A stretch of DNA of 62,819 bases from Desulfocapsaceae bacterium (GTDB taxonomy: Bacteria > Desulfobacterota > Desulfobulbia > Desulfobulbales > Desulfocapsaceae): positions 1 to 62,819 of the forward strand of contig JAQVER010000006.1 in NCBI GenBank assembly GCA_028697885.1. The letters run 5' to 3'. The notes beneath the pieces are model-generated. The model saw nothing but the letters and a program-made list of their open reading frames with translations. It was not told the DNA's origin and searched no databases. The translations under genes were made by a program, and so were the position numbers. The number at the start of each line of letters is the position of its first letter. Within the stretch, counting starts at the first letter, position 1. Below are positions 1 to 62,819 of the stretch, in pieces.

Positions 1-106
1 ATCCGCTCTCTGCCGACAGAGGAGGTTTTGTAGCTTCTTGGGTCAACAACGACCCGAATCATGATGACGCGTATATGAATACGGGTCATTTACCCTGTTT
101 ACCGCT

Positions 107-1570
107 ATGAGCAAAACATATCGCATTTTTGACCGTCGCCGGCTTCTTCTCCTCTTGAGCGTGCTGCTGATTGTCGGTTTTTTTACCATCACGTTATTCG
201 GCTATTTTGTCTCCAAACAGGCGATCCGTGAGGCTATTATTGGTCAGGATCTGCCCCTTACCTCGAGTAACATCTATTCGGAGATCCAGAAGGATCTGGT
301 CCGTCCAGTGCTGATTTCTTCCACCATGGCCCACGACACCTTTTTGCGTGAATGGGTACTGAAGGGTGAAAAAGATGTGGGTGAATTGGCGCGTTACCTG
401 GCCGAGGTAAAAGAACGCTACGGTGCGTTCAGCAGCTTTTTCGTCTCGGAAAAAAGCGCGATTTATTATACTGCGGCAGGTATTTTAAAGCGTGTGGCGG
501 CAACGGAACCCCGTGATGCCTGGTACTATCGGGTGCGCAACATGAAAGAAACTTACGAAATTAATGTGGATCCCGATCTGGCCAACAAGGACAGGTTGAC
601 TATATTCATCAACTATCGTGTCTTTGACTTTGCCGGCAACTATATCGGCGCAACCGGCATCGGTCTCACTGTGGATGCTGTGCGTCACCTGATTGCTGAA
701 TATCAGCAGCGTTATAAGCGTATCATTTATTTCGTTGATGAGCAGGGGCGCAAGGTGTTGTTCGGAAGTACCGATAGGCAGGTAATTGACATGCACGCAG
801 CTCCAGGGCTGGGACGCCTCGTCGAGCGTATTCTGCAGGAAAAGAGCGGCTTTTACCAGTACAAAGTTAATGGTGATAATTATATCCTGAACGTTAATTA
901 TCTGTCTGAACTCAAGTGGTATTTATTTGTTGAACAGAATGAAGACGAGGCGCTGTCCGGAATCCGTCGCACTCTCTATGTCAATCTGGTCGTTAGTCTG
1001 GCAATGACGTTGCTGGTATTGTTTCTGGCCCATCTGACCCTCGACCGTTACCAAAACCGCATTGAGGAGATGGCCTCAACTGACAAACTTACCGGGCTGC
1101 TTAATCGGCAGGTTTTCATCATCTTCATTGAAAAGCTTCTTGCTGCATTCCGTCGTGATTCCAGGTCGATTTCCGTATTGTTTATGGATGTCGACCATTT
1201 TAAAAGCATCAATGATCTCCATGGTCATCTTGCGGGAGACCGCACTCTCAGTGGTCTTGCTCAACTTTTACGGAAGGCGCTGCGTCAGTCGGACGTTGCC
1301 GTGCGCTGGGGAGGCGAAGAATTTCTCGTAGTCCTGAATGATTGTGATATTGATCAGGCAAAAGATATTGCCGAAAAGCTGCGCAAGGCCATTGAACAAA
1401 GACGATTCGAGGGAAATGGCAAACTCATTTCAGTGACTGTGAGCATCGGCGTCAGTCAATATGATGGGGTGGAGATGTTTGAACAAACCATCAGTCGTGC
1501 CGATGCGGCACTTTACACCGCCAAAAAAGAGGGCCGGAACCGTGTCAGCTCTGTCCCGACAATAAGCTGA
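107..1570 (+). CDS. Membrane-bound diguanylate cyclase (Cache-GGDEF)
   Basis: Predicted to make the second messenger c-di-GMP from two GTP. One transmembrane helix (about residues 12-36) and a second (about 287-308) bracket a periplasmic region of about 250 residues that looks like a dCache sensor. The GGDEF domain fills the C-terminal third: the active-site motif is GGEEF near residue 401, and an RxxD motif (RQSD) lies exactly five residues before it, which is the spacing of the product-inhibition I-site. So it is probably an active, feedback-inhibited enzyme. The 106 bases upstream hold a short inverted repeat (51-56 with 82-87) but no clear Shine-Dalgarno. The ligand is unknown. It sits 30 bases before hemH, with no obvious functional link. 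Confidence 0.93.
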   Translation: MSKTYRIFDRRRLLLLLSVLLIVGFFTITLFGYFVSKQAIREAIIGQDLPLTSSNIYSEIQKDLVRPVLISSTMAHDTFLREWVLKGEKDVGELARYLAEVKERYGAFSSFFVSEKSAIYYTAAGILKRVAATEPRDAWYYRVRNMKETYEINVDPDLANKDRLTIFINYRVFDFAGNYIGATGIGLTVDAVRHLIAEYQQRYKRIIYFVDEQGRKVLFGSTDRQVIDMHAAPGLGRLVERILQEKSGFYQYKVNGDNYILNVNYLSELKWYLFVEQNEDEALSGIRRTLYVNLVVSLAMTLLVLFLAHLTLDRYQNRIEEMASTDKLTGLLNRQVFIIFIEKLLAAFRRDSRSISVLFMDVDHFKSINDLHGHLAGDRTLSGLAQLLRKALRQSDVAVRWGGEEFLVVLNDCDIDQAKDIAEKLRKAIEQRRFEGNGKLISVTVSIGVSQYDGVEMFEQTISRADAALYTAKKEGRNRVSSVPTIS

Positions 1571-1600
1571 TATCGCTTGGCAGAAGATAGGGGATAGGAA

Positions 1601-2500
1601 ATGAGAGGAGTCTTGTTGCTCAACATGGGCGGAGCGCGGTCGGAACAGGAGCTCAGGTCTTTTCTGTTCAATATGTTCAGTGATAAGTATATTATTCGCT
1701 CGCCGGTACGTTATCTTCTCGCCCCGCTCATTTCATCTCTGCGTTATAAAAAAATATGGCGGAAGTATGAGATGATAGGCGGTAGCAGGATCTATGACCA
1801 TACCGAACGTCTGGTGAAAAAACTGCAGCAAAGAACCGGTGAGGCGGTTTTCCCGGTCATGCGCTACACTCATCCGTTGGCCGCGGATCTCTTGGCGCAA
1901 AGAGAATTTGACGAGCTGATTCTCATTCCGCTCTATCCCCATTATTCTTCGACCACCACTCAGTCGAGCCTTGAAGATGTCTATTTCGGGCTTAAGAGTC
2001 ATGGACAGACGCCGCAGGTCAGGGAGATCGGTCCCTATTATGATGATCCCCTGTTTAATGCCTCAATTATTGAACAGATTCGGGAGCAGTATCAGGACAG
2101 CGGCTTCCATCTGATCTTTTCCGCCCATGGCCTGCCGCAGAAGATTGCCGTACGGGATCCCTATGAAGGGCAGATTGAGGCGCATGTCGCCTTGTTAAAA
2201 TCGCTGTTGCCAGAGGCCGGGATGGACTTCAAAGGAGTTCATCTGGCCTATCAATCCAAGGTCGGGCCCATGCGCTGGCTGGAGCCATCTCTGGAGACAA
2301 CGCTGCAAGGACTGTCGGGAGAGAAGGTTATTGTCTATCCCCTCTCGTTTACCATTGATAATTCCGAGACCGATCTGGAGCTGGCTATTGAATATAAAGA
2401 GCTGGCTCAGACCATCGGCTTGCAGGATTACCGGGTCTGTCAGGTGCAGAATGACAGTGATCTTTTTGTGGAGTTTCTGGCGACAAGGATTGCTGGATGA
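1601..2500 (+). CDS. hemH: Ferrochelatase
   Basis: Inserts a metal ion (normally Fe2+) into a porphyrin at the end of haem synthesis. The N-terminus has the family opening (VLLLNMGG), the SAHGLP motif carries the catalytic His (about residue 176), and the acidic NSETDLE segment near residues 252-260 is the usual metal-side cluster. At 299 residues it is near the short end of the bacterial family. A purine-rich AGGAA precedes the ATG. Whether it uses protoporphyrin IX or coproporphyrin III cannot be decided from the sequence alone. The 159 bases between its stop and the proposed hgcA start show no convincing terminator. Confidence 0.93.
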   Translation: MRGVLLLNMGGARSEQELRSFLFNMFSDKYIIRSPVRYLLAPLISSLRYKKIWRKYEMIGGSRIYDHTERLVKKLQQRTGEAVFPVMRYTHPLAADLLAQREFDELILIPLYPHYSSTTTQSSLEDVYFGLKSHGQTPQVREIGPYYDDPLFNASIIEQIREQYQDSGFHLIFSAHGLPQKIAVRDPYEGQIEAHVALLKSLLPEAGMDFKGVHLAYQSKVGPMRWLEPSLETTLQGLSGEKVIVYPLSFTIDNSETDLELAIEYKELAQTIGLQDYRVCQVQNDSDLFVEFLATRIAG

Positions 2501-2659
2501 ATTGCTGTAATGGCCATATAGGCTATTTGATAGAGGTAACATCTTGTTTTATCAATAAACAAAAAAACATGTAGTGTCTCCATAGGGGAAATCCTACCCG
2601 ATGGGGGGAGGCTATTCTCTTTTTAATCTGCAGCTGATTCAAACGGAATTGTCACGATC

Positions 2660-3850
2660 ATGACTCAATCATTGCAACCTCTTTCCAGTTTCCCAAAATC
2701 GGCAAATTCGGCATCCTCTTCGCTTCATTTAGCCCCGCCGCCGGAAGTCGATGCCGGAGTCTGCTGAGGTCCAAAAACGGAACCCCGGTCCGGGGTGCAT
2801 GAACTGGCAGGATACACCATCTATCCTTTTGTCACTGGTTTTGTCGACTCACAGGCAGGCCCGGTGCCCCAGGTTGATACTGTTCTGAGCCGGGCTGATC
2901 ATATCGGGACGATCGGAGCGCGAACCGGTATTCAGCGTGACAAGTACACCATAACGCCCGGACTGTATTGTGTCGGCAGGCCAACCGCCGATTCACCGGT
3001 CCTTGTTACCGCCAATTACAAATTGACTTTTGATGCCCTGCGTAATGAACTGGGGGGGCTGAATGTCTGGATACTGGTGGTTGATACCAGAGGTATCAAC
3101 GTCTGGTGCGCGGCAGGTAAAGGAACATTTTCCACTGAAGAAATAGCCTATCAGGTCCAGCGGGCAAAACTCATGGAAGTGGTCAAGCACCGCGAACTCA
3201 TTCTTCCGCAATGTGGAGCTCCTGGAGTCTCTGCCCTGAAATTGAAAACTGCCTGCGGTTTCAAGGGTACATTCGGTCCGATCAGGGCAATTGATATCAG
3301 GAAATTTCTGGCCAGCGGCCAAACAGCAGACGAGGCCATGCGCAGTGTTACCTTCAGTCTGAAGGAACGAGCTGTTTTGATCCCTTTGGAATTATTTTTA
3401 CTCCTGAAACCGCTTGTTCTCACCCTTGTCTGCCTGGTCCTGGTTTCCGGTTTCGGCCCGGATATTTATTCGCTGGACCGGGCCTTGCAGAGAGGTGGAG
3501 GCATTACCCTGGTGACGATTATAAGCGTCCTTGCCGGGGCAGTTCTGGTTCCACTCTTGCTGCCCTGGATACCCGGTAGGCAGTTTTGGTTCAAAGGCCT
3601 GCTTTTTGGGATTCCGGTCGCAATCTTTACCGTTCTGCGCTTTTGGCCCTTTGTCGGCTGGATTGCCGTGATCGGCATGGCCTTATGGGCTATGAGCGTC
3701 AGTTCCTTTCTGGCTATGAACTTCACCGGTTCCACTCCCTATACCTCGCTTTCCGGGGTTGAAATGGAAATACGCAAAGGACTGGCAATGCAGCTCGTTT
3801 CTGCCCTTCTTGGCCTGCTCGGCTGGCTTGCCGGTCCATTTTTTCTTTAA
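2660..3850 (+). CDS. hgcA: HgcA corrinoid protein of mercury methylation, candidate selenoprotein (Sec at in-frame TGA 2765-2767)
   Basis: HgcA is the membrane corrinoid protein that transfers a methyl group to Hg(II). The diagnostic cap-helix motif NVWCAAGK is present; its Cys (codon 3107-3109) is the expected cobalt ligand. A cobalamin-binding domain precedes about five C-terminal membrane helices. The frame opens conventionally only at a GTG (2795), which has no Shine-Dalgarno and would start the protein abruptly. The same frame continues upstream to an ATG at 2660 and is broken only by a TGA directly after a Cys codon (...GVC-TGA-GPKTEP...). As I remember the family, HgcA proteins often carry a Cys-Cys-Gly segment shortly before the conserved GY-x-x-x-PFV stretch, so Cys-Sec-Gly fits. 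A SECIS-like hairpin follows the TGA. Full length would be 396 residues with Sec36. The alternatives are a TGC-to-TGA error or mutation, or a genuine GTG start. HgcA identity is nearly certain; the Sec reading is a strong inference. Confidence 0.9.
2765..2800 (+). promoter_or_regulatory. SECIS-like element: UGA plus downstream hairpin in hgcA
   Basis: After the in-frame TGA (2765-2767) there is a hairpin with stem 2782-2786 (ACCCC) pairing with 2792-2796 (GGGGT) and loop GGTCC. Bacterial SECIS elements sit inside the coding region just after the UGA and present a GGU-type loop to SelB. In E. coli fdhF the loop is GGUC, about 20 bases after the UGA; here the loop G's fall at positions 23-24 counted from the U, within about one base of that arrangement. 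No clear bulged U is seen. The hairpin also overlaps the alternative GTG start, which argues against that start being used. Confidence 0.7.
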
Positions 3851-3860
3851 GAAATACATC

Positions 3861-4154
3861 ATGGAAAAGTTCAGATATATAGATGGTGCCGCAATTCTCA
3901 AACTCGACCCGGCGGTCTGTATCGGTTGCGGAATGTGTGAGACAGTCTGTCCGCATCGGGTTTTCAAATGTATTGAAAAAAAGGCGACCATCGTCGACTA
4001 TGATGCCTGTATGGAATGCAGGGCCTGTGCCACGAACTGTCCTGTCGGAGCCATTTTTGTCAATCCCGATGATGGTTGTGGCTGTGCGCGTTATATCCTC
4101 AACAGTTGGCTTGCCAAGGTTACCGGGAAAAACCCATCAGCGTGCGGTTGCTGA
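3861..4154 (+). CDS. hgcB: HgcB dicluster ferredoxin of mercury methylation
   Basis: A 97-residue ferredoxin that reduces the HgcA corrinoid and is required for mercury methylation. Two CX2CX2CX3C motifs are visible (CIGCGMCETVC and CMECRACATNC), each binding a 4Fe-4S cluster. Further family cysteines follow: a Cys pair in DGCGCARY, and a C-terminal CGC, which takes the place of the terminal Cys pair thought to handle Hg(II). The ATG lies 10 bases after the hgcA stop, so the two are co-transcribed. A longer in-frame opening upstream overlaps hgcA and is not needed. The stop is a TGA after a Cys codon, but no SECIS-like hairpin follows and the family normally ends here. Confidence 0.96.
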   Translation: MEKFRYIDGAAILKLDPAVCIGCGMCETVCPHRVFKCIEKKATIVDYDACMECRACATNCPVGAIFVNPDDGCGCARYILNSWLAKVTGKNPSACGC

Positions 4155-4209
4155 TGGGGAGGACCATTTTTGAAAGACAGGGGAATCTTCTCATCGTTTA
4201 GTCAATATA

Positions 4210-4283
4210 TTTTGTTACGTATAATTTTGGAAGATCTTACCTTTGGATAGAGCGAAGATACTCAGGAAATATACGTAACAAAA
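4210..4283. repeat. 14-bp perfect inverted repeat with 46-base spacer, downstream of hgcB
   Basis: TTTTGTTACGTATA at 4210-4223 is exactly complementary to 4270-4283. The arms are AT-rich and 46 bases apart, so this is not a classical terminator. It lies in the 442-base gap between hgcB and the next gene, which holds no supported coding sequence; two overlapping 25-39 codon frames near 4297-4415 have no recognisable homology. It could be a small mobile-element remnant, an operator or a long hairpin. Confidence 0.55.
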
Positions 4284-4596
4284 ATCAAGAAGTCATATGG
4301 ATGGATTTATACATCAAAGAACTTGGAGAGATCATCGGTATGAGGCCCCTCTTTTACTCACGATTCTGGCGTTGATTATGTCAGTGCTTGGAGCGACAAA
4401 ACAAAGGTTTCTTTAAAACACTTTAGTCTCAGGCTATACGCCTCGTTCCTTTTGCCATTTTCTGATCCAGAATTTAGCCCATCAGAGGACATTATGTGTA
4501 GCAGATTTTTCGTTTACCGGCTTGTCGAAATTTCCGAGGCCATTTCTGTCATTTCTGTGCTGCTGTCGAATTAACCTTTTAGGTATGGAGGTCATA

Positions 4597-5715
4597 ATGA
4601 GGGTAGGTATGTTCAATAAATCATTAATCAGCGGTATCTTTTTTTTCTTGTTTTTGCTTCTGGCCGGTAACGCCAGAAGCGAGGCTGAACCAATTTATGC
4701 GGGGTGGACGGTGGGCCGCCCCTGGGCGGGATACGGCACGATCCTGCGTTCAACCGACAGTGGGAAGACGTGGACCCGCCAAGGGGCAGGTCAGATCGCG
4801 AATGTGCTTCTCTCCGGTGTATTCACCGTGGATCCCTACACTGCCTGGGTGGTCGGTGCTCAGGAGAATGGGTACGGGACTATCTATCATACAACCAACG
4901 GCGGTGGCACGTGGCAGAGAAAGGGCTCCTCGGATACAGCATCATCGGACTATGTTCCGAATGTCGAGTTTCTCAAGGTCCATGCCAGGGGTGACGATGT
5001 CTGGATCGTTGGCACGGGTACGATCCTCCATACGGGTGATGGTGGCGCTACCTGGACGAACCACATCCCAGATGCGTACAAGGATGTCGCCCTGCAAGGC
5101 GTGTTCGTGCTGGATCATGACACTGTGTGGGTGACTGGAGGTCCCGACAGTGCAGACCATGCCGTGATCCTCAAGACCACTGATGCCGGCCAGACCTGGA
5201 CCCGCCAGGAAGGGGGCGATGTTGACAATACACACCACCTCTTGGGCATTTCTGCGGCTGATGCGGATGTCGCTTGGGCTGTAGGCGGTACCTACAGCGT
5301 GTTGAAGACAACCGATGGCGGCACCACCTGGAGGAGGGATCCAATTTTTGAGGGGCTTGGTGATATCAACGAGGTGTACGCTGTGAGCACTTCGATGGTC
5401 TGGGTGGCCACAGATAATACCATCTGTTGGACCACCGACGGGGGGGCGACGTGGGATGACGGGACTCATCATGGCTTGGCGGGCGACGTCGCTTTCATGG
5501 GCATTAGCGCCGTTAGTGCCCAGAAAGCTTGGACTTCGTACGACCATCCTACTGGATACATTGCCTACACGGCCGATGGCGGCACTAGCTGGACGAAAAT
5601 AGATCAGCTCGGTGGCGAAGTGCTGCCGGGTTTGATAAACATTTCCTTTGCGACCCAGCCGATCCCTAAATTCAGATGGAGTCTTTTTGTTCCGGCTCTT
5701 ACAGGCAAGAAATAG
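4597..5715 (+). CDS. Secreted Asp-box (YCF48/BNR-like) beta-propeller protein
   Basis: A 372-residue exported protein. After a signal peptide (about residues 1-29) it has seven Asp-box motifs of the form (D/N)-x-G-x-(T/S)-W (for example DSGKTW, DGGATW, DAGQTW, DGGTTW), as expected for a seven-bladed YCF48/sialidase-like propeller. The ATG at 4597 is preferred because GGAGGT lies four bases ahead; in-frame starts exist at 4585 and 4522. The last 15 residues carry the tail F-x-W-x-L-F-x-P-A, shared with the RCC1-repeat protein at 6376 and possibly a sorting signal. No sialidase catalytic residues are evident, so a binding or structural role is more likely. Exact function unknown. Confidence 0.8.
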   Translation: MRVGMFNKSLISGIFFFLFLLLAGNARSEAEPIYAGWTVGRPWAGYGTILRSTDSGKTWTRQGAGQIANVLLSGVFTVDPYTAWVVGAQENGYGTIYHTTNGGGTWQRKGSSDTASSDYVPNVEFLKVHARGDDVWIVGTGTILHTGDGGATWTNHIPDAYKDVALQGVFVLDHDTVWVTGGPDSADHAVILKTTDAGQTWTRQEGGDVDNTHHLLGISAADADVAWAVGGTYSVLKTTDGGTTWRRDPIFEGLGDINEVYAVSTSMVWVATDNTICWTTDGGATWDDGTHHGLAGDVAFMGISAVSAQKAWTSYDHPTGYIAYTADGGTSWTKIDQLGGEVLPGLINISFATQPIPKFRWSLFVPALTGKK

Positions 5716-6375
5716 TGTTGATTGAGATATCTGGGCTAGCTCGCACACCGCACGTAGCAACTGACGCTACGGTAATAATACCAGAGGAAGTAGCTAAAGA
5801 AAAAAGTTAGCCCGATTATTCATAAGCCTCAATCCGTGAGGAAAAAGCAGTGAATCTTTACTGAATTCACCCGACCCTCCAACATGGATTGGGTGGGTGA
5901 AGTATTAAATTTGGGGGACTGTAAATTTATCTTTTACAAAAAAAAAAGCGCATGATTCGAAGAGTCTCACGTTAATATTGCCATATCCAAGCGTTAATTA
6001 TTTTAACCAATTTTCTGGTTGAGATGTCTACTGTGCGGTTACGTATATCAGGAATAATTTCTTTTTTCTAATTACCTACCATTGCTAAATCTTGCCACTA
6101 ATATTCTCTTCATTCTTTCCTAAATATTTCTGGTAAAAAAAAATTAACTGTGATTTCATAAATACTGGAGCAGTTATAGAGAGAAAGTCAGTAAGAAGGC
6201 AAGTTTACAGCTTTCTTATATGGGTATATGTTGCCATTAAGGTCTTCTTGTAAACAACAAAAATCTAGATTTCTGTTAATGAATATTAAAAGTGATAAAT
6301 AATAATTTTATAGTTGAATCGTGACGTAATAAAGACAAAATAAGAGGATAATAAGATATTAACTGGAGGAGCGTT
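5716..6375. other. 660-base AT-rich non-coding gap with hairpin at 5867-5900
   Basis: No supported gene. There is a strong hairpin at 5867-5900 (TCACCC plus ACCC pairing with GGGT plus GGGTGA, one bulged G, 13-base loop) without a following T-run. A smaller 6-bp hairpin (CGTAGC/GCTACG) lies near 5754-5773. From about 5930 to 6360 the sequence is very AT-rich, and it ends in a clear Shine-Dalgarno (GGAGGA) for the RCC1 gene. The promoter of that gene presumably lies here, but no single -35/-10 pair stands out. Confidence 0.5.
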
Positions 6376-8670
6376 ATGACCAGACAAAAGAAAATCAGTG
6401 TTTCTTTATTGTTTACAATACTATTCATGATGTTCTATTGGATCAACAGTTCACTGGTTAGAGCTGCATATGTTAAGACTGTGACTGGAGGAGGTTATCA
6501 CAATCTGATCATCAAAACAGATGGTAGCTTATGGTCATGGGGAAGTAATGAAGACTCCGAGCTTGGAATTGGTTTTACAGCTGACAAATACAAAACTCTT
6601 CCAGTTCAGGTGGGTACTGCAGTAGACTGGCGAGGAGTTGCTGCAGGTAACGACCATTCCTTAGCCATCAAAACAGATGGCAGCTTATGGGCATGGGGCA
6701 AGAATTACGATGGCCAGCTTGGTTTCGGTTCCGCATCATCTACTGATGTATACACTCCTACCCAAGTCGGTACTAGCACTGACTGGCAGGGAGTTGATGG
6801 GGGGTATTATCATACAGTAGCCATCAAAACCGATGGTAGTTTATGGGCATGGGGGGATAATTCCCTTGGTCAGCTTGGAGATGGAACAAATGTTGACAAA
6901 TATACTCCAGTCCAGATAGGCAGTGAAAATAATTGGCAAACCGTTGCGGCAGGTAATATGCATACAGTAGCCATCAAAACCGATGGTAGTTTATGGGCAT
7001 GGGGGTTTAATTACTATGGCCAGCTTGGAGACGGAACAACTGATAATAAAAATGCTCCAGTCAAGATTGGTACTGATACTGACTGGCAGACACTCGCTGT
7101 GGGGTATGATCATACAGTAGCCATCAAAACCGATGGCAGTTTATGGGCATGGGGGAATAATTCCGATGGCCAGCTTGGAGACGGAACAACTGATAATAAA
7201 AATACCCCAACCCAGATTGGTACTGATACAAATTGGCAAGCTATTGCTGCGGGGTATTATCATACAGTAGCCATCAAAACCGATGGTAGTTTATGGGCAT
7301 GGGGAAATAATTCCGTTGGTCAGCTTGGAGACGGAACAACTGATAATAAAAATACCCCAACCCAGATAGGTACTGCTGTAAACTGGCAGAGCGTTGCAGC
7401 AGGTTATCGTCATACAGGAGCTTTAACAAAAGAAGGTGCTTTGTGGATCTGGGGAGATAATAGCTCTGGGCAGCTTGGTAATGGCACCTTTCCACAGAAA
7501 ACTATTCCGGTTCAGATTGGTTCAGGGACAGATTGGGCAGCAGTTACCTCCGGAAAGGGAGATACTACTTGGGGTCACAGCCTCGGGGTTAAAACCGATG
7601 GCAGTTTATGGGCATGGGGGTATAATTCCGATGGCCAGCTTGGAGATGGAACGACGACTAATAAAAATACCCCAATCCAGATTGGTACTGATACAAATTG
7701 GCAAGCAGTTGCTGCAGGGTATCGTCATACAGTAGCCATCAAAACCGATGGTAGTTTATGGGCATGGGGTTTTAATTACTATGGCCAGCTTGGAGACGGA
7801 ACGACTGATAATAAAAATGCTCCTATCCAGATTGGTACTGATACAGGCTGGCAGGCACTCGCTGTGGGTGACCATCACACCTTAGCTGTCAAAACCGATG
7901 GTAGCTTATGGGCATGGGGGTATAATTCCGATGGCCAGCTTGGAGACGGAACGACTGATAATAAAAATACTCCAACCCAAATAGGTACTGATACAAATTG
8001 GCAAACTATTGCTGCGGGATATTATCATACAATAGCCATTAAAACCGATGGCAGTTTATGGGCATGGGGAGACAATGCCTATGGCCAGCTTGGAGACGGA
8101 ACAACTACCGATCAGCATGAACCGATTCAAATAGGGAGTGCAACAGATTGGCAAACAGTGACTGGAGGAGATTCTTATTCAGTAGCCATCAAAACTGATA
8201 ATAGCTTATGGACTTGGGGAAGGAATGGCTATGGCCAGCTTGGAGACGGAACGACTACCGATAAACATGAACCGATCCAAATAGGGAGTGCAACAGATTG
8301 GCAGATAAGCCCTGTAGGTCGTTTTCACACCTTGTCGGTTAAAAGCGATGGTAGCTTATGGGCATGGGGGAATTCTTCCTATGGTCAGCTTGGTATTGGA
8401 ACAATATATCCTTGGAATACTACTCCGAGTCAGGTTGGTACTGCTAACAACTGGAAAGCAGCTGCCGGGGGAAGTAGTCATACAATAGCTCTAAAGACAG
8501 ATAACTCTTTGTGGGCATGGGGAGCGAATGGTAGTGGTCAGCTTGGTGATGGAACAAGCTGGAGCACTTTTCCTCTCCAAATTATAGAAGGCCGTCCTTC
8601 TGGCTCTTCTGATTTTCAATGGATTCTTTTCTTGCCTGCAATTCTTTCTAGTGCACGAGCTGGGAAATAA
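6376..8670 (+). CDS. Secreted RCC1-repeat protein (14 repeats)
   Basis: A 764-residue exported protein with a signal peptide (about residues 1-31) and 14 tandem RCC1-type units of 47-52 residues, each centred on TDGSLWAWG-x-N-x-x-GQLGDG. RCC1 folds as a seven-bladed propeller, so 14 units suggest two propellers in one chain. Many units are nearly identical, implying recent expansion or gene conversion. GGAGGA sits seven bases before the ATG. The C-terminus (F-x-W-x-L-F-x-P-A-I, then a basic end) matches the tail of the Asp-box protein upstream. In bacteria such repeats generally bind protein or polysaccharide. No enzymatic domain is visible. Confidence 0.85.
6500..8560 (+). repeat. Tandem DNA repeats encoding RCC1 units
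   Basis: About 14 direct repeats of 140-160 bases within the RCC1 gene. Long stretches recur almost unchanged, for example the segment around ACAGTAGCCATCAAAACCGA and the block encoding [12 protein letters not shown] (near 7021, 7171, 7321, 7795 and 7940). Repeats this similar are prone to recombination and to misassembly, so copy number may vary between strains or assemblies. Confidence 0.8.
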
Positions 8671-9141
8671 AACCGATCTACCATGGAAGCAACTTTCAGT
8701 TTATTTATGTGTTTGATGAAACTATAACGGGATAGATGGTTCCTCTGTAATCAGGTAAGGGCGGTTTTTTCTCCTGCCCTTACCCACACAACCTGGCATG
8801 TGGATCTGCACCGGGCGGCTCAAAGAAATTACCGAACCTAACCGGGTAGTGAATGCGCTGGCAATGGGTTACTGTCATGGTCAAATCAAGGGCATAAAGC
8901 ATACACAGGGAAACACATCAGCTTTAGGGTGTTCATCGGCGGCGCTGTTAGGCCCGTCGTTAATATTGTCACATCGAATATCCGATTTTATCCAACTGCC
9001 CTCGGGTTTAGATGTCTACTGTGAATCTCGGATTTTTACTAGTCAAGATATCTCCTATGCATGGCGACAGACAGATATGACAATTGTCATTGGCCGTTGA
9101 AGGACTATCTCCAATATTTACTTGCCTTGCTCCCCCCCCCT
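8671..9141. other. 471-base gap with 9-bp hairpin at 8754-8784
   Basis: No supported gene between the convergent RCC1 and cysK genes. GGTAAGGGC (8754-8762) pairs perfectly with GCCCTTACC (8776-8784); the T-run is in the loop rather than after the stem, so it is not a standard terminator. The sequence just after it has the look of degraded mobile-element DNA, but I cannot assign it. Reading frames here have no recognisable protein similarity. Confidence 0.4.
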
Positions 9142-10074
9142 TTATTGCTTGGTCATGAGTTCTGTGCTCAGGTAGCGTTCTCCGGTGTCGGGGAGGATGG
9201 TGACGATAGTCTTGCCTTGGTTTTCTTTTTTTCCCCCCAGTTGCAGAGCTGCCCAGACTGCGGCCCCTGAAGAGATTCCGCAGAAGATTCCTTCTTCAGT
9301 GGCAAGGCGTCTGGCTATATCGATTGCGTCCTCATTCTGTACGGTAATAATGGCGTCCAGGATAGTGGTATTGAGGATGTCGGGGATAAACCCTGCTCCA
9401 ATGCCTTGGATTTTATGAGGTCCAGCCGTACCCCCTGAGAGTACTGACGAATCTGCCGGTTCCACGGCCACGATTTTTCCTTCCGCATTTCTGCTCTTCA
9501 AAACTTCGCCCACGCCGGTAATAGTCCCGCCTGTGCCTACTCCTGCCACAAAGATATCGACCTTGCCGCTGCTGGCTGACCAGATCTCTTCTGCTGTTGT
9601 TGTCCGATGGATGGCTGGATTGGCCGGGTTGGAAAACTGATCAGGCATGAAGCTGTTTTTCTCCTTCTCACGGAGTTCTCTGGCCTCTTCAATGGCACCG
9701 CGCATTCCGGTTGCCGCCGGTGTGAGAATGAGTTCTGCTCCCAGGTGTTTAAGCATTACCCGTCGCTCCATGGACATGCTTTCGGGCATGGTCAGGATCA
9801 GGCGCAGTCCCCGTGCCGCACAGATAAAAGCAAGTCCCAGGCCGGTATTGCCGCTGGTTGGCTCGATAATAGTGGTGTCGTTGTTAATCTTCCCATCTCT
9901 GATCCCTGCCTCGATCATGGCATAAGCGATACGATCCTTGACGCTGCCCATGGGGTTTCTTGACTCCTGCTTGGCCAGGATCGTGGCCTGACATCCCTTG
10001 CTGATCCGGGTTAGGGTGAGCAGGGGAGTATTGCCGATGGTGGCGGTGATGGGATGTGCGGAGGTGCTGATCAT
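9142..10074 (-). CDS. cysK: Cysteine synthase (O-acetylserine sulfhydrylase)
   Basis: Makes cysteine from O-acetylserine and sulfide with PLP. The PLP lysine is K46 in SVKDR, followed by TSGNTG, which grips the substrate carboxylate, and the phosphate-binding GTGGTITG loop. At 310 residues it is of standard length. An AGAGG lies just before the ATG. It is downstream of the serine acetyltransferase gene on the same strand, so the two steps of cysteine synthesis are adjacent and could form the CysE-CysK complex. In a sulfide-producing organism this pathway has abundant substrate. Confidence 0.95.
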
Positions 10075-10158
10075 GGCGAGTGCCTCTGTTGTTCTGCCTG
10101 TTTAATCTCTTTTGGGTACCTTGAAAAATGGTCTTTTTGTCCAAGCTCTGCGTTGTTC

Positions 10159-10209
10159 AGAAAATTTTATCCTCGGAATATCAGATATATGCCTGCGGTA
10201 AAATTTTCT
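10159..10209. repeat. 11-bp perfect inverted repeat between cysE and cysK
   Basis: AGAAAATTTTA (10159-10169) is exactly complementary to TAAAATTTTCT (10199-10209), with a 29-base loop. It occupies most of the 169-base gap between cysE and cysK on the minus strand. It could be an operator, an mRNA stability hairpin or a weak terminator separating the genes. There is no U-tract of the usual kind. Confidence 0.5.
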
Positions 10210-10243
10210 TCACGCCTTTATCTTGAACAAAAATCCTAATTTT

Positions 10244-11224
10244 TCAAGGGACCCTTTTGTCGGAAAAGATGAGTTCCGGTCGTTTGAGCATCACTCTTGT
10301 GTCTGGCGGCACACTTTCGGTGAGCCAGATATTGCCGCCGATGATCGAACGCCTGCCGATAACAGTTTCACCGCCCAGAATAATGGCATTGGCATAGATG
10401 ATAACCTCATCTTCAATGGTGGGGTGCCGTTTTATCTGCTGGAGCCTGACTCCGGCATCTCTAGGCAGGGACAGGGCGCCGAGAGTGACTCCCTGATACA
10501 AGCGGACATTGGTGCCAATGATGGTGGTCTCACCGATCACGACCCCGGTTCCGTGATCGATAAAGAGGCCAGCTCCAATGGTGGCGCCGGGATGGATGTC
10601 AATGCCGGTGAGACTGTGGGCATGTTCTGTCATGATCCGTGGGATGATCGGGACCTTCAGGAGGAACAGTTCATGGGCCATGCGAAAAATGGAGGTGGCC
10701 AACAGGCCGGGATAGCTGAAGATTACCTCGTCGGAACTGTTGGTGGCCGGATCACCGGCCAGGGTTGCCCGGATGTCCTTGGTCAGGGTCTCGGTGATCT
10801 GGGGCAGGGTTTTGATGAAACTCAGGGCCAGATGGTGGCCGCGTTCCTCGCAGTTGGTGCAGGCCTGATTTGTACGCCTGCAGTCATGGCGAATGGCCAT
10901 GGTGATCTGTTCAGTGAGGTGTTCGTAGAGCTCCGTGGTCTCTTGGCCAATATAGTATTCCAGATTGGAGGCGTGCAGTTTGGTCTGGGTGAAATAACCG
11001 GGAAAGAGGAGCTGTCTTACCTGATAGATAATGTCGATGATGGCCTGGTGTGAGGGGATGGGAACAGGGCCGATATGATCAAAACAGTTCTCCGTCTGCC
11101 ACGAGGCGACAAGTTTCTTGACTACCTCCGGGATTTGATCCTGCAGGCATATGGTATTACTTTGCTCCTGATTGCAGGGATCAAGGGGGGACGGGATGAT
11201 CTGTTTGCCTTTTGCTGTTGACAT
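10244..11224 (-). CDS. cysE: Serine O-acetyltransferase
   Basis: Transfers acetyl from acetyl-CoA to serine, the first step of cysteine synthesis. The C-terminal half is a left-handed beta-helix of hexapeptide repeats with the family motifs DIHPGATIG, FIDHGTGVVIGE and VTLGA; the catalytic His lies in IDHGTG. The N-terminal part of about 150 residues is longer than in E. coli CysE, so the 326-residue total matches the elongated form I associate with anaerobes. It lies upstream of cysK on the same strand and downstream of a TPR protein. Confidence 0.93.
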   Translation of the reverse strand: MSTAKGKQIIPSPLDPCNQEQSNTICLQDQIPEVVKKLVASWQTENCFDHIGPVPIPSHQAIIDIIYQVRQLLFPGYFTQTKLHASNLEYYIGQETTELYEHLTEQITMAIRHDCRRTNQACTNCEERGHHLALSFIKTLPQITETLTKDIRATLAGDPATNSSDEVIFSYPGLLATSIFRMAHELFLLKVPIIPRIMTEHAHSLTGIDIHPGATIGAGLFIDHGTGVVIGETTIIGTNVRLYQGVTLGALSLPRDAGVRLQQIKRHPTIEDEVIIYANAIILGGETVIGRRSIIGGNIWLTESVPPDTRVMLKRPELIFSDKRVP

Positions 11225-11377
11225 GGGAGCTCTCTTTGTTGCGTTCTTGGGTGAACAGGATGACTCCTCTCTAAAACACTCATCCAGTTTCCTGGTGTTT
11301 CAGTCTCGCCTTTTGCTCCATCTCTGTCTTGTGGCTGGGTGCTTAGGGGGTAGAACGTTGTGCCGTCTTGCAATGGC

Positions 11378-12013
11378 CTATTTGCCCTTTGGCTCTTGTT
11401 TGCCTGCGCTTTCGATCTCTTTTTTGACCTCTACTATAAGCTCACGTACAGACTTGCCGTTGGCTGTGGTCGCATTGGAGTTGATGTTAAGCAGCTCCTG
11501 CCAAGCCTGCAACGCCTCAGGAATCCGACCAAGATCATAGAGTAACACGATTCCTTTGTTCAGACGTGAAGGTTCGTGTCGGGGATTTGTTTGGATAGCC
11601 TTGTTAAAGGACTCTAGGGCCTTTTCCGGTTGATTGTTGTGCCGATACATGACACCAAGGTCAGTCAGAATGTCAGCATTGGCCGGCATAAGCTCGAGCG
11701 CATGAGTGTAGGCATTAATTGCTTTCTGGGACTGATTGGTATCGTAGTAAAGATTGCCAAGCCTGGTCCATGCCTCCGCATTGGTATGATTTTTTTCAAC
11801 CTCTGCCTCGAGTGCCGTAATGGCCTGCGCTTGTTCATTGTTCAGGGTGATTCCTTGTTGTTCTGTGGCGTTATCTGGCTGGCTGGCAGTAGTTTTTGAT
11901 GGTCCCAGCTTGTAAACGGTAAAGATGGTTCCTGCTAGAAATCCCAACAAAAAAGTGATGGCGATCGCTATCAGCATTGTTTCTTGTTTGACCGTCTTTC
12001 CTGCTGTTGTCAT
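11378..12013 (-). CDS. Membrane-anchored TPR protein
   Basis: A 211-residue protein with an N-terminal membrane helix (about residues 12-32) and three or so tetratricopeptide repeats (about 70-175; for example AWTRLGNLYYDTNQSQKAINAYTHALEL-type units), ending in a charged tail. TPRs are protein-protein docking modules; the layout resembles NrfG/CcmH-type periplasmic TPR proteins. The gene opens a minus-strand group with cysE and cysK and is divergent from a small cytochrome c gene. No specific partner can be assigned. Confidence 0.85.
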   Translation of the reverse strand: MTTAGKTVKQETMLIAIAITFLLGFLAGTIFTVYKLGPSKTTASQPDNATEQQGITLNNEQAQAITALEAEVEKNHTNAEAWTRLGNLYYDTNQSQKAINAYTHALELMPANADILTDLGVMYRHNNQPEKALESFNKAIQTNPRHEPSRLNKGIVLLYDLGRIPEALQAWQELLNINSNATTANGKSVRELIVEVKKEIESAGKQEPKGK

Positions 12014-12236
12014 GGATGTTTCCTGGTAAAGTTTGATTTAATTGTGCGCAGAGAAAAATTATTTTTCATTTGTGTTGTGGTGTGACATTGTTGTAAGCTC
12101 GATGAGTATTATCAATAAATGTAAATATAAGCGACTCCCTGTTGTAAAGCAAGGAGGTGCCTCTGGCTTTTTTGATTGTCGTTACTAATAGCTTGCTGTC
12201 TTGAAAGGAAGAGCGATTACGGGGGAAGGATTGGAT

Positions 12237-12548
12237 TTGTTGAGATGGAGAGTCGTGACTCTGGTATGGCTGGTGTTGACTGTCAGCGGGAATCCAGTGA
12301 TTGCTGCCGATAACAGTGTGGTATTTGTGGAAAAATGTGGAGCCTGTCATAAAAGAGGTACAGCGGTGGCACCGATAAATCCTGCGGATAAGGCGGGGCT
12401 TGTCTGGGTGAAATATTTCCAGCGTAAGCGGCATCCAGTGGAGCTTAAATCAAGAATAACCGAAGATGAAATGGTCATAATCCTCGATTATTTGGATGAA
12501 CATGCTGCTGACAGTGAAGTGCCGGTTGCTGCCGCTATTCCTAAATAA
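12237..12548 (+). CDS. Small monohaem c-type cytochrome
   Basis: A secreted electron carrier of about 103 residues. A signal peptide (cleavage near VIAA-D) is followed by one haem-binding motif, CGACH, and a C-terminal helix containing ITEDEM whose Met is a plausible sixth haem ligand, as in class I cytochromes c. There is no ATG start. The TTG at 12237 is favoured because AAGGA lies six bases ahead; TTG codons at 12201, 12231 and 12240 are alternatives. It is followed after 66 bases by the DUF3373 outer-membrane protein gene, which suggests a shared envelope role. Confidence 0.8.
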   Translation: MLRWRVVTLVWLVLTVSGNPVIAADNSVVFVEKCGACHKRGTAVAPINPADKAGLVWVKYFQRKRHPVELKSRITEDEMVIILDYLDEHAADSEVPVAAAIPK

Positions 12549-12614
12549 TATATGTGTCCTATGAAACAAGAAAAAGGCAGAGAGCTAAACACGTCAGCGT
12601 GTGCGAGGAGAGGT

Positions 12615-14087
12615 ATGATGAAAAAGATCCTGGTCGGCGCGGGAGTGATGGTAGCCATGGCAGGCCCTGCCCTTGCCAACAGTGAAACGGTCACAATTCC
12701 TGTGGAAGATTATCAGGCGATTCTCAAGCGCTTGGATGCCCTGCAGCAACGGGTAGAGTTCCTGGAGGCAAGACCGGTGGCCGCTCAGGCGGATGAAAAA
12801 CGAGTCGTGAAGGTCGAGCAGGATGTCAAAACTATTTATGATGGATTGGACGAGATTGAAACCCGGCAATTACAGAATAAAATCAATCTTGGGACCGAGC
12901 TGAGAGCCAGGGTCGATTCCTATGTTGTCAAAGATTATCCCCTCGACGGTGATAGGAAGACCGATTCCAATAACTGGACCAGTCGTTTTCGTATTAACAT
13001 GGATGCGACATTTACCGAGACTCTTTCTTTTCATGGTCGATTGGCCATGTATAAGAATTGGGGGGACAGCGATGACGCAACAGCCAGTGGTATGTTGATT
13101 GATGCCAATCGGGCTCATCAGCCGAGTTCCAGCAACCTCTGGGTTGATCGGGCCTACGTGGACTGGATCCCTGAGGGGTTGCCTGTGCCCGTGGCTATCA
13201 CCATAGGCAGGCAACCCTCAACGGAAGGCCCTCCTTTTGAGTTCAAGGAAAACAGGCTTCGCCAATCCACGTATCCTGCCCATCTGTTTAACGGGGAATC
13301 TGATGGTATTGTTGCCACTCTGGGGCTGGAACGGTATACAGGTATTGCCGAAATGGGTCTGCGTTTTGGATACAGTAAATTCTATCACAGCGACGATGAT
13401 AATAATACCGGCAGCGCCTTTCCTTTTCTGGATGATGGAGAGGCCGGGGATTCCAACGTCTTTGGCATTTTTTTTGAATCGGAAATCCCAGGTTTACCGG
13501 ACAGTCTGGCAGTCCTCAGTTATGCCACGGTCCGGGGGCTGCCTTCCAGTATGATCGGCCCTGTTCTGGATGAGGCTGCAGGGAACCCGGCAAATATGGA
13601 TCTTGGGGGTATGAATATCTGGGGGGCACAGATTCAGGCCCGGAATATTCTGGATAGTGGCATGGATCTTTTCTTCTCCTATGGGGGAAATGAGAGCAGC
13701 CCTAACGGTACTGGGCTATTCCACTATGGCCTGCTCTCTTCTGATGGCCTGGAAGCCAGGACAGGTTCTTCTATTTATCTTGGCGCACGTTATACTATTC
13801 CTTTTGAACCGCTGAATCGTCCTAAAATTGGATTTGAATTTAATCATGGTTCCCAATACTGGTTCAGCATGACAATGGGGGGGACAGATCTGTTCAATAA
13901 GCTGGCAACGCGTGGTAATGTTTATGACTTCTATTATATCCAGCCGGTGAATCAGTATTTGTTCTTTCGGGCAGGATTTATGCATGTCTCCTATGATTAT
14001 AGCGGAAGTGGTCTCTATGCGGGAGAACCTGCTGCGACCAATGCCATTCTTGATAATTATTATTTTTTGATGGATGTTCGTTTTTGA
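12615..14087 (+). CDS. DUF3373 family outer-membrane beta-barrel protein
   Basis: A 490-residue porin-like protein. It has a signal peptide (cleavage after PALA), then a coiled-coil stretch (about residues 30-85) of the kind that anchors porins to peptidoglycan, then a beta-rich domain ending in an aromatic C-terminus (VRF) suited to BAM-dependent insertion. This matches the DUF3373 family that I know from Geobacter and sulfate reducers. The ATG at 12615 (or 12618) is chosen because GAGGAG precedes it; an earlier in-frame ATG at 12552 lacks one and would put 21 residues before the signal peptide. Substrate unknown. Confidence 0.85.
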   Translation: MMKKILVGAGVMVAMAGPALANSETVTIPVEDYQAILKRLDALQQRVEFLEARPVAAQADEKRVVKVEQDVKTIYDGLDEIETRQLQNKINLGTELRARVDSYVVKDYPLDGDRKTDSNNWTSRFRINMDATFTETLSFHGRLAMYKNWGDSDDATASGMLIDANRAHQPSSSNLWVDRAYVDWIPEGLPVPVAITIGRQPSTEGPPFEFKENRLRQSTYPAHLFNGESDGIVATLGLERYTGIAEMGLRFGYSKFYHSDDDNNTGSAFPFLDDGEAGDSNVFGIFFESEIPGLPDSLAVLSYATVRGLPSSMIGPVLDEAAGNPANMDLGGMNIWGAQIQARNILDSGMDLFFSYGGNESSPNGTGLFHYGLLSSDGLEARTGSSIYLGARYTIPFEPLNRPKIGFEFNHGSQYWFSMTMGGTDLFNKLATRGNVYDFYYIQPVNQYLFFRAGFMHVSYDYSGSGLYAGEPAATNAILDNYYFLMDVRF

Positions 14088-14147
14088 TTTCTGGCGCTGA
14101 AGAGGTCTCTTGATTATTGCACATTCTATTCCGGAGGAACATTTTTC

Positions 14148-16652
14148 ATGGATGCATTAAAGAATGACACAGGGCTACATCCTCTTTTTGATTGTGATTG
14201 TGCTAGTCTCTTTTTTCCTACAACAACAGAGGATATCAAGAAAAATATTCTGCACCATGTGATGAGTTTTCAGGGGCGTGATCCGCAGCGGGCGGGTGAG
14301 AGTGATATCTATAAGGCTGTTGCCTATACCTTGCGCGATATCATGGTGGAGAAATGGATTGCAACCCAGAAGGCCTCTTATGCCAAAGGGAAAAAACGGG
14401 TTTATTATCTCTCCCTGGAGTTCCTCATAGGTCGTTCCCTTGGCAACAGTATGATTAATCTGGGGATTTATGATGCGATGCAGCAGGCTGTTGAAGAGCT
14501 TGGTTTCGACATGGACCTGCTGCGGGAGGAAGAGGAGGACGCGGCCCTTGGTAATGGTGGCTTGGGGCGATTGGCAGCCTGTTTTATGGATTCCATTGCC
14601 ACATTGAAGATTCCGGCCTATGGATATGGTATTTTGTATGAGTATGGTCTTTTTAACCAGCAGTTGATTGATGGGTATCAGGTGGAAAGCCCTGATAGTT
14701 GGATGCGCTATGGTTCTCCCTGGGTTTTTGAGCGTACTATGCCTGTGTTCCCAGTCCATTTTTATGGCCGGGTCAGCAGTTACCTAGATGCGAATGGAAA
14801 TTATCGAGCTCAATGGCTGGAGACGGAAGAGGTTATGGCACTGCCTTGTGATATTCTGGTGCCTGGGTATAAGAACGATCATGTGATCAATATGCGACTG
14901 TGGGCGGCCCGTGCCTCCCGCGATCTGGATTTGAGTTTTTTCGGCAGGGGCGATTATATCGGAGCGGTTCAAAATAAAGTGAGTTCTGAGACCATCTCCA
15001 AGGTGCTTTATCCACCTGATCATAATCTCGCAGGTCAGGAGTTGCGATTGAAACAGCAGTATTTCTTTGTGGCGGCTACCTTGCAGGACATCATGCGTCG
15101 CTATAAGAAGAAGTATTCAGATTTTAATACCTTCAGTGATATTATTGCCGTGCAGTTGAATGATACCCATCCGGCCATTGCCATTCCAGAGTTGATGCGT
15201 CTCCTGCTTGATGATGAAGGTCTGAGTTGGGAAAAGGCCTGGGATGTCTGTACCAAGACTTTTGCCTACACCAATCATACCCTTATGCCCGAGGCCCTGG
15301 AAAAATGGCACGTGGGGCTGCTGGAAGAGGTGCTCCCCAGACATCTGCAGATTATCTACGAGATTAATCGCCGTTTCCTCGAGCTGGTTGCCCTTGCTTA
15401 TCCTGGTGATAGCGGAAAGTTACGTGAAATGTCCATTATTGAGGAAGGGGAGGAAAAAAAGGTGAGCATGGCTCATCTGGCCATCGTCGGCAGTCATTCG
15501 GTAAATGGAGTGGCAAAACTGCATACCCGCCTGTTGAAAGAGAAAATTTTTAAATCTTTTCATCAGTTTTTTCCAGGTAAGTTTAATTCAAAGACGAACG
15601 GTATTACCCCACGGCGCTGGTTGCTGAAGGCCAATCCCCGGCTTGCCGAACTCATTAGCGGTAAGATCGGTCCTGGCTGGATCACGGATCTGGATCAATT
15701 GCGGGGCTTGGAACCATGGGCTGATGATATTGATTTCCAGACAGAATGGCGGACGATCAAACGTGCCAATAAAGAGCGGTTAGCAGTTTTTATCCATAAA
15801 CATTGCGGGATCGAGGTGAGCCTGGATTCCATGTTTGACATCCAGGTGAAGCGTATCCATGAATATAAACGGCAGTTGTTGAATTGTCTTCATGTTATCA
15901 CTCACTATCATAGGATACTCCGGAGGCCTGATCTTGATCTTGTCCCGCGAACAGTTATCTTTGCCGGCAAGGCGGCACCAACCTATTGGAAAGCCAAGCT
16001 GGTAATCAAGTTGATCAACTCTATTGCCGAGGTTGTAAATAATGATCCACGGGTGGGATCGCGTCTGCGCATTGTTTTTCTACCCAATTATAATGTCTCT
16101 CAGGCTGAGGTGATCATGCCTGCGGCCGATCTGTCTGAGCAGATATCCACGGCCGGTACTGAAGCCTCAGGAACAGGCAATATGAAGTTTTCACTTAATG
16201 GTGCACTTACCATAGGAACACTGGATGGGGCCAATGTCGAGATCCTGGAAGAGGTGGGACGGGAAAATATTTTTATTTTTGGCATGACGGCAGAGGAGGC
16301 AGAGTATGAGAAATTGCATGCCAGTCGTACGCCTCAGGCTATATGTCGTGATAATGAAGAGATTGGTCAGACCATCGACAGCCTGCAGAACGGTTCTTTC
16401 AGTCGGGGAGACAAAGAGTTGTTTCGCCCCCTTGTTGACAGTCTGCTTGATCAGTATGATCCCTATCTTCTTCTTCTCGATTTTGAATCGTATCTCGCCT
16501 GCCAGGATCAAGTGAATGAGGCTTTTCTTGACCCTGTGGCATGGACCAGGAAGTCGGTGTTGAATGTGGCACGTATGGGAAAGTTTTCTACAGATCGCAC
16601 CATTAAGCAATATGCCAGAGAAATCTGGGGGGTCCCGGTGGACGAGGAATAG
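14148..16652 (+). CDS. glgP: Glycogen/maltodextrin phosphorylase
   Basis: Releases glucose-1-phosphate from alpha-1,4-glucans using phosphate and PLP. At 834 residues it has the usual length of GT35 phosphorylases. The N-terminal YYLSLEFLIGR and GNGGLGRLAACFMDS motifs and the PLP-binding lysine (K680 in GTGNMKFSLNGA) are present, as is the VKRIHEYKRQL segment. GGAGGAAC precedes the ATG. It lies alone between the DUF3373 gene and the tRNA-Cys region; no other glycogen genes are in view. Allosteric control cannot be judged from sequence. Confidence 0.96.
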   Translation: MDALKNDTGLHPLFDCDCASLFFPTTTEDIKKNILHHVMSFQGRDPQRAGESDIYKAVAYTLRDIMVEKWIATQKASYAKGKKRVYYLSLEFLIGRSLGNSMINLGIYDAMQQAVEELGFDMDLLREEEEDAALGNGGLGRLAACFMDSIATLKIPAYGYGILYEYGLFNQQLIDGYQVESPDSWMRYGSPWVFERTMPVFPVHFYGRVSSYLDANGNYRAQWLETEEVMALPCDILVPGYKNDHVINMRLWAARASRDLDLSFFGRGDYIGAVQNKVSSETISKVLYPPDHNLAGQELRLKQQYFFVAATLQDIMRRYKKKYSDFNTFSDIIAVQLNDTHPAIAIPELMRLLLDDEGLSWEKAWDVCTKTFAYTNHTLMPEALEKWHVGLLEEVLPRHLQIIYEINRRFLELVALAYPGDSGKLREMSIIEEGEEKKVSMAHLAIVGSHSVNGVAKLHTRLLKEKIFKSFHQFFPGKFNSKTNGITPRRWLLKANPRLAELISGKIGPGWITDLDQLRGLEPWADDIDFQTEWRTIKRANKERLAVFIHKHCGIEVSLDSMFDIQVKRIHEYKRQLLNCLHVITHYHRILRRPDLDLVPRTVIFAGKAAPTYWKAKLVIKLINSIAEVVNNDPRVGSRLRIVFLPNYNVSQAEVIMPAADLSEQISTAGTEASGTGNMKFSLNGALTIGTLDGANVEILEEVGRENIFIFGMTAEEAEYEKLHASRTPQAICRDNEEIGQTIDSLQNGSFSRGDKELFRPLVDSLLDQYDPYLLLLDFESYLACQDQVNEAFLDPVAWTRKSVLNVARMGKFSTDRTIKQYAREIWGVPVDEE

Positions 16653-16852
16653 TAAGAGAAGTTGACAGCTGGAGTTGTTTTCTGCCGGCCCTGATTTACA
16701 GGATGTGACTTGACCTTGGAGTGAATATCAGGTATCTAGAAGACGTAATATAATACCCATTTCAATATCGTGGTTATTATTGCATAATGGTAACATCGGA
16801 TCAATGAAACAATGCAGCCAGTCAGTTGCATGATATCGATTACAAGAGTGAT

Positions 16853-16885
16853 AAAAAAAGGGTCACAAGTGAATAACTTGTGACC
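16853..16885 (-). terminator. Rho-independent terminator of tRNA-Cys
   Basis: GGTCACAAGT (16861-16870) pairs with ACTTGTGACC (16876-16885), a 10-bp stem with a 5-base loop. On the minus strand the stem is followed by a U-run (A-run 16853-16859 on the plus strand). It lies 12 bases downstream of the tRNA 3' end. Confidence 0.9.
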
Positions 16886-16897
16886 CTTTGAATTTAC

Positions 16898-16973
16898 TGG
16901 AGGCGGCGAGCGGATTTGAACCGCTGAATCATGGTTTTGCAGACCAGTGCCTTAGCCGCTTGGCTACGCCGCC
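16898..16973 (-). tRNA. tRNA-Cys (anticodon GCA)
   Basis: On the minus strand it reads as a 76-base cloverleaf: acceptor stem GGCGGC/GCCGCC, anticodon loop with GCA, T-arm containing GGTTCAAATCC, discriminator U (typical of tRNA-Cys) and an encoded CCA (16898-16900 on the plus strand). The anticodon identifies cysteine. Confidence 0.96.
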
Positions 16974-17050
16974 TTTTTGAGCAGACTTAAATAAGCATGC
17001 GAGCCACTTTATACCACAGTTTGTTTTTTTGACAAGGGGAAAATGGGGAA

Positions 17051-17788
17051 ATGGGTATGGATATCGATTCACTGGCGAAGAAGAACAAGCAGGAGCTCTC
17101 TTGTTTTGAACAGATACTGGGATATCGTTTTACTGATCTGCGTCTGCTGCAGAAAGCCTTGATTCACGCCTCCTTTGCCTTTGAACATTCCTTTCCGGGT
17201 CAGAATAATGAAACTCTGGAGTTTCTGGGTGACGCGGTTCTCGATCTGGTTATCGGTCATACCCTCTTCAAACGTTTTCCTGAGATGCGCGAAGGGGAGT
17301 TGACCAAATTACGTTCCGCGCTTGTTAATGAGACCCATCTGGCTACTATGGCAAGAGATGTGGAGCTAGGCAAATTTCTCTGTCTTGGGAAGGGTGAGGA
17401 TGCTTCCAACGGCAGGAATAAATCGTCTATCCTGTCCTGCGCCTATGAGGCAGTGGTCGGGGCTGTCTTTGAAGATGGCGGATATGAGACTGCGGAAGAG
17501 TTTGTGTCTCGTTTTTTTGTCCCGGCCTTTGATGTCAAAAGAGAAGAGTTATTGATCGCCGATGCTAAAAGCAGGTTGCAGGAGGTTTTGCAGGAACAGT
17601 TTAATGAGGCGCCGTCTTATCGGGTGGATATGGATGAGGGACCGTCCCATCAGAAGGTGTTTACGGTATCAGTGATTTTTCGAGACCTTGTCTTTGGTAC
17701 CGGTTCTGCCGGTTCCAAGAAAGAGGCGGAGCAGCGGGCTGCTGCCAGCGCCCTTGCTGATTATGATCTGATGATCTCTCGTTTATGA
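17051..17788 (+). CDS. rnc: Ribonuclease III
   Basis: Cleaves double-stranded RNA in rRNA processing and mRNA decay. The signature ETLEFLGDAVLDL near residues 56-69 supplies catalytic acidic residues, a second acidic cluster lies near AVVGAVFEDGG, and a C-terminal double-stranded RNA binding domain (about residues 165-240) ends with KKEAEQRAAASAL. Length 245 is slightly above average. The start could be the ATG at 17051 or 17057. It is followed closely by dgkA. Confidence 0.95.
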   Translation: MGMDIDSLAKKNKQELSCFEQILGYRFTDLRLLQKALIHASFAFEHSFPGQNNETLEFLGDAVLDLVIGHTLFKRFPEMREGELTKLRSALVNETHLATMARDVELGKFLCLGKGEDASNGRNKSSILSCAYEAVVGAVFEDGGYETAEEFVSRFFVPAFDVKREELLIADAKSRLQEVLQEQFNEAPSYRVDMDEGPSHQKVFTVSVIFRDLVFGTGSAGSKKEAEQRAAASALADYDLMISRL

Positions 17789-17822
17789 TAGTGATAGAGC
17801 TATAGTCTGATATGATTCAAGA

Positions 17823-18206
17823 ATGGAGAAGATCGTGAATGGAGTGAAAAAAACCGGCCTGCGCCGCATCGTCAATGCCACAGGTTATTCCTTGTGCGGC
17901 TTGAAGGCTGCCTGGCGGACGGAGGCGGCATTTCGCCAGGAAGTCATTCTGGTGGCAATCCTGATGCCTCTGGCTCTTCTGCTGGGGAATAATGGAGTCG
18001 AACGGGCCCTGCTGATCAGTGTCTGTATGGTGGTGGTGGTGGCTGAATTGTTGAATTCAGCGATTGAAGCTGTGGTTGATCGTATTGGCCCTGAACACCA
18101 TTCTCTGGCAGGGACGGCAAAGGATATGGGCTCTGCTGCAGTTTTTGTCAGTCTTGTTATGGTGGTAATGGTGTGGGGTATTTTTCTCTATGAGCGTTTT
18201 TGTTAG
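17823..18206 (+). CDS. dgkA: Diacylglycerol kinase
   Basis: A 127-residue membrane enzyme that phosphorylates diacylglycerol to phosphatidic acid. It has three membrane helices and the family motif ELLNSAIEAVVDRIG followed by LAGTAKDMGSAAV, which holds the catalytic Glu and nucleotide-binding residues. It lies directly upstream of an EptA-like transferase; that enzyme releases diacylglycerol when it takes phosphoethanolamine from phosphatidylethanolamine, so DgkA would recycle the by-product. Confidence 0.95.
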   Translation: MEKIVNGVKKTGLRRIVNATGYSLCGLKAAWRTEAAFRQEVILVAILMPLALLLGNNGVERALLISVCMVVVVAELLNSAIEAVVDRIGPEHHSLAGTAKDMGSAAVFVSLVMVVMVWGIFLYERFC

Positions 18207-18230
18207 TTTTTTTAAGAGTGTTGTGTCGGA

Positions 18231-19910
18231 ATGAGTCAGATTATGGGAAAAAATAAACCTCTTGAACGCTCTTTTCTCAAGCGGGTCATGGCGTATGTCC
18301 TGCGTCCGAAGATGAACAGTATCCAGTTGACTCTGCTGATATCCGTGCTCCTGGTTCTCTTCTATAATAATGGTTTCTGGGCAGAGATCCTGAAGATTGC
18401 GGCGAATTCTCAGCAAAATCGCTTTTTTCTGGGTTCCATATTCCTCCTTCTTGTTGCCTTTATCAATTGCTGTCTTTCTCTGGTCAGTTTTAAATATATC
18501 TTAAAACCATCCGTGCTTCTGATTCTCTTGATTGCGACCTTTGCGGCTTATTTTACGAAAACCTATGGCATTATTATTGATCAGTCAATGATCAATAATG
18601 TCCTGGCAACAGACGTGGGGGGTGTCTCTGAACTGTTTAATATCAAGATGCTCTATTATATCGTCGTGCTTGGTGCAATCCCATCGTTTCTGGTCCTGCG
18701 TGCTGAAATTCGATACAAGAGCTTTGTCAAAGAGCTGTTTATGGTATTGGGTACCGTGCTTACCAGCATGGCGGTCATCGTTGTCGTCCTGGTGCTCTTT
18801 TATAAAGATTATATTTCCTTGGGAAGAAATTATAATTATGTGCGGCATCTGATTAATCCGGTCAGTTCTATTTATGAGGTGATTTCTTACGTAAAAAGGA
18901 CAGTCAGTAGCGGCAAGGTTGTGGTCAGGCCCATTGGTGAAGATGCAAGATTGGAAAAAACGTGGCAGGAAAGAGGTAGAAAAAATCTAGTGATCCTGGT
19001 GGTGGGCGAGGCAGCCCGGGCTCGTGATTTTTCATTGAATGGTTATGACAGAAAAACCAACCCCTTCCTGGAACAAGAGGATGTCCTGAGTTTTACCAAT
19101 GCCTATTCCTGCGGGACAGTTTCCTCCACTTCTGTGCCCTGCATGTTCTCTCATTTTGATCGGAACTCCTTCAGTGATACCAAAGCAGAACGTCACGAGG
19201 GACTCTTGGATGTCTTGTCACATGCGGGAGTACAGGTTTTATGGCGGGAAAACAATTCAGGCTGCAGAGGGGTGTGCAGCCGGGTGGAAACGGAAGTCTT
19301 GACAGATCTGCAGGATAACGATTTCTGCTCTTCGGGAGAGTGCCAGGATATGATTCTGTTGCAGGGGTTGCAGCAATATATCAATCGAGCAGACAAGGAT
19401 ACCTTTGTTGTCCTTCACCAGAAAGGGAGTTATGGGCCGGGCTATTATCGGAGGTCGCCTCCTGAATTTAAGACCTTTCTTCCGGAATGTACTACGAATC
19501 AGCTTCAGGAATGTCGGACCGAAGAACTGGTCAATGCCTATGACAACACGATTCTTTATACCGATTATTTTCTGGATCAGGTTATTAATCTCCTGAAGAA
19601 AAATAACGCACAGTTTAATACCGCCATGCTCTATCTCTCAGACTACGGTGAGTCACTGGGAGAAAAGAATATTTACCTTCATGGGCTGCCCTATGTAATT
19701 GCTCCCGATGAACAGAAACATATCCCTTTTATCCTCTGGTTTTCAGATGCTTTTTTTGAGAGTAATGGTTTGGATAAAAAATGTCTGCAGAGTAAGATTA
19801 ATGATAATATTTCTCAGGATAATCTGTTCCATTCAGCCTTGGGTCTGATGGGGATCAAAACGGCAATGTATGAGAAGGATCTGGATATCTTTGCCGGCTG
19901 TAAACAATAG
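18231..19910 (+). CDS. eptA: Phosphoethanolamine transferase (EptA-like)
   Basis: Transfers phosphoethanolamine from phosphatidylethanolamine to lipid A or another envelope glycan. Five N-terminal membrane helices (to about residue 200) precede a periplasmic alkaline-phosphatase-fold domain. The nucleophile is T296 in SCGTVSSTSVPCMFSH, and metal ligands are expected in VVGEAARARDFSLNGY and in the SDYGESLGE segment. Several Cys residues near 340-385 fit the disulfides of the soluble domain. It is 559 residues, as usual. The gene is 24 bases after dgkA and is probably co-transcribed. The acceptor is not certain, and modification could lower binding of cationic peptides. Confidence 0.9.
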   Translation: MSQIMGKNKPLERSFLKRVMAYVLRPKMNSIQLTLLISVLLVLFYNNGFWAEILKIAANSQQNRFFLGSIFLLLVAFINCCLSLVSFKYILKPSVLLILLIATFAAYFTKTYGIIIDQSMINNVLATDVGGVSELFNIKMLYYIVVLGAIPSFLVLRAEIRYKSFVKELFMVLGTVLTSMAVIVVVLVLFYKDYISLGRNYNYVRHLINPVSSIYEVISYVKRTVSSGKVVVRPIGEDARLEKTWQERGRKNLVILVVGEAARARDFSLNGYDRKTNPFLEQEDVLSFTNAYSCGTVSSTSVPCMFSHFDRNSFSDTKAERHEGLLDVLSHAGVQVLWRENNSGCRGVCSRVETEVLTDLQDNDFCSSGECQDMILLQGLQQYINRADKDTFVVLHQKGSYGPGYYRRSPPEFKTFLPECTTNQLQECRTEELVNAYDNTILYTDYFLDQVINLLKKNNAQFNTAMLYLSDYGESLGEKNIYLHGLPYVIAPDEQKHIPFILWFSDAFFESNGLDKKCLQSKINDNISQDNLFHSALGLMGIKTAMYEKDLDIFAGCKQ

Positions 19911-19937
19911 CTTTTTTCCTTTTGTGTTTCTCTGAAT

Positions 19938-20942
19938 ATGCCTTTTGTTATTCCTGTTTTTATTCCGCATCAGGGTTGTCCGCGGCAGTGTCTTTTCTGT
20001 AATCAGCACTCGATCACTGGCGAGGATGACCGTCGAGAGGAGGTCGTCCCGGTGGCGGCAACCATCCGGGAATGGCTTTCACGACCTCGGCATCAGACGC
20101 AGGTGCAGGTGGCTTTTTTCGGAGGCTCGTTTACCTGTCTGCCCAGAGATCGTCAGGAAGAACTGCTGGCGGAAGTTCAGCCCTTTTTGGCATCTGGTCA
20201 GGTGGATGCAATCAGGCTCTCGACCCGTCCTGATTGTGTGGACAGGGATGTGTGTTCTTTTCTTCTGTCTCGGGGAGTGCGCATCGTTGAACTGGGTGTG
20301 CAGTCTCTGGATGATCGTGTCCTGCAAGCATCCAGACGCGGTCATAATGCGGATAGCTCCAGGCTAGCTATTGCTCTTCTGCAGGAGGCGGGGCTGGAGG
20401 TCGGGATTCAATTGTTGCCGGGCCTGCCGCTGGAGACGACGGCTTCCTTTCTGCGGACGGTACGGGAGGTGGTGACCCTTGCTCCTGCCTTTGTGCGTTT
20501 ATATCCGGTCTTGGTCGTTGAGCATTCAGGGCTTGCGGAAATGTACCGGCGGGGTGGCTATCGGCCATTGTCCATGAATCGGGCCATTGCCTTGAGCTGT
20601 CGGGCAAAGAGTCTGCTGGAGATGGCGGCAATCCGGGTGGTGCGCATTGGCCTGCAACCCTCATCTGCGCTGGAGAGCGAGTTGCTGGCCGGGCCGTATC
20701 ATCCTGCTTTTGGGGAACTGGTTGCAAGCAGGATATGGTTGCGGAGAATTCGTCCCTTGCTGGCCGCATGTCCACATGGAAAACGGCTGACGGTACGGAT
20801 TTCCCCCCGAGACCTCTCGGCAGTTGTGGGGATGAAACGATTAAATATGCAGCGGTTTGAGCGGTTGGGGTTTGCCGACAGGTTGGAACTTATAACGGAT
20901 GTGAATATGAAACGAGGAACACTGCTTTATGCTGTCAATTAA
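19938..20942 (+). CDS. Radical SAM protein (Elp3-like clan)
   Basis: A 334-residue radical SAM enzyme with the 4Fe-4S motif CX3CX2C at C14, C18 and C21 (GCPRQCLFC), followed by FFGGSFTCL and VQLLPGLPLET motifs that line the SAM-binding barrel. The arrangement resembles small Elp3/coproporphyrinogen-oxidase-like proteins of unknown substrate. Its 3' end overlaps the start of the ABC-F gene by 14 bases, so the two are translationally coupled. Coupling to a ribosome-associated ATPase hints at an RNA or translation role; this is inference. Confidence 0.85.
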   Translation: MPFVIPVFIPHQGCPRQCLFCNQHSITGEDDRREEVVPVAATIREWLSRPRHQTQVQVAFFGGSFTCLPRDRQEELLAEVQPFLASGQVDAIRLSTRPDCVDRDVCSFLLSRGVRIVELGVQSLDDRVLQASRRGHNADSSRLAIALLQEAGLEVGIQLLPGLPLETTASFLRTVREVVTLAPAFVRLYPVLVVEHSGLAEMYRRGGYRPLSMNRAIALSCRAKSLLEMAAIRVVRIGLQPSSALESELLAGPYHPAFGELVASRIWLRRIRPLLAACPHGKRLTVRISPRDLSAVVGMKRLNMQRFERLGFADRLELITDVNMKRGTLLYAVN

Positions 20943-22920
20943 TCATCTGGATGTTCGTTTTGGCGAGAAACACCTCTTTAAGGATATCTCCCAGCGGGTC
21001 CATGCCGGTGACCGGATTGGACTGGTCGGGGTCAACGGGGCCGGCAAGTCAACCCTTCTTAAGATCATGGCTGGAGTCTCTGCCTGTGATGATGGGGTGA
21101 TTACCAAGTCCAAACATTTTTCCGTGGGCTATCTGCCCCAGGAAAGTAGCGCCCTGGTCTCGAATAACACCTTGTATCAGGAGGCGGAGAGTGCCTTTGA
21201 TGAAATCCTGGCCCTGCAGCAGGAGGCGGATTTCCTCCATGATCAGCTGGCGGAGATGACTGACCATCATTCTGAACTCTTTACCGCCATGATTGAGCGG
21301 CAGGGGGAGTTGCAGCATCAACTGGAAGGGCATGATGTCTATACTATTCGGGCCAGGGTGGAAAAGGTTCTGCTGGGCCTCGGCTTCAAACAGACGGACA
21401 TGGATGCTCCGGTGACCAGCTTTTCCGGTGGCTGGGTCATGCGCCTGATGCTGGCCAAGATGCTGCTGGTGTCGCCTTCCCTGCTGCTGCTCGATGAGCC
21501 GACCAATCATCTTGACCTGGAATCTCTGACCTGGGTAGAGGATTTTTTTCGCTCCTGTCAGGGGGCCATGGTGATTATCTCCCATGACCGGACCTTCCTC
21601 GACAAGATCACCAAGACAACCTGGGAACTGAGTATGGGCAGGCTGTCGGTCTATAAGGGAAACTACTCCTATTATATCAAGGAGAAGGCGGAACGGCGGA
21701 TTATTGAAAAGGGGGCCTATGATAATCAGCAGGCCAAGATCAAACAGACCATGCGTTTTGTCGAGCGTTTCCGGGCCAAATCGACCAAGGCCAAGCAGGT
21801 GCAGAGCCGGGTGAAGCAGCTTGAAAAGATAGACATGATCGAGCTTTCCGACGATGAACAGCAGATTCGCTTCACCTTTCCGCCCGCTCCCCCCTCCGGT
21901 CGTGATGTCCTGCAGATCGAGGGCCTGAGCAAAAGCTATCAGGGGCGGCAGATCTTTTCTGATGTGAACCTGCAGCTGCAGCGGGGGGACAAGGTGGCGG
22001 TGGTGGGGGTCAATGGCGCCGGCAAGTCAACCCTGGTCAAGATCATCGGCGGTCAAATCGAGCAGGACGCGGGGGAGATCAAGCTGGGCCATAATGTACA
22101 GCTCTCTTATTTTGGCCAGCATCAGGCCCAGGAACTCTCTCCCACTCTCTCTGCTCTGGAGACCATGGCCCTCTCTGGCGCCGATCTGACTATCACCAGG
22201 ATGCGTTCTCTGCTGGGGGCCTTCCTCTTCAGGGGGGAGGAGGTGGACAAGAAGGTGGCAGTGCTGTCCGGAGGTGAAAAGAGTCGCTTGGCTCTGGCCA
22301 AGATGATCGCTAAACCTGCTAATTTAATGCTCCTTGACGAACCCACCAACCATCTGGATATCAGTTCCCAGGAGGTGCTGCAGGAGGCCATGGCCCAGTA
22401 TGATGGCTGTATTATTGTGGTCTCGCATAACCGCTATTTTCTCGACAGTTTCATCAATAAGGTGTTGCTGGTCAAAGACGGCCAGGTGGCCCTCTATGAG
22501 GGGAATGTGACCGAATATCTGCGCAAGGCAGCCCTGGAAGACGAGGAAAAGAAGAGCCCTGCACCGGAGGCCATTGCGTCTGCCGATGCAAGCGGCGGTG
22601 AACATTCACGGGAATCCAAAAAGGAAAAGCGGCAGCAGGAGGCTCAGGAACGCAAGGAGCGCAGCCGTAAACTTTCCCCTTGGAAGAAAAAGGAAGAAGA
22701 AGCGGAGAAGCAGATTGCAAGTCTGGAAGGCCGCAAGGAAGAATTGGAGACCCGGATGGCCGACCCTGCGCTTTATAGTGATGAGGAGGCCTGGGCCAAG
22801 ACCAGTAAAGAGTACGAACAATGTAAAAGTCAGCTGGAACGCTGGTACGCTCAATGGGAGGAGGCGCAGGATGAGATTGAGGTCATAGAAGCCGCTTTCT
22901 TGATTTCCGGGCCTTCTTAA
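20929..22920 (+). CDS. ABC-F family ATPase (Uup-like)
   Basis: A 663-residue soluble protein with two ABC cassettes and no membrane segments, the ABC-F plan; members act on the ribosome E site. Cassette 1 has Walker A GVNGAGKST near residue 35 and LLLDEPTNHLD; cassette 2 has the same motifs near residues 365 and 468. The linker between them (about 235-325) is the P-site tRNA interaction motif region. A charged coiled-coil tail (about 560-655) resembles the Uup C-terminal domain. No antibiotic-resistance role can be inferred. It overlaps the radical SAM gene. Confidence 0.92.
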   Translation: MLSINHLDVRFGEKHLFKDISQRVHAGDRIGLVGVNGAGKSTLLKIMAGVSACDDGVITKSKHFSVGYLPQESSALVSNNTLYQEAESAFDEILALQQEADFLHDQLAEMTDHHSELFTAMIERQGELQHQLEGHDVYTIRARVEKVLLGLGFKQTDMDAPVTSFSGGWVMRLMLAKMLLVSPSLLLLDEPTNHLDLESLTWVEDFFRSCQGAMVIISHDRTFLDKITKTTWELSMGRLSVYKGNYSYYIKEKAERRIIEKGAYDNQQAKIKQTMRFVERFRAKSTKAKQVQSRVKQLEKIDMIELSDDEQQIRFTFPPAPPSGRDVLQIEGLSKSYQGRQIFSDVNLQLQRGDKVAVVGVNGAGKSTLVKIIGGQIEQDAGEIKLGHNVQLSYFGQHQAQELSPTLSALETMALSGADLTITRMRSLLGAFLFRGEEVDKKVAVLSGGEKSRLALAKMIAKPANLMLLDEPTNHLDISSQEVLQEAMAQYDGCIIVVSHNRYFLDSFINKVLLVKDGQVALYEGNVTEYLRKAALEDEEKKSPAPEAIASADASGGEHSRESKKEKRQQEAQERKERSRKLSPWKKKEEEAEKQIASLEGRKEELETRMADPALYSDEEAWAKTSKEYEQCKSQLERWYAQWEEAQDEIEVIEAAFLISGPS

Positions 22921-23090
22921 AGGCTACTTCCCTGATTTGTTTGAGGTAGGTGGAACTTTGAAAACGGGTTGTTTTATGGTGTCGAAATTATTATGATTAG
23001 TTTTAAATAATTCTTGATTTATGACTACGATTAATGGTGGTGGCATGCAACTGCACAGATGAAGAGGAAATGCGGAGGGTTTACTCTGTG

Positions 23091-24026
23091 CTATGGGATG
23101 GAAAGTAATGTTTTGTAAAGACTTCTTTTGTTGTTCGTTATCTGTAATTTTTTTCTGATATTTTCTCGATGAGTCCGGATTGTGCCCGTTGACACCTGGA
23201 GAAGAACGGCAATCTCCTTAGATGTCTTCTTCTGTTTTATAAGATTGATAACTCTTACTTCTGCTTCAGTAAAGGGGGTATGATTGAATGTCCTGCCCCG
23301 ACGGTCGGGGTTGAAAATACTTTCCAGATTTATTGTCAGAATATCCAGATAATGTTTCTGCACTTCCTGCAAGGGGGGCTGCTGGAGCTTTTCAAGATAG
23401 GGGGCGATGTCATTTAAAAAACGGTTGGTAAAAGAACTTACCAATTCGTTCTTTTCTATGTCCCTTTGCCGGAGCATGATCCGAAGGGCGGTATTTGCTT
23501 CCAAGAGTTCCTTCTTTTGCTGCTGAACCTGCTCCAGAAGCGTATTCTTCTCCCGGCTCAGGTCCCTTTCGCAGAGGTGTTGTTTGGCAATTTCTTGCTG
23601 CAAACCTTGCAGCAATGCCCTCTCTCTGGTGACGCGCCTGATTTTTGCTTTGATTTCATTCAAAGTAAAGGGCTTAGTCATATAATCTGCAGCGCCGGCC
23701 CGAATTACATCGATAAGACCATATTTCTCACTGTATCCTGTCATGGCGATAACGTCTGTACCGGGGTAATGGTCTCTGATGTGAAGAATCAGTTGCATCC
23801 CATCAATGTGCGGCATATTCATGTCCGTGAATACAAGAGGAAAAGGGCCCGCTGTGAGTTTGTCAATAGCATCTTGCCCGTCTTCAGCCAGTGTTGGAGT
23901 AATGCCAAGGGTGATGAGGACCTTACTCATGAATTGCAAGATATCAGGATCATCCTCAACAATGAGAATCCGGGAAGGCCATTCTTCAGACGTTTCTGGC
24001 GTGGTGTTTTTATTTTGTTTATTCAT
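23091..24026 (-). CDS. Response regulator with LuxR-type DNA-binding domain
   Basis: A 311-residue regulator: a receiver domain (about residues 20-140) with phosphoacceptor Asp in VFTDMNMPHIDG and the conserved Lys in MTKPFT; a coiled-coil linker (about 145-200); and a C-terminal LuxR-type helix-turn-helix (EAEVRVINLIKQKKTSKEIAVLL region) that should bind DNA. No histidine kinase gene is adjacent. The ATG at 24026 is preferred; a TTG at 24062 gives 12 further residues without a signal. It faces the ABC-F gene convergently. Confidence 0.9.
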   Translation of the reverse strand: MNKQNKNTTPETSEEWPSRILIVEDDPDILQFMSKVLITLGITPTLAEDGQDAIDKLTAGPFPLVFTDMNMPHIDGMQLILHIRDHYPGTDVIAMTGYSEKYGLIDVIRAGAADYMTKPFTLNEIKAKIRRVTRERALLQGLQQEIAKQHLCERDLSREKNTLLEQVQQQKKELLEANTALRIMLRQRDIEKNELVSSFTNRFLNDIAPYLEKLQQPPLQEVQKHYLDILTINLESIFNPDRRGRTFNHTPFTEAEVRVINLIKQKKTSKEIAVLLQVSTGTIRTHRENIRKKLQITNNKRSLYKTLLSIP

Positions 24027-24491
24027 GGCGAAGGAGGCTCCAATCAAAAAGATATGCGGCAACCATGTGTAAATACCGTTTGTTTCTCCCCGACAGAAAG
24101 AACTGTCAGTCGGATGATTGTACTTCTTTATACTATGTTAAACGAAGATTGATTGTCAAGTCTCGAGAATATCGTAAAAACTTGTTTTCTCTGAGCATTT
24201 TTTTTCGTTGTGCTCAAAAATTTATCCTTTGGATTGGAATTATTCTGGGTCTCTGCTTGACTTAAGCGGGGTGCATATGAGACTCTTTACAATCAGAGGG
24301 ACTTCTCCCCTCTGCAAATTTACTTGTGTTTGAATAACATCGGGTTGAGTTTTACTGTCATGTGACCCAACGGTATTCATTTGAAAAATTATTGAACAGG
24401 TGCTGGTGTTGCTGTTCGTATTCATTTAGATCTTCAGCCGCTATTCTTGTCTGCTGAGGATTGTTGCTTGTTAGAAACGGGAGTGTCGCGT
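24027..24491. other. Intergenic region between divergent regulator and dipeptidase genes
   Basis: 465 bases with no supported gene. It must hold the promoters of both divergent genes. The sequence is AT-rich, with no convincing palindromic operator or riboswitch that I can identify. A GGGAG before 24492 is the ribosome binding site of the dipeptidase. Confidence 0.4.
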
Positions 24492-26231
24492 ATGAAAAAA
24501 CTGATAGTGGCCGTTCTTGCATGGAACGTAATCGGTGCTGTAAGCGCCCTGGCATGTACGACCCTGCTCGTTACCAAGGAAGCATCGCAGGACGGTTCGG
24601 TCATGGTTGGACATTCCGACGATAGTGAACTTTTTGATCAGCGTCTGGTGCAAGTTCCCGCTGCCGACCATAAGCCAGGCTCACTCCGGCCGATCTATTA
24701 TGATGCGTCGGCCATGGGGGACAAACCTCAGTATCATGCGTATGAACTCCGCCGTTATGTCGGCACAGATCGGGGTCCTGTCTATGACGAACCAGATCGT
24801 CCTCAAAGTATTCCCCTCGGGTATATCCCGCAGGTTGAACATACCTATGCCTACTTTGAGGGTTCCTATGCCATTATGAACGAACATCAGGTGATGTTCG
24901 GCGAATGTACCGATGGCACAAAGCTGCAACCGGATCCGGTTCCGGGCAAACTCATCTTTTACAGTGCGGAGTTAAGCCGTGTGGCTGCCGAACGGTGCAC
25001 AACGGCCCGGCAGGCGGTTGAATTGATTGGCTCTCTTATAGAAACCTACGGCTACTATGGAACCGGGGAAACTCTGCCCATTGGCGATACCAAGGAGGGA
25101 TGGATCATAGAAATGGCTCCCAGCCCGGAAGGGAAGGGCGGTCTCTGGGTGGCTAAAAAAGTTCCAGAGGGAGAAGTGTTCTTTGCCGCCAATGAACTGC
25201 GTATCCGGGAAATTGACCCTGATGATCCTAATACGCTTTACAGCAAGGATCTCCATGCAATAGCCCAGAAACATGGATGGTGGAAGCCGGAGGATGGCAA
25301 ACTCGATTGGCTGCGGACAGTGAGCCTGGGGGAATACAGTCATCCTTACTATTCGTTGCGGAGGGTGTGGCGGCTGCAATCACGGGTTGCCCCTTCCAAG
25401 GCACAATCACCCTGGGTTGAAGACGGCTTTACCAAGAAGTTTCCCTTTAGTATCAAACCGGACCAGAAGCTAAGTGCCCGTGATGTCATGGGGCTGTATC
25501 GTGATTATTATCAGGGTACCGAGTTTGATCTCTCCAAGGGCGTAACTGCAGGTCCGTTCGGCAGCCCTTATCGTTATCCCGGCCCCATGGATGCAGGTGG
25601 AAGCGATACCGGCGATCCCAATGCCAAATTGGAAGGTGGATGGGAACGACCGATTTCTATTTTCCGTTGTGGGTTCAGTTATATCTGTCAGGCTCGAGGC
25701 TGGCTGCCCGATCCCATTGGCGGTCTGCTCTGGTTTGGTCCGGATGAACCGATGAGCACTGCTTATGTCCCCTTTTATGTGGGGGTTACGCGTATTGCCA
25801 AGCCTTATTATACGGTTGACACCACTGCCTTCAGTCAGGACAGCGCCTGGTGGGCCTTTAACTTTGTGGCCAATTGGGCCGGTCTGAAATACAGTTACAT
25901 GATTAAGGATATCCAGCAAAAACAGGATGAGATCGAGTTGGCTGCCCTGGCCTCAATCGAGGAAATGGATAAACAGGCTTTGGCCCTGTATAAAAAGAAT
26001 CCGGCTGAGGTTCCGCCTCTGCTTACCGAATACTGTGAGACCCAGGCCAATCAGGTTGTGAAAGATTGGTGGAAGTTGGCCTGGGAACTCGTTGCCCGCT
26101 ATGATGACGGGTATGTCAATGCTCCAGAGAAAATGGCGCAGGAAGTAGGCTATCCAAAAGAGTGGTATGGAAAGTCAGAATGGCCGAATGGACCTAAGTC
26201 ATACAAGAAATTGAAAAGTATTGAACATTGA
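24492..26231 (+). CDS. Secreted C69-family dipeptidase
   Basis: A 579-residue Ntn-hydrolase of the PepD/C69 family, which cleaves dipeptides. A signal peptide ends at VSALA, and the next residue is Cys (CTTLLVTKEASQDGS), the expected N-terminal nucleophile exposed by cleavage; this is the family's usual start of the mature enzyme. The -3 Ala makes a lipoprotein reading less likely. Further family segments include NEHQVMFGECT and WIIEMAPSPEGKGG. The ATG at 24492 is chosen because it begins the signal peptide and has GGGAG upstream. Likely periplasmic peptide scavenging. Confidence 0.9.
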   Translation: MKKLIVAVLAWNVIGAVSALACTTLLVTKEASQDGSVMVGHSDDSELFDQRLVQVPAADHKPGSLRPIYYDASAMGDKPQYHAYELRRYVGTDRGPVYDEPDRPQSIPLGYIPQVEHTYAYFEGSYAIMNEHQVMFGECTDGTKLQPDPVPGKLIFYSAELSRVAAERCTTARQAVELIGSLIETYGYYGTGETLPIGDTKEGWIIEMAPSPEGKGGLWVAKKVPEGEVFFAANELRIREIDPDDPNTLYSKDLHAIAQKHGWWKPEDGKLDWLRTVSLGEYSHPYYSLRRVWRLQSRVAPSKAQSPWVEDGFTKKFPFSIKPDQKLSARDVMGLYRDYYQGTEFDLSKGVTAGPFGSPYRYPGPMDAGGSDTGDPNAKLEGGWERPISIFRCGFSYICQARGWLPDPIGGLLWFGPDEPMSTAYVPFYVGVTRIAKPYYTVDTTAFSQDSAWWAFNFVANWAGLKYSYMIKDIQQKQDEIELAALASIEEMDKQALALYKKNPAEVPPLLTEYCETQANQVVKDWWKLAWELVARYDDGYVNAPEKMAQEVGYPKEWYGKSEWPNGPKSYKKLKSIEH

Positions 26232-26665
26232 TCCTCTGCTCGGGGGCTGTTTCAGAGTGTCTGGAATAGCCCTTGATGAATTGTTCTGCATCTGAACCTT
26301 TTGCAAAAATCACAATAGCTAGTGAGGTCATTCTGACTGGCAGGAATAGCTATCGCTGTTTCCCCATGAATCATGTTCAGGGAACATTATTCAGATCTCC
26401 TTCCTTGATCAAGATAACAAAATCATAGATCTCAAGACTTTTTCAAGAAGTGATCTGGCTCTTTATGGGCAGGGTCATGTTTATGGCTATGCTCCCTTCC
26501 CTCCGTAAATTTTACATTGCTTGTGGTGATGATATTTTTTCTTATCATGATCCAGCAGGCGGTTTTTTTTGTGGACGAAAAAAGTGCGTGCGTGTAGAAA
26601 TTGGCGCATATCTCTCGAAGAGATACTCAACCTGTCTTGCATCTTAAAATCGAGGAGAACTCATC
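26232..26665. other. 434-base gap upstream of nhaD
   Basis: No supported gene: one 65-codon frame near 26450 lacks a Shine-Dalgarno and any similarity I recognise. I looked for known ion-responsive leader motifs and could not identify one. CGAGGAGAA at the 3' end is the ribosome binding site for the GTG start of nhaD. Confidence 0.4.
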
Positions 26666-28105
26666 GTGAAGCGACTCGTCCCCCCCCTGTTCCTGGCCAT
26701 TTGTGCCTGGATTCAATTACCGATTCAGGCTTTTGCTGCTGAAGCAGCCCACGGTAGCAATATAAATCTTACCACGCATGGCATTGGCTATGCATCCCTG
26801 GCCATTTTTGTCGTGGCCTATCTTCTGGTCATGAGTGAGGAGTTCATCCATCTCCGTAAATCAAAGCCGGTGCTGCTTGCTGCCGGTCTGATCTGGGGGA
26901 TGATAGGGTATCTTTATACTGCCCATGGCATGCCCCATGTTGTTGAAGAGGCTGTTCGTCACAATATCCTCGAATATGCCGAGCTCTTTCTCTTTCTGCT
27001 GGTGGCCATGACCTATATCAATGCCATGGAAGAACGGCTGGTCTTTGAGGCCTTGCGAGTTCGTCTTGTCCGCAGTGGCTTTTCCCTGCGCAAGCTCTTC
27101 TGGATTACCGGCGCCCTTGCTTTTTTCATCTCACCCGTTGCCGACAACCTCACCACGGCGCTGCTCATGTGTGCCGTGGTCATGGCCATTGGCAAGGACA
27201 ATGCCAAATTTGTCAGTATGGCCTGTGTTAATATTGTGGTGGCGGCTAATGCCGGCGGCGCCTTTTCACCCTTTGGCGACATCACCACCTTAATGGTCTG
27301 GCAGAAAGGAGTCATCGATTTCTGGGGCTTCTTTAACCTCTTTATCCCCTCGGCCGTCAACTGGCTGGTTCCTGCTCTGATCATGAGCTTTGTCGTCCCC
27401 AATGCCCAACCGGCTTCCTGCGAGATTGATGTTAGCATGAAACGAGGTGGTGTGGTGGTTATGATTCTCTTCCTGTTGACCATCTGCACGGCAGTGAGCT
27501 TTCACAACTTCCTGAACCTGCCGCCCATGATGGGGATGATGACTGGTCTTGCCTATCTGAAGTTTTTTGGTTTCTATCTCAAGAAGACCCATAAGAAGGC
27601 AGGTGAGGCTGCCAGAAGACGGAGGTCGGACGTAAATGAACAGCTTGGTGATACTGTCGCTTTTGATGTCTTTAAGCACATTGCCCGGGCTGAGTGGGAT
27701 ACCTTAATGTTCTTCTACGGTGTTATCCTCTGTGTCGGCGGTCTTGGTTTTATCGGTTATCTGGCTCTGGCTTCGCAGACGATGTACACCGGATGGGGTG
27801 CCACCTCAGCCAATATTACGGTGGGCATTCTCTCAGCTATTGTTGATAACATTCCGGTGATGTTTGCCGTGCTAACCATGATGCCGGATATGTCTGAAGG
27901 CCAGTGGCTGTTGGTCACCATGACCGCAGGGGTGGGTGGCAGCTTGCTTTCCATTGGTTCAGCGGCAGGGGTCGGTCTTATGGGGCAGGCCCGAGGCATG
28001 TACACCTTTTTTGGTCATCTGAAATGGACCCCGGTGATTGCTCTTGGCTATGCTGCCAGTATCTATATCCATTTCCTGATTAACAGCAGATTATTTACCC
28101 AGTAA
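26666..28105 (+). CDS. nhaD: Na+/H+ antiporter NhaD
   Basis: A 479-residue inner-membrane antiporter that exports Na+ in exchange for protons, typical of marine and alkaliphilic bacteria. It has an N-terminal signal-like helix and about 12 further membrane segments. Polar membrane motifs such as ISPVADNLTTALL, NAGGAFSPFGDITT and IVDNIPVMFAV are those of the NhaD/arsenite-permease-like fold and supply the ion-binding Asp, Ser and Thr residues. The start is GTG with a strong GAGGAG. It suggests a saline habitat, by inference. Confidence 0.93.
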   Translation: MKRLVPPLFLAICAWIQLPIQAFAAEAAHGSNINLTTHGIGYASLAIFVVAYLLVMSEEFIHLRKSKPVLLAAGLIWGMIGYLYTAHGMPHVVEEAVRHNILEYAELFLFLLVAMTYINAMEERLVFEALRVRLVRSGFSLRKLFWITGALAFFISPVADNLTTALLMCAVVMAIGKDNAKFVSMACVNIVVAANAGGAFSPFGDITTLMVWQKGVIDFWGFFNLFIPSAVNWLVPALIMSFVVPNAQPASCEIDVSMKRGGVVVMILFLLTICTAVSFHNFLNLPPMMGMMTGLAYLKFFGFYLKKTHKKAGEAARRRRSDVNEQLGDTVAFDVFKHIARAEWDTLMFFYGVILCVGGLGFIGYLALASQTMYTGWGATSANITVGILSAIVDNIPVMFAVLTMMPDMSEGQWLLVTMTAGVGGSLLSIGSAAGVGLMGQARGMYTFFGHLKWTPVIALGYAASIYIHFLINSRLFTQ

Positions 28106-28551
28106 GTCGTGGTCAAAAAAATAACTGTAACATTGCCGTGCCGCAATGGCCTTAAGCCGGTGCCAGGTTGAATTTTTGACTTCTACACTGTGTTAAAAAA
28201 AACTTGCCTCTTTTTCACATTTCGGAGTAGTTTGTTTTGTCTCATGCTCTCCATGGCTACAGTTTTTTTGAGCCTTTCCCGGGCTGATAATACGGAAAGT
28301 CCTGGGGATAAAGAGCAAGAGTCCTCTTTGTGCAGGAATTATGATTTTCACAGTAGACCTTTCAGATTGTTTTTCTGTGCAGGCGTTTCTTCATGAAGAA
28401 TTTTTCAGAAAGATGTCAGTTGGTCTGTATGATTTCTTGTGGTATCAGGAAAGACAGTACCTTCTTTGGAAGCAAGTACTGATCATGTTGTAACTCACTG
28501 CGGGTGAAATATCTGCATACCCTGTTCACGTCTTCGTACATGGAATTTATT
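28106..28551. other. 446-base gap upstream of FG-GAP protein
   Basis: No supported gene. A 68-codon frame from GTG at 28190 has a signal-peptide-like start but no ribosome binding site and no recognisable similarity, so it is not called. No terminator with a clear T-run was found after nhaD. Confidence 0.4.
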
Positions 28552-30261
28552 ATGAAAATTGATTTATTGTCGCGTCTCTCTTTCGTCTGTGTCTTTTTTT
28601 CTTTATTGTCGACTTTTACGACGGCTCATGCTGTCGAGAAGCATTCTGTGGTTGCCTTTTTACCTTTTACGGTGAATGCCTCCAAGGATATGTCCTATCT
28701 TCGTGATGGTCTGGGTGAGATGCTCGCCAGTCGTTTGTCTGCCGAGGCCGGTGTTGTGGCTGTTGATAAAGGAACAGTGGACGCCGCTCTGGGCACAGGG
28801 GGCAAGCCTGACCCGAAACAGTTAGGATCTCTGGCTGCGAAGATGGGTGCGGACTATCTTTTCTATGGGAGCGTTACCTCTCTGGGCGGGGGAATGAGTT
28901 TTGATGCCCGGGTATATTCAGTGGCAGCAAAGAGCAGTGAAACCTTTTATGCTACGGCTGCCAAGGAAGGGGATGTAATGATGGCCATTGATAGTCTGGC
29001 TTGGGGGGTTCTGGAAAAAATCTTCGGGAAAAAACGGCCAGGCAATATCACAGTTCCACAGACTACTGTTGCCGATGTGGAGTCTGCGGCTCTGCAGACA
29101 ACCCATCCGGATCGTACATTCAGGGCTACCGCTGGTTTTGGGAATTCGTCTCTGCTTTGGAGTGAAGGGGCCAGTCAATTTTTTAAGACCCGCAATGTGC
29201 CATTATCTTTGGAAGATATGGCTGTTGGTGATGTTGATGGTGATGGTGTGATGGAGGTGGTCATGGCTGACCGCGAGAAGGTGGTGGTTTATAAACTGAA
29301 TGCGGGACGTCTTTTAGAGTTTGCCCAGATTAAACTCCTTGTCCGTTATAAGATTCATGCGGTGAATGTGGCCGATCTGAATGGGAATGGCAAGGCGGAG
29401 ATTTACATCAGCGCTGCTGATACTGCCATGCCTGGCTCAATGGGTGTGGAATGGGACGGGAAGGAGATGGTGACCCTTTTTGAAGAGGCCCGTTATTATA
29501 TCCGTCCGGTCAAGGTGCCTGGACTTGGTGTGGTTCTGGCTGGACAGAGGGCAGGATCTGAGGGAGTGGCCATCAGGGGGCCCATCTATATACTGACCCG
29601 TGATGGTGCTCAACTTGTTGGAGATGAGCGTCTGCCTGTGCCTTCCGGGGTAAATCTCTTTGATTTCTCTTTTGCGGATCTTGATGGTGACGGCGAGTGG
29701 GAGGTTGTGGTCCTTGACCAGTGGAATAAGTTGCTGGTGATGAAACAAAGCGGCAAGCTGTTGTGGAAGAGTGAAGAGCGCTATGGTGGCACCAAGCGTT
29801 TTATCGGTGGGAAGTCTGCCATACAGATGACGCAGCAGACCGGAGCCAGAAGGGGTGCAACTAAGGCGGTTGACGGCTCGACTGATGTTCTTTTTGAGGA
29901 GGTGTATATCCCTTCACGGATCTTGGTAACTGATGTCGATGGGGACGGTATTGATGATATAATTGTGAATGCCAATTCTCCCACTTGGACCAGTTTGGTC
30001 CGCAGTAGTGAGGTGTTTCAGTCGGGAACCATGCTCGGGATGAAGTGGAATGGCGTGGGGCTCCAGGAGCTCTGGCGGACCAGGAAAATTGGTGGATATG
30101 TGGTTGATTATGACGCTCGTTCCTATCATCTGCCTCTGAAGGATGGTGTTGAAGAGCTGTCTGTCGGTGTTGTTGCCCAAGGGAGTTTTGGGGATATACT
30201 GACCCCGGATGAGTCGATGCTGCTGGTTTATCCTCTGCAGTTTAAGGCACAGGAACAGTAA
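28552..30261 (+). CDS. Exported FlgO-like / FG-GAP (VCBS) repeat protein
   Basis: A 569-residue exported protein. A signal peptide (cleavage near AHA) leads into a domain of about 140 residues resembling FlgO/TolB-N-type modules (VAFLPFTVNAS, DGLGEMLASRLS, MGADYLFYGSVT). The rest is a propeller-like region with FG-GAP/VCBS calcium-loop motifs: DVDGDGVMEVV, DLNGNGKAEIY, DLDGDGEWEVV and DVDGDGIDDII. These acidic loops usually bind Ca2+. The ATG at 28540 or the GTG at 28504 are alternative starts. Likely a periplasmic or outer-membrane protein; partner unknown. Confidence 0.8.
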   Translation: MKIDLLSRLSFVCVFFSLLSTFTTAHAVEKHSVVAFLPFTVNASKDMSYLRDGLGEMLASRLSAEAGVVAVDKGTVDAALGTGGKPDPKQLGSLAAKMGADYLFYGSVTSLGGGMSFDARVYSVAAKSSETFYATAAKEGDVMMAIDSLAWGVLEKIFGKKRPGNITVPQTTVADVESAALQTTHPDRTFRATAGFGNSSLLWSEGASQFFKTRNVPLSLEDMAVGDVDGDGVMEVVMADREKVVVYKLNAGRLLEFAQIKLLVRYKIHAVNVADLNGNGKAEIYISAADTAMPGSMGVEWDGKEMVTLFEEARYYIRPVKVPGLGVVLAGQRAGSEGVAIRGPIYILTRDGAQLVGDERLPVPSGVNLFDFSFADLDGDGEWEVVVLDQWNKLLVMKQSGKLLWKSEERYGGTKRFIGGKSAIQMTQQTGARRGATKAVDGSTDVLFEEVYIPSRILVTDVDGDGIDDIIVNANSPTWTSLVRSSEVFQSGTMLGMKWNGVGLQELWRTRKIGGYVVDYDARSYHLPLKDGVEELSVGVVAQGSFGDILTPDESMLLVYPLQFKAQEQ

Positions 30262-30316
30262 TCTGCATTGATTATTAGATAGACGTACCTTTTTATAAAA
30301 AAACTCAGGAGTTAAC

Positions 30317-32125
30317 GTGACGGAAAAAACAGATAATCCTCTTTGGATGTCCGGGAATGAGGCCATTGCCCTGGCAGCGTATGAGGCTGGGGTCAAGGTT
30401 GCTTCGGGCTATCCCGGAACCCCATCCACTGAGATTCTTGAGAATCTTTCGTGCTATGAGGGAGTGTATACCGAGTGGGCGCCCAATGAAAAAGTAGGCC
30501 TTGAGGTGGCAATCGGTGCCTCTTTTGCGGGCGTCCGAGCCCTGGCTACCATGAAACATGTGGGTCTGAATGTGGCTGCTGACCCCCTTTTCACCGCCTC
30601 CTATACCGGGGTGCGGGGTGGATTAGTAGTACTCGTGGCCGATGATCCCGAGATGCATTCCTCCCAGAATGAGCAGGACAGCCGGAATTATGCATTCGCT
30701 GCCAAGCTGCCCATGCTGGAGCCTTCTGATCCTGCGGAGGCCAAGGAATTGCTTAAACAGGCCTTTGCAATCAGTGAAGAGTATGATACCCCGGTCCTTT
30801 TTCGGACCACGACCAGGATTGCCCACGTCAAAGGGGTGCTCGCCAAAGGAGAGATGTTGAGTTCTTTGGTTATCCCTGGAATTGAAAAGATGCCTGCCAA
30901 GTTTGTCATGCTGCCTGGTAATGCCCGTGCTCGTCGGGTGGTGGTGGAAGAACGAATGCGCCGCTTGCGGGACATGACTGAGAACGCACCGTTTAATATA
31001 GTGGAAGAGGGTGATTCCAGACGTGGTTTTATTACCTCCAGTGTCTCATATCTCTATGTAAAAGAGGCCTTCCCTGAGGCAAAAGTTCTCAAACTTGGGA
31101 TGTGCTGGCCCCTGCCGGAACAGATGATTCGTGATTTTGCCAGCAGCGTTGAGCAATTGTATGTTGTGGAAGAACTCGATCCTTTTTTGGAACTGCATAT
31201 CAAGGCCATGGGCATCATCTGTCACGGCAAGGACCTGATTCCCAATCAGGGAGAGCTGAATACCGCTATTGTCCGCAAGGCCATTGACCCCGCTTCAGTT
31301 GCTGAGCTTTTTGCACCGGTGGCCCTGCCCATGCGTCCGCCCAACATGTGTGCCGGTTGTCCCCATCGTGGCATTTTTTACAACCTGTCGCGGATGAAAC
31401 TGTTTGTCTCCGGAGATATCGGTTGTTATACCCTGGGATTTCTGCCACCTCTTTCAGCCATGGACTCCTGTGTCTGTATGGGGGCATCGGTGGGGATTGC
31501 CCACGGTATGGCCAAGGCCCTCGGTGATGACGCTAAGGGAAAAGTTGTATCGGTGATTGGCGACTCCACCTTTATCCATAGTGGTCTGTCCGGTCTGATC
31601 AATACCGTTTACAATGGTTCCAGTTCCCTGCTGATCATTCTTGATAACCGAATCACTGCTATGACCGGTCAGCAGAACAACCCCGCTTCCGGGTGTAATA
31701 TTAAGGGTGAAGCTGCAAATGCCATTGATCTTGAAGCCCTGTGTCGGGCGGTCGGGGTCAAACATGTGGATGTTGTTAATCCCCATGACATCAATGCCTC
31801 TCGCAAGGTGCTGGACAAGGCACTGGAGCGTGATGAGGCCTCTGTGGTTATTGCCCGGGCGCCATGTGTGCTCCTGCCTGAGATGAAAAAAGCCGTGCAT
31901 CTTCCTTATCGTACTCAGGTGGCCAGTTGCACTGGTTGTATGGCCTGTGTTCGGCTTGGCTGCCCTGCTATCAGTTGGAATCCCGTGAGTCCTCAAAAGG
32001 CCAAGGCCCTTGGGTACAAGGAGAAGCAGAAAGGTTTTGCCTTGATAAATGAGGTGCAGTGTAACGGTTGCGGCCAGTGTCAGGCGCTCTGTAAATTCGA
32101 CGCCATCGTCAGGCGGGAGGCATAG
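30317..32125 (+). CDS. iorA: Indolepyruvate:ferredoxin oxidoreductase, alpha subunit
   Basis: Oxidatively decarboxylates aryl-pyruvates (from Trp, Phe, Tyr) to aryl-acetyl-CoA, reducing ferredoxin. At 602 residues it has the typical length, with an N-terminal pyrimidine-binding domain (GNEAIALAAYEAG), a TPP-binding domain (GDIGCYTLG and GDSTFIHSGLSGL) and a C-terminal ferredoxin-like part with CTGCMACVRLGCP and CNGCGQCQALCKF. The first of these lacks the full CX2CX2CX3C spacing, as is common in IorA. GTG start with AGGAG upstream. Two bases separate it from iorB. Confidence 0.96.
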   Translation: MTEKTDNPLWMSGNEAIALAAYEAGVKVASGYPGTPSTEILENLSCYEGVYTEWAPNEKVGLEVAIGASFAGVRALATMKHVGLNVAADPLFTASYTGVRGGLVVLVADDPEMHSSQNEQDSRNYAFAAKLPMLEPSDPAEAKELLKQAFAISEEYDTPVLFRTTTRIAHVKGVLAKGEMLSSLVIPGIEKMPAKFVMLPGNARARRVVVEERMRRLRDMTENAPFNIVEEGDSRRGFITSSVSYLYVKEAFPEAKVLKLGMCWPLPEQMIRDFASSVEQLYVVEELDPFLELHIKAMGIICHGKDLIPNQGELNTAIVRKAIDPASVAELFAPVALPMRPPNMCAGCPHRGIFYNLSRMKLFVSGDIGCYTLGFLPPLSAMDSCVCMGASVGIAHGMAKALGDDAKGKVVSVIGDSTFIHSGLSGLINTVYNGSSSLLIILDNRITAMTGQQNNPASGCNIKGEAANAIDLEALCRAVGVKHVDVVNPHDINASRKVLDKALERDEASVVIARAPCVLLPEMKKAVHLPYRTQVASCTGCMACVRLGCPAISWNPVSPQKAKALGYKEKQKGFALINEVQCNGCGQCQALCKFDAIVRREA

Positions 32126-32127
32126 GA

Positions 32128-32709
32128 ATGGGAGCGCAGGGAAATATTCTTTTTTCGGGTGTTGGCGGCCAGGGGATTCTGCTGGCAAGTGAGATTATGG
32201 CCTATGCCCTGCTGGCAGCAGGGTATGATGCCAAAAAGAGTGAAGTGCATGGTATGGCCCAACGTGGCGGTTCGGTGACAGCCCAGTTGCGCTATGGTGA
32301 TAAGGTTTATTCTCCTTTGATTGAGCCGGGTCGGGCTGACATCCAGGTGGCTTTTGAGATGATGGAGGCCGTTCGCTATCTGCCCTATCTCCATAAGGGG
32401 AGCACGGTGATCGTCAATACCCAGAAGATTCTGCCCCCGGCCGTGGCTACCGGTCAGACCAGTTATCCGGAAGATGTACTGAATCATATCAGCTCTCTGG
32501 GAATGAAAGTGGTGCTGGTGGATGCCTTTGATCTGGCGCGGGAAGTGGGCGAGGTCCGAACCGCCAACGTGGTGATGGTAGGTGCTGTCTCCACTTTCCT
32601 GCCCATGGACGCTTCAGTGTATGCAAGGATTATCAGCGCCCGGGTGCCGGCACGATTCAGGGACGTAAATCTGCAGGCCTTTGCCGCTGGTAGAAAGGTC
32701 AGCCAATAA
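32128..32709 (+). CDS. iorB: Indolepyruvate:ferredoxin oxidoreductase, beta subunit
   Basis: The 193-residue gamma-type partner of IorA, completing the heteromeric 2-oxoacid:ferredoxin oxidoreductase. It opens with the family motif FSGVGGQGILLAS and carries EVHGMAQRGGSV, both typical of the domain that handles CoA and contacts the TPP subunit. It begins two bases after the iorA stop, so translation is probably coupled. Confidence 0.95.
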   Translation: MGAQGNILFSGVGGQGILLASEIMAYALLAAGYDAKKSEVHGMAQRGGSVTAQLRYGDKVYSPLIEPGRADIQVAFEMMEAVRYLPYLHKGSTVIVNTQKILPPAVATGQTSYPEDVLNHISSLGMKVVLVDAFDLAREVGEVRTANVVMVGAVSTFLPMDASVYARIISARVPARFRDVNLQAFAAGRKVSQ

Positions 32710-32770
32710 CGTTTTGCTTAGCCATCTTCTTGATGACTTTTTTTATGAGATTATCATGGACGAGGAGTAG

Positions 32771-34084
32771 ATGATGACAACCCTCTATTGGGAAGAAGAG
32801 ATTGAGACCCTGCCCCGGGTCGGGCTTGAGTCCATCCAACTGACCCGGCTGAAACATTTGGTTGCACGAATGTATGATACGGTTGCCCCTTATCGGGCCA
32901 AGATGGATGTCCTTGGGGTTAAACCCACTGACATCAAAAGTCTTGCTGATCTGCAGAAACTGCCTTTTACGGTCAAAGATGATCTGCGGGACAACTATCC
33001 TTTTGGACTTTTTACTGTTCCTATGGATCAGGTTGTGCGGGTGCATGCCTCATCAGGCACTACTGGAAAACCGACCGTTGTCGGTTACACCAAAAAAGAT
33101 ATTCAAACCTGGGCCGGAGTTATGGCCCGAGCCTTGACCTGTGCCGGAGCCACTTCCCGGGATATGATCCATAATGCTTATGGCTACGGTCTTTTTACCG
33201 GTGGTCTCGGTGCCCATTATGGGGTGGAACGATTGGGTGCCACGGTTATTCCTGTGTCAGGGGGTAACACCAAGCGGCAGATCACCATCATGCAGGATTT
33301 TGGTTCCAGTGTTTTGCTCGCCACTCCTTCCTATGCCCTGAATCTGGCTGATGCCATGGCAGAGTTGGGAGTTGATCCCAAGACCCTTTCTCTGCGGGTG
33401 GGGATTTTTGGTGCTGAACCTTGGAGTGAAAACATGCGTGACGAGGTAGAGCGTAAGCTCAATATCAAGGCTGTTGATATCTATGGGCTTTCCGAGGTTA
33501 TGGGACCAGGCGTGGCCATGCAGTGTCTGGAGACGGATCGTGGCATGCACATCTTTGAAGATCATTTCCTGCCAGAGATCATCGACCCCGATACTGGTGA
33601 AGTCTTGCCGCCAGGCGAGCAGGGGGAACTGGTGTTCACAACCCTGACCAAGGAGGCATTTCCTTTAATCCGCTATCGAACGAAAGATATCTCACGGCTC
33701 ATCTATGAAAAGTGCGCCTGTGGCCGGACTATGGTCCGCATGGAAAAGATCACAGGCCGTACGGATGATATGTTGATTATTCGCGGCGTCAATGTCTTTC
33801 CTTCCCAGGTAGAACATGTACTCATGGGGGTTGAAGGGGTGGAACCACATTATCAGATTGTGGTGAATCGGGAAGGTAATATGGACACCATGGCTGTAAA
33901 TGTGGAGGTCAGTGAGGCCATCTTCTCTGATGAGGTGAAGAATCTTGAGAAGTTAACCCGTAAGATCCAGACTGATATTAAGGATTTGCTTGGGGTGACC
34001 TGTAAAGTACAATTGGTAGAGCCCCGGACCATTCAGCGCAGTGAGGGGAAGGCGCAGAGGGTTATTGATAATCGGAAAATTTAA
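32771..34084 (+). CDS. paaK: Phenylacetate-CoA ligase (first copy)
   Basis: A 437-residue adenylate-forming enzyme that joins CoA to phenylacetate or related aryl acids using ATP. It has the AMP-binding loop [14 protein letters not shown], the [12 protein letters not shown] motif and the [18 protein letters not shown] hinge of this family. Placed directly after iorAB it may interconvert aryl-acetyl-CoA and the free acid, either activating the acid or, working backwards, conserving energy as ATP. A second copy closes the operon at 39489. Confidence 0.93.
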
Positions 34085-34175
34085 GGCACCCCTGTTTGTT
34101 AAGTCTTTAATTTCATAGGTTGTGAGTTAATCCCTTACAGGCTATCCACCTTTCTAAAATTCAGGAGGATTTCTC

Positions 34176-34607
34176 ATGCGTGTAGAGCAGATTGCTGTTT
34201 TTTTGGAAAATAAATCAGGCCGACTGGCAGAAATCACTGCTACACTTGCTGATAACAGTATAAATATCCGGGCATTGTCTGTTGCTGATACTGCTGACTT
34301 TGGTATCTTGCGGTTAATCGTTGATGATGTGGAGAAAGCCAAAAAAGTTTTGAAGGAAAATGGTTTTACAGTTGGAATTACTAATGTTATTGCAGTCGAG
34401 GTGGCTGACCGTAGTGGTGGCCTGGCGAAAGTGTTAAAGACCATTGAAAAGGCCGGTCTGAATGTTGAGTATATGTATGCCTTTGTTAATAGAAGTGGGG
34501 AAAATGCGGTGCTGATCTTTCGTTTTGATGAGATGGATCGGGCCATTGCCGCATTGCAGCAGGATGGATTCACGATTTTGAGTGGAGCCCAGATCTGCGC
34601 CCTGTAA
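34176..34607 (+). CDS. Tandem ACT-domain protein
   Basis: A 143-residue protein made of two ACT domains (about 1-70 and 71-140); both begin with an amino-acid-sensing loop of the type [10 protein letters not shown] and [12 protein letters not shown] domains bind amino acids and regulate partners. It has no enzymatic domain. Its place between paaK and livK suggests it senses the amino acid handled by this operon and modulates Ior, PaaK or expression. GGAGG lies before the ATG. Confidence 0.9.
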
Positions 34608-34672
34608 GAAAGGTGGATGGGGAAACAACGCCCCAGCCAGACAACAACGCAAATTATGAAAAGGGGAAGCGT

Positions 34673-35824
34673 ATGAAAAAGATGGTATCAAAAGTGTTGA
34701 TGGGGGCCGCGGCCTTGAGTCTGCTGCTGACTCCTGCTGCCTGGGCGGAAAATATCAAGGTGGGAGCGATTCTGGCGGTAACCGGTCCAGCATCCTTTCT
34801 GGGTGGTCCAGAGGCCAGAACCCTGGAGATGATGGTAGCTGATATCAATGCCAAGGGGGGAATCAACGGAAATCCTGTCGAGCTGATTCTTAAAGATTCT
34901 GCAGCGAATCCTGAAAAAGCAGTCTCCTTTGCCAAGCAGCTGATTGAGGAGGATAAGGTTCTTGCCATTATCGGACCTTCCACCAGTGGTGAGACCATGC
35001 AGATCAAGAAGATTGCCGAGGATGGTAAGACTCCGCTGCTCTCTTGTGCCGCCGCCGAGGTCATTGTTGATCCTGTCGCTTCCTATGTGTTCAAGACCCC
35101 CCAGAAAGACTCCGATGCCGTGAAGATGATCTACAAGGAGATGAATAAACTTGGGTTGGTAAATGTTGCGGTCCTGTCCGATAATACCGGATTTGGCAAG
35201 GCCGGCGCCGAGCAGTTGGCCAAAATAGCCCCTGAGTTCGGAATCAAAATTGTCGAAAAAGAAAGTTATGACACGAAGGATAGTGATTTAACGGCGCCAG
35301 TTGCCAAGATCAAGGCTAACAAAGATGTGCAGGCCGTTATCAACTGGTCGGTTGCCCCTGCCCAATCTATTGTGGTAAAGAATATCCGCCAGGCAGGGTG
35401 GAATGTTCCCATCTTCCAGAGTCATGGCTTTGGTAATATCAAGTTTGTCGAGGTTGCCGGTGCTGCTGCTGAAGGTGTTATTTTCCCTGCTGGTCGTTTG
35501 TTGATTGCCGCTGATCTGCCTGCTGATAACCCTCAGAAAGAGTTGCTGACTCAATATAAAAAGAACTACGAAACAAAGTATAAAGAAAATGTCTCCACCT
35601 TTGGCGGTCATGCTTATGATGCCATGGTGATCCTTGAGGCAGCCGTGAAGGTCGGTGGTAATGACCGGGCTAAAGTACGTGACGCTATTGAAGGGCTTCA
35701 GAATCTTCCTGGAACCGCTGGCGTTTTTTCTTTCTCTGCTAAGGATCACAATGGGTTGACCATTGATGCCTTCCAGATGATGACTGTGAAAGATGGCAAG
35801 TTTGTTGCCTATACCGGAAAATAA
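34673..35824 (+). CDS. livK: Branched-chain/aromatic amino acid ABC transporter, substrate-binding protein
   Basis: A 383-residue periplasmic binding protein of the type 1 fold. It has a signal peptide (cleavage after AWA), then IKVGAILAVTGPASFLGG and GPSTSGETM motifs typical of Leu/Ile/Val and related amide-binding proteins. The ATG at 34673 is selected because the signal peptide starts there with GGGGAAG upstream; a longer frame from 34613 adds a hydrophilic leader. The ligand may be aromatic, given iorAB and paaK alongside. A strong terminator follows before livH. Confidence 0.93.
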   Translation: MKKMVSKVLMGAAALSLLLTPAAWAENIKVGAILAVTGPASFLGGPEARTLEMMVADINAKGGINGNPVELILKDSAANPEKAVSFAKQLIEEDKVLAIIGPSTSGETMQIKKIAEDGKTPLLSCAAAEVIVDPVASYVFKTPQKDSDAVKMIYKEMNKLGLVNVAVLSDNTGFGKAGAEQLAKIAPEFGIKIVEKESYDTKDSDLTAPVAKIKANKDVQAVINWSVAPAQSIVVKNIRQAGWNVPIFQSHGFGNIKFVEVAGAAAEGVIFPAGRLLIAADLPADNPQKELLTQYKKNYETKYKENVSTFGGHAYDAMVILEAAVKVGGNDRAKVRDAIEGLQNLPGTAGVFSFSAKDHNGLTIDAFQMMTVKDGKFVAYTGK

Positions 35825-35835
35825 GTGACTGGTAC

Positions 35836-35868
35836 GGGCCGGGAAATTTTTTCCCGGCCCTTTTTTTT
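35836..35868 (+). terminator. Rho-independent terminator between livK and livH
   Basis: GGGCCGGGAAA (35836-35846) pairs with TTTCCCGGCCC (35850-35860), an 11-bp GC-rich stem with a short T loop, followed by eight T's (35861-35868). Placed inside the liv operon, it would make livK mRNA more abundant than the downstream membrane and ATPase genes, a common arrangement for binding-protein operons. Confidence 0.93.
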
Positions 35869-35924
35869 ATATCGCCATTCTTCAGCCGTTTGTCTGATCA
35901 TCCGATCGGCCCTCGTATCTTTTT

Positions 35925-36815
35925 ATGACCACTGAGCTTTTTGTCCAGTATCTCTTCGCCGGCATTACCTATGGCAGCATTTATGCCATTGTCGCCATCG
36001 GTTTTAATATTATTTATAATACCACCGGTATTATAAATTTTGCCCAAGGTGAATTTGTCATGCTGGGAGGGATGATCTCTGTCAGCCTGCTGCCTTACAT
36101 GCCACTGCCTCTTGCTATAGGACTGGCGGTACTTATTACCATGGCAGTCGGGGCATTGATTGAGATTGTCTTCATTCGCTGGCTTACAAGTCCATCGGTG
36201 TTGCGGATGATCATTATCACCATTGGTATCTCCATTCTTACCCGCGAGGCGGCAGTGCATATCTGGGGCGAAAGTATTCGCTCGCTTCCCTATTTTGCAG
36301 GAAATGAGATCACCACCATTGGAGTTCTGGGGGCAAGAATCTCTCCACAGGTGCTTTGGGTGGTTGGAGTCTGCGGGGTAATGGTTTGTACCTTACATCT
36401 CTTTTTTAAGACGACCTCGGTCGGTCGGGAGATGCGTGCCTGCGCAGCCAATCGGACAGCCGCAATTCTCTGCGGAATCAATCCCCGCAATATGGTGACA
36501 TTTTCTTTTGTCCTCAGCGCCGGTATGGGGGCGCTGGCTGGTTGTGTCATGTCGCCCATCACCTATACCCAGTATGATATTGGTACCGGACTGGCCATCA
36601 AGGGGTTCACCGTGGCCATCCTTGGGGGCTTAGGAAATTCGGGTGGGGCGGTGGCGGCTGGTCTGCTGCTGGGAATTATTGAGGCCTTCTCGATTTCGGT
36701 TGTTCCCCTGGCCTTTAAGGATGCTATTTCCATCGCCATTCTCCTGGTGATCCTTTTTGTCCGGCCGCACGGGCTTTTTGGCTCCGGCGAGGCGGCCCGC
36801 TTGAAGGCCTTTTAA
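35925..36815 (+). CDS. livH: Branched-chain amino acid ABC transporter permease LivH
   Basis: A 296-residue inner-membrane permease with about eight membrane helices. The opening (LFAGITYGSIYAIVAIGFNIIY-type), the segment NFAQGEFVMLGG and the EAA-like loop around CGINPRNMVTFSF identify the LivH family. It forms the channel with LivM. It is 4 bases upstream of livM, so the genes are tightly coupled. Confidence 0.95.
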   Translation: MTTELFVQYLFAGITYGSIYAIVAIGFNIIYNTTGIINFAQGEFVMLGGMISVSLLPYMPLPLAIGLAVLITMAVGALIEIVFIRWLTSPSVLRMIIITIGISILTREAAVHIWGESIRSLPYFAGNEITTIGVLGARISPQVLWVVGVCGVMVCTLHLFFKTTSVGREMRACAANRTAAILCGINPRNMVTFSFVLSAGMGALAGCVMSPITYTQYDIGTGLAIKGFTVAILGGLGNSGGAVAAGLLLGIIEAFSISVVPLAFKDAISIAILLVILFVRPHGLFGSGEAARLKAF

Positions 36816-36819
36816 AAAA

Positions 36820-37890
36820 ATGAAAAGATTGTATGCAATTCTGCCCCTGTTGGGCGTTGTGGTGCTGATTCAGATGCTGACTACCTGGATGGGAACGCAG
36901 TTCTATCTGACGCAGATGACCATGGCTGCCTATTACTCGCTGCTCATCATCGGACTCTGTGTCCTGATGGGCTATGCCGGGCAGATCTCGCTGGGGCATG
37001 CCGGTTTTTTTGCTATCGGCGGCTATCTCTCGGCCGCATTGACCACCCGGAATCTTATGCCCTATCGGGAAGAATGGCTGGTGCGGCTTCTTGATTCCGG
37101 CGGTCTCCTGCAGTCGGGAAAAGATATGTACGGTAGTGACCTTCTGGTGGTCTGGCCTTGGGCTGCTGCCCTCTTTGCGGTTCTGATGGCGGCCCTGATC
37201 GCCATCCTGATCGGGATCCCGGTGTTGAAACTGAAAGGCCATTATCTGGCTATGGCTACCCTAGGTTTCGGGATTATCATATATCGTCTGGTGCTGGCCA
37301 CTCCCTGGTTCGGCGAGGCGGACGGGATATCCGGGGTGCCTCCTTTTGAGTTGTTGCCTGGCTTGGTGGTTCGGGGGGACGTGTCAGGACGGGTACAGAA
37401 CTACTATATTGCCTGGGGGATGCTCTTATTTGGTTTGTTTCTCCTGCTTAATTTGATTAATTCCAGGATTGGCAGGGCCTTGCGAGCCATTCACGGTTCT
37501 GAGGAGGCCGCAGATGCCATGGGGGTTAATATCTCCCGTTTTAAACTGCAGACCTTTGTTCTCTCCGCTGTCTTTGCTGCTATTGCCGGGATTCTACTTA
37601 CGCACTTTAATGGTGGAATCGGCCCTTCTGAGGCGGGGGTGATGAAGTCTGTCCGCTATGTTGCCATTGTGGCGGTGGGCGGTATGGCCCATCTCTGGGG
37701 GGCCCTGATCATGGGGGTACTGCTTAATTTTCTGTCTCTCAGGGGGGTCTTTGGTTCCTATGATGACGCTGTGTTCGGTCTGATCCTGATCCTGATCATG
37801 CTCTTTGCTCCCAATGGTATTTTGACTCTTCTTCCTCGTAAAAAAGACCAGGCGCCAGTGCAGGCAGCGCCGAAGGATGAGGAGGCATAG
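36820..37890 (+). CDS. livM: Branched-chain amino acid ABC transporter permease LivM
   Basis: A 356-residue permease and partner of LivH. It contains the family segment GQISLGHAGFFAIGGY and the cytoplasmic coupling region around GRALRAIHGSEEAADAMGVN, with about ten membrane helices and a charged C-terminal tail. It starts 4 bases after livH and ends 7 bases before the livG start. Confidence 0.95.
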   Translation: MKRLYAILPLLGVVVLIQMLTTWMGTQFYLTQMTMAAYYSLLIIGLCVLMGYAGQISLGHAGFFAIGGYLSAALTTRNLMPYREEWLVRLLDSGGLLQSGKDMYGSDLLVVWPWAAALFAVLMAALIAILIGIPVLKLKGHYLAMATLGFGIIIYRLVLATPWFGEADGISGVPPFELLPGLVVRGDVSGRVQNYYIAWGMLLFGLFLLLNLINSRIGRALRAIHGSEEAADAMGVNISRFKLQTFVLSAVFAAIAGILLTHFNGGIGPSEAGVMKSVRYVAIVAVGGMAHLWGALIMGVLLNFLSLRGVFGSYDDAVFGLILILIMLFAPNGILTLLPRKKDQAPVQAAPKDEEA

Positions 37891-37897
37891 GAACGGT

Positions 37898-38652
37898 ATG
37901 GCCTTATTGGAGGTTGAGAAGCTGCATCGCCGTTTTGGCGGATTGCATGTGTCAGTGACGTATCCTTTCAGGTGGAGCCAGGTCAGATCAAGGCCGTAAT
38001 CGGGCCCAATGGGGCTGGTAAGACCACTCTGTTTAATCTGATTTCCGGTGCTTTGGCCCCAAGCTCCGGTGCTGTCCGCTTTCAGGGACGTGAAATCCAG
38101 GGGAAACAGCCTCATGAAATCGCAGTGCGAGGCATGGCCAGAACCTACCAGAATATCAAAATGTTTGCCGGCATGACGGCCTTGGAGAATGTTATGGTCG
38201 GTCGTCATATCCAGAGCCGGGCCGGATTCTTGGCCTCCATGTTCCATGGGCCATGGACCTGGCCTGAGGAAAAAGCGATCCGTCAGAGATCGATGGAACT
38301 GCTTGATCTGTTGGAGATAGCCGATTATGCTCATGTTGAGGCGACAAGCCTTGCCTTTGGCCAGCAGCGGGCGGTGGAACTGGCCAGGGCGCTGGCCATG
38401 GAACCGTCTCTGCTCTTACTGGATGAACCGGCTGCCGGTCTGAATATATATGAAACGGCAGAGGTGGGACGATTAATCACCAGAATTCGAGATCTTGGGA
38501 TTACTGTGTTGCTGGTTGAACATGATATGTCTCTGGTCATGGATATCTCTGATGAGATTGTGGTCTTGTGTTTTGGTCAGAAAATTGCCGAAGATCTTCC
38601 GCATGCTATTCAAAATAATCCAGAAGTCATCAAAATCTATCTTGGTGAATAG
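37898..38652 (+). CDS. livG: Branched-chain amino acid ABC transporter ATPase LivG, with a one-base frameshift at about 37949
   Basis: ATPase subunit of the Liv transporter. The natural start is the ATG at 37898 (AGGA upstream), giving MALLEVEKLHRRFGGLH, the standard LivG opening. At 37949-37950 one base is missing from the codon after CAT: the frame then runs to a stop near 37997, while the correct continuation (V-S-D-V-S-F-Q-V-E-P-G-Q) proceeds in the next frame to the normal end. Walker A (GPNGAGKTT), the Q-loop and LLLDEPAAGL lie after the lesion and are intact. Without correction only an internal GTG at 37972 could start translation, yielding 226 residues that lack the first beta strands. 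The rest of the operon is intact, so a sequencing error or a very recent mutation is likely. Confidence 0.88.
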
Positions 38653-38702
38653 AAAAAGGGAGAAGGTTGCGCCTCTTGTAAAGGCTTTAACTTTTTTGCA
38701 TT

Positions 38703-39434
38703 ATGCTGAAAATTCGAAATCTGGAATCTGGGTACGGTAAGATTAAGGTCCTCAAACACGTCTCCATGCATGTTGACAGTGGCGAGATTGTGACCATTAT
38801 CGGGGCCAACGGGGCAGGAAAGACAACCTTGCTGGCCTCCATCGCCGGTTTGGTCAAGGCCCAGGCTGGAGACATCGTCTTTCTGGAGCAGAACCTCTGT
38901 ATGCTTGCAGCGGAGAAAATTCCATTCCTGGGATGTGTGATGGTCCCTGAAGGCAGGCAGGTCTTTGCCACTATGAGTGTGGAAGAGAATCTCATTCTTG
39001 GGGCCCATGTCCTGCAGAAACAGGGACATCAGATTGTAGAAGAGCTGCTGGATCACCAATATGGACTTTTCCCGGTGTTGCGAGACCGGAAGGAGCAGTT
39101 GGCCGGAACCTTATCCGGGGGGGAACAGCAGATGCTGGCCATGGGGAGGGCGCTCATGTCCAGACCGAAGCTTGTCATGATGGATGAACCGTCCACCGGA
39201 CTGGCGCCGCTGATTGTCAAAGAGATCTTCCAGATCATTGTCAGGCTGCGTGATGAGGGCAAGACCGTATTGCTGGTTGAACAGAATGCCAGGGCCGCTC
39301 TGGCCATTGCTGATCGGGGCTACGTTCTTGAGACCGGCAAGGTGATCTTGCAGGGCCCTGCCGATGATCTGCTGAACAATCAGGATGTGCAGCGGGCCTA
39401 TCTCGGACGAGAAAAAATCGAGGAAACATTATAA
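38703..39434 (+). CDS. livF: Branched-chain amino acid ABC transporter ATPase LivF
   Basis: A 243-residue ABC ATPase, the second nucleotide-binding subunit of the Liv system. It has Walker A (GANGAGKTT), signature LSGGEQQMLAMGRALM, Walker B (LVMMDEPSTGL) and the switch His region (VLLVEQNARAAL; the position is Gln, as is common in LivF). Its normal frame contrasts with the lesion in livG. Confidence 0.95.
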   Translation: MLKIRNLESGYGKIKVLKHVSMHVDSGEIVTIIGANGAGKTTLLASIAGLVKAQAGDIVFLEQNLCMLAAEKIPFLGCVMVPEGRQVFATMSVEENLILGAHVLQKQGHQIVEELLDHQYGLFPVLRDRKEQLAGTLSGGEQQMLAMGRALMSRPKLVMMDEPSTGLAPLIVKEIFQIIVRLRDEGKTVLLVEQNARAALAIADRGYVLETGKVILQGPADDLLNNQDVQRAYLGREKIEETL

Positions 39435-39488
39435 TGAGTTTTTTTTGTCACTATGTTGAAATTTAACCCTTAAAATCGACGGTTTATC

Positions 39489-40787
39489 ATGTACTGGCAA
39501 CAAGAAAAAGAGTGTATGCCCAGGGCCGACCTGGAGCAGTTACAACTTGAGCGTCTGCAGTCAACCCTCTACCGGGTGGGCACTCATGTCCCGTTTTATC
39601 GGCAGAAGTTCAGGGAGATGCAGCTTGACTTTGACAGTTTTAACTCTCTGGCGGATATCCATAAACTGCCATTTACCATGAAACAGGATCTGCGGGACAG
39701 TTATCCCTATGGCATGTTTGCCGTGCCCCTGCGCGAGGTGGTACGGATCCATTCCTCATCGGGTACCACCGGCATGGCAACAGTGGTTGGTTATACCCGC
39801 AATGATATCAAAAACTGGGCGGATCTGGTGGCCAGGATTCTGACCGCAGCCGGACTCACCGCCGATGACGTGATTCAGATTGCCTTCGGTTACGGTCTCT
39901 TTACCGGGGGGTTTGGTCTGCACTACGGGGCGGAACGGCTGGGAGCGTCGGTTATTCCTATCTCTTCCGGCAACACCAAACGTCAGATCCAGATTATGCA
40001 GGATTTTAAAACCACGGCTCTAGTCTGTACACCTTCCTATGCCCTGAATATCGCCGATGTCATGCTGGATATGGGGATTAACCCCAGCGGCCTGTCCCTG
40101 AAGTTCGGTCTCTTCGGGGCCGAGCCATGGTCAGAGGCCATGCGCCGGGAGATCAATGAGAAGCTGGGGATTCAGTCCACCGATAACTACGGTCTTTCTG
40201 AGGTGATGGGGCCGGGGGTGGCGGGTGAGTGTCAGGAGTGTAATGGACTGCATATTAATGAGGATCATTTTTTGGTGGAGGTTCTTAATCCTGAGACTCT
40301 GGAACCGGTACAACCCGGTGAAATAGGGGAATTGGTGATCACCACTCTGACCAAGGAGGCCTTCCCGGTCATTCGCTACCGGACCCGTGATCTGACTCGA
40401 CTGCTTCCCGAACCCTGTCCCTGTGGCCGTACCTTTACCCGGATGCACCGGATTCTGGGACGGACCGATGATATGCTGATCATTAAGGGCGTTAATGTTT
40501 TCCCGACTCAGATAGAGTCGGTGCTCTTTGACATTGACGGCACCGCACCCCATTATCGGATTATAGTGGAGCGTGAGAATCATCAGGACCGAGCCACGGT
40601 TCTGGTTGAGGTTAAGGAATCCTATCTCTTTGATCAGATGAAGCAGCAGAGTGCTCTGATTGAGACCATCAAATCCCGACTGGCCTCGGAACTCGGTATC
40701 GGTGTGGCGGTGAAGTTGGTAGAGGAAAAAACCTTGGAACGCTTTGAAGGGAAGGGGCAGCGGGTTATTGATAAAAGAAAAATTTAA
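39489..40787 (+). CDS. paaK: Phenylacetate-CoA ligase (second copy)
   Basis: A 432-residue adenylate-forming ligase, clearly homologous along its length to the copy at 32771 (both have [16 protein letters not shown] or [10 protein letters not shown], and GRTDDMLII). Both retain the catalytic motifs. The two differ enough to suggest different substrates, for example phenylacetate against indoleacetate or a branched acid. It closes the ior-liv operon. Confidence 0.93.
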   Translation: MYWQQEKECMPRADLEQLQLERLQSTLYRVGTHVPFYRQKFREMQLDFDSFNSLADIHKLPFTMKQDLRDSYPYGMFAVPLREVVRIHSSSGTTGMATVVGYTRNDIKNWADLVARILTAAGLTADDVIQIAFGYGLFTGGFGLHYGAERLGASVIPISSGNTKRQIQIMQDFKTTALVCTPSYALNIADVMLDMGINPSGLSLKFGLFGAEPWSEAMRREINEKLGIQSTDNYGLSEVMGPGVAGECQECNGLHINEDHFLVEVLNPETLEPVQPGEIGELVITTLTKEAFPVIRYRTRDLTRLLPEPCPCGRTFTRMHRILGRTDDMLIIKGVNVFPTQIESVLFDIDGTAPHYRIIVERENHQDRATVLVEVKESYLFDQMKQQSALIETIKSRLASELGIGVAVKLVEEKTLERFEGKGQRVIDKRKI

Positions 40788-40885
40788 GACGTTTATAATG
40801 TGCAACTACCCCCTGTAGGAGTGTGTCGCTTTCAAGGCACACTTAACTAATAAATTTCCTTTTACCTTCGAACTATTTTATTATC

Positions 40886-41593
40886 ATGCGTTTAAATAAC
40901 CGAGCTTCAGACAGCCTCCGCCCCGTATCCGTGGAATGGAATATCCAGCCTAGCGCTGATGCTTCCCTTCTGATCCGTACCGGCAATACCCATGTCATCT
41001 GCGGGGTCTCTATTGAGGAGAAGGTGCCTCCTTTTTTGAAAGAGAGTGGCAGTGGCTGGATTACAGCCGAATACGGTATGTTGCCCTGTGCCACCTCCTC
41101 CCGTTACAAAAGGGAAGGGGCGAACGGTAAATCCGGACGAACCCATGAAATCCAGCGGCTCATTGGTCGCAGTCTGCGGATGATGGTTGACCTGAAGCAG
41201 CTTGGAGAGAGAACCCTGCGTGTAGACTGTGATGTGTTGAATGCCGATGGCGGAACACGTACCGCCTCCATTACCGGGGCAGCCCTTGCCGTCCGGGCGG
41301 CTCTTGCTAAAATGGTTGCCGATGGACGAATCGCCATTATGCCCGAGATACTGCCGATTGCTGCTATCTCTGTGGGGATTGTGGAGGGGGTGCCGCTTCT
41401 GGATCTGGATTATGCAGAAGATTCACAGGCGGAGGCAGATGCCAATTTTGTGATGAGTGGTGATAAACAGTGGATTGAGATCCAGTCCACTGCTGAAGGC
41501 GCATCTTTCAGTCATGATGCATTTCTGCAGATGACTACCCTGGCCCAGAAAGGGATTCAGGAACTGTTTGTTTTGTGGTCGGAGCAGAACTGA
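40886..41593 (+). CDS. rph: Ribonuclease PH
   Basis: A 235-residue phosphorolytic exoribonuclease that trims tRNA 3' ends. The sequence matches the family throughout: the N-terminal R-x-N-x-R segment, [26 protein letters not shown] and [15 protein letters not shown], which hold the phosphate-binding and catalytic residues. Length is near the usual 238. A weak 6-bp hairpin (40820-40843) precedes it. It is followed by a convergent small gene. Confidence 0.95.
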
Positions 41594-41667
41594 AGGGGCT
41601 CCCCCGGGCTTGCCCCGTTCTTTATGATATGAAGTTGTCCTGCTGATTGAAAGGAAACGGTTGTTTT

Positions 41668-41997
41668 TCAGATAATGTCATCCACAATAAGCGTTTCCTT
41701 GCCGAGCTTTTGACGTATCTGCTGGCGCTGTCGAAGCTTTATTTGGGCATCGAGCGGAAGCTCTGTGGACATGATGATATTTTTACTTACCAGCAGATTA
41801 ATGAGGTCTTCTAATATTCTCATCACCCCTAGATCCGTTGATGCAAGGATATGAATAATAGAATCGTTTGTTTTTTCATGTAAAAGAAACTCGAGAATTT
41901 CATCATCTACCGCTTCTTTCAGCTCCAGTTCCCCTCTGTCGGCTTCACGTCGTACCGCAATGATTTTTCCTTTTTGATCTCTTTCCACATAAAGCAT
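41668..41997 (-). CDS. Hypothetical protein
   Basis: A 109-residue soluble protein that I do not recognise. It has a basic-acidic N-terminus (LYVERDQKGKIIAVRRE), a predicted all-helical middle (about 30-80) with a leucine-rich segment (LGVMRILEDLINLLVSK) and a basic tail. The ATG at 41997 is preferred to a TTG at 42015 because AAGGAG lies about seven bases ahead. It is divergent from the exporter gene at 42301, across a 303-base AT-rich promoter region in which I see no clear operator. Confidence 0.7.
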   Translation of the reverse strand: MLYVERDQKGKIIAVRREADRGELELKEAVDDEILEFLLHEKTNDSIIHILASTDLGVMRILEDLINLLVSKNIIMSTELPLDAQIKLRQRQQIRQKLGKETLIVDDII

Positions 41998-42300
41998 CTC
42001 AGCACTCCTTTGCAAACGGATAGTTCATGGTCGATCCAGTGACCGGAAGCTAGATGAATTTCATACCTTGTATTACTTTCCGCTCAGGTCAGCCATAACA
42101 GAGTTGTTATAAGAAAAAATGTATTGTGATATTTTCTCGTCGATATATTTGACGCTTCAGACTCTATAATGCTACTATAACATATCATGGATGGGCTAAA
42201 AAAAGATAGTCTCAACCTATTTGTTTTTGTCGATCTACTTTATTATAGGATTCACGCGATCAAACAATACATATCGTTTTAGATATTTTTGTGGACATAG

Positions 42301-44469
42301 ATGACGGAACAGGAAAAATCTAATAATCCAGAAGTATGGCATATCATGGAAGACAGTGACAGTCATGATGATCCCCTTCTGGACTGCCTCGAAATTCTGG
42401 CCAAAATGCATGACCGTCCTATCTCCAGGACGGTATTACGCGCCGGACTGCCCCTGGTGCATAATCGGTTGACTGTGGAACTGGTTTCACGGGCTGCGCG
42501 ACGAGCGGGTTTGTCCTCCCGTATTCTCAAACGTCCTCTTGATAAGTTTAACACGCATGAATTACCCGCTATATTGTTGCTGGAAAATCGACGTGCCTGC
42601 GTAGCAATTAAAGCAGATTCAAATGAAGGCACTCTGGAAGTAATATGGCCGGAAAGCCAGGGAACCCAGATTATATCCTGTAAAGAACTGGCTGGCACAT
42701 ACACGGGATATTCAATTTTTATTAAGCCCAAGTATCGTCTTGACGATCGCAGTATGAGTCATCCAGTTGATCGGTCGAAAAACTGGTTCTGGGGTACCGT
42801 TCTTGCCTCTTGGCGTATTTACAGAGATGTTATTATTGCCTCCTTTCTCATTAATATTTTTGCCCTCGCCACCCCGTTTTTCCTAATCAATGCCTATGAT
42901 AGAATAATTCCTAATTTAGCTTTTGAAACGTTATGGGTCCTTTCCGCCGGAGTTGCAATTATTTATTTTTTTGAGCTTATCCTGCGAGGATTACGTGCTT
43001 ATTTTATTGATATTGCAGGAAAGAAATCTAACCTTGTTTTGTCGTCAATTCTCCTGGAAAAAGTTTTCGGCCTTCGTCTAGAGGCTCGCCCAAAGTCCAT
43101 TGGTTCGTTTACCAAGCAACTTCAGCAATTTGAAAGCATACGGGATTTTATTACATCCTTTTCCATTACGGCCTTGGTAGATCTTCCTTTTGCCTTACTC
43201 GCACTCTTTGCCCTCTGGTACATTGGCGGACGTTTAGTGTTGATTAGTGTAGTATGTATTGTGCTTATTCTCCTCTATGCATTTATTATCCAGGCCCCTT
43301 TGAAAAAGTCCGTGGGTAAAACCCATAATGCCGAGTCCCAAAAAAATGCTATACTTGTAGAGGGACTCTCAGGAATTGAAACCATAAAAATACTAGGGGC
43401 TGAAAGTAAGATCCAGCGTGCCTGGGAAGATTCGGTGAGTTTTATAGCCACCTGGAGTGCACGTACCCGATTTCTCTCCGCGTCAGTTGGGCATGTGGCC
43501 CATTTTCTGCAAAGTCTCTCTCTCGTAGCGATAATTATCTTCAGTGTCTATATGATCTCTTGGGGTAAAATGACCGGTGGAGGGCTTTTTGCCTGCATAT
43601 TTCTCACTCGGCGTGCCACCTCACCAATGACACAGGTCGTGAGTCTGATGACTCGTTTTCATCAAGCCCGAAATTCTCTTCAGACTCTGAATAAGATAAT
43701 GGAACTCCCCTCTGAGCGTCCTGCAGAAAAAGTGTTCTTGCACCGGACGAATTTCAAGGGGGCCTTAACCCTGGAGAATCTTTCTTTTACCTATCCGGGT
43801 GACTCAACAGAAGTGCTAAGGAATATTAATCTGCAGATTAACCCTGGCGAAAAAGTAGGTATTATCGGCCCCATTGGTTCCGGCAAAACAACCCTTGGCA
43901 AGCTCATTCTTGGACTCTATCAACCAACCAAAGGAATGGTTGCAATGGATGGTACCGATATCCGCCAGATTGATCCCGCTGAACTGCGGAATTTTATCGG
44001 TTATGTGCCACAGGATGTAGTCCTTTTTCAGGGCAGTGTTCGGGATAATATTATTCTCGGGACGAGCGATATTGATGACTCAACAGTCCTGCGTGCTGCC
44101 AAGATAGCCGGTGTGAGCCGGTTTGTAGAAAAGAATCCGAAGGGTTATGATATGCCGGTGGAAGAGCAGGGACGCAATCTCTCAGGCGGTCAAAGGCAAG
44201 CCATAGCCATAGCTAGAGCGATTCTCCTGGATCCTCCTGTGTTGGTCATGGATGAACCAACCAGCTCGATGGATAACAGAAGTGAGTCAATGATACGGGA
44301 TAATATGGCAAAAATACTACAGAATAAAACAACAATTATTATAACGCACCGAATATCATTATTGGAAATCGTTGACAGAATTGTAGTTATCAGCAAAGAG
44401 ACGATTGTGGCTGATGGAACCAAACAGCATATTCTGGAAGCTCTGAAGAATGGTCATCTGTCGATATGA
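42301..44469 (+). CDS. Type I secretion ABC exporter (LapB-like) with C39-like domain
   Basis: A 722-residue ABC transporter of a type I secretion system, exporting a protein or peptide across both membranes together with the adaptor encoded next and a TolC-type channel. Domains in order: a C39-peptidase-like N-terminus (about 20-140), six membrane helices (about 165-440) and an ATPase (GPIGSGKTT; LSGGQRQAIAIARAI; VLVMDEPTSSMD). The N-terminus lacks an obvious catalytic His, so it is probably a non-cleaving substrate-docking domain, as in LapB/HlyB. It opens the accessory cluster; its 3' end overlaps the adaptor gene by 4 bases. No outer-membrane factor is in the window. Confidence 0.9.
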   Translation: MTEQEKSNNPEVWHIMEDSDSHDDPLLDCLEILAKMHDRPISRTVLRAGLPLVHNRLTVELVSRAARRAGLSSRILKRPLDKFNTHELPAILLLENRRACVAIKADSNEGTLEVIWPESQGTQIISCKELAGTYTGYSIFIKPKYRLDDRSMSHPVDRSKNWFWGTVLASWRIYRDVIIASFLINIFALATPFFLINAYDRIIPNLAFETLWVLSAGVAIIYFFELILRGLRAYFIDIAGKKSNLVLSSILLEKVFGLRLEARPKSIGSFTKQLQQFESIRDFITSFSITALVDLPFALLALFALWYIGGRLVLISVVCIVLILLYAFIIQAPLKKSVGKTHNAESQKNAILVEGLSGIETIKILGAESKIQRAWEDSVSFIATWSARTRFLSASVGHVAHFLQSLSLVAIIIFSVYMISWGKMTGGGLFACIFLTRRATSPMTQVVSLMTRFHQARNSLQTLNKIMELPSERPAEKVFLHRTNFKGALTLENLSFTYPGDSTEVLRNINLQINPGEKVGIIGPIGSGKTTLGKLILGLYQPTKGMVAMDGTDIRQIDPAELRNFIGYVPQDVVLFQGSVRDNIILGTSDIDDSTVLRAAKIAGVSRFVEKNPKGYDMPVEEQGRNLSGGQRQAIAIARAILLDPPVLVMDEPTSSMDNRSESMIRDNMAKILQNKTTIIITHRISLLEIVDRIVVISKETIVADGTKQHILEALKNGHLSI

Positions 44470-45878
44470 AACAAGATCCAGAGATCAAAAAAAAATTGCA
44501 GACGCCTGATAATGGGTCGACTGCTCGCTCCTTTGCAACGCAGAAGAAGGGCCTCTTTTCTCAACAGCAGACCACTGATGTGGATTTAATTACGGATATT
44601 CGTGTCTCGCTTCTGGCTCAGTCTCCACGTGGTGGCAGCATTATTCTCTGGATTATACTTATCGTCTTCTTTTGCGCTCTTGCCTGGGCATATGTGGCGG
44701 AAGTGGAGGAAGTGACTAGAGCACAAGGGAAAGTTGTACCTGCCCGGCAGCTACAGATTGTGCAGAATCTCGAGGGGGGAATTCTCTCAGAGGTTCTGGT
44801 GAATATCGGTGATGTGGTAGAAAAAGGTCAGCTTCTGCTCCGTATTGACGAAAAACGATTTTCAGGTCCATATCGGGAAAGCCGATTCAATTATCTTGCC
44901 CTTAAAGCGCAGGTTGCACGATTACAGTCAGAAACGTACAATACGCCCTTTGTGTTACCGGAAGAAGTGATGGCTGAAAATCCTGAGGTCGGCAAGCGGG
45001 AAAAAGAGTTGTTTGAATCTAGAAAGAAGGAACTTGCACAAACTCTAGGGGTGTTGGAGGAACAAAGCCGACAGCGCGAACAGGAGATTACTGAGCTTGA
45101 GGCCAAGATAGCTGAGCTGTCACGGACTCATTATCTTCTCCAAAAGGAAATAAACATGACCCAACCGTTGGTGAAAGGTGGGGCGGTTTCGGAGGTAGAA
45201 TTTCTGCGCCTGCAGCGCCAGAACAGTGAGATGCAGGGAGATATCACGGCTTCACGGCTTGCTCTTCCTCGAGCAAAGTCCAGACTTCTTGAGGCGCAGA
45301 AAGGGATAACTGAAGCAAAACTCAAGTTCTCCAATAATGCCAAGAAAGAGCTTAATGATGCCTATGCTAAACTTGAGGGACTTTCGGCTACCACCGTTGC
45401 CTTGGCTGACCGTCTGGACAGGACGGCAGTAGTATCGCCTGTTAGGGGAATAGTGAATCAAATTTTTATTAATACTGTTGGTGGTGTCATTCAACCAGGC
45501 ATGAACTTAATTGAAATTGTTCCACTGGAAGACACCCTTCTGATTGAGGCGAAGGTCAAACCCTCTGATATCGCTTTTCTCAGCCCTAATCTGAAGGCCA
45601 CTGTAAAGTTTACAGCCTATGACTTTACACTGTATGGCGGACTGGAAGCGAGAGTTGAGCATATCAGTGCCGACAGTATCGTTGATAAACAAGGGAACAG
45701 TTATTATTTGGTCAATGTCCGCACAACCAAAAATTATCTTGGAACTAAAAGTTCCCCCTTACCCATTATCCCGGGTATGGTTGCCTCTGTCGATATCCTG
45801 ACCGGCAAAAAGCGTGTTCTTACCTATCTGATGAGACCAATTTTTCGTGCTCAAAGTTTAGCTCTACGTGAAAGGTGA
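44466..45878 (+). CDS. Type I secretion membrane fusion protein (HlyD/LapC family)
   Basis: A 470-residue periplasmic adaptor linking the ABC exporter to the outer-membrane channel. One membrane helix (about 59-82) is followed by a lipoyl-like domain (QNLEGGILSEVLVNIGDVVEKGQ), a long alpha-hairpin coiled coil (about 170-310) and a beta-barrel region with the HlyD signature around PVRGIVNQIFINTVGGVIQPG. The ATGA overlap with the upstream gene indicates translational coupling. Confidence 0.93.
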   Translation: MKQDPEIKKKLQTPDNGSTARSFATQKKGLFSQQQTTDVDLITDIRVSLLAQSPRGGSIILWIILIVFFCALAWAYVAEVEEVTRAQGKVVPARQLQIVQNLEGGILSEVLVNIGDVVEKGQLLLRIDEKRFSGPYRESRFNYLALKAQVARLQSETYNTPFVLPEEVMAENPEVGKREKELFESRKKELAQTLGVLEEQSRQREQEITELEAKIAELSRTHYLLQKEINMTQPLVKGGAVSEVEFLRLQRQNSEMQGDITASRLALPRAKSRLLEAQKGITEAKLKFSNNAKKELNDAYAKLEGLSATTVALADRLDRTAVVSPVRGIVNQIFINTVGGVIQPGMNLIEIVPLEDTLLIEAKVKPSDIAFLSPNLKATVKFTAYDFTLYGGLEARVEHISADSIVDKQGNSYYLVNVRTTKNYLGTKSSPLPIIPGMVASVDILTGKKRVLTYLMRPIFRAQSLALRER

Positions 45879-46010
45879 TTCGTCAACAAAGGAGAGACAT
45901 AACCTCAGGGTCGGTGGAGAGATATATTATGGAGCACCCAGCCAGCAGTTACTTGACGTCTCTAACGTTGCAGAATTGTACAATGCCGAATTCTACCTGA
46001 GAGGTACTTT

Positions 46011-46619
46011 ATGACAATCGTCATCAGCAGTGCAAATGCATCAACTCGCGAGCGGTGGAAACAGATATTGCAGGATGACCATCAGTTACTTGAGGTTTCT
46101 AGTGTTTCGGAATTGAAAGATATTGTTAAGCATCAAGAGATAGAGCTCATCCTTCTGCACCGCTCTATGGTAGATATGAATCTTATTTCCAGCATAACGG
46201 AATCGCGATGTTTTGTTCTCTCGGATATTCCAGATGATAATGAAGCAATTATGTTGCTCAGGCACGGAGCTGTTGGTTATGCGAACACTTACGTTTCCGC
46301 CGTTCGTCTTAGAGAGGCCGTCAATATTGCCATCAGCGGACGGGTCTGGGTTGGGCAGAAACTGATGCAGAAAATTATCCGTGGAAGCAGGCATCCTATT
46401 GATCAAAAAAGAACGGAGACCCCTCCTGAGCATAAACTTTCAGACCGTGAATGGGAAGTTGCCTTGTTGGTCAGTAAAGGTAACTCGAATTTGGAAATCG
46501 CCGCTGAGCTGAATATCTCTGAGAGAACGGTGAAGGCCCATATCAGCTCTATTTTTAAGAAAACGAATACCGAAAGCCGATTACAACTGGCATTGTATGT
46601 CAAGACTCAGACAGTCTAA
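46011..46619 (+). CDS. LuxR-family regulator with degenerate receiver domain
   Basis: A 202-residue transcription factor. The C-terminal 65 residues are a LuxR helix-turn-helix (LSDREWEVALLVSKGNSNLEIA and ISERTVKAHISSIFKK). The N-terminal 120 residues fold like a receiver, but the expected phosphoacceptor Asp is His (ELILLHRSM), and the partner acidic residues are also altered. It therefore probably does not respond to phosphorylation and may act constitutively or with a ligand. It follows the exporter genes and probably controls this cluster. Confidence 0.85.
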   Translation: MTIVISSANASTRERWKQILQDDHQLLEVSSVSELKDIVKHQEIELILLHRSMVDMNLISSITESRCFVLSDIPDDNEAIMLLRHGAVGYANTYVSAVRLREAVNIAISGRVWVGQKLMQKIIRGSRHPIDQKRTETPPEHKLSDREWEVALLVSKGNSNLEIAAELNISERTVKAHISSIFKKTNTESRLQLALYVKTQTV

Positions 46620-46701
46620 GAAGTCGCACCCAAATAGCCGTAGCGTTTGATTTGCTAACGGCTTCTAATAATCGAGTTACTCTCTTTCGTTCCGGGTATC
46701 C

Positions 46702-49050
46702 ATGGGAATTACTACTTATCTTTTCCACAAATCGAATGATTTGGAAAAACAGAGATTCAATATGTTTTTCCTTGATATGGGAGAAAATATCCACTTCCAT
46801 TACCGGGATCTTAGAATTGAGCTTTCTGTGGATGAATTCAAGGAACTGGCAGAGCTCTTTAACCTCTATTCCCAAGATGTCCTTAAAGAGATTAAGGCAG
46901 GATATAAAGATGGAGTTCTGGCGAATACAAATGAGGTTGGTACACTCAAGACGTTCTGGGACAAGGAGAAAAAACTTACTTTTCCTGTGAAGTATAATGA
47001 GCAGCAGTTGGCCATTGAAGAGACCAAAGATGGCTTTCATCTCCATATCAGAAACTATAAAATCCTCCTGCAGAAAGATTCCTTTATTCTCCTCGTAAAG
47101 GCGATTGCTCCGATCCTCCCATTGTTGGAAAGTAATGACCTGAAACGGGATCCTGTTCAACTGTTGAAAGAAAATGAACTGGGCACAAAACTCATTTCAC
47201 GATTTCAGGCAGAAGGACATGAGAAAATCGTAATTGAGGTTGATAAAATCTACCGTAATAAGGCAGGTCAGGTGCTTAAGGCGCTTGGCTATATTCTGGG
47301 AGGAGTAGAGGATAGTAAAGTAGCATATAGCAAAGACAGTTCAATAATTTTTCTTGTATCTCCCGGCTATACACCACAAACCGCCGATATGGTCAGCACC
47401 GATACGTCGCTGGATCTTCCGGCTTTTCTCGCCAGGTATGGACATGACCTTGATGCCACGGACCTTAATCAGCTCAAACTTAAGATTCTCTTGCTTTTGA
47501 AAATGGCCGAACAAGGTGGCATCAGACCTTTCCGTCTGCAGGATCTGTATATCAACAGAAGTTCTCTCAATCCGGCTGTTGATCTGTTTTGTCGCCTGGA
47601 GAATATCGATCCCCAGCAGGAAATTGACTCCTTTAATAAATTGCTCGGTAAAAATAAATTATTCATGGTCAAACCAGATAAGGAAATTTTTACCCCCGAG
47701 AAGCAGGATCAGATTCAGGATGCATTCTTTGACTTTGTCATGCAAAAGCTTACCCCTCATGAATGTGTACGCAAAATATATATTCTGGGTTCATCAACGA
47801 ATCGCCGATCCGGTCGTTACAAAGTTCCGTTTGTCCATTTTGACTGGGTGAAGATTAATTCGGATTTTGACATCTATATCGAGCTGGATCCGGATTATGA
47901 GGATGTTCTTCCTGAGGAATGGGATAAGAAGTTTTATTGGGCTCGTGCTGGTTGTGATTATTACCATTTTGGTGATGTCGGTGATGGGATGACATCTGAG
48001 TATGCCCAACAATACCCTGGTATCCGCTTTTATGACCAGCTTGTTGAAGGATATCTGTTTCATCCCTCGACAGGAAACAAATCCCAAAAGGATAAATGGT
48101 TTAGTGAAGTACAAGCTCGTTGTATTTTCTCACGAGACAGGATTGCCGAATGGGTGAATCAGAACTACGACATCACAGCTCATAATACGGAGCGGTTTAA
48201 TGTGGCATCATTCAACAGAGTCTACCATATTTTTTGTCAACCTGAAGAATATGTGCTGAAGGTATATGGGTCCAAGTACCTGACCGCAAAAAATAAAAAT
48301 AAAATTATATATGAGATTGGTTTATTGGATTCATTGAAAGATTCTGGTCTGGAAGTTGCGCTTCCGTTGCAAAATAAAGCAGGGAAATATATCAGCCAAA
48401 AAGATAAGGAGCAGGCTGTGCTCTTTACTTTTGTCCCAGGTAAATATGTAGCGAAACCGACCCCGGAAGAGAATATCCTTGCCGGGAATTTACTGGCGCG
48501 TTTTCATAATGAGGCGAAGCATTATAAAACAAAGTATGCGAATGCGTACAGCAACAAACAACTCCTCTTCTATTGGTTGGAGGCCTGGCAGGAATACCAT
48601 GACCAAGGGGGAATCGTGGGAACCGACATCTCTCTGGATATCCCGTACTACACGAAACGGCTGCGAGATTTCAAGGCTCACCCGACCCACTGTCATGGCG
48701 ATTTATCCCTTATTAATTACCTCTTTCATGATGGGAAGTGCTGGCTTATTGATTTCCAGAGTGTTGGGTATGGACCGGCTCTCATTGATTTGGCAAATGG
48801 GATGGTTGAGTTTTCTGCGCAGAAAAGGGAGTTCCATGTGGAAAACATGGAGGCATTCAGGCAGGGGTATGAAGCTATCAGAAAACTATCAGGAGTAGAG
48901 CGCGACAATCTCAGAGATATCCTGATAATTCAAATCGCCGTCAGGCAAGCCAAGCTGCTCCGGCTCCATTATGGCGGATTTGGCTATGAACCGAAAGAAG
49001 ACAGGATTATGGGCTTGCGGAAGGGCTTTGAGCAAATCCTTTCTCGTTAA
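46702..49050 (+). CDS. Nucleotidyltransferase-like / aminoglycoside-phosphotransferase-like fusion protein
   Basis: A 782-residue multidomain protein of no known family as a whole. Residues about 1-350 match nothing I recognise. Around residues 362-397 a nucleotidyltransferase-type signature appears (GSS followed by SDFDIYIELD, the G-S-x-n-D-x-D metal site). Residues about 510-770 resemble a kinase of the aminoglycoside/choline/homoserine type, with the catalytic loop HGDLSLIN (about 666-673) and the metal-binding LIDFQS (about 684-689). So it may activate and phosphorylate a small molecule or lipid carrier. Its neighbours are exporter, DUF2156 and ligase genes, hinting at a precursor-making role. 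There is a 50-base gap to the next region. Confidence 0.7.
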   Translation: MGITTYLFHKSNDLEKQRFNMFFLDMGENIHFHYRDLRIELSVDEFKELAELFNLYSQDVLKEIKAGYKDGVLANTNEVGTLKTFWDKEKKLTFPVKYNEQQLAIEETKDGFHLHIRNYKILLQKDSFILLVKAIAPILPLLESNDLKRDPVQLLKENELGTKLISRFQAEGHEKIVIEVDKIYRNKAGQVLKALGYILGGVEDSKVAYSKDSSIIFLVSPGYTPQTADMVSTDTSLDLPAFLARYGHDLDATDLNQLKLKILLLLKMAEQGGIRPFRLQDLYINRSSLNPAVDLFCRLENIDPQQEIDSFNKLLGKNKLFMVKPDKEIFTPEKQDQIQDAFFDFVMQKLTPHECVRKIYILGSSTNRRSGRYKVPFVHFDWVKINSDFDIYIELDPDYEDVLPEEWDKKFYWARAGCDYYHFGDVGDGMTSEYAQQYPGIRFYDQLVEGYLFHPSTGNKSQKDKWFSEVQARCIFSRDRIAEWVNQNYDITAHNTERFNVASFNRVYHIFCQPEEYVLKVYGSKYLTAKNKNKIIYEIGLLDSLKDSGLEVALPLQNKAGKYISQKDKEQAVLFTFVPGKYVAKPTPEENILAGNLLARFHNEAKHYKTKYANAYSNKQLLFYWLEAWQEYHDQGGIVGTDISLDIPYYTKRLRDFKAHPTHCHGDLSLINYLFHDGKCWLIDFQSVGYGPALIDLANGMVEFSAQKREFHVENMEAFRQGYEAIRKLSGVERDNLRDILIIQIAVRQAKLLRLHYGGFGYEPKEDRIMGLRKGFEQILSR

Positions 49051-49180
49051 ATCCGACAACGGTCATTCTCTCACAGAGATACATTAAAAGAAGCATAGGA
49101 ATCATGTCTGTCTTTGCCGGTGCTTATCTTGTGCACTCTTTTATGCCGTAGCATGGAATTTCCATAAAAAATTGAGAAAG

Positions 49181-51088
49181 ATGATTACTGAATTGAAGCC
49201 AATCAGTCTCGATGATTTAGAACTTTTTAAGGATGCTTTTGCGAGTGGAAAACAGCAGGGGTGGGTTCATTTCTTTCCATTTCTATACTTTACCTCGCGG
49301 AGAAAGAGTCGGGAGCTATTGTTCTATAAGGATTCCGGTTCACTCTGTCTCTTCTTACATAAGAAGAATCAGCAGGACCCTTCTAGCGGTAGGATGGCAC
49401 TTTATTTCCCACCCACTCCAATGAATGCGACGGCCTTAAAAAACTCCATCAATTTGATCAACGATTATAATAAGAGCAATAATGCAAGAATCATATATGT
49501 CGACGAGCATGATGCACATGAGATTGCAGGAATGCCAAATTCACAGCTTGAGATTAAATTTAGAGGGGAAGAATATTTATATGATCCTAAACTCTACCGG
49601 GAAATGGCCGGGGCAAAGTTTGCGAAAATGAGGAATGACTTTAATCATCTGCAACGGACTTATTCTCTCGAAATTATTCCCTATGACATCACGTATGCAG
49701 ATCAATGTCTGGCCCTGCTGAAACATTGGGAAGTGACGCAAGGGGCCAAATATGATTCTGTCAGTGATAAAATATTTACCCGTAACTGTCTGAGAATGGC
49801 TGATAAATTTGAGGCACCTGACCTGATAGGTAAGATGATTCTTGTTGATAATCAGGTAAAATCATTTGGTTTTATTGGTGAGATGTATAATCTGATCAGT
49901 TGCTGTTTCATTGCTAAATCGGATCATTCGATTCCTGGACTCAACAATTTTATGTGGCGCCAGCTGATGCTTTCGGTGGAATCGTCAGATTTGGTAAATG
50001 GCACCTCCGACTTGGGGCATCCGGGACTAAAATTTGCCAAAAAGATGCTTAGGCCTGTTGAGATGATCAAGATATTTAACGCAAGGCAGGTGAGGGCTGT
50101 CACAACTGGGGTGAGAGGTGGTAAGGGAGTGTTGCCGGCTACAGTGGCCACAGATAGCGTGTCACAATCTTTATACACTGCCCCTGAGGCTCAGGCCTCT
50201 CGATATCACTATTTCATGAATGAACTGAAAATTCTTTCACTTGCAGATCAAACGATATTCGACCAATGTTTGATGGCTTCGGGAAACAAATCGTGGATAT
50301 CTTTCTTCCCCTTTCTTTATAGCTTTTCACAGCGCAGGCGACGGTCATTGTACTGGGAACTCTATCGTGGGTCGATTTGTCTTTATTATTTATTGGAGCG
50401 GCCTTCAGGGAAAAGACTGAGTTTATACTTACCTCCATTTCCATTCAGAGGAGAGACTCTTGCGTATGCCATGGATAAGGTGAACCGTTGCAACCAGAGT
50501 GAAGATGGCGAGATTACCTGGGTCGAAGAAGTTGATTCTGAAAATCTAGTTCGCTTGGGATATGACATTAGGCCGGTAGAGAATGAATATATTTATGCTA
50601 AAGAAAGTCTTGATGAGTTCGTTGGAACGTGTCACTTTTCCGGAAATACTACCATCCGAGCATTTACTAAAGAGGATGAAACGGCATGTCTGGATTTGTT
50701 GGAAAGATGGCGCGCTGATTATCTGAGGAAAGGCGGGAAGTATACAGGATACTATTTTAAGCGATCCTGTATACAGAATGCGTTGAAATATATTGATGGT
50801 ACTCTTGTCGGAAAAGTTCTTCTTATTGACGGAAACATTCAAGGGGTATGTTTTGCAGGGACTGTCAATTCTGAATATGTAAGGTTTTTCGTAACAATTA
50901 CTGCACCGGAATACAGGGAGTTAAAGCTTTTCCTGCAGGCAAGCATGACACGTAATTTTTCCTCCCCATTTTTCAACAATGCCGACGAGCAGGCAGGAGA
51001 ATCGCCGCCATACTTAGCTGAGGTCGTCAGACCGGTCGCAAGGCATAGATTGTTTAGAGCTCAGCAGTCTGTACGAAAAGGAACATGA
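49181..51088 (+). CDS. Tandem DUF2156 (GNAT-like) protein
   Basis: A 635-residue soluble protein of two homologous modules of about 300 residues (about 3-310 and 345-630) resembling DUF2156/phosphatidylglycerol lysyltransferase C-terminal domains. These have a doubled GNAT fold and, in MprF- and FemX-type enzymes, transfer an aminoacyl group from tRNA to lipid or peptide. Each module starts with a W-x-x-F-F-P-F-L segment and ends in a VRPV (or LRPV) motif. The second module is strikingly similar to the second module of the minus-strand protein at 57410. No membrane helices. Start at ATG 49181; a TTG at 49172 is possible. Substrate unknown. Confidence 0.8.
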   Translation: MITELKPISLDDLELFKDAFASGKQQGWVHFFPFLYFTSRRKSRELLFYKDSGSLCLFLHKKNQQDPSSGRMALYFPPTPMNATALKNSINLINDYNKSNNARIIYVDEHDAHEIAGMPNSQLEIKFRGEEYLYDPKLYREMAGAKFAKMRNDFNHLQRTYSLEIIPYDITYADQCLALLKHWEVTQGAKYDSVSDKIFTRNCLRMADKFEAPDLIGKMILVDNQVKSFGFIGEMYNLISCCFIAKSDHSIPGLNNFMWRQLMLSVESSDLVNGTSDLGHPGLKFAKKMLRPVEMIKIFNARQVRAVTTGVRGGKGVLPATVATDSVSQSLYTAPEAQASRYHYFMNELKILSLADQTIFDQCLMASGNKSWISFFPFLYSFSQRRRRSLYWELYRGSICLYYLLERPSGKRLSLYLPPFPFRGETLAYAMDKVNRCNQSEDGEITWVEEVDSENLVRLGYDIRPVENEYIYAKESLDEFVGTCHFSGNTTIRAFTKEDETACLDLLERWRADYLRKGGKYTGYYFKRSCIQNALKYIDGTLVGKVLLIDGNIQGVCFAGTVNSEYVRFFVTITAPEYRELKLFLQASMTRNFSSPFFNNADEQAGESPPYLAEVVRPVARHRLFRAQQSVRKGT

Positions 51089-51287
51089 GACTTTTATGTG
51101 TAGTGGTTCAAACCTGATCTGGACATCTTGGTATCTTCCAAGTGGATGAAGATTTTTGGAAGAAATTCTAGCTTGATATACAAGATATAGCTTCTTTGAA
51201 CATCACTTGTGGATAGATAGAGATAAAAAAACATTCTCCCTGTCTGCTAACAAGCCTGTATCAAGGCGGAGATGACGTATAAATCCA

Positions 51288-52880
51288 ATGAAGATTCTCC
51301 TCTCATTACTTCTATTATTTCTGTGCTGCTGTACTTCAGATGAAGCCAATAAGGATTCCCCTCCCACCAATGTTTCTAGTGAGACGGATCCTTTTCCATC
51401 GCAGCTTGTGGAAACTTCTGGACTTTATGAACGTGGGCTCAATCCCAAAAAAGAGGTGTCTCGGATTCGTTTTATGGCCAGAGATGGCCATATCCTCACA
51501 GCTTATACATATCGTGCTACAGGATTTTCTGCCAGCGATGGACCAATAGTCTTTATTATACATGGCGCCGCCAGAAATGCGATTGATTACTTGCGCAGAT
51601 TTATGCCGATAGCTGAACGGCATCGGGCTTTGGCAATAGCACCCGAGTTTCCTGCATCGATTTACGGCCCTGGCTCTGATCGCTTCACTCTCGCTGTCGG
51701 GAGTAAAAAGCCGCCCTATACTGGCACTTATCGAGCCAGAGAGTGGCGCACGCGTGACGACTACCTTTATAGTGAAATCGAACATTTATTCGAAGCTATT
51801 AAGCGGGAAGTGCACAGTGGTCAGTCTACTTACCGCATTTGGGGTCACAGTGCCGGGGGACAATTTGTTCATCGCTTGATGACTTTTCGTTCCGATGCCA
51901 GGGTTGCTTCAGCGGTGGCGGTGAACGCCGGGTTCTATACTTTGCCAGCTTACGGAAACGGCTCGGATCCCAATTATTTCATGCCCTATGGGCTTCAGGG
52001 GACTCCCTTAAATGCTTACGATGTTAAGCGTTTGCTGCAGGCTCCACTGGTCGTAATGGTGGGTGAATTAGACACAGAGACAGGTAAGGAATCCAGTAGC
52101 GTTCGCGATTCAAGTTATGCTAATTTCCAGGGAGCTAACCGACGCCAACGAGCAGAGTTTTACTATCAAATTGGTAAACAGGAAGCGCAACGCCTGGGCC
52201 TCAATTTTGGATGGCGTTTTTCAGTGGTACCGGGGGCTGGGCACAACTCTCGCAAGGTGGGTCCCTCAGCAGCTTGGTTCCTGTTTAATCGACCCGATGC
52301 AATTCCTTGTGTGTCAACCCTAACCAAGGATGCCAAAGGTCTGGTGATTAACGAAATTTATGGCGATCCCGCCAGTGGTCGCGCCGGCGATGCCAACAAT
52401 GACGGTTTCCGTGACGCACAAGAGGATGAGTTTGTTGAATTGGTCAACACCTCTGGTCACGATATCTGCCTGAGTGGATGGTACCTTGGCGATGCATCTA
52501 ACCCTTCACGTCATCGTTTCCCTGTGGGAAGTCTACTACCCGCTGGAAAAGCGTTGGTTGTATTTGGCGGGGGTGTTCCAACCGGGCAGTTTGGTGGTGC
52601 TGAAATACAGACAGCAGTGTCGGCGGGCGAACTGAACCTGAATAACGAGGGCGATGTCCTGTCGTTATCGGACTTGCACGGAAATTCGTATCAGCGCGTT
52701 TCCTGGGGGGATTGTGGTGGCAAACAGTGTGCAAAAGAGCACATCCCTCATGCAATAAATATCAATCAGTCCCTAAATCGCTGGCCAGAGGCAAATGGTC
52801 CCTTCTTGCCCCATAGCAATATTTTAGACGGCGCGTTGTACTCACCTGGAACCAAGGTAAATGGGACGCCATTTGACTAG
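51288..52880 (+). CDS. Lipoprotein alpha/beta-hydrolase with lamin-tail domain
   Basis: A 530-residue predicted lipoprotein: the signal peptide ends in FLCCC, a lipobox-like run. An alpha/beta-hydrolase domain (about 60-345) carries the nucleophile S188 in GHSAGG, an oxyanion segment VIFIIHGAARNA-like, and a late His in PGAGHNS. A lamin-tail domain follows (about 355-525; LVINEIYGDP, EDEFVELVNTS, LSGWYLGD), preceded by a D-x-N-x-D-G loop that may bind Ca2+. It would sit on the outer membrane, hydrolysing an ester or amide. By eye its codon use is more GC-rich than the DUF2156 and exporter genes. Link to the system: possible polymer processing, inferred. Confidence 0.8.
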   Translation: MKILLSLLLLFLCCCTSDEANKDSPPTNVSSETDPFPSQLVETSGLYERGLNPKKEVSRIRFMARDGHILTAYTYRATGFSASDGPIVFIIHGAARNAIDYLRRFMPIAERHRALAIAPEFPASIYGPGSDRFTLAVGSKKPPYTGTYRAREWRTRDDYLYSEIEHLFEAIKREVHSGQSTYRIWGHSAGGQFVHRLMTFRSDARVASAVAVNAGFYTLPAYGNGSDPNYFMPYGLQGTPLNAYDVKRLLQAPLVVMVGELDTETGKESSSVRDSSYANFQGANRRQRAEFYYQIGKQEAQRLGLNFGWRFSVVPGAGHNSRKVGPSAAWFLFNRPDAIPCVSTLTKDAKGLVINEIYGDPASGRAGDANNDGFRDAQEDEFVELVNTSGHDICLSGWYLGDASNPSRHRFPVGSLLPAGKALVVFGGGVPTGQFGGAEIQTAVSAGELNLNNEGDVLSLSDLHGNSYQRVSWGDCGGKQCAKEHIPHAININQSLNRWPEANGPFLPHSNILDGALYSPGTKVNGTPFD

Positions 52881-52996
52881 TCATCACTGCACCAGTAAAC
52901 GGGCACGGCAGAGGTTAAAAAATATGTACTATTGAGCCATGCCGAGGTTGAATTTCTTCCAGCGAGAAAACGACAGGAATCAAATTAATTTCAGGG

Positions 52997-55900
52997 GTGA
53001 CGGCGATGCACGTGACGAATCAGCCGGGTGAAGAATCAAATATATTAGCAGTGCGTGAACCTATAATATGGCAGCTAAACGAATTGATCGAGGCAACTGG
53101 CGGGCGTTTGATCAGTTCAGCGGGTCCGAGTCGTGGCTATAGCAGCTTTACCTTTCCACTGGCTTTCTTGAAACCCAACTCCGTGCTGTTACATGTCCAT
53201 GGGCGTAGTTGGCGAGAACGTACCATTAATGGTTGTGGCCAGAAGGGTATGTCTATCAATTCACTTCTAAATTACGCTCGTCGATATCAGAATGTTCTTG
53301 TGATTACAGATCAGGAGCCAGACGACTCTGCCGATTTTCCGATCCTGTTAGTCGATTCGACTTACGACGCACTGTTCACCTTAGCCACATACCAGCGCAA
53401 TCGCTTTCGCGGCCACGTAATTGGTATCACCGGAACTTCCGGGAAAAGTTCCACGAGAGATATGGTGGTGGCACTGCTAAGCAAACGAGGCCTGACATCT
53501 TCATCCGTAGGTAACTGGAATACCACCGAGGGTATTGCCCTGGCGCTTGCAAATCTGGCACCGGAGGCTGAATTCGCAGTTGTTGAAATTAGTGGTGGCG
53601 CAATTAAGGGAATGCGTGGGCTGTCGGCACTGGATATGGTGCATCATCATGACGCTGTCATTACATCGATCGGCATCAACCTCACCTCACGTACGCCCAC
53701 TGCCCGCGATGTGGCCGAGGTCAAATCAAAGTTGTTCTCCCACCTACCGACTGGAGGCAAAGCATACTATGCAAAGGACGTGGCGGAAGTGGAAACACTC
53801 CGCAAGGCCGCAGAGGGGTTTGACCAACGCGTCATCGGGGATAGTGGGGCCTCAAGTATCCAATTGCGGCAGATCAAGGTGGAGTTAGACGGCAGCCTGT
53901 TGCAATTACGTCTCGGTGATGCCGATGTTCGAGTCAAGGCAAGTGTGATCGGCCCGGGTCAGATAAACAACCTGGCCTTGGCCGTACAGCTAGCTATCGA
54001 CCTTGGCGTGAGTCTGCACGATGTCACGCAGACCATCGCATCTTTCTCCTTGGCGAAGAGAAAGATGGAGGTGAGTAATATTACAGTCGGAAGTACAGTA
54101 GTCAAGCTATTAGACGACTGTCACAATGCGACCCAGGTGTCCTTTGAGAACGCTCTTGGACATCTGGAGCAAATCAAAACATCGCACCGCCGCAGCATTT
54201 TTATAATCGGAAAGATTGTCCATATAGAAGGGCAAGAGTCCAAAGTATACAGTGAGCTTGGCGAACGGATTTCTGCCTGTGAACCCTCTGTCGTCATCCT
54301 TTTTGATGAAGGCTTGACCTTGCTTAAGACCAAACTCGATGAATTACAAATTCCTGTTCGCCAAGCTGGTTCACCGCAGCAGGTTTTTGAAATACTTCGG
54401 GAGCTTGTAACAGAGACCAGTGTGGTTTTCCTCAAGGGATCTCACCGAGGCACCCATATCCGGGAGCTGTCCTCTCTCTTGCGTAGGGGCGACGGCAGTA
54501 GGGCAGGCCGGACGAGCGCGGGCATATTGCACTCACGCTGGACACAGTATGAGTTGGCCTATTATATAGAAGCTCTGGCGTACTACGACGAAGTGATCTT
54601 CATTGACCCCTCAAAAGTGACCTATCGCATCAATGCAGGCTCCTGCAGGATCAACGTCGATTACCTGGGAAGATCACTTGATAATTTGTCGATACTGTAC
54701 ACTTTAGAATACGGGGATAAGGCAACTTTGTTGGCCCGAGTTTTGAGCCGACAGGGTTGTGATGTCAGCGATTCTTTGGAGGCGATGGCTTCAGATGATT
54801 TTGCCTTGTTGGGCATCAGCCCTGCAGGGGATGAAATCCACATTGGTGCGACACGACACATTATTCCCTCATTAACGCTAGTCGGACCCTATTTAGAGAA
54901 GCTCGATGCTGGTGATTTTCCGCTACTATACAATCCACCTGGAAAACGAAACAGCAAAGCAACGGTTGAATTGTTGAATACCGAAGCGGCATTACGATGG
55001 TGTGAAAAATATTTCACCAAAACCTCCAAGCTGCTGTGTTTGGAACACCCATTGCCAGCGGAGAAAAGCTGGCGAGTCATTATTGTGGATGCTGAGGTTA
55101 TTGCTTGCTATGAATGCCGTCTTGAGCATACATCTCTGAAACAAGAATATCTGAAGGTAGAGTCGCCCATGGCTGCTGAGATATCCCAAATGATCAATAA
55201 CAAGCTGCCTCGTCACTTCCAAAAGGGTGTCTATGGTGTGGATGTAGTCACAGGGAAAGATGGAGTTCACCGGCTTGCTGCCATTAAAAGGAGGCCCGCT
55301 TTTGGCGAATTGCGCAGGCTGTATAACCTGAATTTCCCCGCATTGGTACACAGCCGACTCAGTCAAAGGACTTTGCCCTGCAGGAACACATACGATGAGA
55401 CGGCGGATGCCTCAGTGCTGTTCCTAGGCGACACCAACCCTGGTGAATCATATCAGTTGCGCAACGAAGAAAAGGGGGGAGTAAATATACTCAAGGCCAA
55501 TGGATACGATCAGGCGTTCATGCCATTTCGGTCGCTGCTGGAGTCGGCGGATTACAGGATAATGAACTTTGAAGCGGCCATAACCAGTGAACGTGAATCA
55601 CCTTTCCGAGAGACCAAACACTACCTCGACTGGACCAGCCCCGAAGAAACTCCGCGTATTATGCGAGAGCTTTGCATTGACGCAGTGAACCTCGCCAACA
55701 ATCATAGCCTGGACTATGGTGAAACAGGTTTGCGGGAAATGTTGAAAGTGCTGGACGAATCCGGTATTGCACATTTTGGTGCCGCAATGGATGCGAGTGC
55801 TGCAGCGCATCCATTGCACTATGTTCTGCAGGTCGGTGAGCGAGAACAGCAAATCATCGTGGCTTCAGGATTCTGGCATAAGGGAAGTCACGATAAATGG

Positions 55901-56488
55901 GGGTATTATGCACGCACTGACAACGCGGGCGTCAATGATTGGACAGTAGCGAATGCAGGACAACAAGTTGGTGAACTGAGAGTGACACATCCCGATGCCT
56001 TCATTGTTGCCTTCCCTCACTGGGGCAGTAATTACAGTTACAAGGTGGAACACCAGGAGCGCCTGGCACATGTGTTGATAGACGCCGGGGCTGACCTCAT
56101 AATCGGCCATGGATCACATATGATGCAAGAAATTGAGCAATATCGTAACCGCTGGGTTGTGTACGGTATCGGGAACTTCGTTTATAATGCCCCTGGGCGT
56201 TTCTACAAATTCGACGTTCTTCCGTATGGGTTAATTCCGCGTCTCCGCTTCCTGGCTCAGCATGACCAGTGTCGTGTTGAGTTGGAATTGTATCCTATTT
56301 TTTCAGACAACCGTGTGAGTGACTACAAACCACGTTTTCTCAATGCACGTGAGTTGAAAAATCTAGTGAGGCGTTTCACGCTTCATAGTGATGACGACGA
56401 CAACGAGCTGATTCGTCGGGTAGTGATGGGTCATAATCAGTTCGGACCGTATTTTTCATTGCGAGTTGCATCGCACCTTTGGGATTGA
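52997..56488 (+). CDS. Mur-ligase / CapA fusion (poly-gamma-glutamate-type ligase)
   Basis: A 1163-residue fusion. The N-terminal half (about 20-500) is a MurF/CapB-type amide ligase with P-loop GITGTSGKSST (about 141-151) and the following Mur-family segments. A middle part (about 510-780) looks like a divergent ATP-grasp-type domain (only faint; the glycine loop is poor). The C-terminal part (about 795-1160) is a CapA domain with the family metal motifs LFLGDTNPGES, NFEAAIT, LANNHSLDYG, FPHWGSNY, GHGSH-x-MQEIE and YGIGNFVYN. CapB/PgsB adds Glu to a growing chain, and CapA is required for polymer export. A fusion of the two with an extra domain is unusual. No membrane helices. It suggests synthesis of an amide-linked polymer. 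Confidence 0.82.
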   Translation: MTAMHVTNQPGEESNILAVREPIIWQLNELIEATGGRLISSAGPSRGYSSFTFPLAFLKPNSVLLHVHGRSWRERTINGCGQKGMSINSLLNYARRYQNVLVITDQEPDDSADFPILLVDSTYDALFTLATYQRNRFRGHVIGITGTSGKSSTRDMVVALLSKRGLTSSSVGNWNTTEGIALALANLAPEAEFAVVEISGGAIKGMRGLSALDMVHHHDAVITSIGINLTSRTPTARDVAEVKSKLFSHLPTGGKAYYAKDVAEVETLRKAAEGFDQRVIGDSGASSIQLRQIKVELDGSLLQLRLGDADVRVKASVIGPGQINNLALAVQLAIDLGVSLHDVTQTIASFSLAKRKMEVSNITVGSTVVKLLDDCHNATQVSFENALGHLEQIKTSHRRSIFIIGKIVHIEGQESKVYSELGERISACEPSVVILFDEGLTLLKTKLDELQIPVRQAGSPQQVFEILRELVTETSVVFLKGSHRGTHIRELSSLLRRGDGSRAGRTSAGILHSRWTQYELAYYIEALAYYDEVIFIDPSKVTYRINAGSCRINVDYLGRSLDNLSILYTLEYGDKATLLARVLSRQGCDVSDSLEAMASDDFALLGISPAGDEIHIGATRHIIPSLTLVGPYLEKLDAGDFPLLYNPPGKRNSKATVELLNTEAALRWCEKYFTKTSKLLCLEHPLPAEKSWRVIIVDAEVIACYECRLEHTSLKQEYLKVESPMAAEISQMINNKLPRHFQKGVYGVDVVTGKDGVHRLAAIKRRPAFGELRRLYNLNFPALVHSRLSQRTLPCRNTYDETADASVLFLGDTNPGESYQLRNEEKGGVNILKANGYDQAFMPFRSLLESADYRIMNFEAAITSERESPFRETKHYLDWTSPEETPRIMRELCIDAVNLANNHSLDYGETGLREMLKVLDESGIAHFGAAMDASAAAHPLHYVLQVGEREQQIIVASGFWHKGSHDKWGYYARTDNAGVNDWTVANAGQQVGELRVTHPDAFIVAFPHWGSNYSYKVEHQERLAHVLIDAGADLIIGHGSHMMQEIEQYRNRWVVYGIGNFVYNAPGRFYKFDVLPYGLIPRLRFLAQHDQCRVELELYPIFSDNRVSDYKPRFLNARELKNLVRRFTLHSDDDDNELIRRVVMGHNQFGPYFSLRVASHLWD

Positions 56489-56878
56489 ATCTGGTTTACG
56501 TTTAACTCAATTTTACGTATGCAATCATATTGAGTTACGAATAATTTCTCAAACCACTCAACTCTACCCTCAATCGTTGTCAGTATAATTTTTCGAATTA
56601 ATTTTTTTAAAAGGACATGACCTGAAAGTGGTTAAAATGTCATTTGTGAGTAAGCGCTTAAACAACCACACTTCTCGCCGTATGGCATGATATCTTGAGA
56701 CAAGGAGATAGCTCATGCCACAAGAACGATCTAAGAAAGGTCGGTTCCTGGAAAAGAAATCTGGCCATCGCATTTGCAGGCATGGTGGAAAATAAAATTT
56801 GACAGCAGAAGGTAATCTTTCCCAGGTATATTAACCTTATGGGAAATATATCAATAAAAGTAGCCTTCCACTTCCTTC
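56489..56878. other. 390-base gap containing a 26-codon ORF with a strong ribosome binding site
   Basis: Mostly AT-rich. A small frame at 56715-56795 (26 residues, strongly basic: MPQERSKKGRFLEKKSG...) has AAGGAGAT five bases ahead of its ATG. It could be a short peptide or a chance frame. No other features were found between the convergent Mur-ligase/CapA and SET genes. Confidence 0.4.
56715..56795 (+). CDS. Possible small basic peptide
   Basis: 26 residues, rich in Lys, Arg and Gly, with a good Shine-Dalgarno (AAGGAGAT) spaced five bases from the ATG. It has no known family. Only conservation in relatives could show whether it is translated. It lies between two cluster genes. Confidence 0.25.
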   Translation: MPQERSKKGRFLEKKSGHRICRHGGK

Positions 56879-57334
56879 CTATATTCTAATAATTTTTCGA
56901 CACTGTGGAGAACCACAATGGCATTCAAAATCAATAGCAGTCTTTTTCATGAGCGCTTCAACGTCAATAGTAAACTCCTCTCCAATTTTAATATGTCGTC
57001 TTGCTCTGTAATTGCCTTTTGAATCACAGTATGAATTGGGATCACAGCAATGGTTGAAAAAATATGCGATATTGAGGTAATTTATGTTTTGCGGTGCATA
57101 AATACCCTTATCTGTCTTATAACAAAAATCAACTAACTTTCTTTTGGTATTATGATCCAATGTTTCAAATTCAGGCCAGGTTATTAATCTATCAAAATTC
57201 CAGGCGGTTTTCTCAATAATTATTTCGTGTTCTTCAAAATCCGTGAGCGCAAAAAGACCAACCTGGCCCGGAACAATTTTCGACGGCTTCAGTTCAATAA
57301 CGGCTTTGGGATAATGCTGTTTGTTTATGTGCAT
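56879..57334 (-). CDS. SET-domain protein (putative protein lysine methyltransferase)
   Basis: A 151-residue SET domain, the lysine-methyltransferase fold that uses SAM. It has the knot-forming motif YFFNHCCDPNSYCD (the N-H-x-x-x-P-N type), a GEEFTIDV segment, and a C-terminal Cys-rich post-SET (CHCGSPQC) that would bind Zn2+. It is short, with no substrate-recognition domains. Shine-Dalgarno GGAGGA precedes the ATG. It shares the strand with the ATP-grasp protein 75 bases upstream, so they are probably co-transcribed. Its target, perhaps a protein of this cluster, is unknown. Confidence 0.85.
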   Translation of the reverse strand: MHINKQHYPKAVIELKPSKIVPGQVGLFALTDFEEHEIIIEKTAWNFDRLITWPEFETLDHNTKRKLVDFCYKTDKGIYAPQNINYLNIAYFFNHCCDPNSYCDSKGNYRARRHIKIGEEFTIDVEALMKKTAIDFECHCGSPQCRKIIRI

Positions 57335-57409
57335 ACATATTCCTCCAACCCTACCTACGTAACCGTCCGAACTTTTCTAAAAGATGTGAGACCTCTCCAG
57401 ATTGAGCGA

Positions 57410-60331
57410 TTAATTATTTCCGTTGGAGAAAAATCCTTCTAGAATAGCCTTGATGGCAGTAATATCTTCTTTTTGTTCGCAAAAATAATGAGGCCACATC
57501 TCTGGATTACTGTTAATTTCATTAATACCTGCGCCGTTTTCATTATAAAAAATACTCAGGTCTTTACTGATAAAATCCAATCCGGCCAATGGGAGTCCTG
57601 ACACCTGTGCTACCTTGAGGAACATTTTTATATTATCAGGATGTATTGACTGTAAATCTACCTGTACCGGTTCGCCACCCACATAGTGCTCCTGGGAATG
57701 ATGGAGATAAATTCTTTGCCCTTTTTCAGGAACAAATCCCATATTGATTCCCTGACGACCAAGGTAATCGAAATCAACTTGAATGAGGTACATGTTATTT
57801 TGCCGATAATAGTCGTTCTTCACCTCAACAAGATTAAAGAGCGAATCCAGACCATTGCCGATAACGTAAGGAGGAAACCAGTGTAGCACATCAATGATTT
57901 TATTTTTGTAGATCAGAATACGATAACAGTCTCCATGGATAAGCTGTTCAATCATTACTTTGTTATTTTGAATACGGGCCACAGCTTGGAGAACCTCTTC
58001 CGCATTCTGGGGGTCAACTGTAACTCCCCGACTTCTTGATCCTGTTACAGGTTTAATGACAACAGGTCTGTGTTTTTCCACATGCTTGAGGATATTGTCG
58101 ACGTCTTCAGGGGAAAAAATCTTTGAGGCGGGAACTGGGATCCCATGCGATCTCAGGATGTTTTGGCTGAGATACTTATTGTGAGTGACTTTGCGTGTGA
58201 CTACATCCGTAATACTGGTTGCATTATGATATACATGCAACGCCTTGTCTCCATATGAAATCACACAGTAATTATAAGGTGGCTTCACGATATCAACTTT
58301 AAAGTTGAGTTCCCGTGCTGCTTTGATAAACAAGGCGGTATTAATATCCCTTAATTCCCGTTGGAATGTTCCTCTCGTTTTATTGTGAACTTTTCGGGCT
58401 CTGAACATCTGGTGCATTGCTACTGGTCTTACCATCTTGTTCAGGTATGGGGCTGAATCTTCAGTTGTCTCTTCGGAATTATTGTAAAATGAAGCAGAAA
58501 AATTTCGTGAAATGCGTGCCTGCTGATAAAGCTTGAGCTTGTTATATTGTGGCGCGGTGATCGTTACAAAAAAACTGACATAATCTGTATCGATTACTCC
58601 TGCAAAGCAAAAACCCTGAATGTCACCATCAATACGAAGAACTTCACCAATAATCGTGTTATCAATATATTGTGACGCGTTCTGGATACAGGATCGCCCC
58701 AAATGGTATGTTAGATTTCTCCTGACTCTTTTGGGATTATCAGCTTTCCATCTTTCCAGTATCTTAAGGCATGCTGCCTCATCTTCACGGGTGTATGGGG
58801 ACGTCGCGATGTTGTCTTGCACCGTGCAGGTTTGAAGAAATTTGTCGAGGTCTGCTTTTGAGTAAATATATTCATTTTCAATATTGATAACATCATATCC
58901 CAGACGGGAAATTTCTTGCATATCTTCTTCTCCAACCCAGGTAATCTTGCTATTTCCCCTTTGATTGAAATGGGTCACCTTGTCCATGGCATAAGCGAGC
59001 GTCCTGCTCCGGAATGGAAAGGGGGGGAAATAGAGGCTCAATCTTTTTCCTGATGGTCGTTCTCGTAAATAATAGAGACAAATCGAGCCACGATAGAGTT
59101 CCCAATATAGAGAGGTCTGTGCACGTTGGCTGAAACTGTGTAAAAAAGGAAAGAATGAAAGCCATGATTTTTTCTTTGCTTGCTTGATATGCTGAATGAA
59201 GATCTCCTGGTCTTCAATGCCGAGAGGCTTCAGTCCCCTTAGAACCTGAAGTCTGCTACTATCTGCGTCTTCTCTTTCTGCCTGTGGGCTTCTGTTAACC
59301 TGGGTCATGCTTTCATGTGATCTTTTTTGTCGTGCTCTATATATGGTTTCGATTTTTATAGGTCTCATGTTGTTTTTGACAAATGACAATCCACTGAAGC
59401 CAACAGTGCCTCCATCATTGATGGTTGTGTATTGCTGCATATTTTTGAAAAAATGCTGCCGGGTGAAATATCCGAGACTGATGAAGTCATGATCGGTAAT
59501 GTTTAAAAAGGAGCAGCTGGTCTCTCCTGCGAGTTGACCGCCAAAAGCAAATGCTACGATTTTTCCTTCAATCATATAAACATAGCCATGCAGATCATTG
59601 GGAGGAAACTGTTCACATAGTTCTATGCACGCTTTGGCATAGAAATAATTAAGTGCCTTTATACTTTTATCCGTTTTGGCCTGATACCATTTTTCCAGAA
59701 GCTCAAGACATCCTTTTTTGTCTTGTGCAGTAAATAACCTCGCATCAATGGGTTGTTTCCGTTCTGCTCTCCTGAGTTGATATCTGAGTATTTGGAATTT
59801 GCTGTTGTTTAAGTTTTGAAACATATCGAGCTGATATATGAATTCCTCGTCTCCGGGCCGCAAAATAAAATTCCCCGACTGTTTAACAGCGTCCTTTAAT
59901 TCTCCACTGATCCACCAAAGCCGACCACTATAGTCTCCGTTAAATGTATTGATACGTTCAAAACAATGATCAAGTGCCTCCTGCCTCATTGGCATGGGGG
60001 GGAGGTAGAGATGAAGACGGTCCTTGCGTGGTCCGTGTCGCAGAAGGTAGACACACAGAGAACCGCATTCTTCTCCTAAGAGTATTGATCGTGAAGGAAT
60101 GAAATTGGAGTATAGCAGGAAGGGAAAATAATTCAGCCATGTCCTTTGTGGAGACACAGCTAAAGCTTCTTTGTATCTTTCTTTATCGGATAGAATTATT
60201 TCCTTTAAACCCTTCAGATCGTTATGTAGGAACTCTGGAGTGCTCTTTGTCACACTTGCCGTTGTCTCCTTGTCTCCAGCCATCCGAACAGTGTCGAGTG
60301 CAACCTTCTTTGCATTATCGTTCTTGATCAT
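57410..60331 (-). CDS. DUF2156-DUF2156-ATP-grasp protein (cyanophycin-synthetase-like ligase)
   Basis: A 973-residue protein with two DUF2156/GNAT-like modules (about 35-345 and 365-670) and a C-terminal ATP-grasp domain (about 695-965). The latter has KVTHNKYLSQNILRSHGIPVP, the glycine-loop KPVTGSRSRGV, and the metal-binding end ENGAGINEINSNPEM, closest in style to the ATP-grasp half of cyanophycin synthetase and GshAB. ATP-grasp enzymes form amide bonds through an acyl-phosphate. Its second DUF2156 module is nearly the twin of the second module in the protein at 49181. So it may load amino acids (GNAT) and ligate them (ATP-grasp) to an acceptor, perhaps the poly-Asp protein encoded 2 kb upstream on the same strand. 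Confidence 0.85.
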   Translation of the reverse strand: MIKNDNAKKVALDTVRMAGDKETTASVTKSTPEFLHNDLKGLKEIILSDKERYKEALAVSPQRTWLNYFPFLLYSNFIPSRSILLGEECGSLCVYLLRHGPRKDRLHLYLPPMPMRQEALDHCFERINTFNGDYSGRLWWISGELKDAVKQSGNFILRPGDEEFIYQLDMFQNLNNSKFQILRYQLRRAERKQPIDARLFTAQDKKGCLELLEKWYQAKTDKSIKALNYFYAKACIELCEQFPPNDLHGYVYMIEGKIVAFAFGGQLAGETSCSFLNITDHDFISLGYFTRQHFFKNMQQYTTINDGGTVGFSGLSFVKNNMRPIKIETIYRARQKRSHESMTQVNRSPQAEREDADSSRLQVLRGLKPLGIEDQEIFIQHIKQAKKKSWLSFFPFLHSFSQRAQTSLYWELYRGSICLYYLRERPSGKRLSLYFPPFPFRSRTLAYAMDKVTHFNQRGNSKITWVGEEDMQEISRLGYDVINIENEYIYSKADLDKFLQTCTVQDNIATSPYTREDEAACLKILERWKADNPKRVRRNLTYHLGRSCIQNASQYIDNTIIGEVLRIDGDIQGFCFAGVIDTDYVSFFVTITAPQYNKLKLYQQARISRNFSASFYNNSEETTEDSAPYLNKMVRPVAMHQMFRARKVHNKTRGTFQRELRDINTALFIKAARELNFKVDIVKPPYNYCVISYGDKALHVYHNATSITDVVTRKVTHNKYLSQNILRSHGIPVPASKIFSPEDVDNILKHVEKHRPVVIKPVTGSRSRGVTVDPQNAEEVLQAVARIQNNKVMIEQLIHGDCYRILIYKNKIIDVLHWFPPYVIGNGLDSLFNLVEVKNDYYRQNNMYLIQVDFDYLGRQGINMGFVPEKGQRIYLHHSQEHYVGGEPVQVDLQSIHPDNIKMFLKVAQVSGLPLAGLDFISKDLSIFYNENGAGINEINSNPEMWPHYFCEQKEDITAIKAILEGFFSNGNN

Positions 60332-60776
60332 TTCTATACCATTGTAAATGCATTATGATTTCATCCCCAATGCGCTAACCAGGAAATTAGTATCAACTGA
60401 AACGCCATGCAATTATTATGACCGGGAAATGGATTAAGCATATTGATAAAATGGTTATGAGGCTGCCTTTGCTTCAGTCTTGCAACCTAAACGAGTCGAA
60501 TTTCCTGATTACACAAGAGCACTTCCCAAATAGCCCCGGCATGTTGCTGGCCCTTTTTTTTCTGGAACACAGAGTGGTAAAAACTTTTTGAATAGGGATT
60601 GTTCGAAGTCAAGAATAATGAGACAGGTTTCTTTACCTCTGCACATAACCGTAGATGAGTGGGGAACGAATTCCTACTTTTAAAACTCTCTCAAGATCCC
60701 CTGTCTTGTCGATATCCCCAGAGCGTTGCTTAGTTGCCATAGGTGTAGGTACCAGCCAATGATAAAGAAACATAAA
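60332..60776. other. 445-base gap upstream of the ATP-grasp gene
   Basis: No gene is supported here on either strand. It lies between two minus-strand genes, so it must hold the promoter or a leader for the ATP-grasp gene. No terminator with a U-tract and no known regulatory motif was found. Confidence 0.4.
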
Positions 60777-61769
60777 TTACGAGCTTAAACCAAGTCGAGA
60801 AAAATGTAAAAATGAGGAAATATTGTGCTGAATATAATCAATTCTGACTTCATTCTTGCGGCGGTCATTTCCCCCGCGAACAAATGAACCATCAGGGAGC
60901 CGGAAAGCTAATTGTCTGTTTAAATTGTATTTGATCTGTTCAAGGCACCTTTCACTCAATGTTTTGTCATCAATGTCCTCCGGTCGTTTCATTCGTACAA
61001 AAGCCATCAACCCTTCTGAACGGCAAGCTATCGGGGTACTTCTTTCCCATGAGAGGTATTCAGGATTCTCGAGTATATGGAGGACTATTTTTTTAGCATG
61101 GAGATAGTAGAGGGGGGAATCGTCATGTTTTGACAAAAGCTCAAGAAAATAAAGCATCCAGTGAGATTGTTCTTTCACCCCATAATCCTCAGGAGCGAGT
61201 TCATTCTCAATTTCCCGCGCGGTTTCATACCAATGCTTTTGTTGTGTTAGCCTGTGTAAGGCCAACAACGCAAAGAGTGCTTCACCGGTATAATACATCG
61301 AGTGAAAATTAGATATTTTCCCGGATTGAAAATATCTTTTATGAACTAACCTATTGTCCTCCATGCGTTGAGCCACCATAAACTGTGCAAGTTGCTCAGC
61401 GATAGCCAAGAGGAAATGATCCTGAGTTATTTCGAATAAAGAGACCAAGGCCAGGGTGGCCAGGGCATTTCCCCCGAGTTTGATGGAATTGTCTTCACAG
61501 ATACAAACGTTGTTGTAGCTGCGGAAAAATCTCAAATAGGTAGCCAGGAGATAATGAGTAGCTTGACGACAACATACTAAAATTTTTTTATCGGAAACAT
61601 CTCGATAAACGTCAAGCAATGCCCAGATAGTTCCTGCATGACGGAGGGCATTGTAGCCTTTTAGAGGGGTACCGTCCTGTGAATCATACCTGTATTTAAA
61701 ACTACCATCTTTCTGGATCAGGTTTGTAAGGCACGTTGCTCCCGCGTGTGCAATTTCAAGTGTATCCAT
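60777..61769 (-). CDS. Alpha/alpha-toroid domain protein
   Basis: A 330-residue soluble, almost all-helical protein with repeated helix pairs (HAGTIWALLDVYRDV, GGNALATLALVSLFEIT, YTGEALFALLALHRLT, RSEGLMAFVRM) typical of six-hairpin alpha/alpha toroids such as glycoside lyases, epimerases and terpene cyclases. No signal peptide. The catalytic residues cannot be assigned: the family is not one I recognise. A Cys-rich pair (VCICED) lies in one loop. Its place between the poly-Asp and ATP-grasp genes, same strand, suggests a role in the same pathway, maybe as a lyase, hydrolase or epimerase. Confidence 0.75.
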   Translation of the reverse strand: MDTLEIAHAGATCLTNLIQKDGSFKYRYDSQDGTPLKGYNALRHAGTIWALLDVYRDVSDKKILVCCRQATHYLLATYLRFFRSYNNVCICEDNSIKLGGNALATLALVSLFEITQDHFLLAIAEQLAQFMVAQRMEDNRLVHKRYFQSGKISNFHSMYYTGEALFALLALHRLTQQKHWYETAREIENELAPEDYGVKEQSHWMLYFLELLSKHDDSPLYYLHAKKIVLHILENPEYLSWERSTPIACRSEGLMAFVRMKRPEDIDDKTLSERCLEQIKYNLNRQLAFRLPDGSFVRGGNDRRKNEVRIDYIQHNISSFLHFSRLGLSS

Positions 61770-61882
61770 TTGTGAAAGCCCTTTTGCATAAGAACGGTAA
61801 ACAGCTGGTTTGCGGGCAACTGTAAAATGATTTCTTTCTAAAACTCTCTCATTTGCAAAATAACCTGTTGTGTTGCCGATAC

Positions 61883-62095
61883 TTATTTCTTCGGTTCCAT
61901 TAATGTGAGAATGACGCTGGTCCGGTCTTCCGGGTTAGGCATACCTCCTGGATTAAACCATCTGTCCAATAAAAGGTAAGGTCCTCTGTCACCCTCTAAA
62001 ATTGCTCCGACATTCTGCCATCTGGTCTTTTCATTACCTTCACGATCTTCATACGTACCAAGTGGAATTGCAACATCGTACATTTTTTTGGACAT
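61883..62095 (-). CDS. Small conserved-looking protein
   Basis: A 70-residue soluble protein opening MSKKMYDVAIPLGTYEDREGN and ending in LMEPKK. It has AAGGAG about eight bases before the ATG. The compact composition, with alternating hydrophobic strands and Gly/Pro turns, suggests a small beta-fold; short proteins of this look occur on plasmids and phages, but I cannot name the family. It lies between the toroid and poly-Asp genes on the same strand. Confidence 0.7.
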   Translation of the reverse strand: MSKKMYDVAIPLGTYEDREGNEKTRWQNVGAILEGDRGPYLLLDRWFNPGGMPNPEDRTSVILTLMEPKK

Positions 62096-62339
62096 TCCTG
62101 TTTCTCCTTTAGGAATATTATTTTTTAGGCTGGAAGCTGTTGAGATTAAATGCCAGTTAAAGTTTGTGCATATTTAATCTATCTCAAAAACAAGTATTTT
62201 TTTCAACCTGTTGCGAAAAAAACATTTGCTAAGTTGCTAAATACTTTATTCCCCCCTAGGTTCACGAGAATTACTCTGTGCTGAGCTCATCGTATGCTGC
62301 ATCTTCTTTTCCGATATCTCATAGGGCTAACGTTAAGCC

Positions 62340-62378
62340 AAAAAAAGCGTGGGTAAGTTTTTTAAGACTTACCCACGC
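62340..62378 (-). terminator. Rho-independent terminator of the poly-Asp gene
   Basis: GCGTGGGTAAG (62347-62357) pairs with CTTACCCACGC (62368-62378), an 11-bp stem with a 10-base loop; on the minus strand it is followed by seven U's (A-run 62340-62346). It starts 36 bases past the poly-Asp stop codon, so it marks the end of that transcription unit. Confidence 0.93.
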
Positions 62379-62413
62379 CTCTGGGTCAAGCAAGTGCGAA
62401 CGGTGAGGCTATA

Positions 62414-62819
62414 CTAAAACGTTTCTGCTGGTGGTTCGACCAGGTGGTCATCCGTGACACCACTGTAGTCGTCATCACATCCTCCACCATCGTCATCATC
62501 GCCACCATCATCATCGTCGTCACCGTTCTGATCGTCATCATCGTCGTCATCACCGTTCTGATCATCATCGTCATCATCATCATCATCATCGTCATCATCA
62601 TCGTCATCATCATCATCATCGTCATCATCATCATCATCGTCATCATCATCGTCGTCATCGTCATCGTCGTCATCATCATCGTCATCATCGTCGTCGTCAT
62701 CATCATCATCATCATCGTCATCATCATCATCGTCGTCATCATCATCGTCATCATCGTCGTCGTCATCATCGTCGTCATCATCATCGTCGTCATCATCATC
62801 GTCGTCATCATCGTCGTCA
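62414..62819 (-). CDS. Poly-aspartate protein, 3' portion (5' end outside the window)
   Basis: The minus-strand frame ending at TAG (62414-62416) is open to the window edge and encodes 134 visible residues, 107 of them Asp. The part nearest the edge is 86 consecutive Asp codons (57 GAT, 29 GAC). Then come Q-N-G, seven Asp, Q-N-G, five Asp, short Gly/Asp blocks, one Cys and a distinct tail, YSGVTDDHLVEPPAETF. Both Asp codons are mixed, arguing for selection on the protein rather than a pure triplet expansion. It has its own terminator. The N-terminus is not in view, so a leader or export signal cannot be seen. It could be a scaffold for amidoligases, a Ca2+-binding polymer, or a secreted substrate; function unknown. 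Confidence 0.75.
   Translation of the reverse strand, partial: DDDDDDDDDDDDDDDDDDDDDDDDDDDDDDDDDDDDDDDDDDDDDDDDDDDDDDDDDDDDDDDDDDDDDDDDDDDDDDDDDDDDDDQNGDDDDDDDQNGDDDDDGGDDDDGGGCDDDYSGVTDDHLVEPPAETF
62561..62819 (-). repeat. Trinucleotide (GAT/GAC) tract
   Basis: 259 bases composed of GAT or GAC triplets read on the minus strand. There are some local duplications of longer blocks, so slippage and unequal crossing-over probably shape its length. It is likely to be unstable and hard to assemble, so the true length is uncertain. Confidence 0.9.

Follow-up and report, generated by a model that had tools for sequence, protein, structure and literature searches.

A probable selenocysteine form of the methylmercury protein HgcA in a Desulfocapsaceae bacterium

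Methylmercury is made by HgcAB, and the genes for both proteins lie on the forward strand of the window, that is, the whole stretch of 62,819 nucleotides from a Desulfocapsaceae bacterium that was analysed here. The hgcA frame extends from an ATG at 2660 to a TAA ending at 3850 and is broken by a single in-frame TGA at 2765-2767 (codon 36). Translated with this codon as selenocysteine (Sec), it yields 396 amino acids plus the stop, with Sec36 in the context EVDAGVC-U-GPKTEPRSG directly after Cys35 (codon at 2762-2764); a Cys codon stands immediately 5' of the TGA in 105 of 105 CUG-type relatives. A SECIS-like hairpin with stem ACCCC/GGGGT and loop GGTCC follows at 2782-2796, and the first-pass annotation of this DNA had the frame, the TGA, the hairpin and their coordinates right. 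The ferrochelatase gene hemH (226 bits; window positions 1601-2500) lies directly 5' of hgcA on the same strand.

The predicted protein scores 421.5 bits against the NCBIfam profile NF040863, whose cut-off is 275, and carries NVWCAAGK in the cap helix (positions 3098-3121, residues 147-154), a motif that holds the Co-ligating Cys and agrees with the N(V/I)WCAAGK criterion for this helix. Alignment columns 147-151 are invariant, and the Cys of the motif, Cys150 here, is the equivalent of Cys93 in P. mercurii ND132. An AF2 model built from 88 sequences (mean pLDDT 91.6) comprises a corrinoid domain and five long helices, predicted to span the membrane at residues 241-262, 272-303, 309-332, 334-353 and 367-395; its confidence is poor for residues 1-20 and moderate for residues 31-40, which contain the Cys-Sec pair (block mean 69). 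The closest match of the model in the PDB is the HgcAB model 9a0b, followed by CFeSP.

The hgcB gene (3861-4154) begins 10 bases 3' of hgcA and encodes a dicluster ferredoxin with two CxxCxxCxxxCP motifs, a Cys form without Sec that scores 97.9 bits, just under the NF040864 cut-off of 99. Its TGA at 4152-4154 was considered as a further Sec codon and rejected, as relatives stop at the same Cys and share no extension; because they use TAA, TAG or TGA at the same place, this TGA is a genuine stop. Elsewhere in the window, two predicted repeat proteins of 397 and 764 amino acids have similar C-termini (5671-5715 and 8614-8670), each with a motif F.W.LF.PA... and after it a short basic tail, possibly a sorting signal. 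Another in-frame TGA, at 14085, separates open stretches of 513 and 855 codons in the context F-U-F (14082-14090); it may mark a disrupted gene or the boundary between two neighbouring genes and is no obvious Sec site.

The distribution of the hgcA TGA was examined in 93 genomes from the family of the source bacterium and in a wider set of 297 non-redundant HgcA loci from the family, class, phylum and named genomes (the best 80 matches of the named scan). By motif and stop-position rules devised in this analysis, on which all Sec and Cys counts rest, 49 HgcA genes of the family have the TGA within C-U-G-P, five have CCGG in that column and seven lack the motif. The peptide PCUGPKxxPRSG is kept on either side of the TGA among relatives. 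Throughout the wider set, the first in-frame stop falls 26-33 codons upstream of the conserved core at 136 loci, and these stops comprise 132 TGA, two TAA and two TAG, whereas TGA accounts for 54% of the stops lying farther out; the corresponding binomial P of about 1e-30 is indicative only, because the HgcA sequences are related rather than independent. In other HgcA proteins the alignment places Cys-Cys at the site, with Cys opposite the TGA, which bears out the earlier claim that many HgcA have Cys-Cys-Gly here, with Sec replacing the second Cys. Similarity among relatives also continues upstream of the GTG.

One alternative for the codon itself is that the TGA is a true stop and HgcA is translated from the GTG at 2795, in which case the upstream frame would extend the gene by chance or encode a short leader. 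A start codon is indeed available there, and, judged by residue numbering, P. mercurii HgcA as annotated works without the N-terminal extension. Neither this GTG nor the single later one before the conserved core is preceded by an SD-like motif, as the first-pass annotation had noted for GTG 2795. Among the CUG-type genes, 16 of 105 have no ATG, GTG or TTG at all between the TGA and residue 82, and a start with an SD-like motif after the TGA occurs in only seven of 105. The Shine-Dalgarno sequence of the ATG at 2660 is weak as well; the N-terminus MTQS.QPL.. is nonetheless retained throughout the genus, where pN/pS is 0.61 for the segment before the TGA and 0.29 after it. Such a lack of usable starts in numerous relatives, the confinement of TGA to one position, the peptide conserved on both of its sides, the aligned Cys-Cys of homologues and a hairpin constrained past coding needs make termination at this codon very improbable.

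The hairpin argues in the same direction. Its GGTC begins at nucleotide 20 past the UGA, and that of E. coli fdhF begins at nucleotide 19. In the family, GG is present at nucleotides 20-21, in the apical loop, in 49 of 49 Sec forms, as against 37% expected from synonymous recoding, and the mean folding energy of these forms is -8.8 kcal/mol versus -4.2 kcal/mol for recodings of the same peptide; no hairpin was found in the five Cys forms of the family, with energies of about 0 kcal/mol. The wider set gives a similar picture: a hairpin of -3 kcal/mol or lower occurs in 124 of 131 Sec forms, with a mean of -8.3 kcal/mol (-2.4 kcal/mol when recoded) and an apical loop starting mainly at nucleotides 19-21, but in only 13 of 93 Cys controls, with a mean of -1.0 kcal/mol. 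Stems vary in both arms among lineages, for example CCCC/GGGG and CCAC/GTGG. Judged from these comparisons of sequences, the constraint on the hairpin exceeds the demands of coding.

Sec machinery is also encoded in the genome, a draft assembly of 174 contigs. A tRNA-Sec with anticodon UCA (70.6 bits, contig C103) and selA (630 bits) are present, as is selD (376 bits), whose own frame also contains a TGA; of selB, the C-terminal 421 codons lie on contig C142 and read off its end, and the GTPase part is absent from the assembly because the contig ends there. The search for machinery proposed in the first-pass annotation thus returned tRNA-Sec, selA, selD and a part of selB. A second, divergent tRNA-Sec-like gene of 99 nt with a UCA anticodon (G000:C82:16686-16784, minus strand, locus L002) scores 58.7 bits against a gathering score of 47 and was not called by ARAGORN; matches of this length occur in four further genomes of the same genus (G075, G079, G085 and G086).

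Apart from that second gene, no support was found for a suppressor tRNA that reads the UGA as another amino acid such as Trp or Cys. TGA terminates other genes of this organism, including hgcB, where relatives have TAA or TAG; given a SECIS element and Sec machinery as well, suppression in place of Sec insertion would be extremely improbable. A misread TGC or TGT, conceivable in a draft assembly, has a negligible probability, because independent genomes carry the same TGA: nine congeners and more than 100 others, among them isolates and closed genomes of other genera.

The case for Sec at this codon is therefore strong. Three outcomes had been named in advance as speaking against it, namely a genome without selABCD or tRNA-Sec, a TGC or TGT in place of the TGA and relatives dissimilar upstream of the GTG, and none of them holds. 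We assign a probability of roughly 0.88 to the reading that hgcA encodes a Sec-containing HgcA whose UGA at 2765-2767 would be decoded by SelB and tRNA-Sec under the guidance of the in-frame hairpin at 2782-2796, with a probable role of the pair in Hg handling. The product would be a 396-residue corrinoid membrane protein bearing Cys35-Sec36 on an N-terminal extension ahead of the corrinoid domain, with HgcB as its ferredoxin partner.

Equivalence of Cys and Sec at the site is supported by their distribution. In a quick FastTree tree of 289 HgcA sequences, whose sampling is biased toward relatives of the source bacterium, 126 are Sec forms, 104 have Cys-Cys and 59 have neither (46, 7 and 5, respectively, among members of the family), and the state switches between Sec and non-Sec at least 18 times, which is what functional interchangeability of Cys and Sec would predict. 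Several contexts other than CUG were also encountered: CUP in 16 HgcA, the reversed order Sec-Cys with a SECIS-like hairpin in four (L276, L281, L288 and L319), and a lone Sec without adjacent Cys (for example L260, L274, L301, L321 and L334). Most of these contexts are accompanied by a SECIS hairpin, and the reversed and lone forms retain the Sec column and not the first Cys.

Sec also occurs in the partner protein at 12 loci, mostly of Desulfobacteria (L070, L145, L150, L171, L174, L176, L178, L179, L181, L183, L185 and L187), where an in-frame TGA occupies the Cys73 position of HgcB (GVGU) and HgcA lacks Sec. None of the 112 Sec-HgcA loci with a readable HgcB and none of these 12 has Sec in both proteins. 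Such mutual exclusion is a pattern rather than something that can be tested statistically, because HgcB changes its Sec state only twice on the tree; as a statistical result it was dropped, every test being without power.

With regard to function, mercury is bound more tightly by selenium than by sulfur, and therefore a selected Sec would mark a part of HgcA that meets Hg or controls its redox state. It is likely that the selenol/thiol pair on the flexible N-terminal tail handles Hg(II) or methylmercury: the vicinal groups may bind Hg(II) or accept CH3Hg+ and may pass Hg among the cytosol, Cys73 and the C-terminal cysteines of HgcB, and the methyl-cobamide, with Sec offering tighter Hg binding than Cys, or faster exchange or redox. 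In P. mercurii ND132, full methylation requires HgcB Cys73 together with at least one C-terminal Cys, and the HgcB tail has been proposed as the Hg carrier to the corrinoid (PMC7305189). A second pair of soft ligands on the HgcA tail would be compatible with such a relay. The annotated HgcA of the same organism, by its numbering (Cys93 versus Cys150), appears to begin past the site, which places the Cys-Sec segment outside the annotated protein of the model organism. Because ND132 HgcAB methylates Hg and is annotated without the site, the pair would not be essential to the chemistry in general; nor is it universal, as the HgcA sequences with neither Cys-Cys nor Sec attest.

The main rival to Hg handling is that the pair serves mainly in redox control, as a selenosulfide gating the corrinoid or a cluster, rather than in binding Hg or methylmercury. 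Adjacent Cys and Sec residues make up a redox-active selenosulfide in enzymes including mammalian thioredoxin reductase. The lone-Sec variants do not fit a selenosulfide within the pair, although pairing with another Cys is conceivable; redox control is a tentative alternative, on balance less likely. A rather doubtful variant of Hg handling is that one selenol, on the HgcA tail or at HgcB Cys73 but never on both, suffices for the relay, the position of the Sec being selected and not the pair, in line with the occurrence of reversed and lone-Sec HgcA. If this were true, Sec-HgcA would be the common form across large parts of Thermodesulfobacteriota, and numerous annotated hgcA genes would be truncated N-terminally. 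Where automatic annotation halts at the TGA, a sizeable fraction of HgcA proteins lose their first 36 or more residues, and any primer, model or expression construct designed from the shortened HgcA will miss the N-terminal segment.

The protein described here is a well-supported further example of Sec-HgcA and not the first. Selenium-containing HgcA was reportedly presented by Haft and Gwadz in the Journal of Bacteriology in 2023 (205:e00259-22). Citing that work, a 2026 review (PMC13188914) places HgcA (NF040863, motif CU) and likewise HgcB (NF040864, motif GVGU) among selenoproteins, and a 2024 PNAS article (PMC11588087) describes some homologues of hgcA and hgcB as possible selenoproteins; the remark in the first-pass annotation that it was aware of no described Sec-containing HgcA is thereby overtaken. 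The review additionally cites a 2008 GOS paper for HgcA, and no matching HgcA entry was found in the main text of that paper. Possibly new are the breadth of Sec use (126 of the 289 sampled HgcA), the CUP, reversed and lone-Sec contexts, and the lack of any HgcA-HgcB pair in which each protein carries Sec, the last as a pattern only.

Compared with the Sec-HgcA listed in the review under NF040863, the present protein belongs to the same family and has the same CU motif, and nothing essential differs as far as that entry describes it. Sec-HgcB is a partner in the same pathway in which Sec replaces the essential Cys73, whereas here HgcB is the Cys form and Sec sits in HgcA. Cys-Cys HgcA proteins from other Thermodesulfobacteriota and a Phycisphaerae MAG share the position of the pair and the fold, but carry a Cys at the Sec site, and most of them lack the SECIS hairpin. 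The large subunit of CFeSP (PDB 2ycl and 4djd) has a corrinoid domain homologous to that of HgcA, without the N-terminal Cys-Sec tail, the five-helix membrane domain or the cap-helix Cys of NVWCAAGK.
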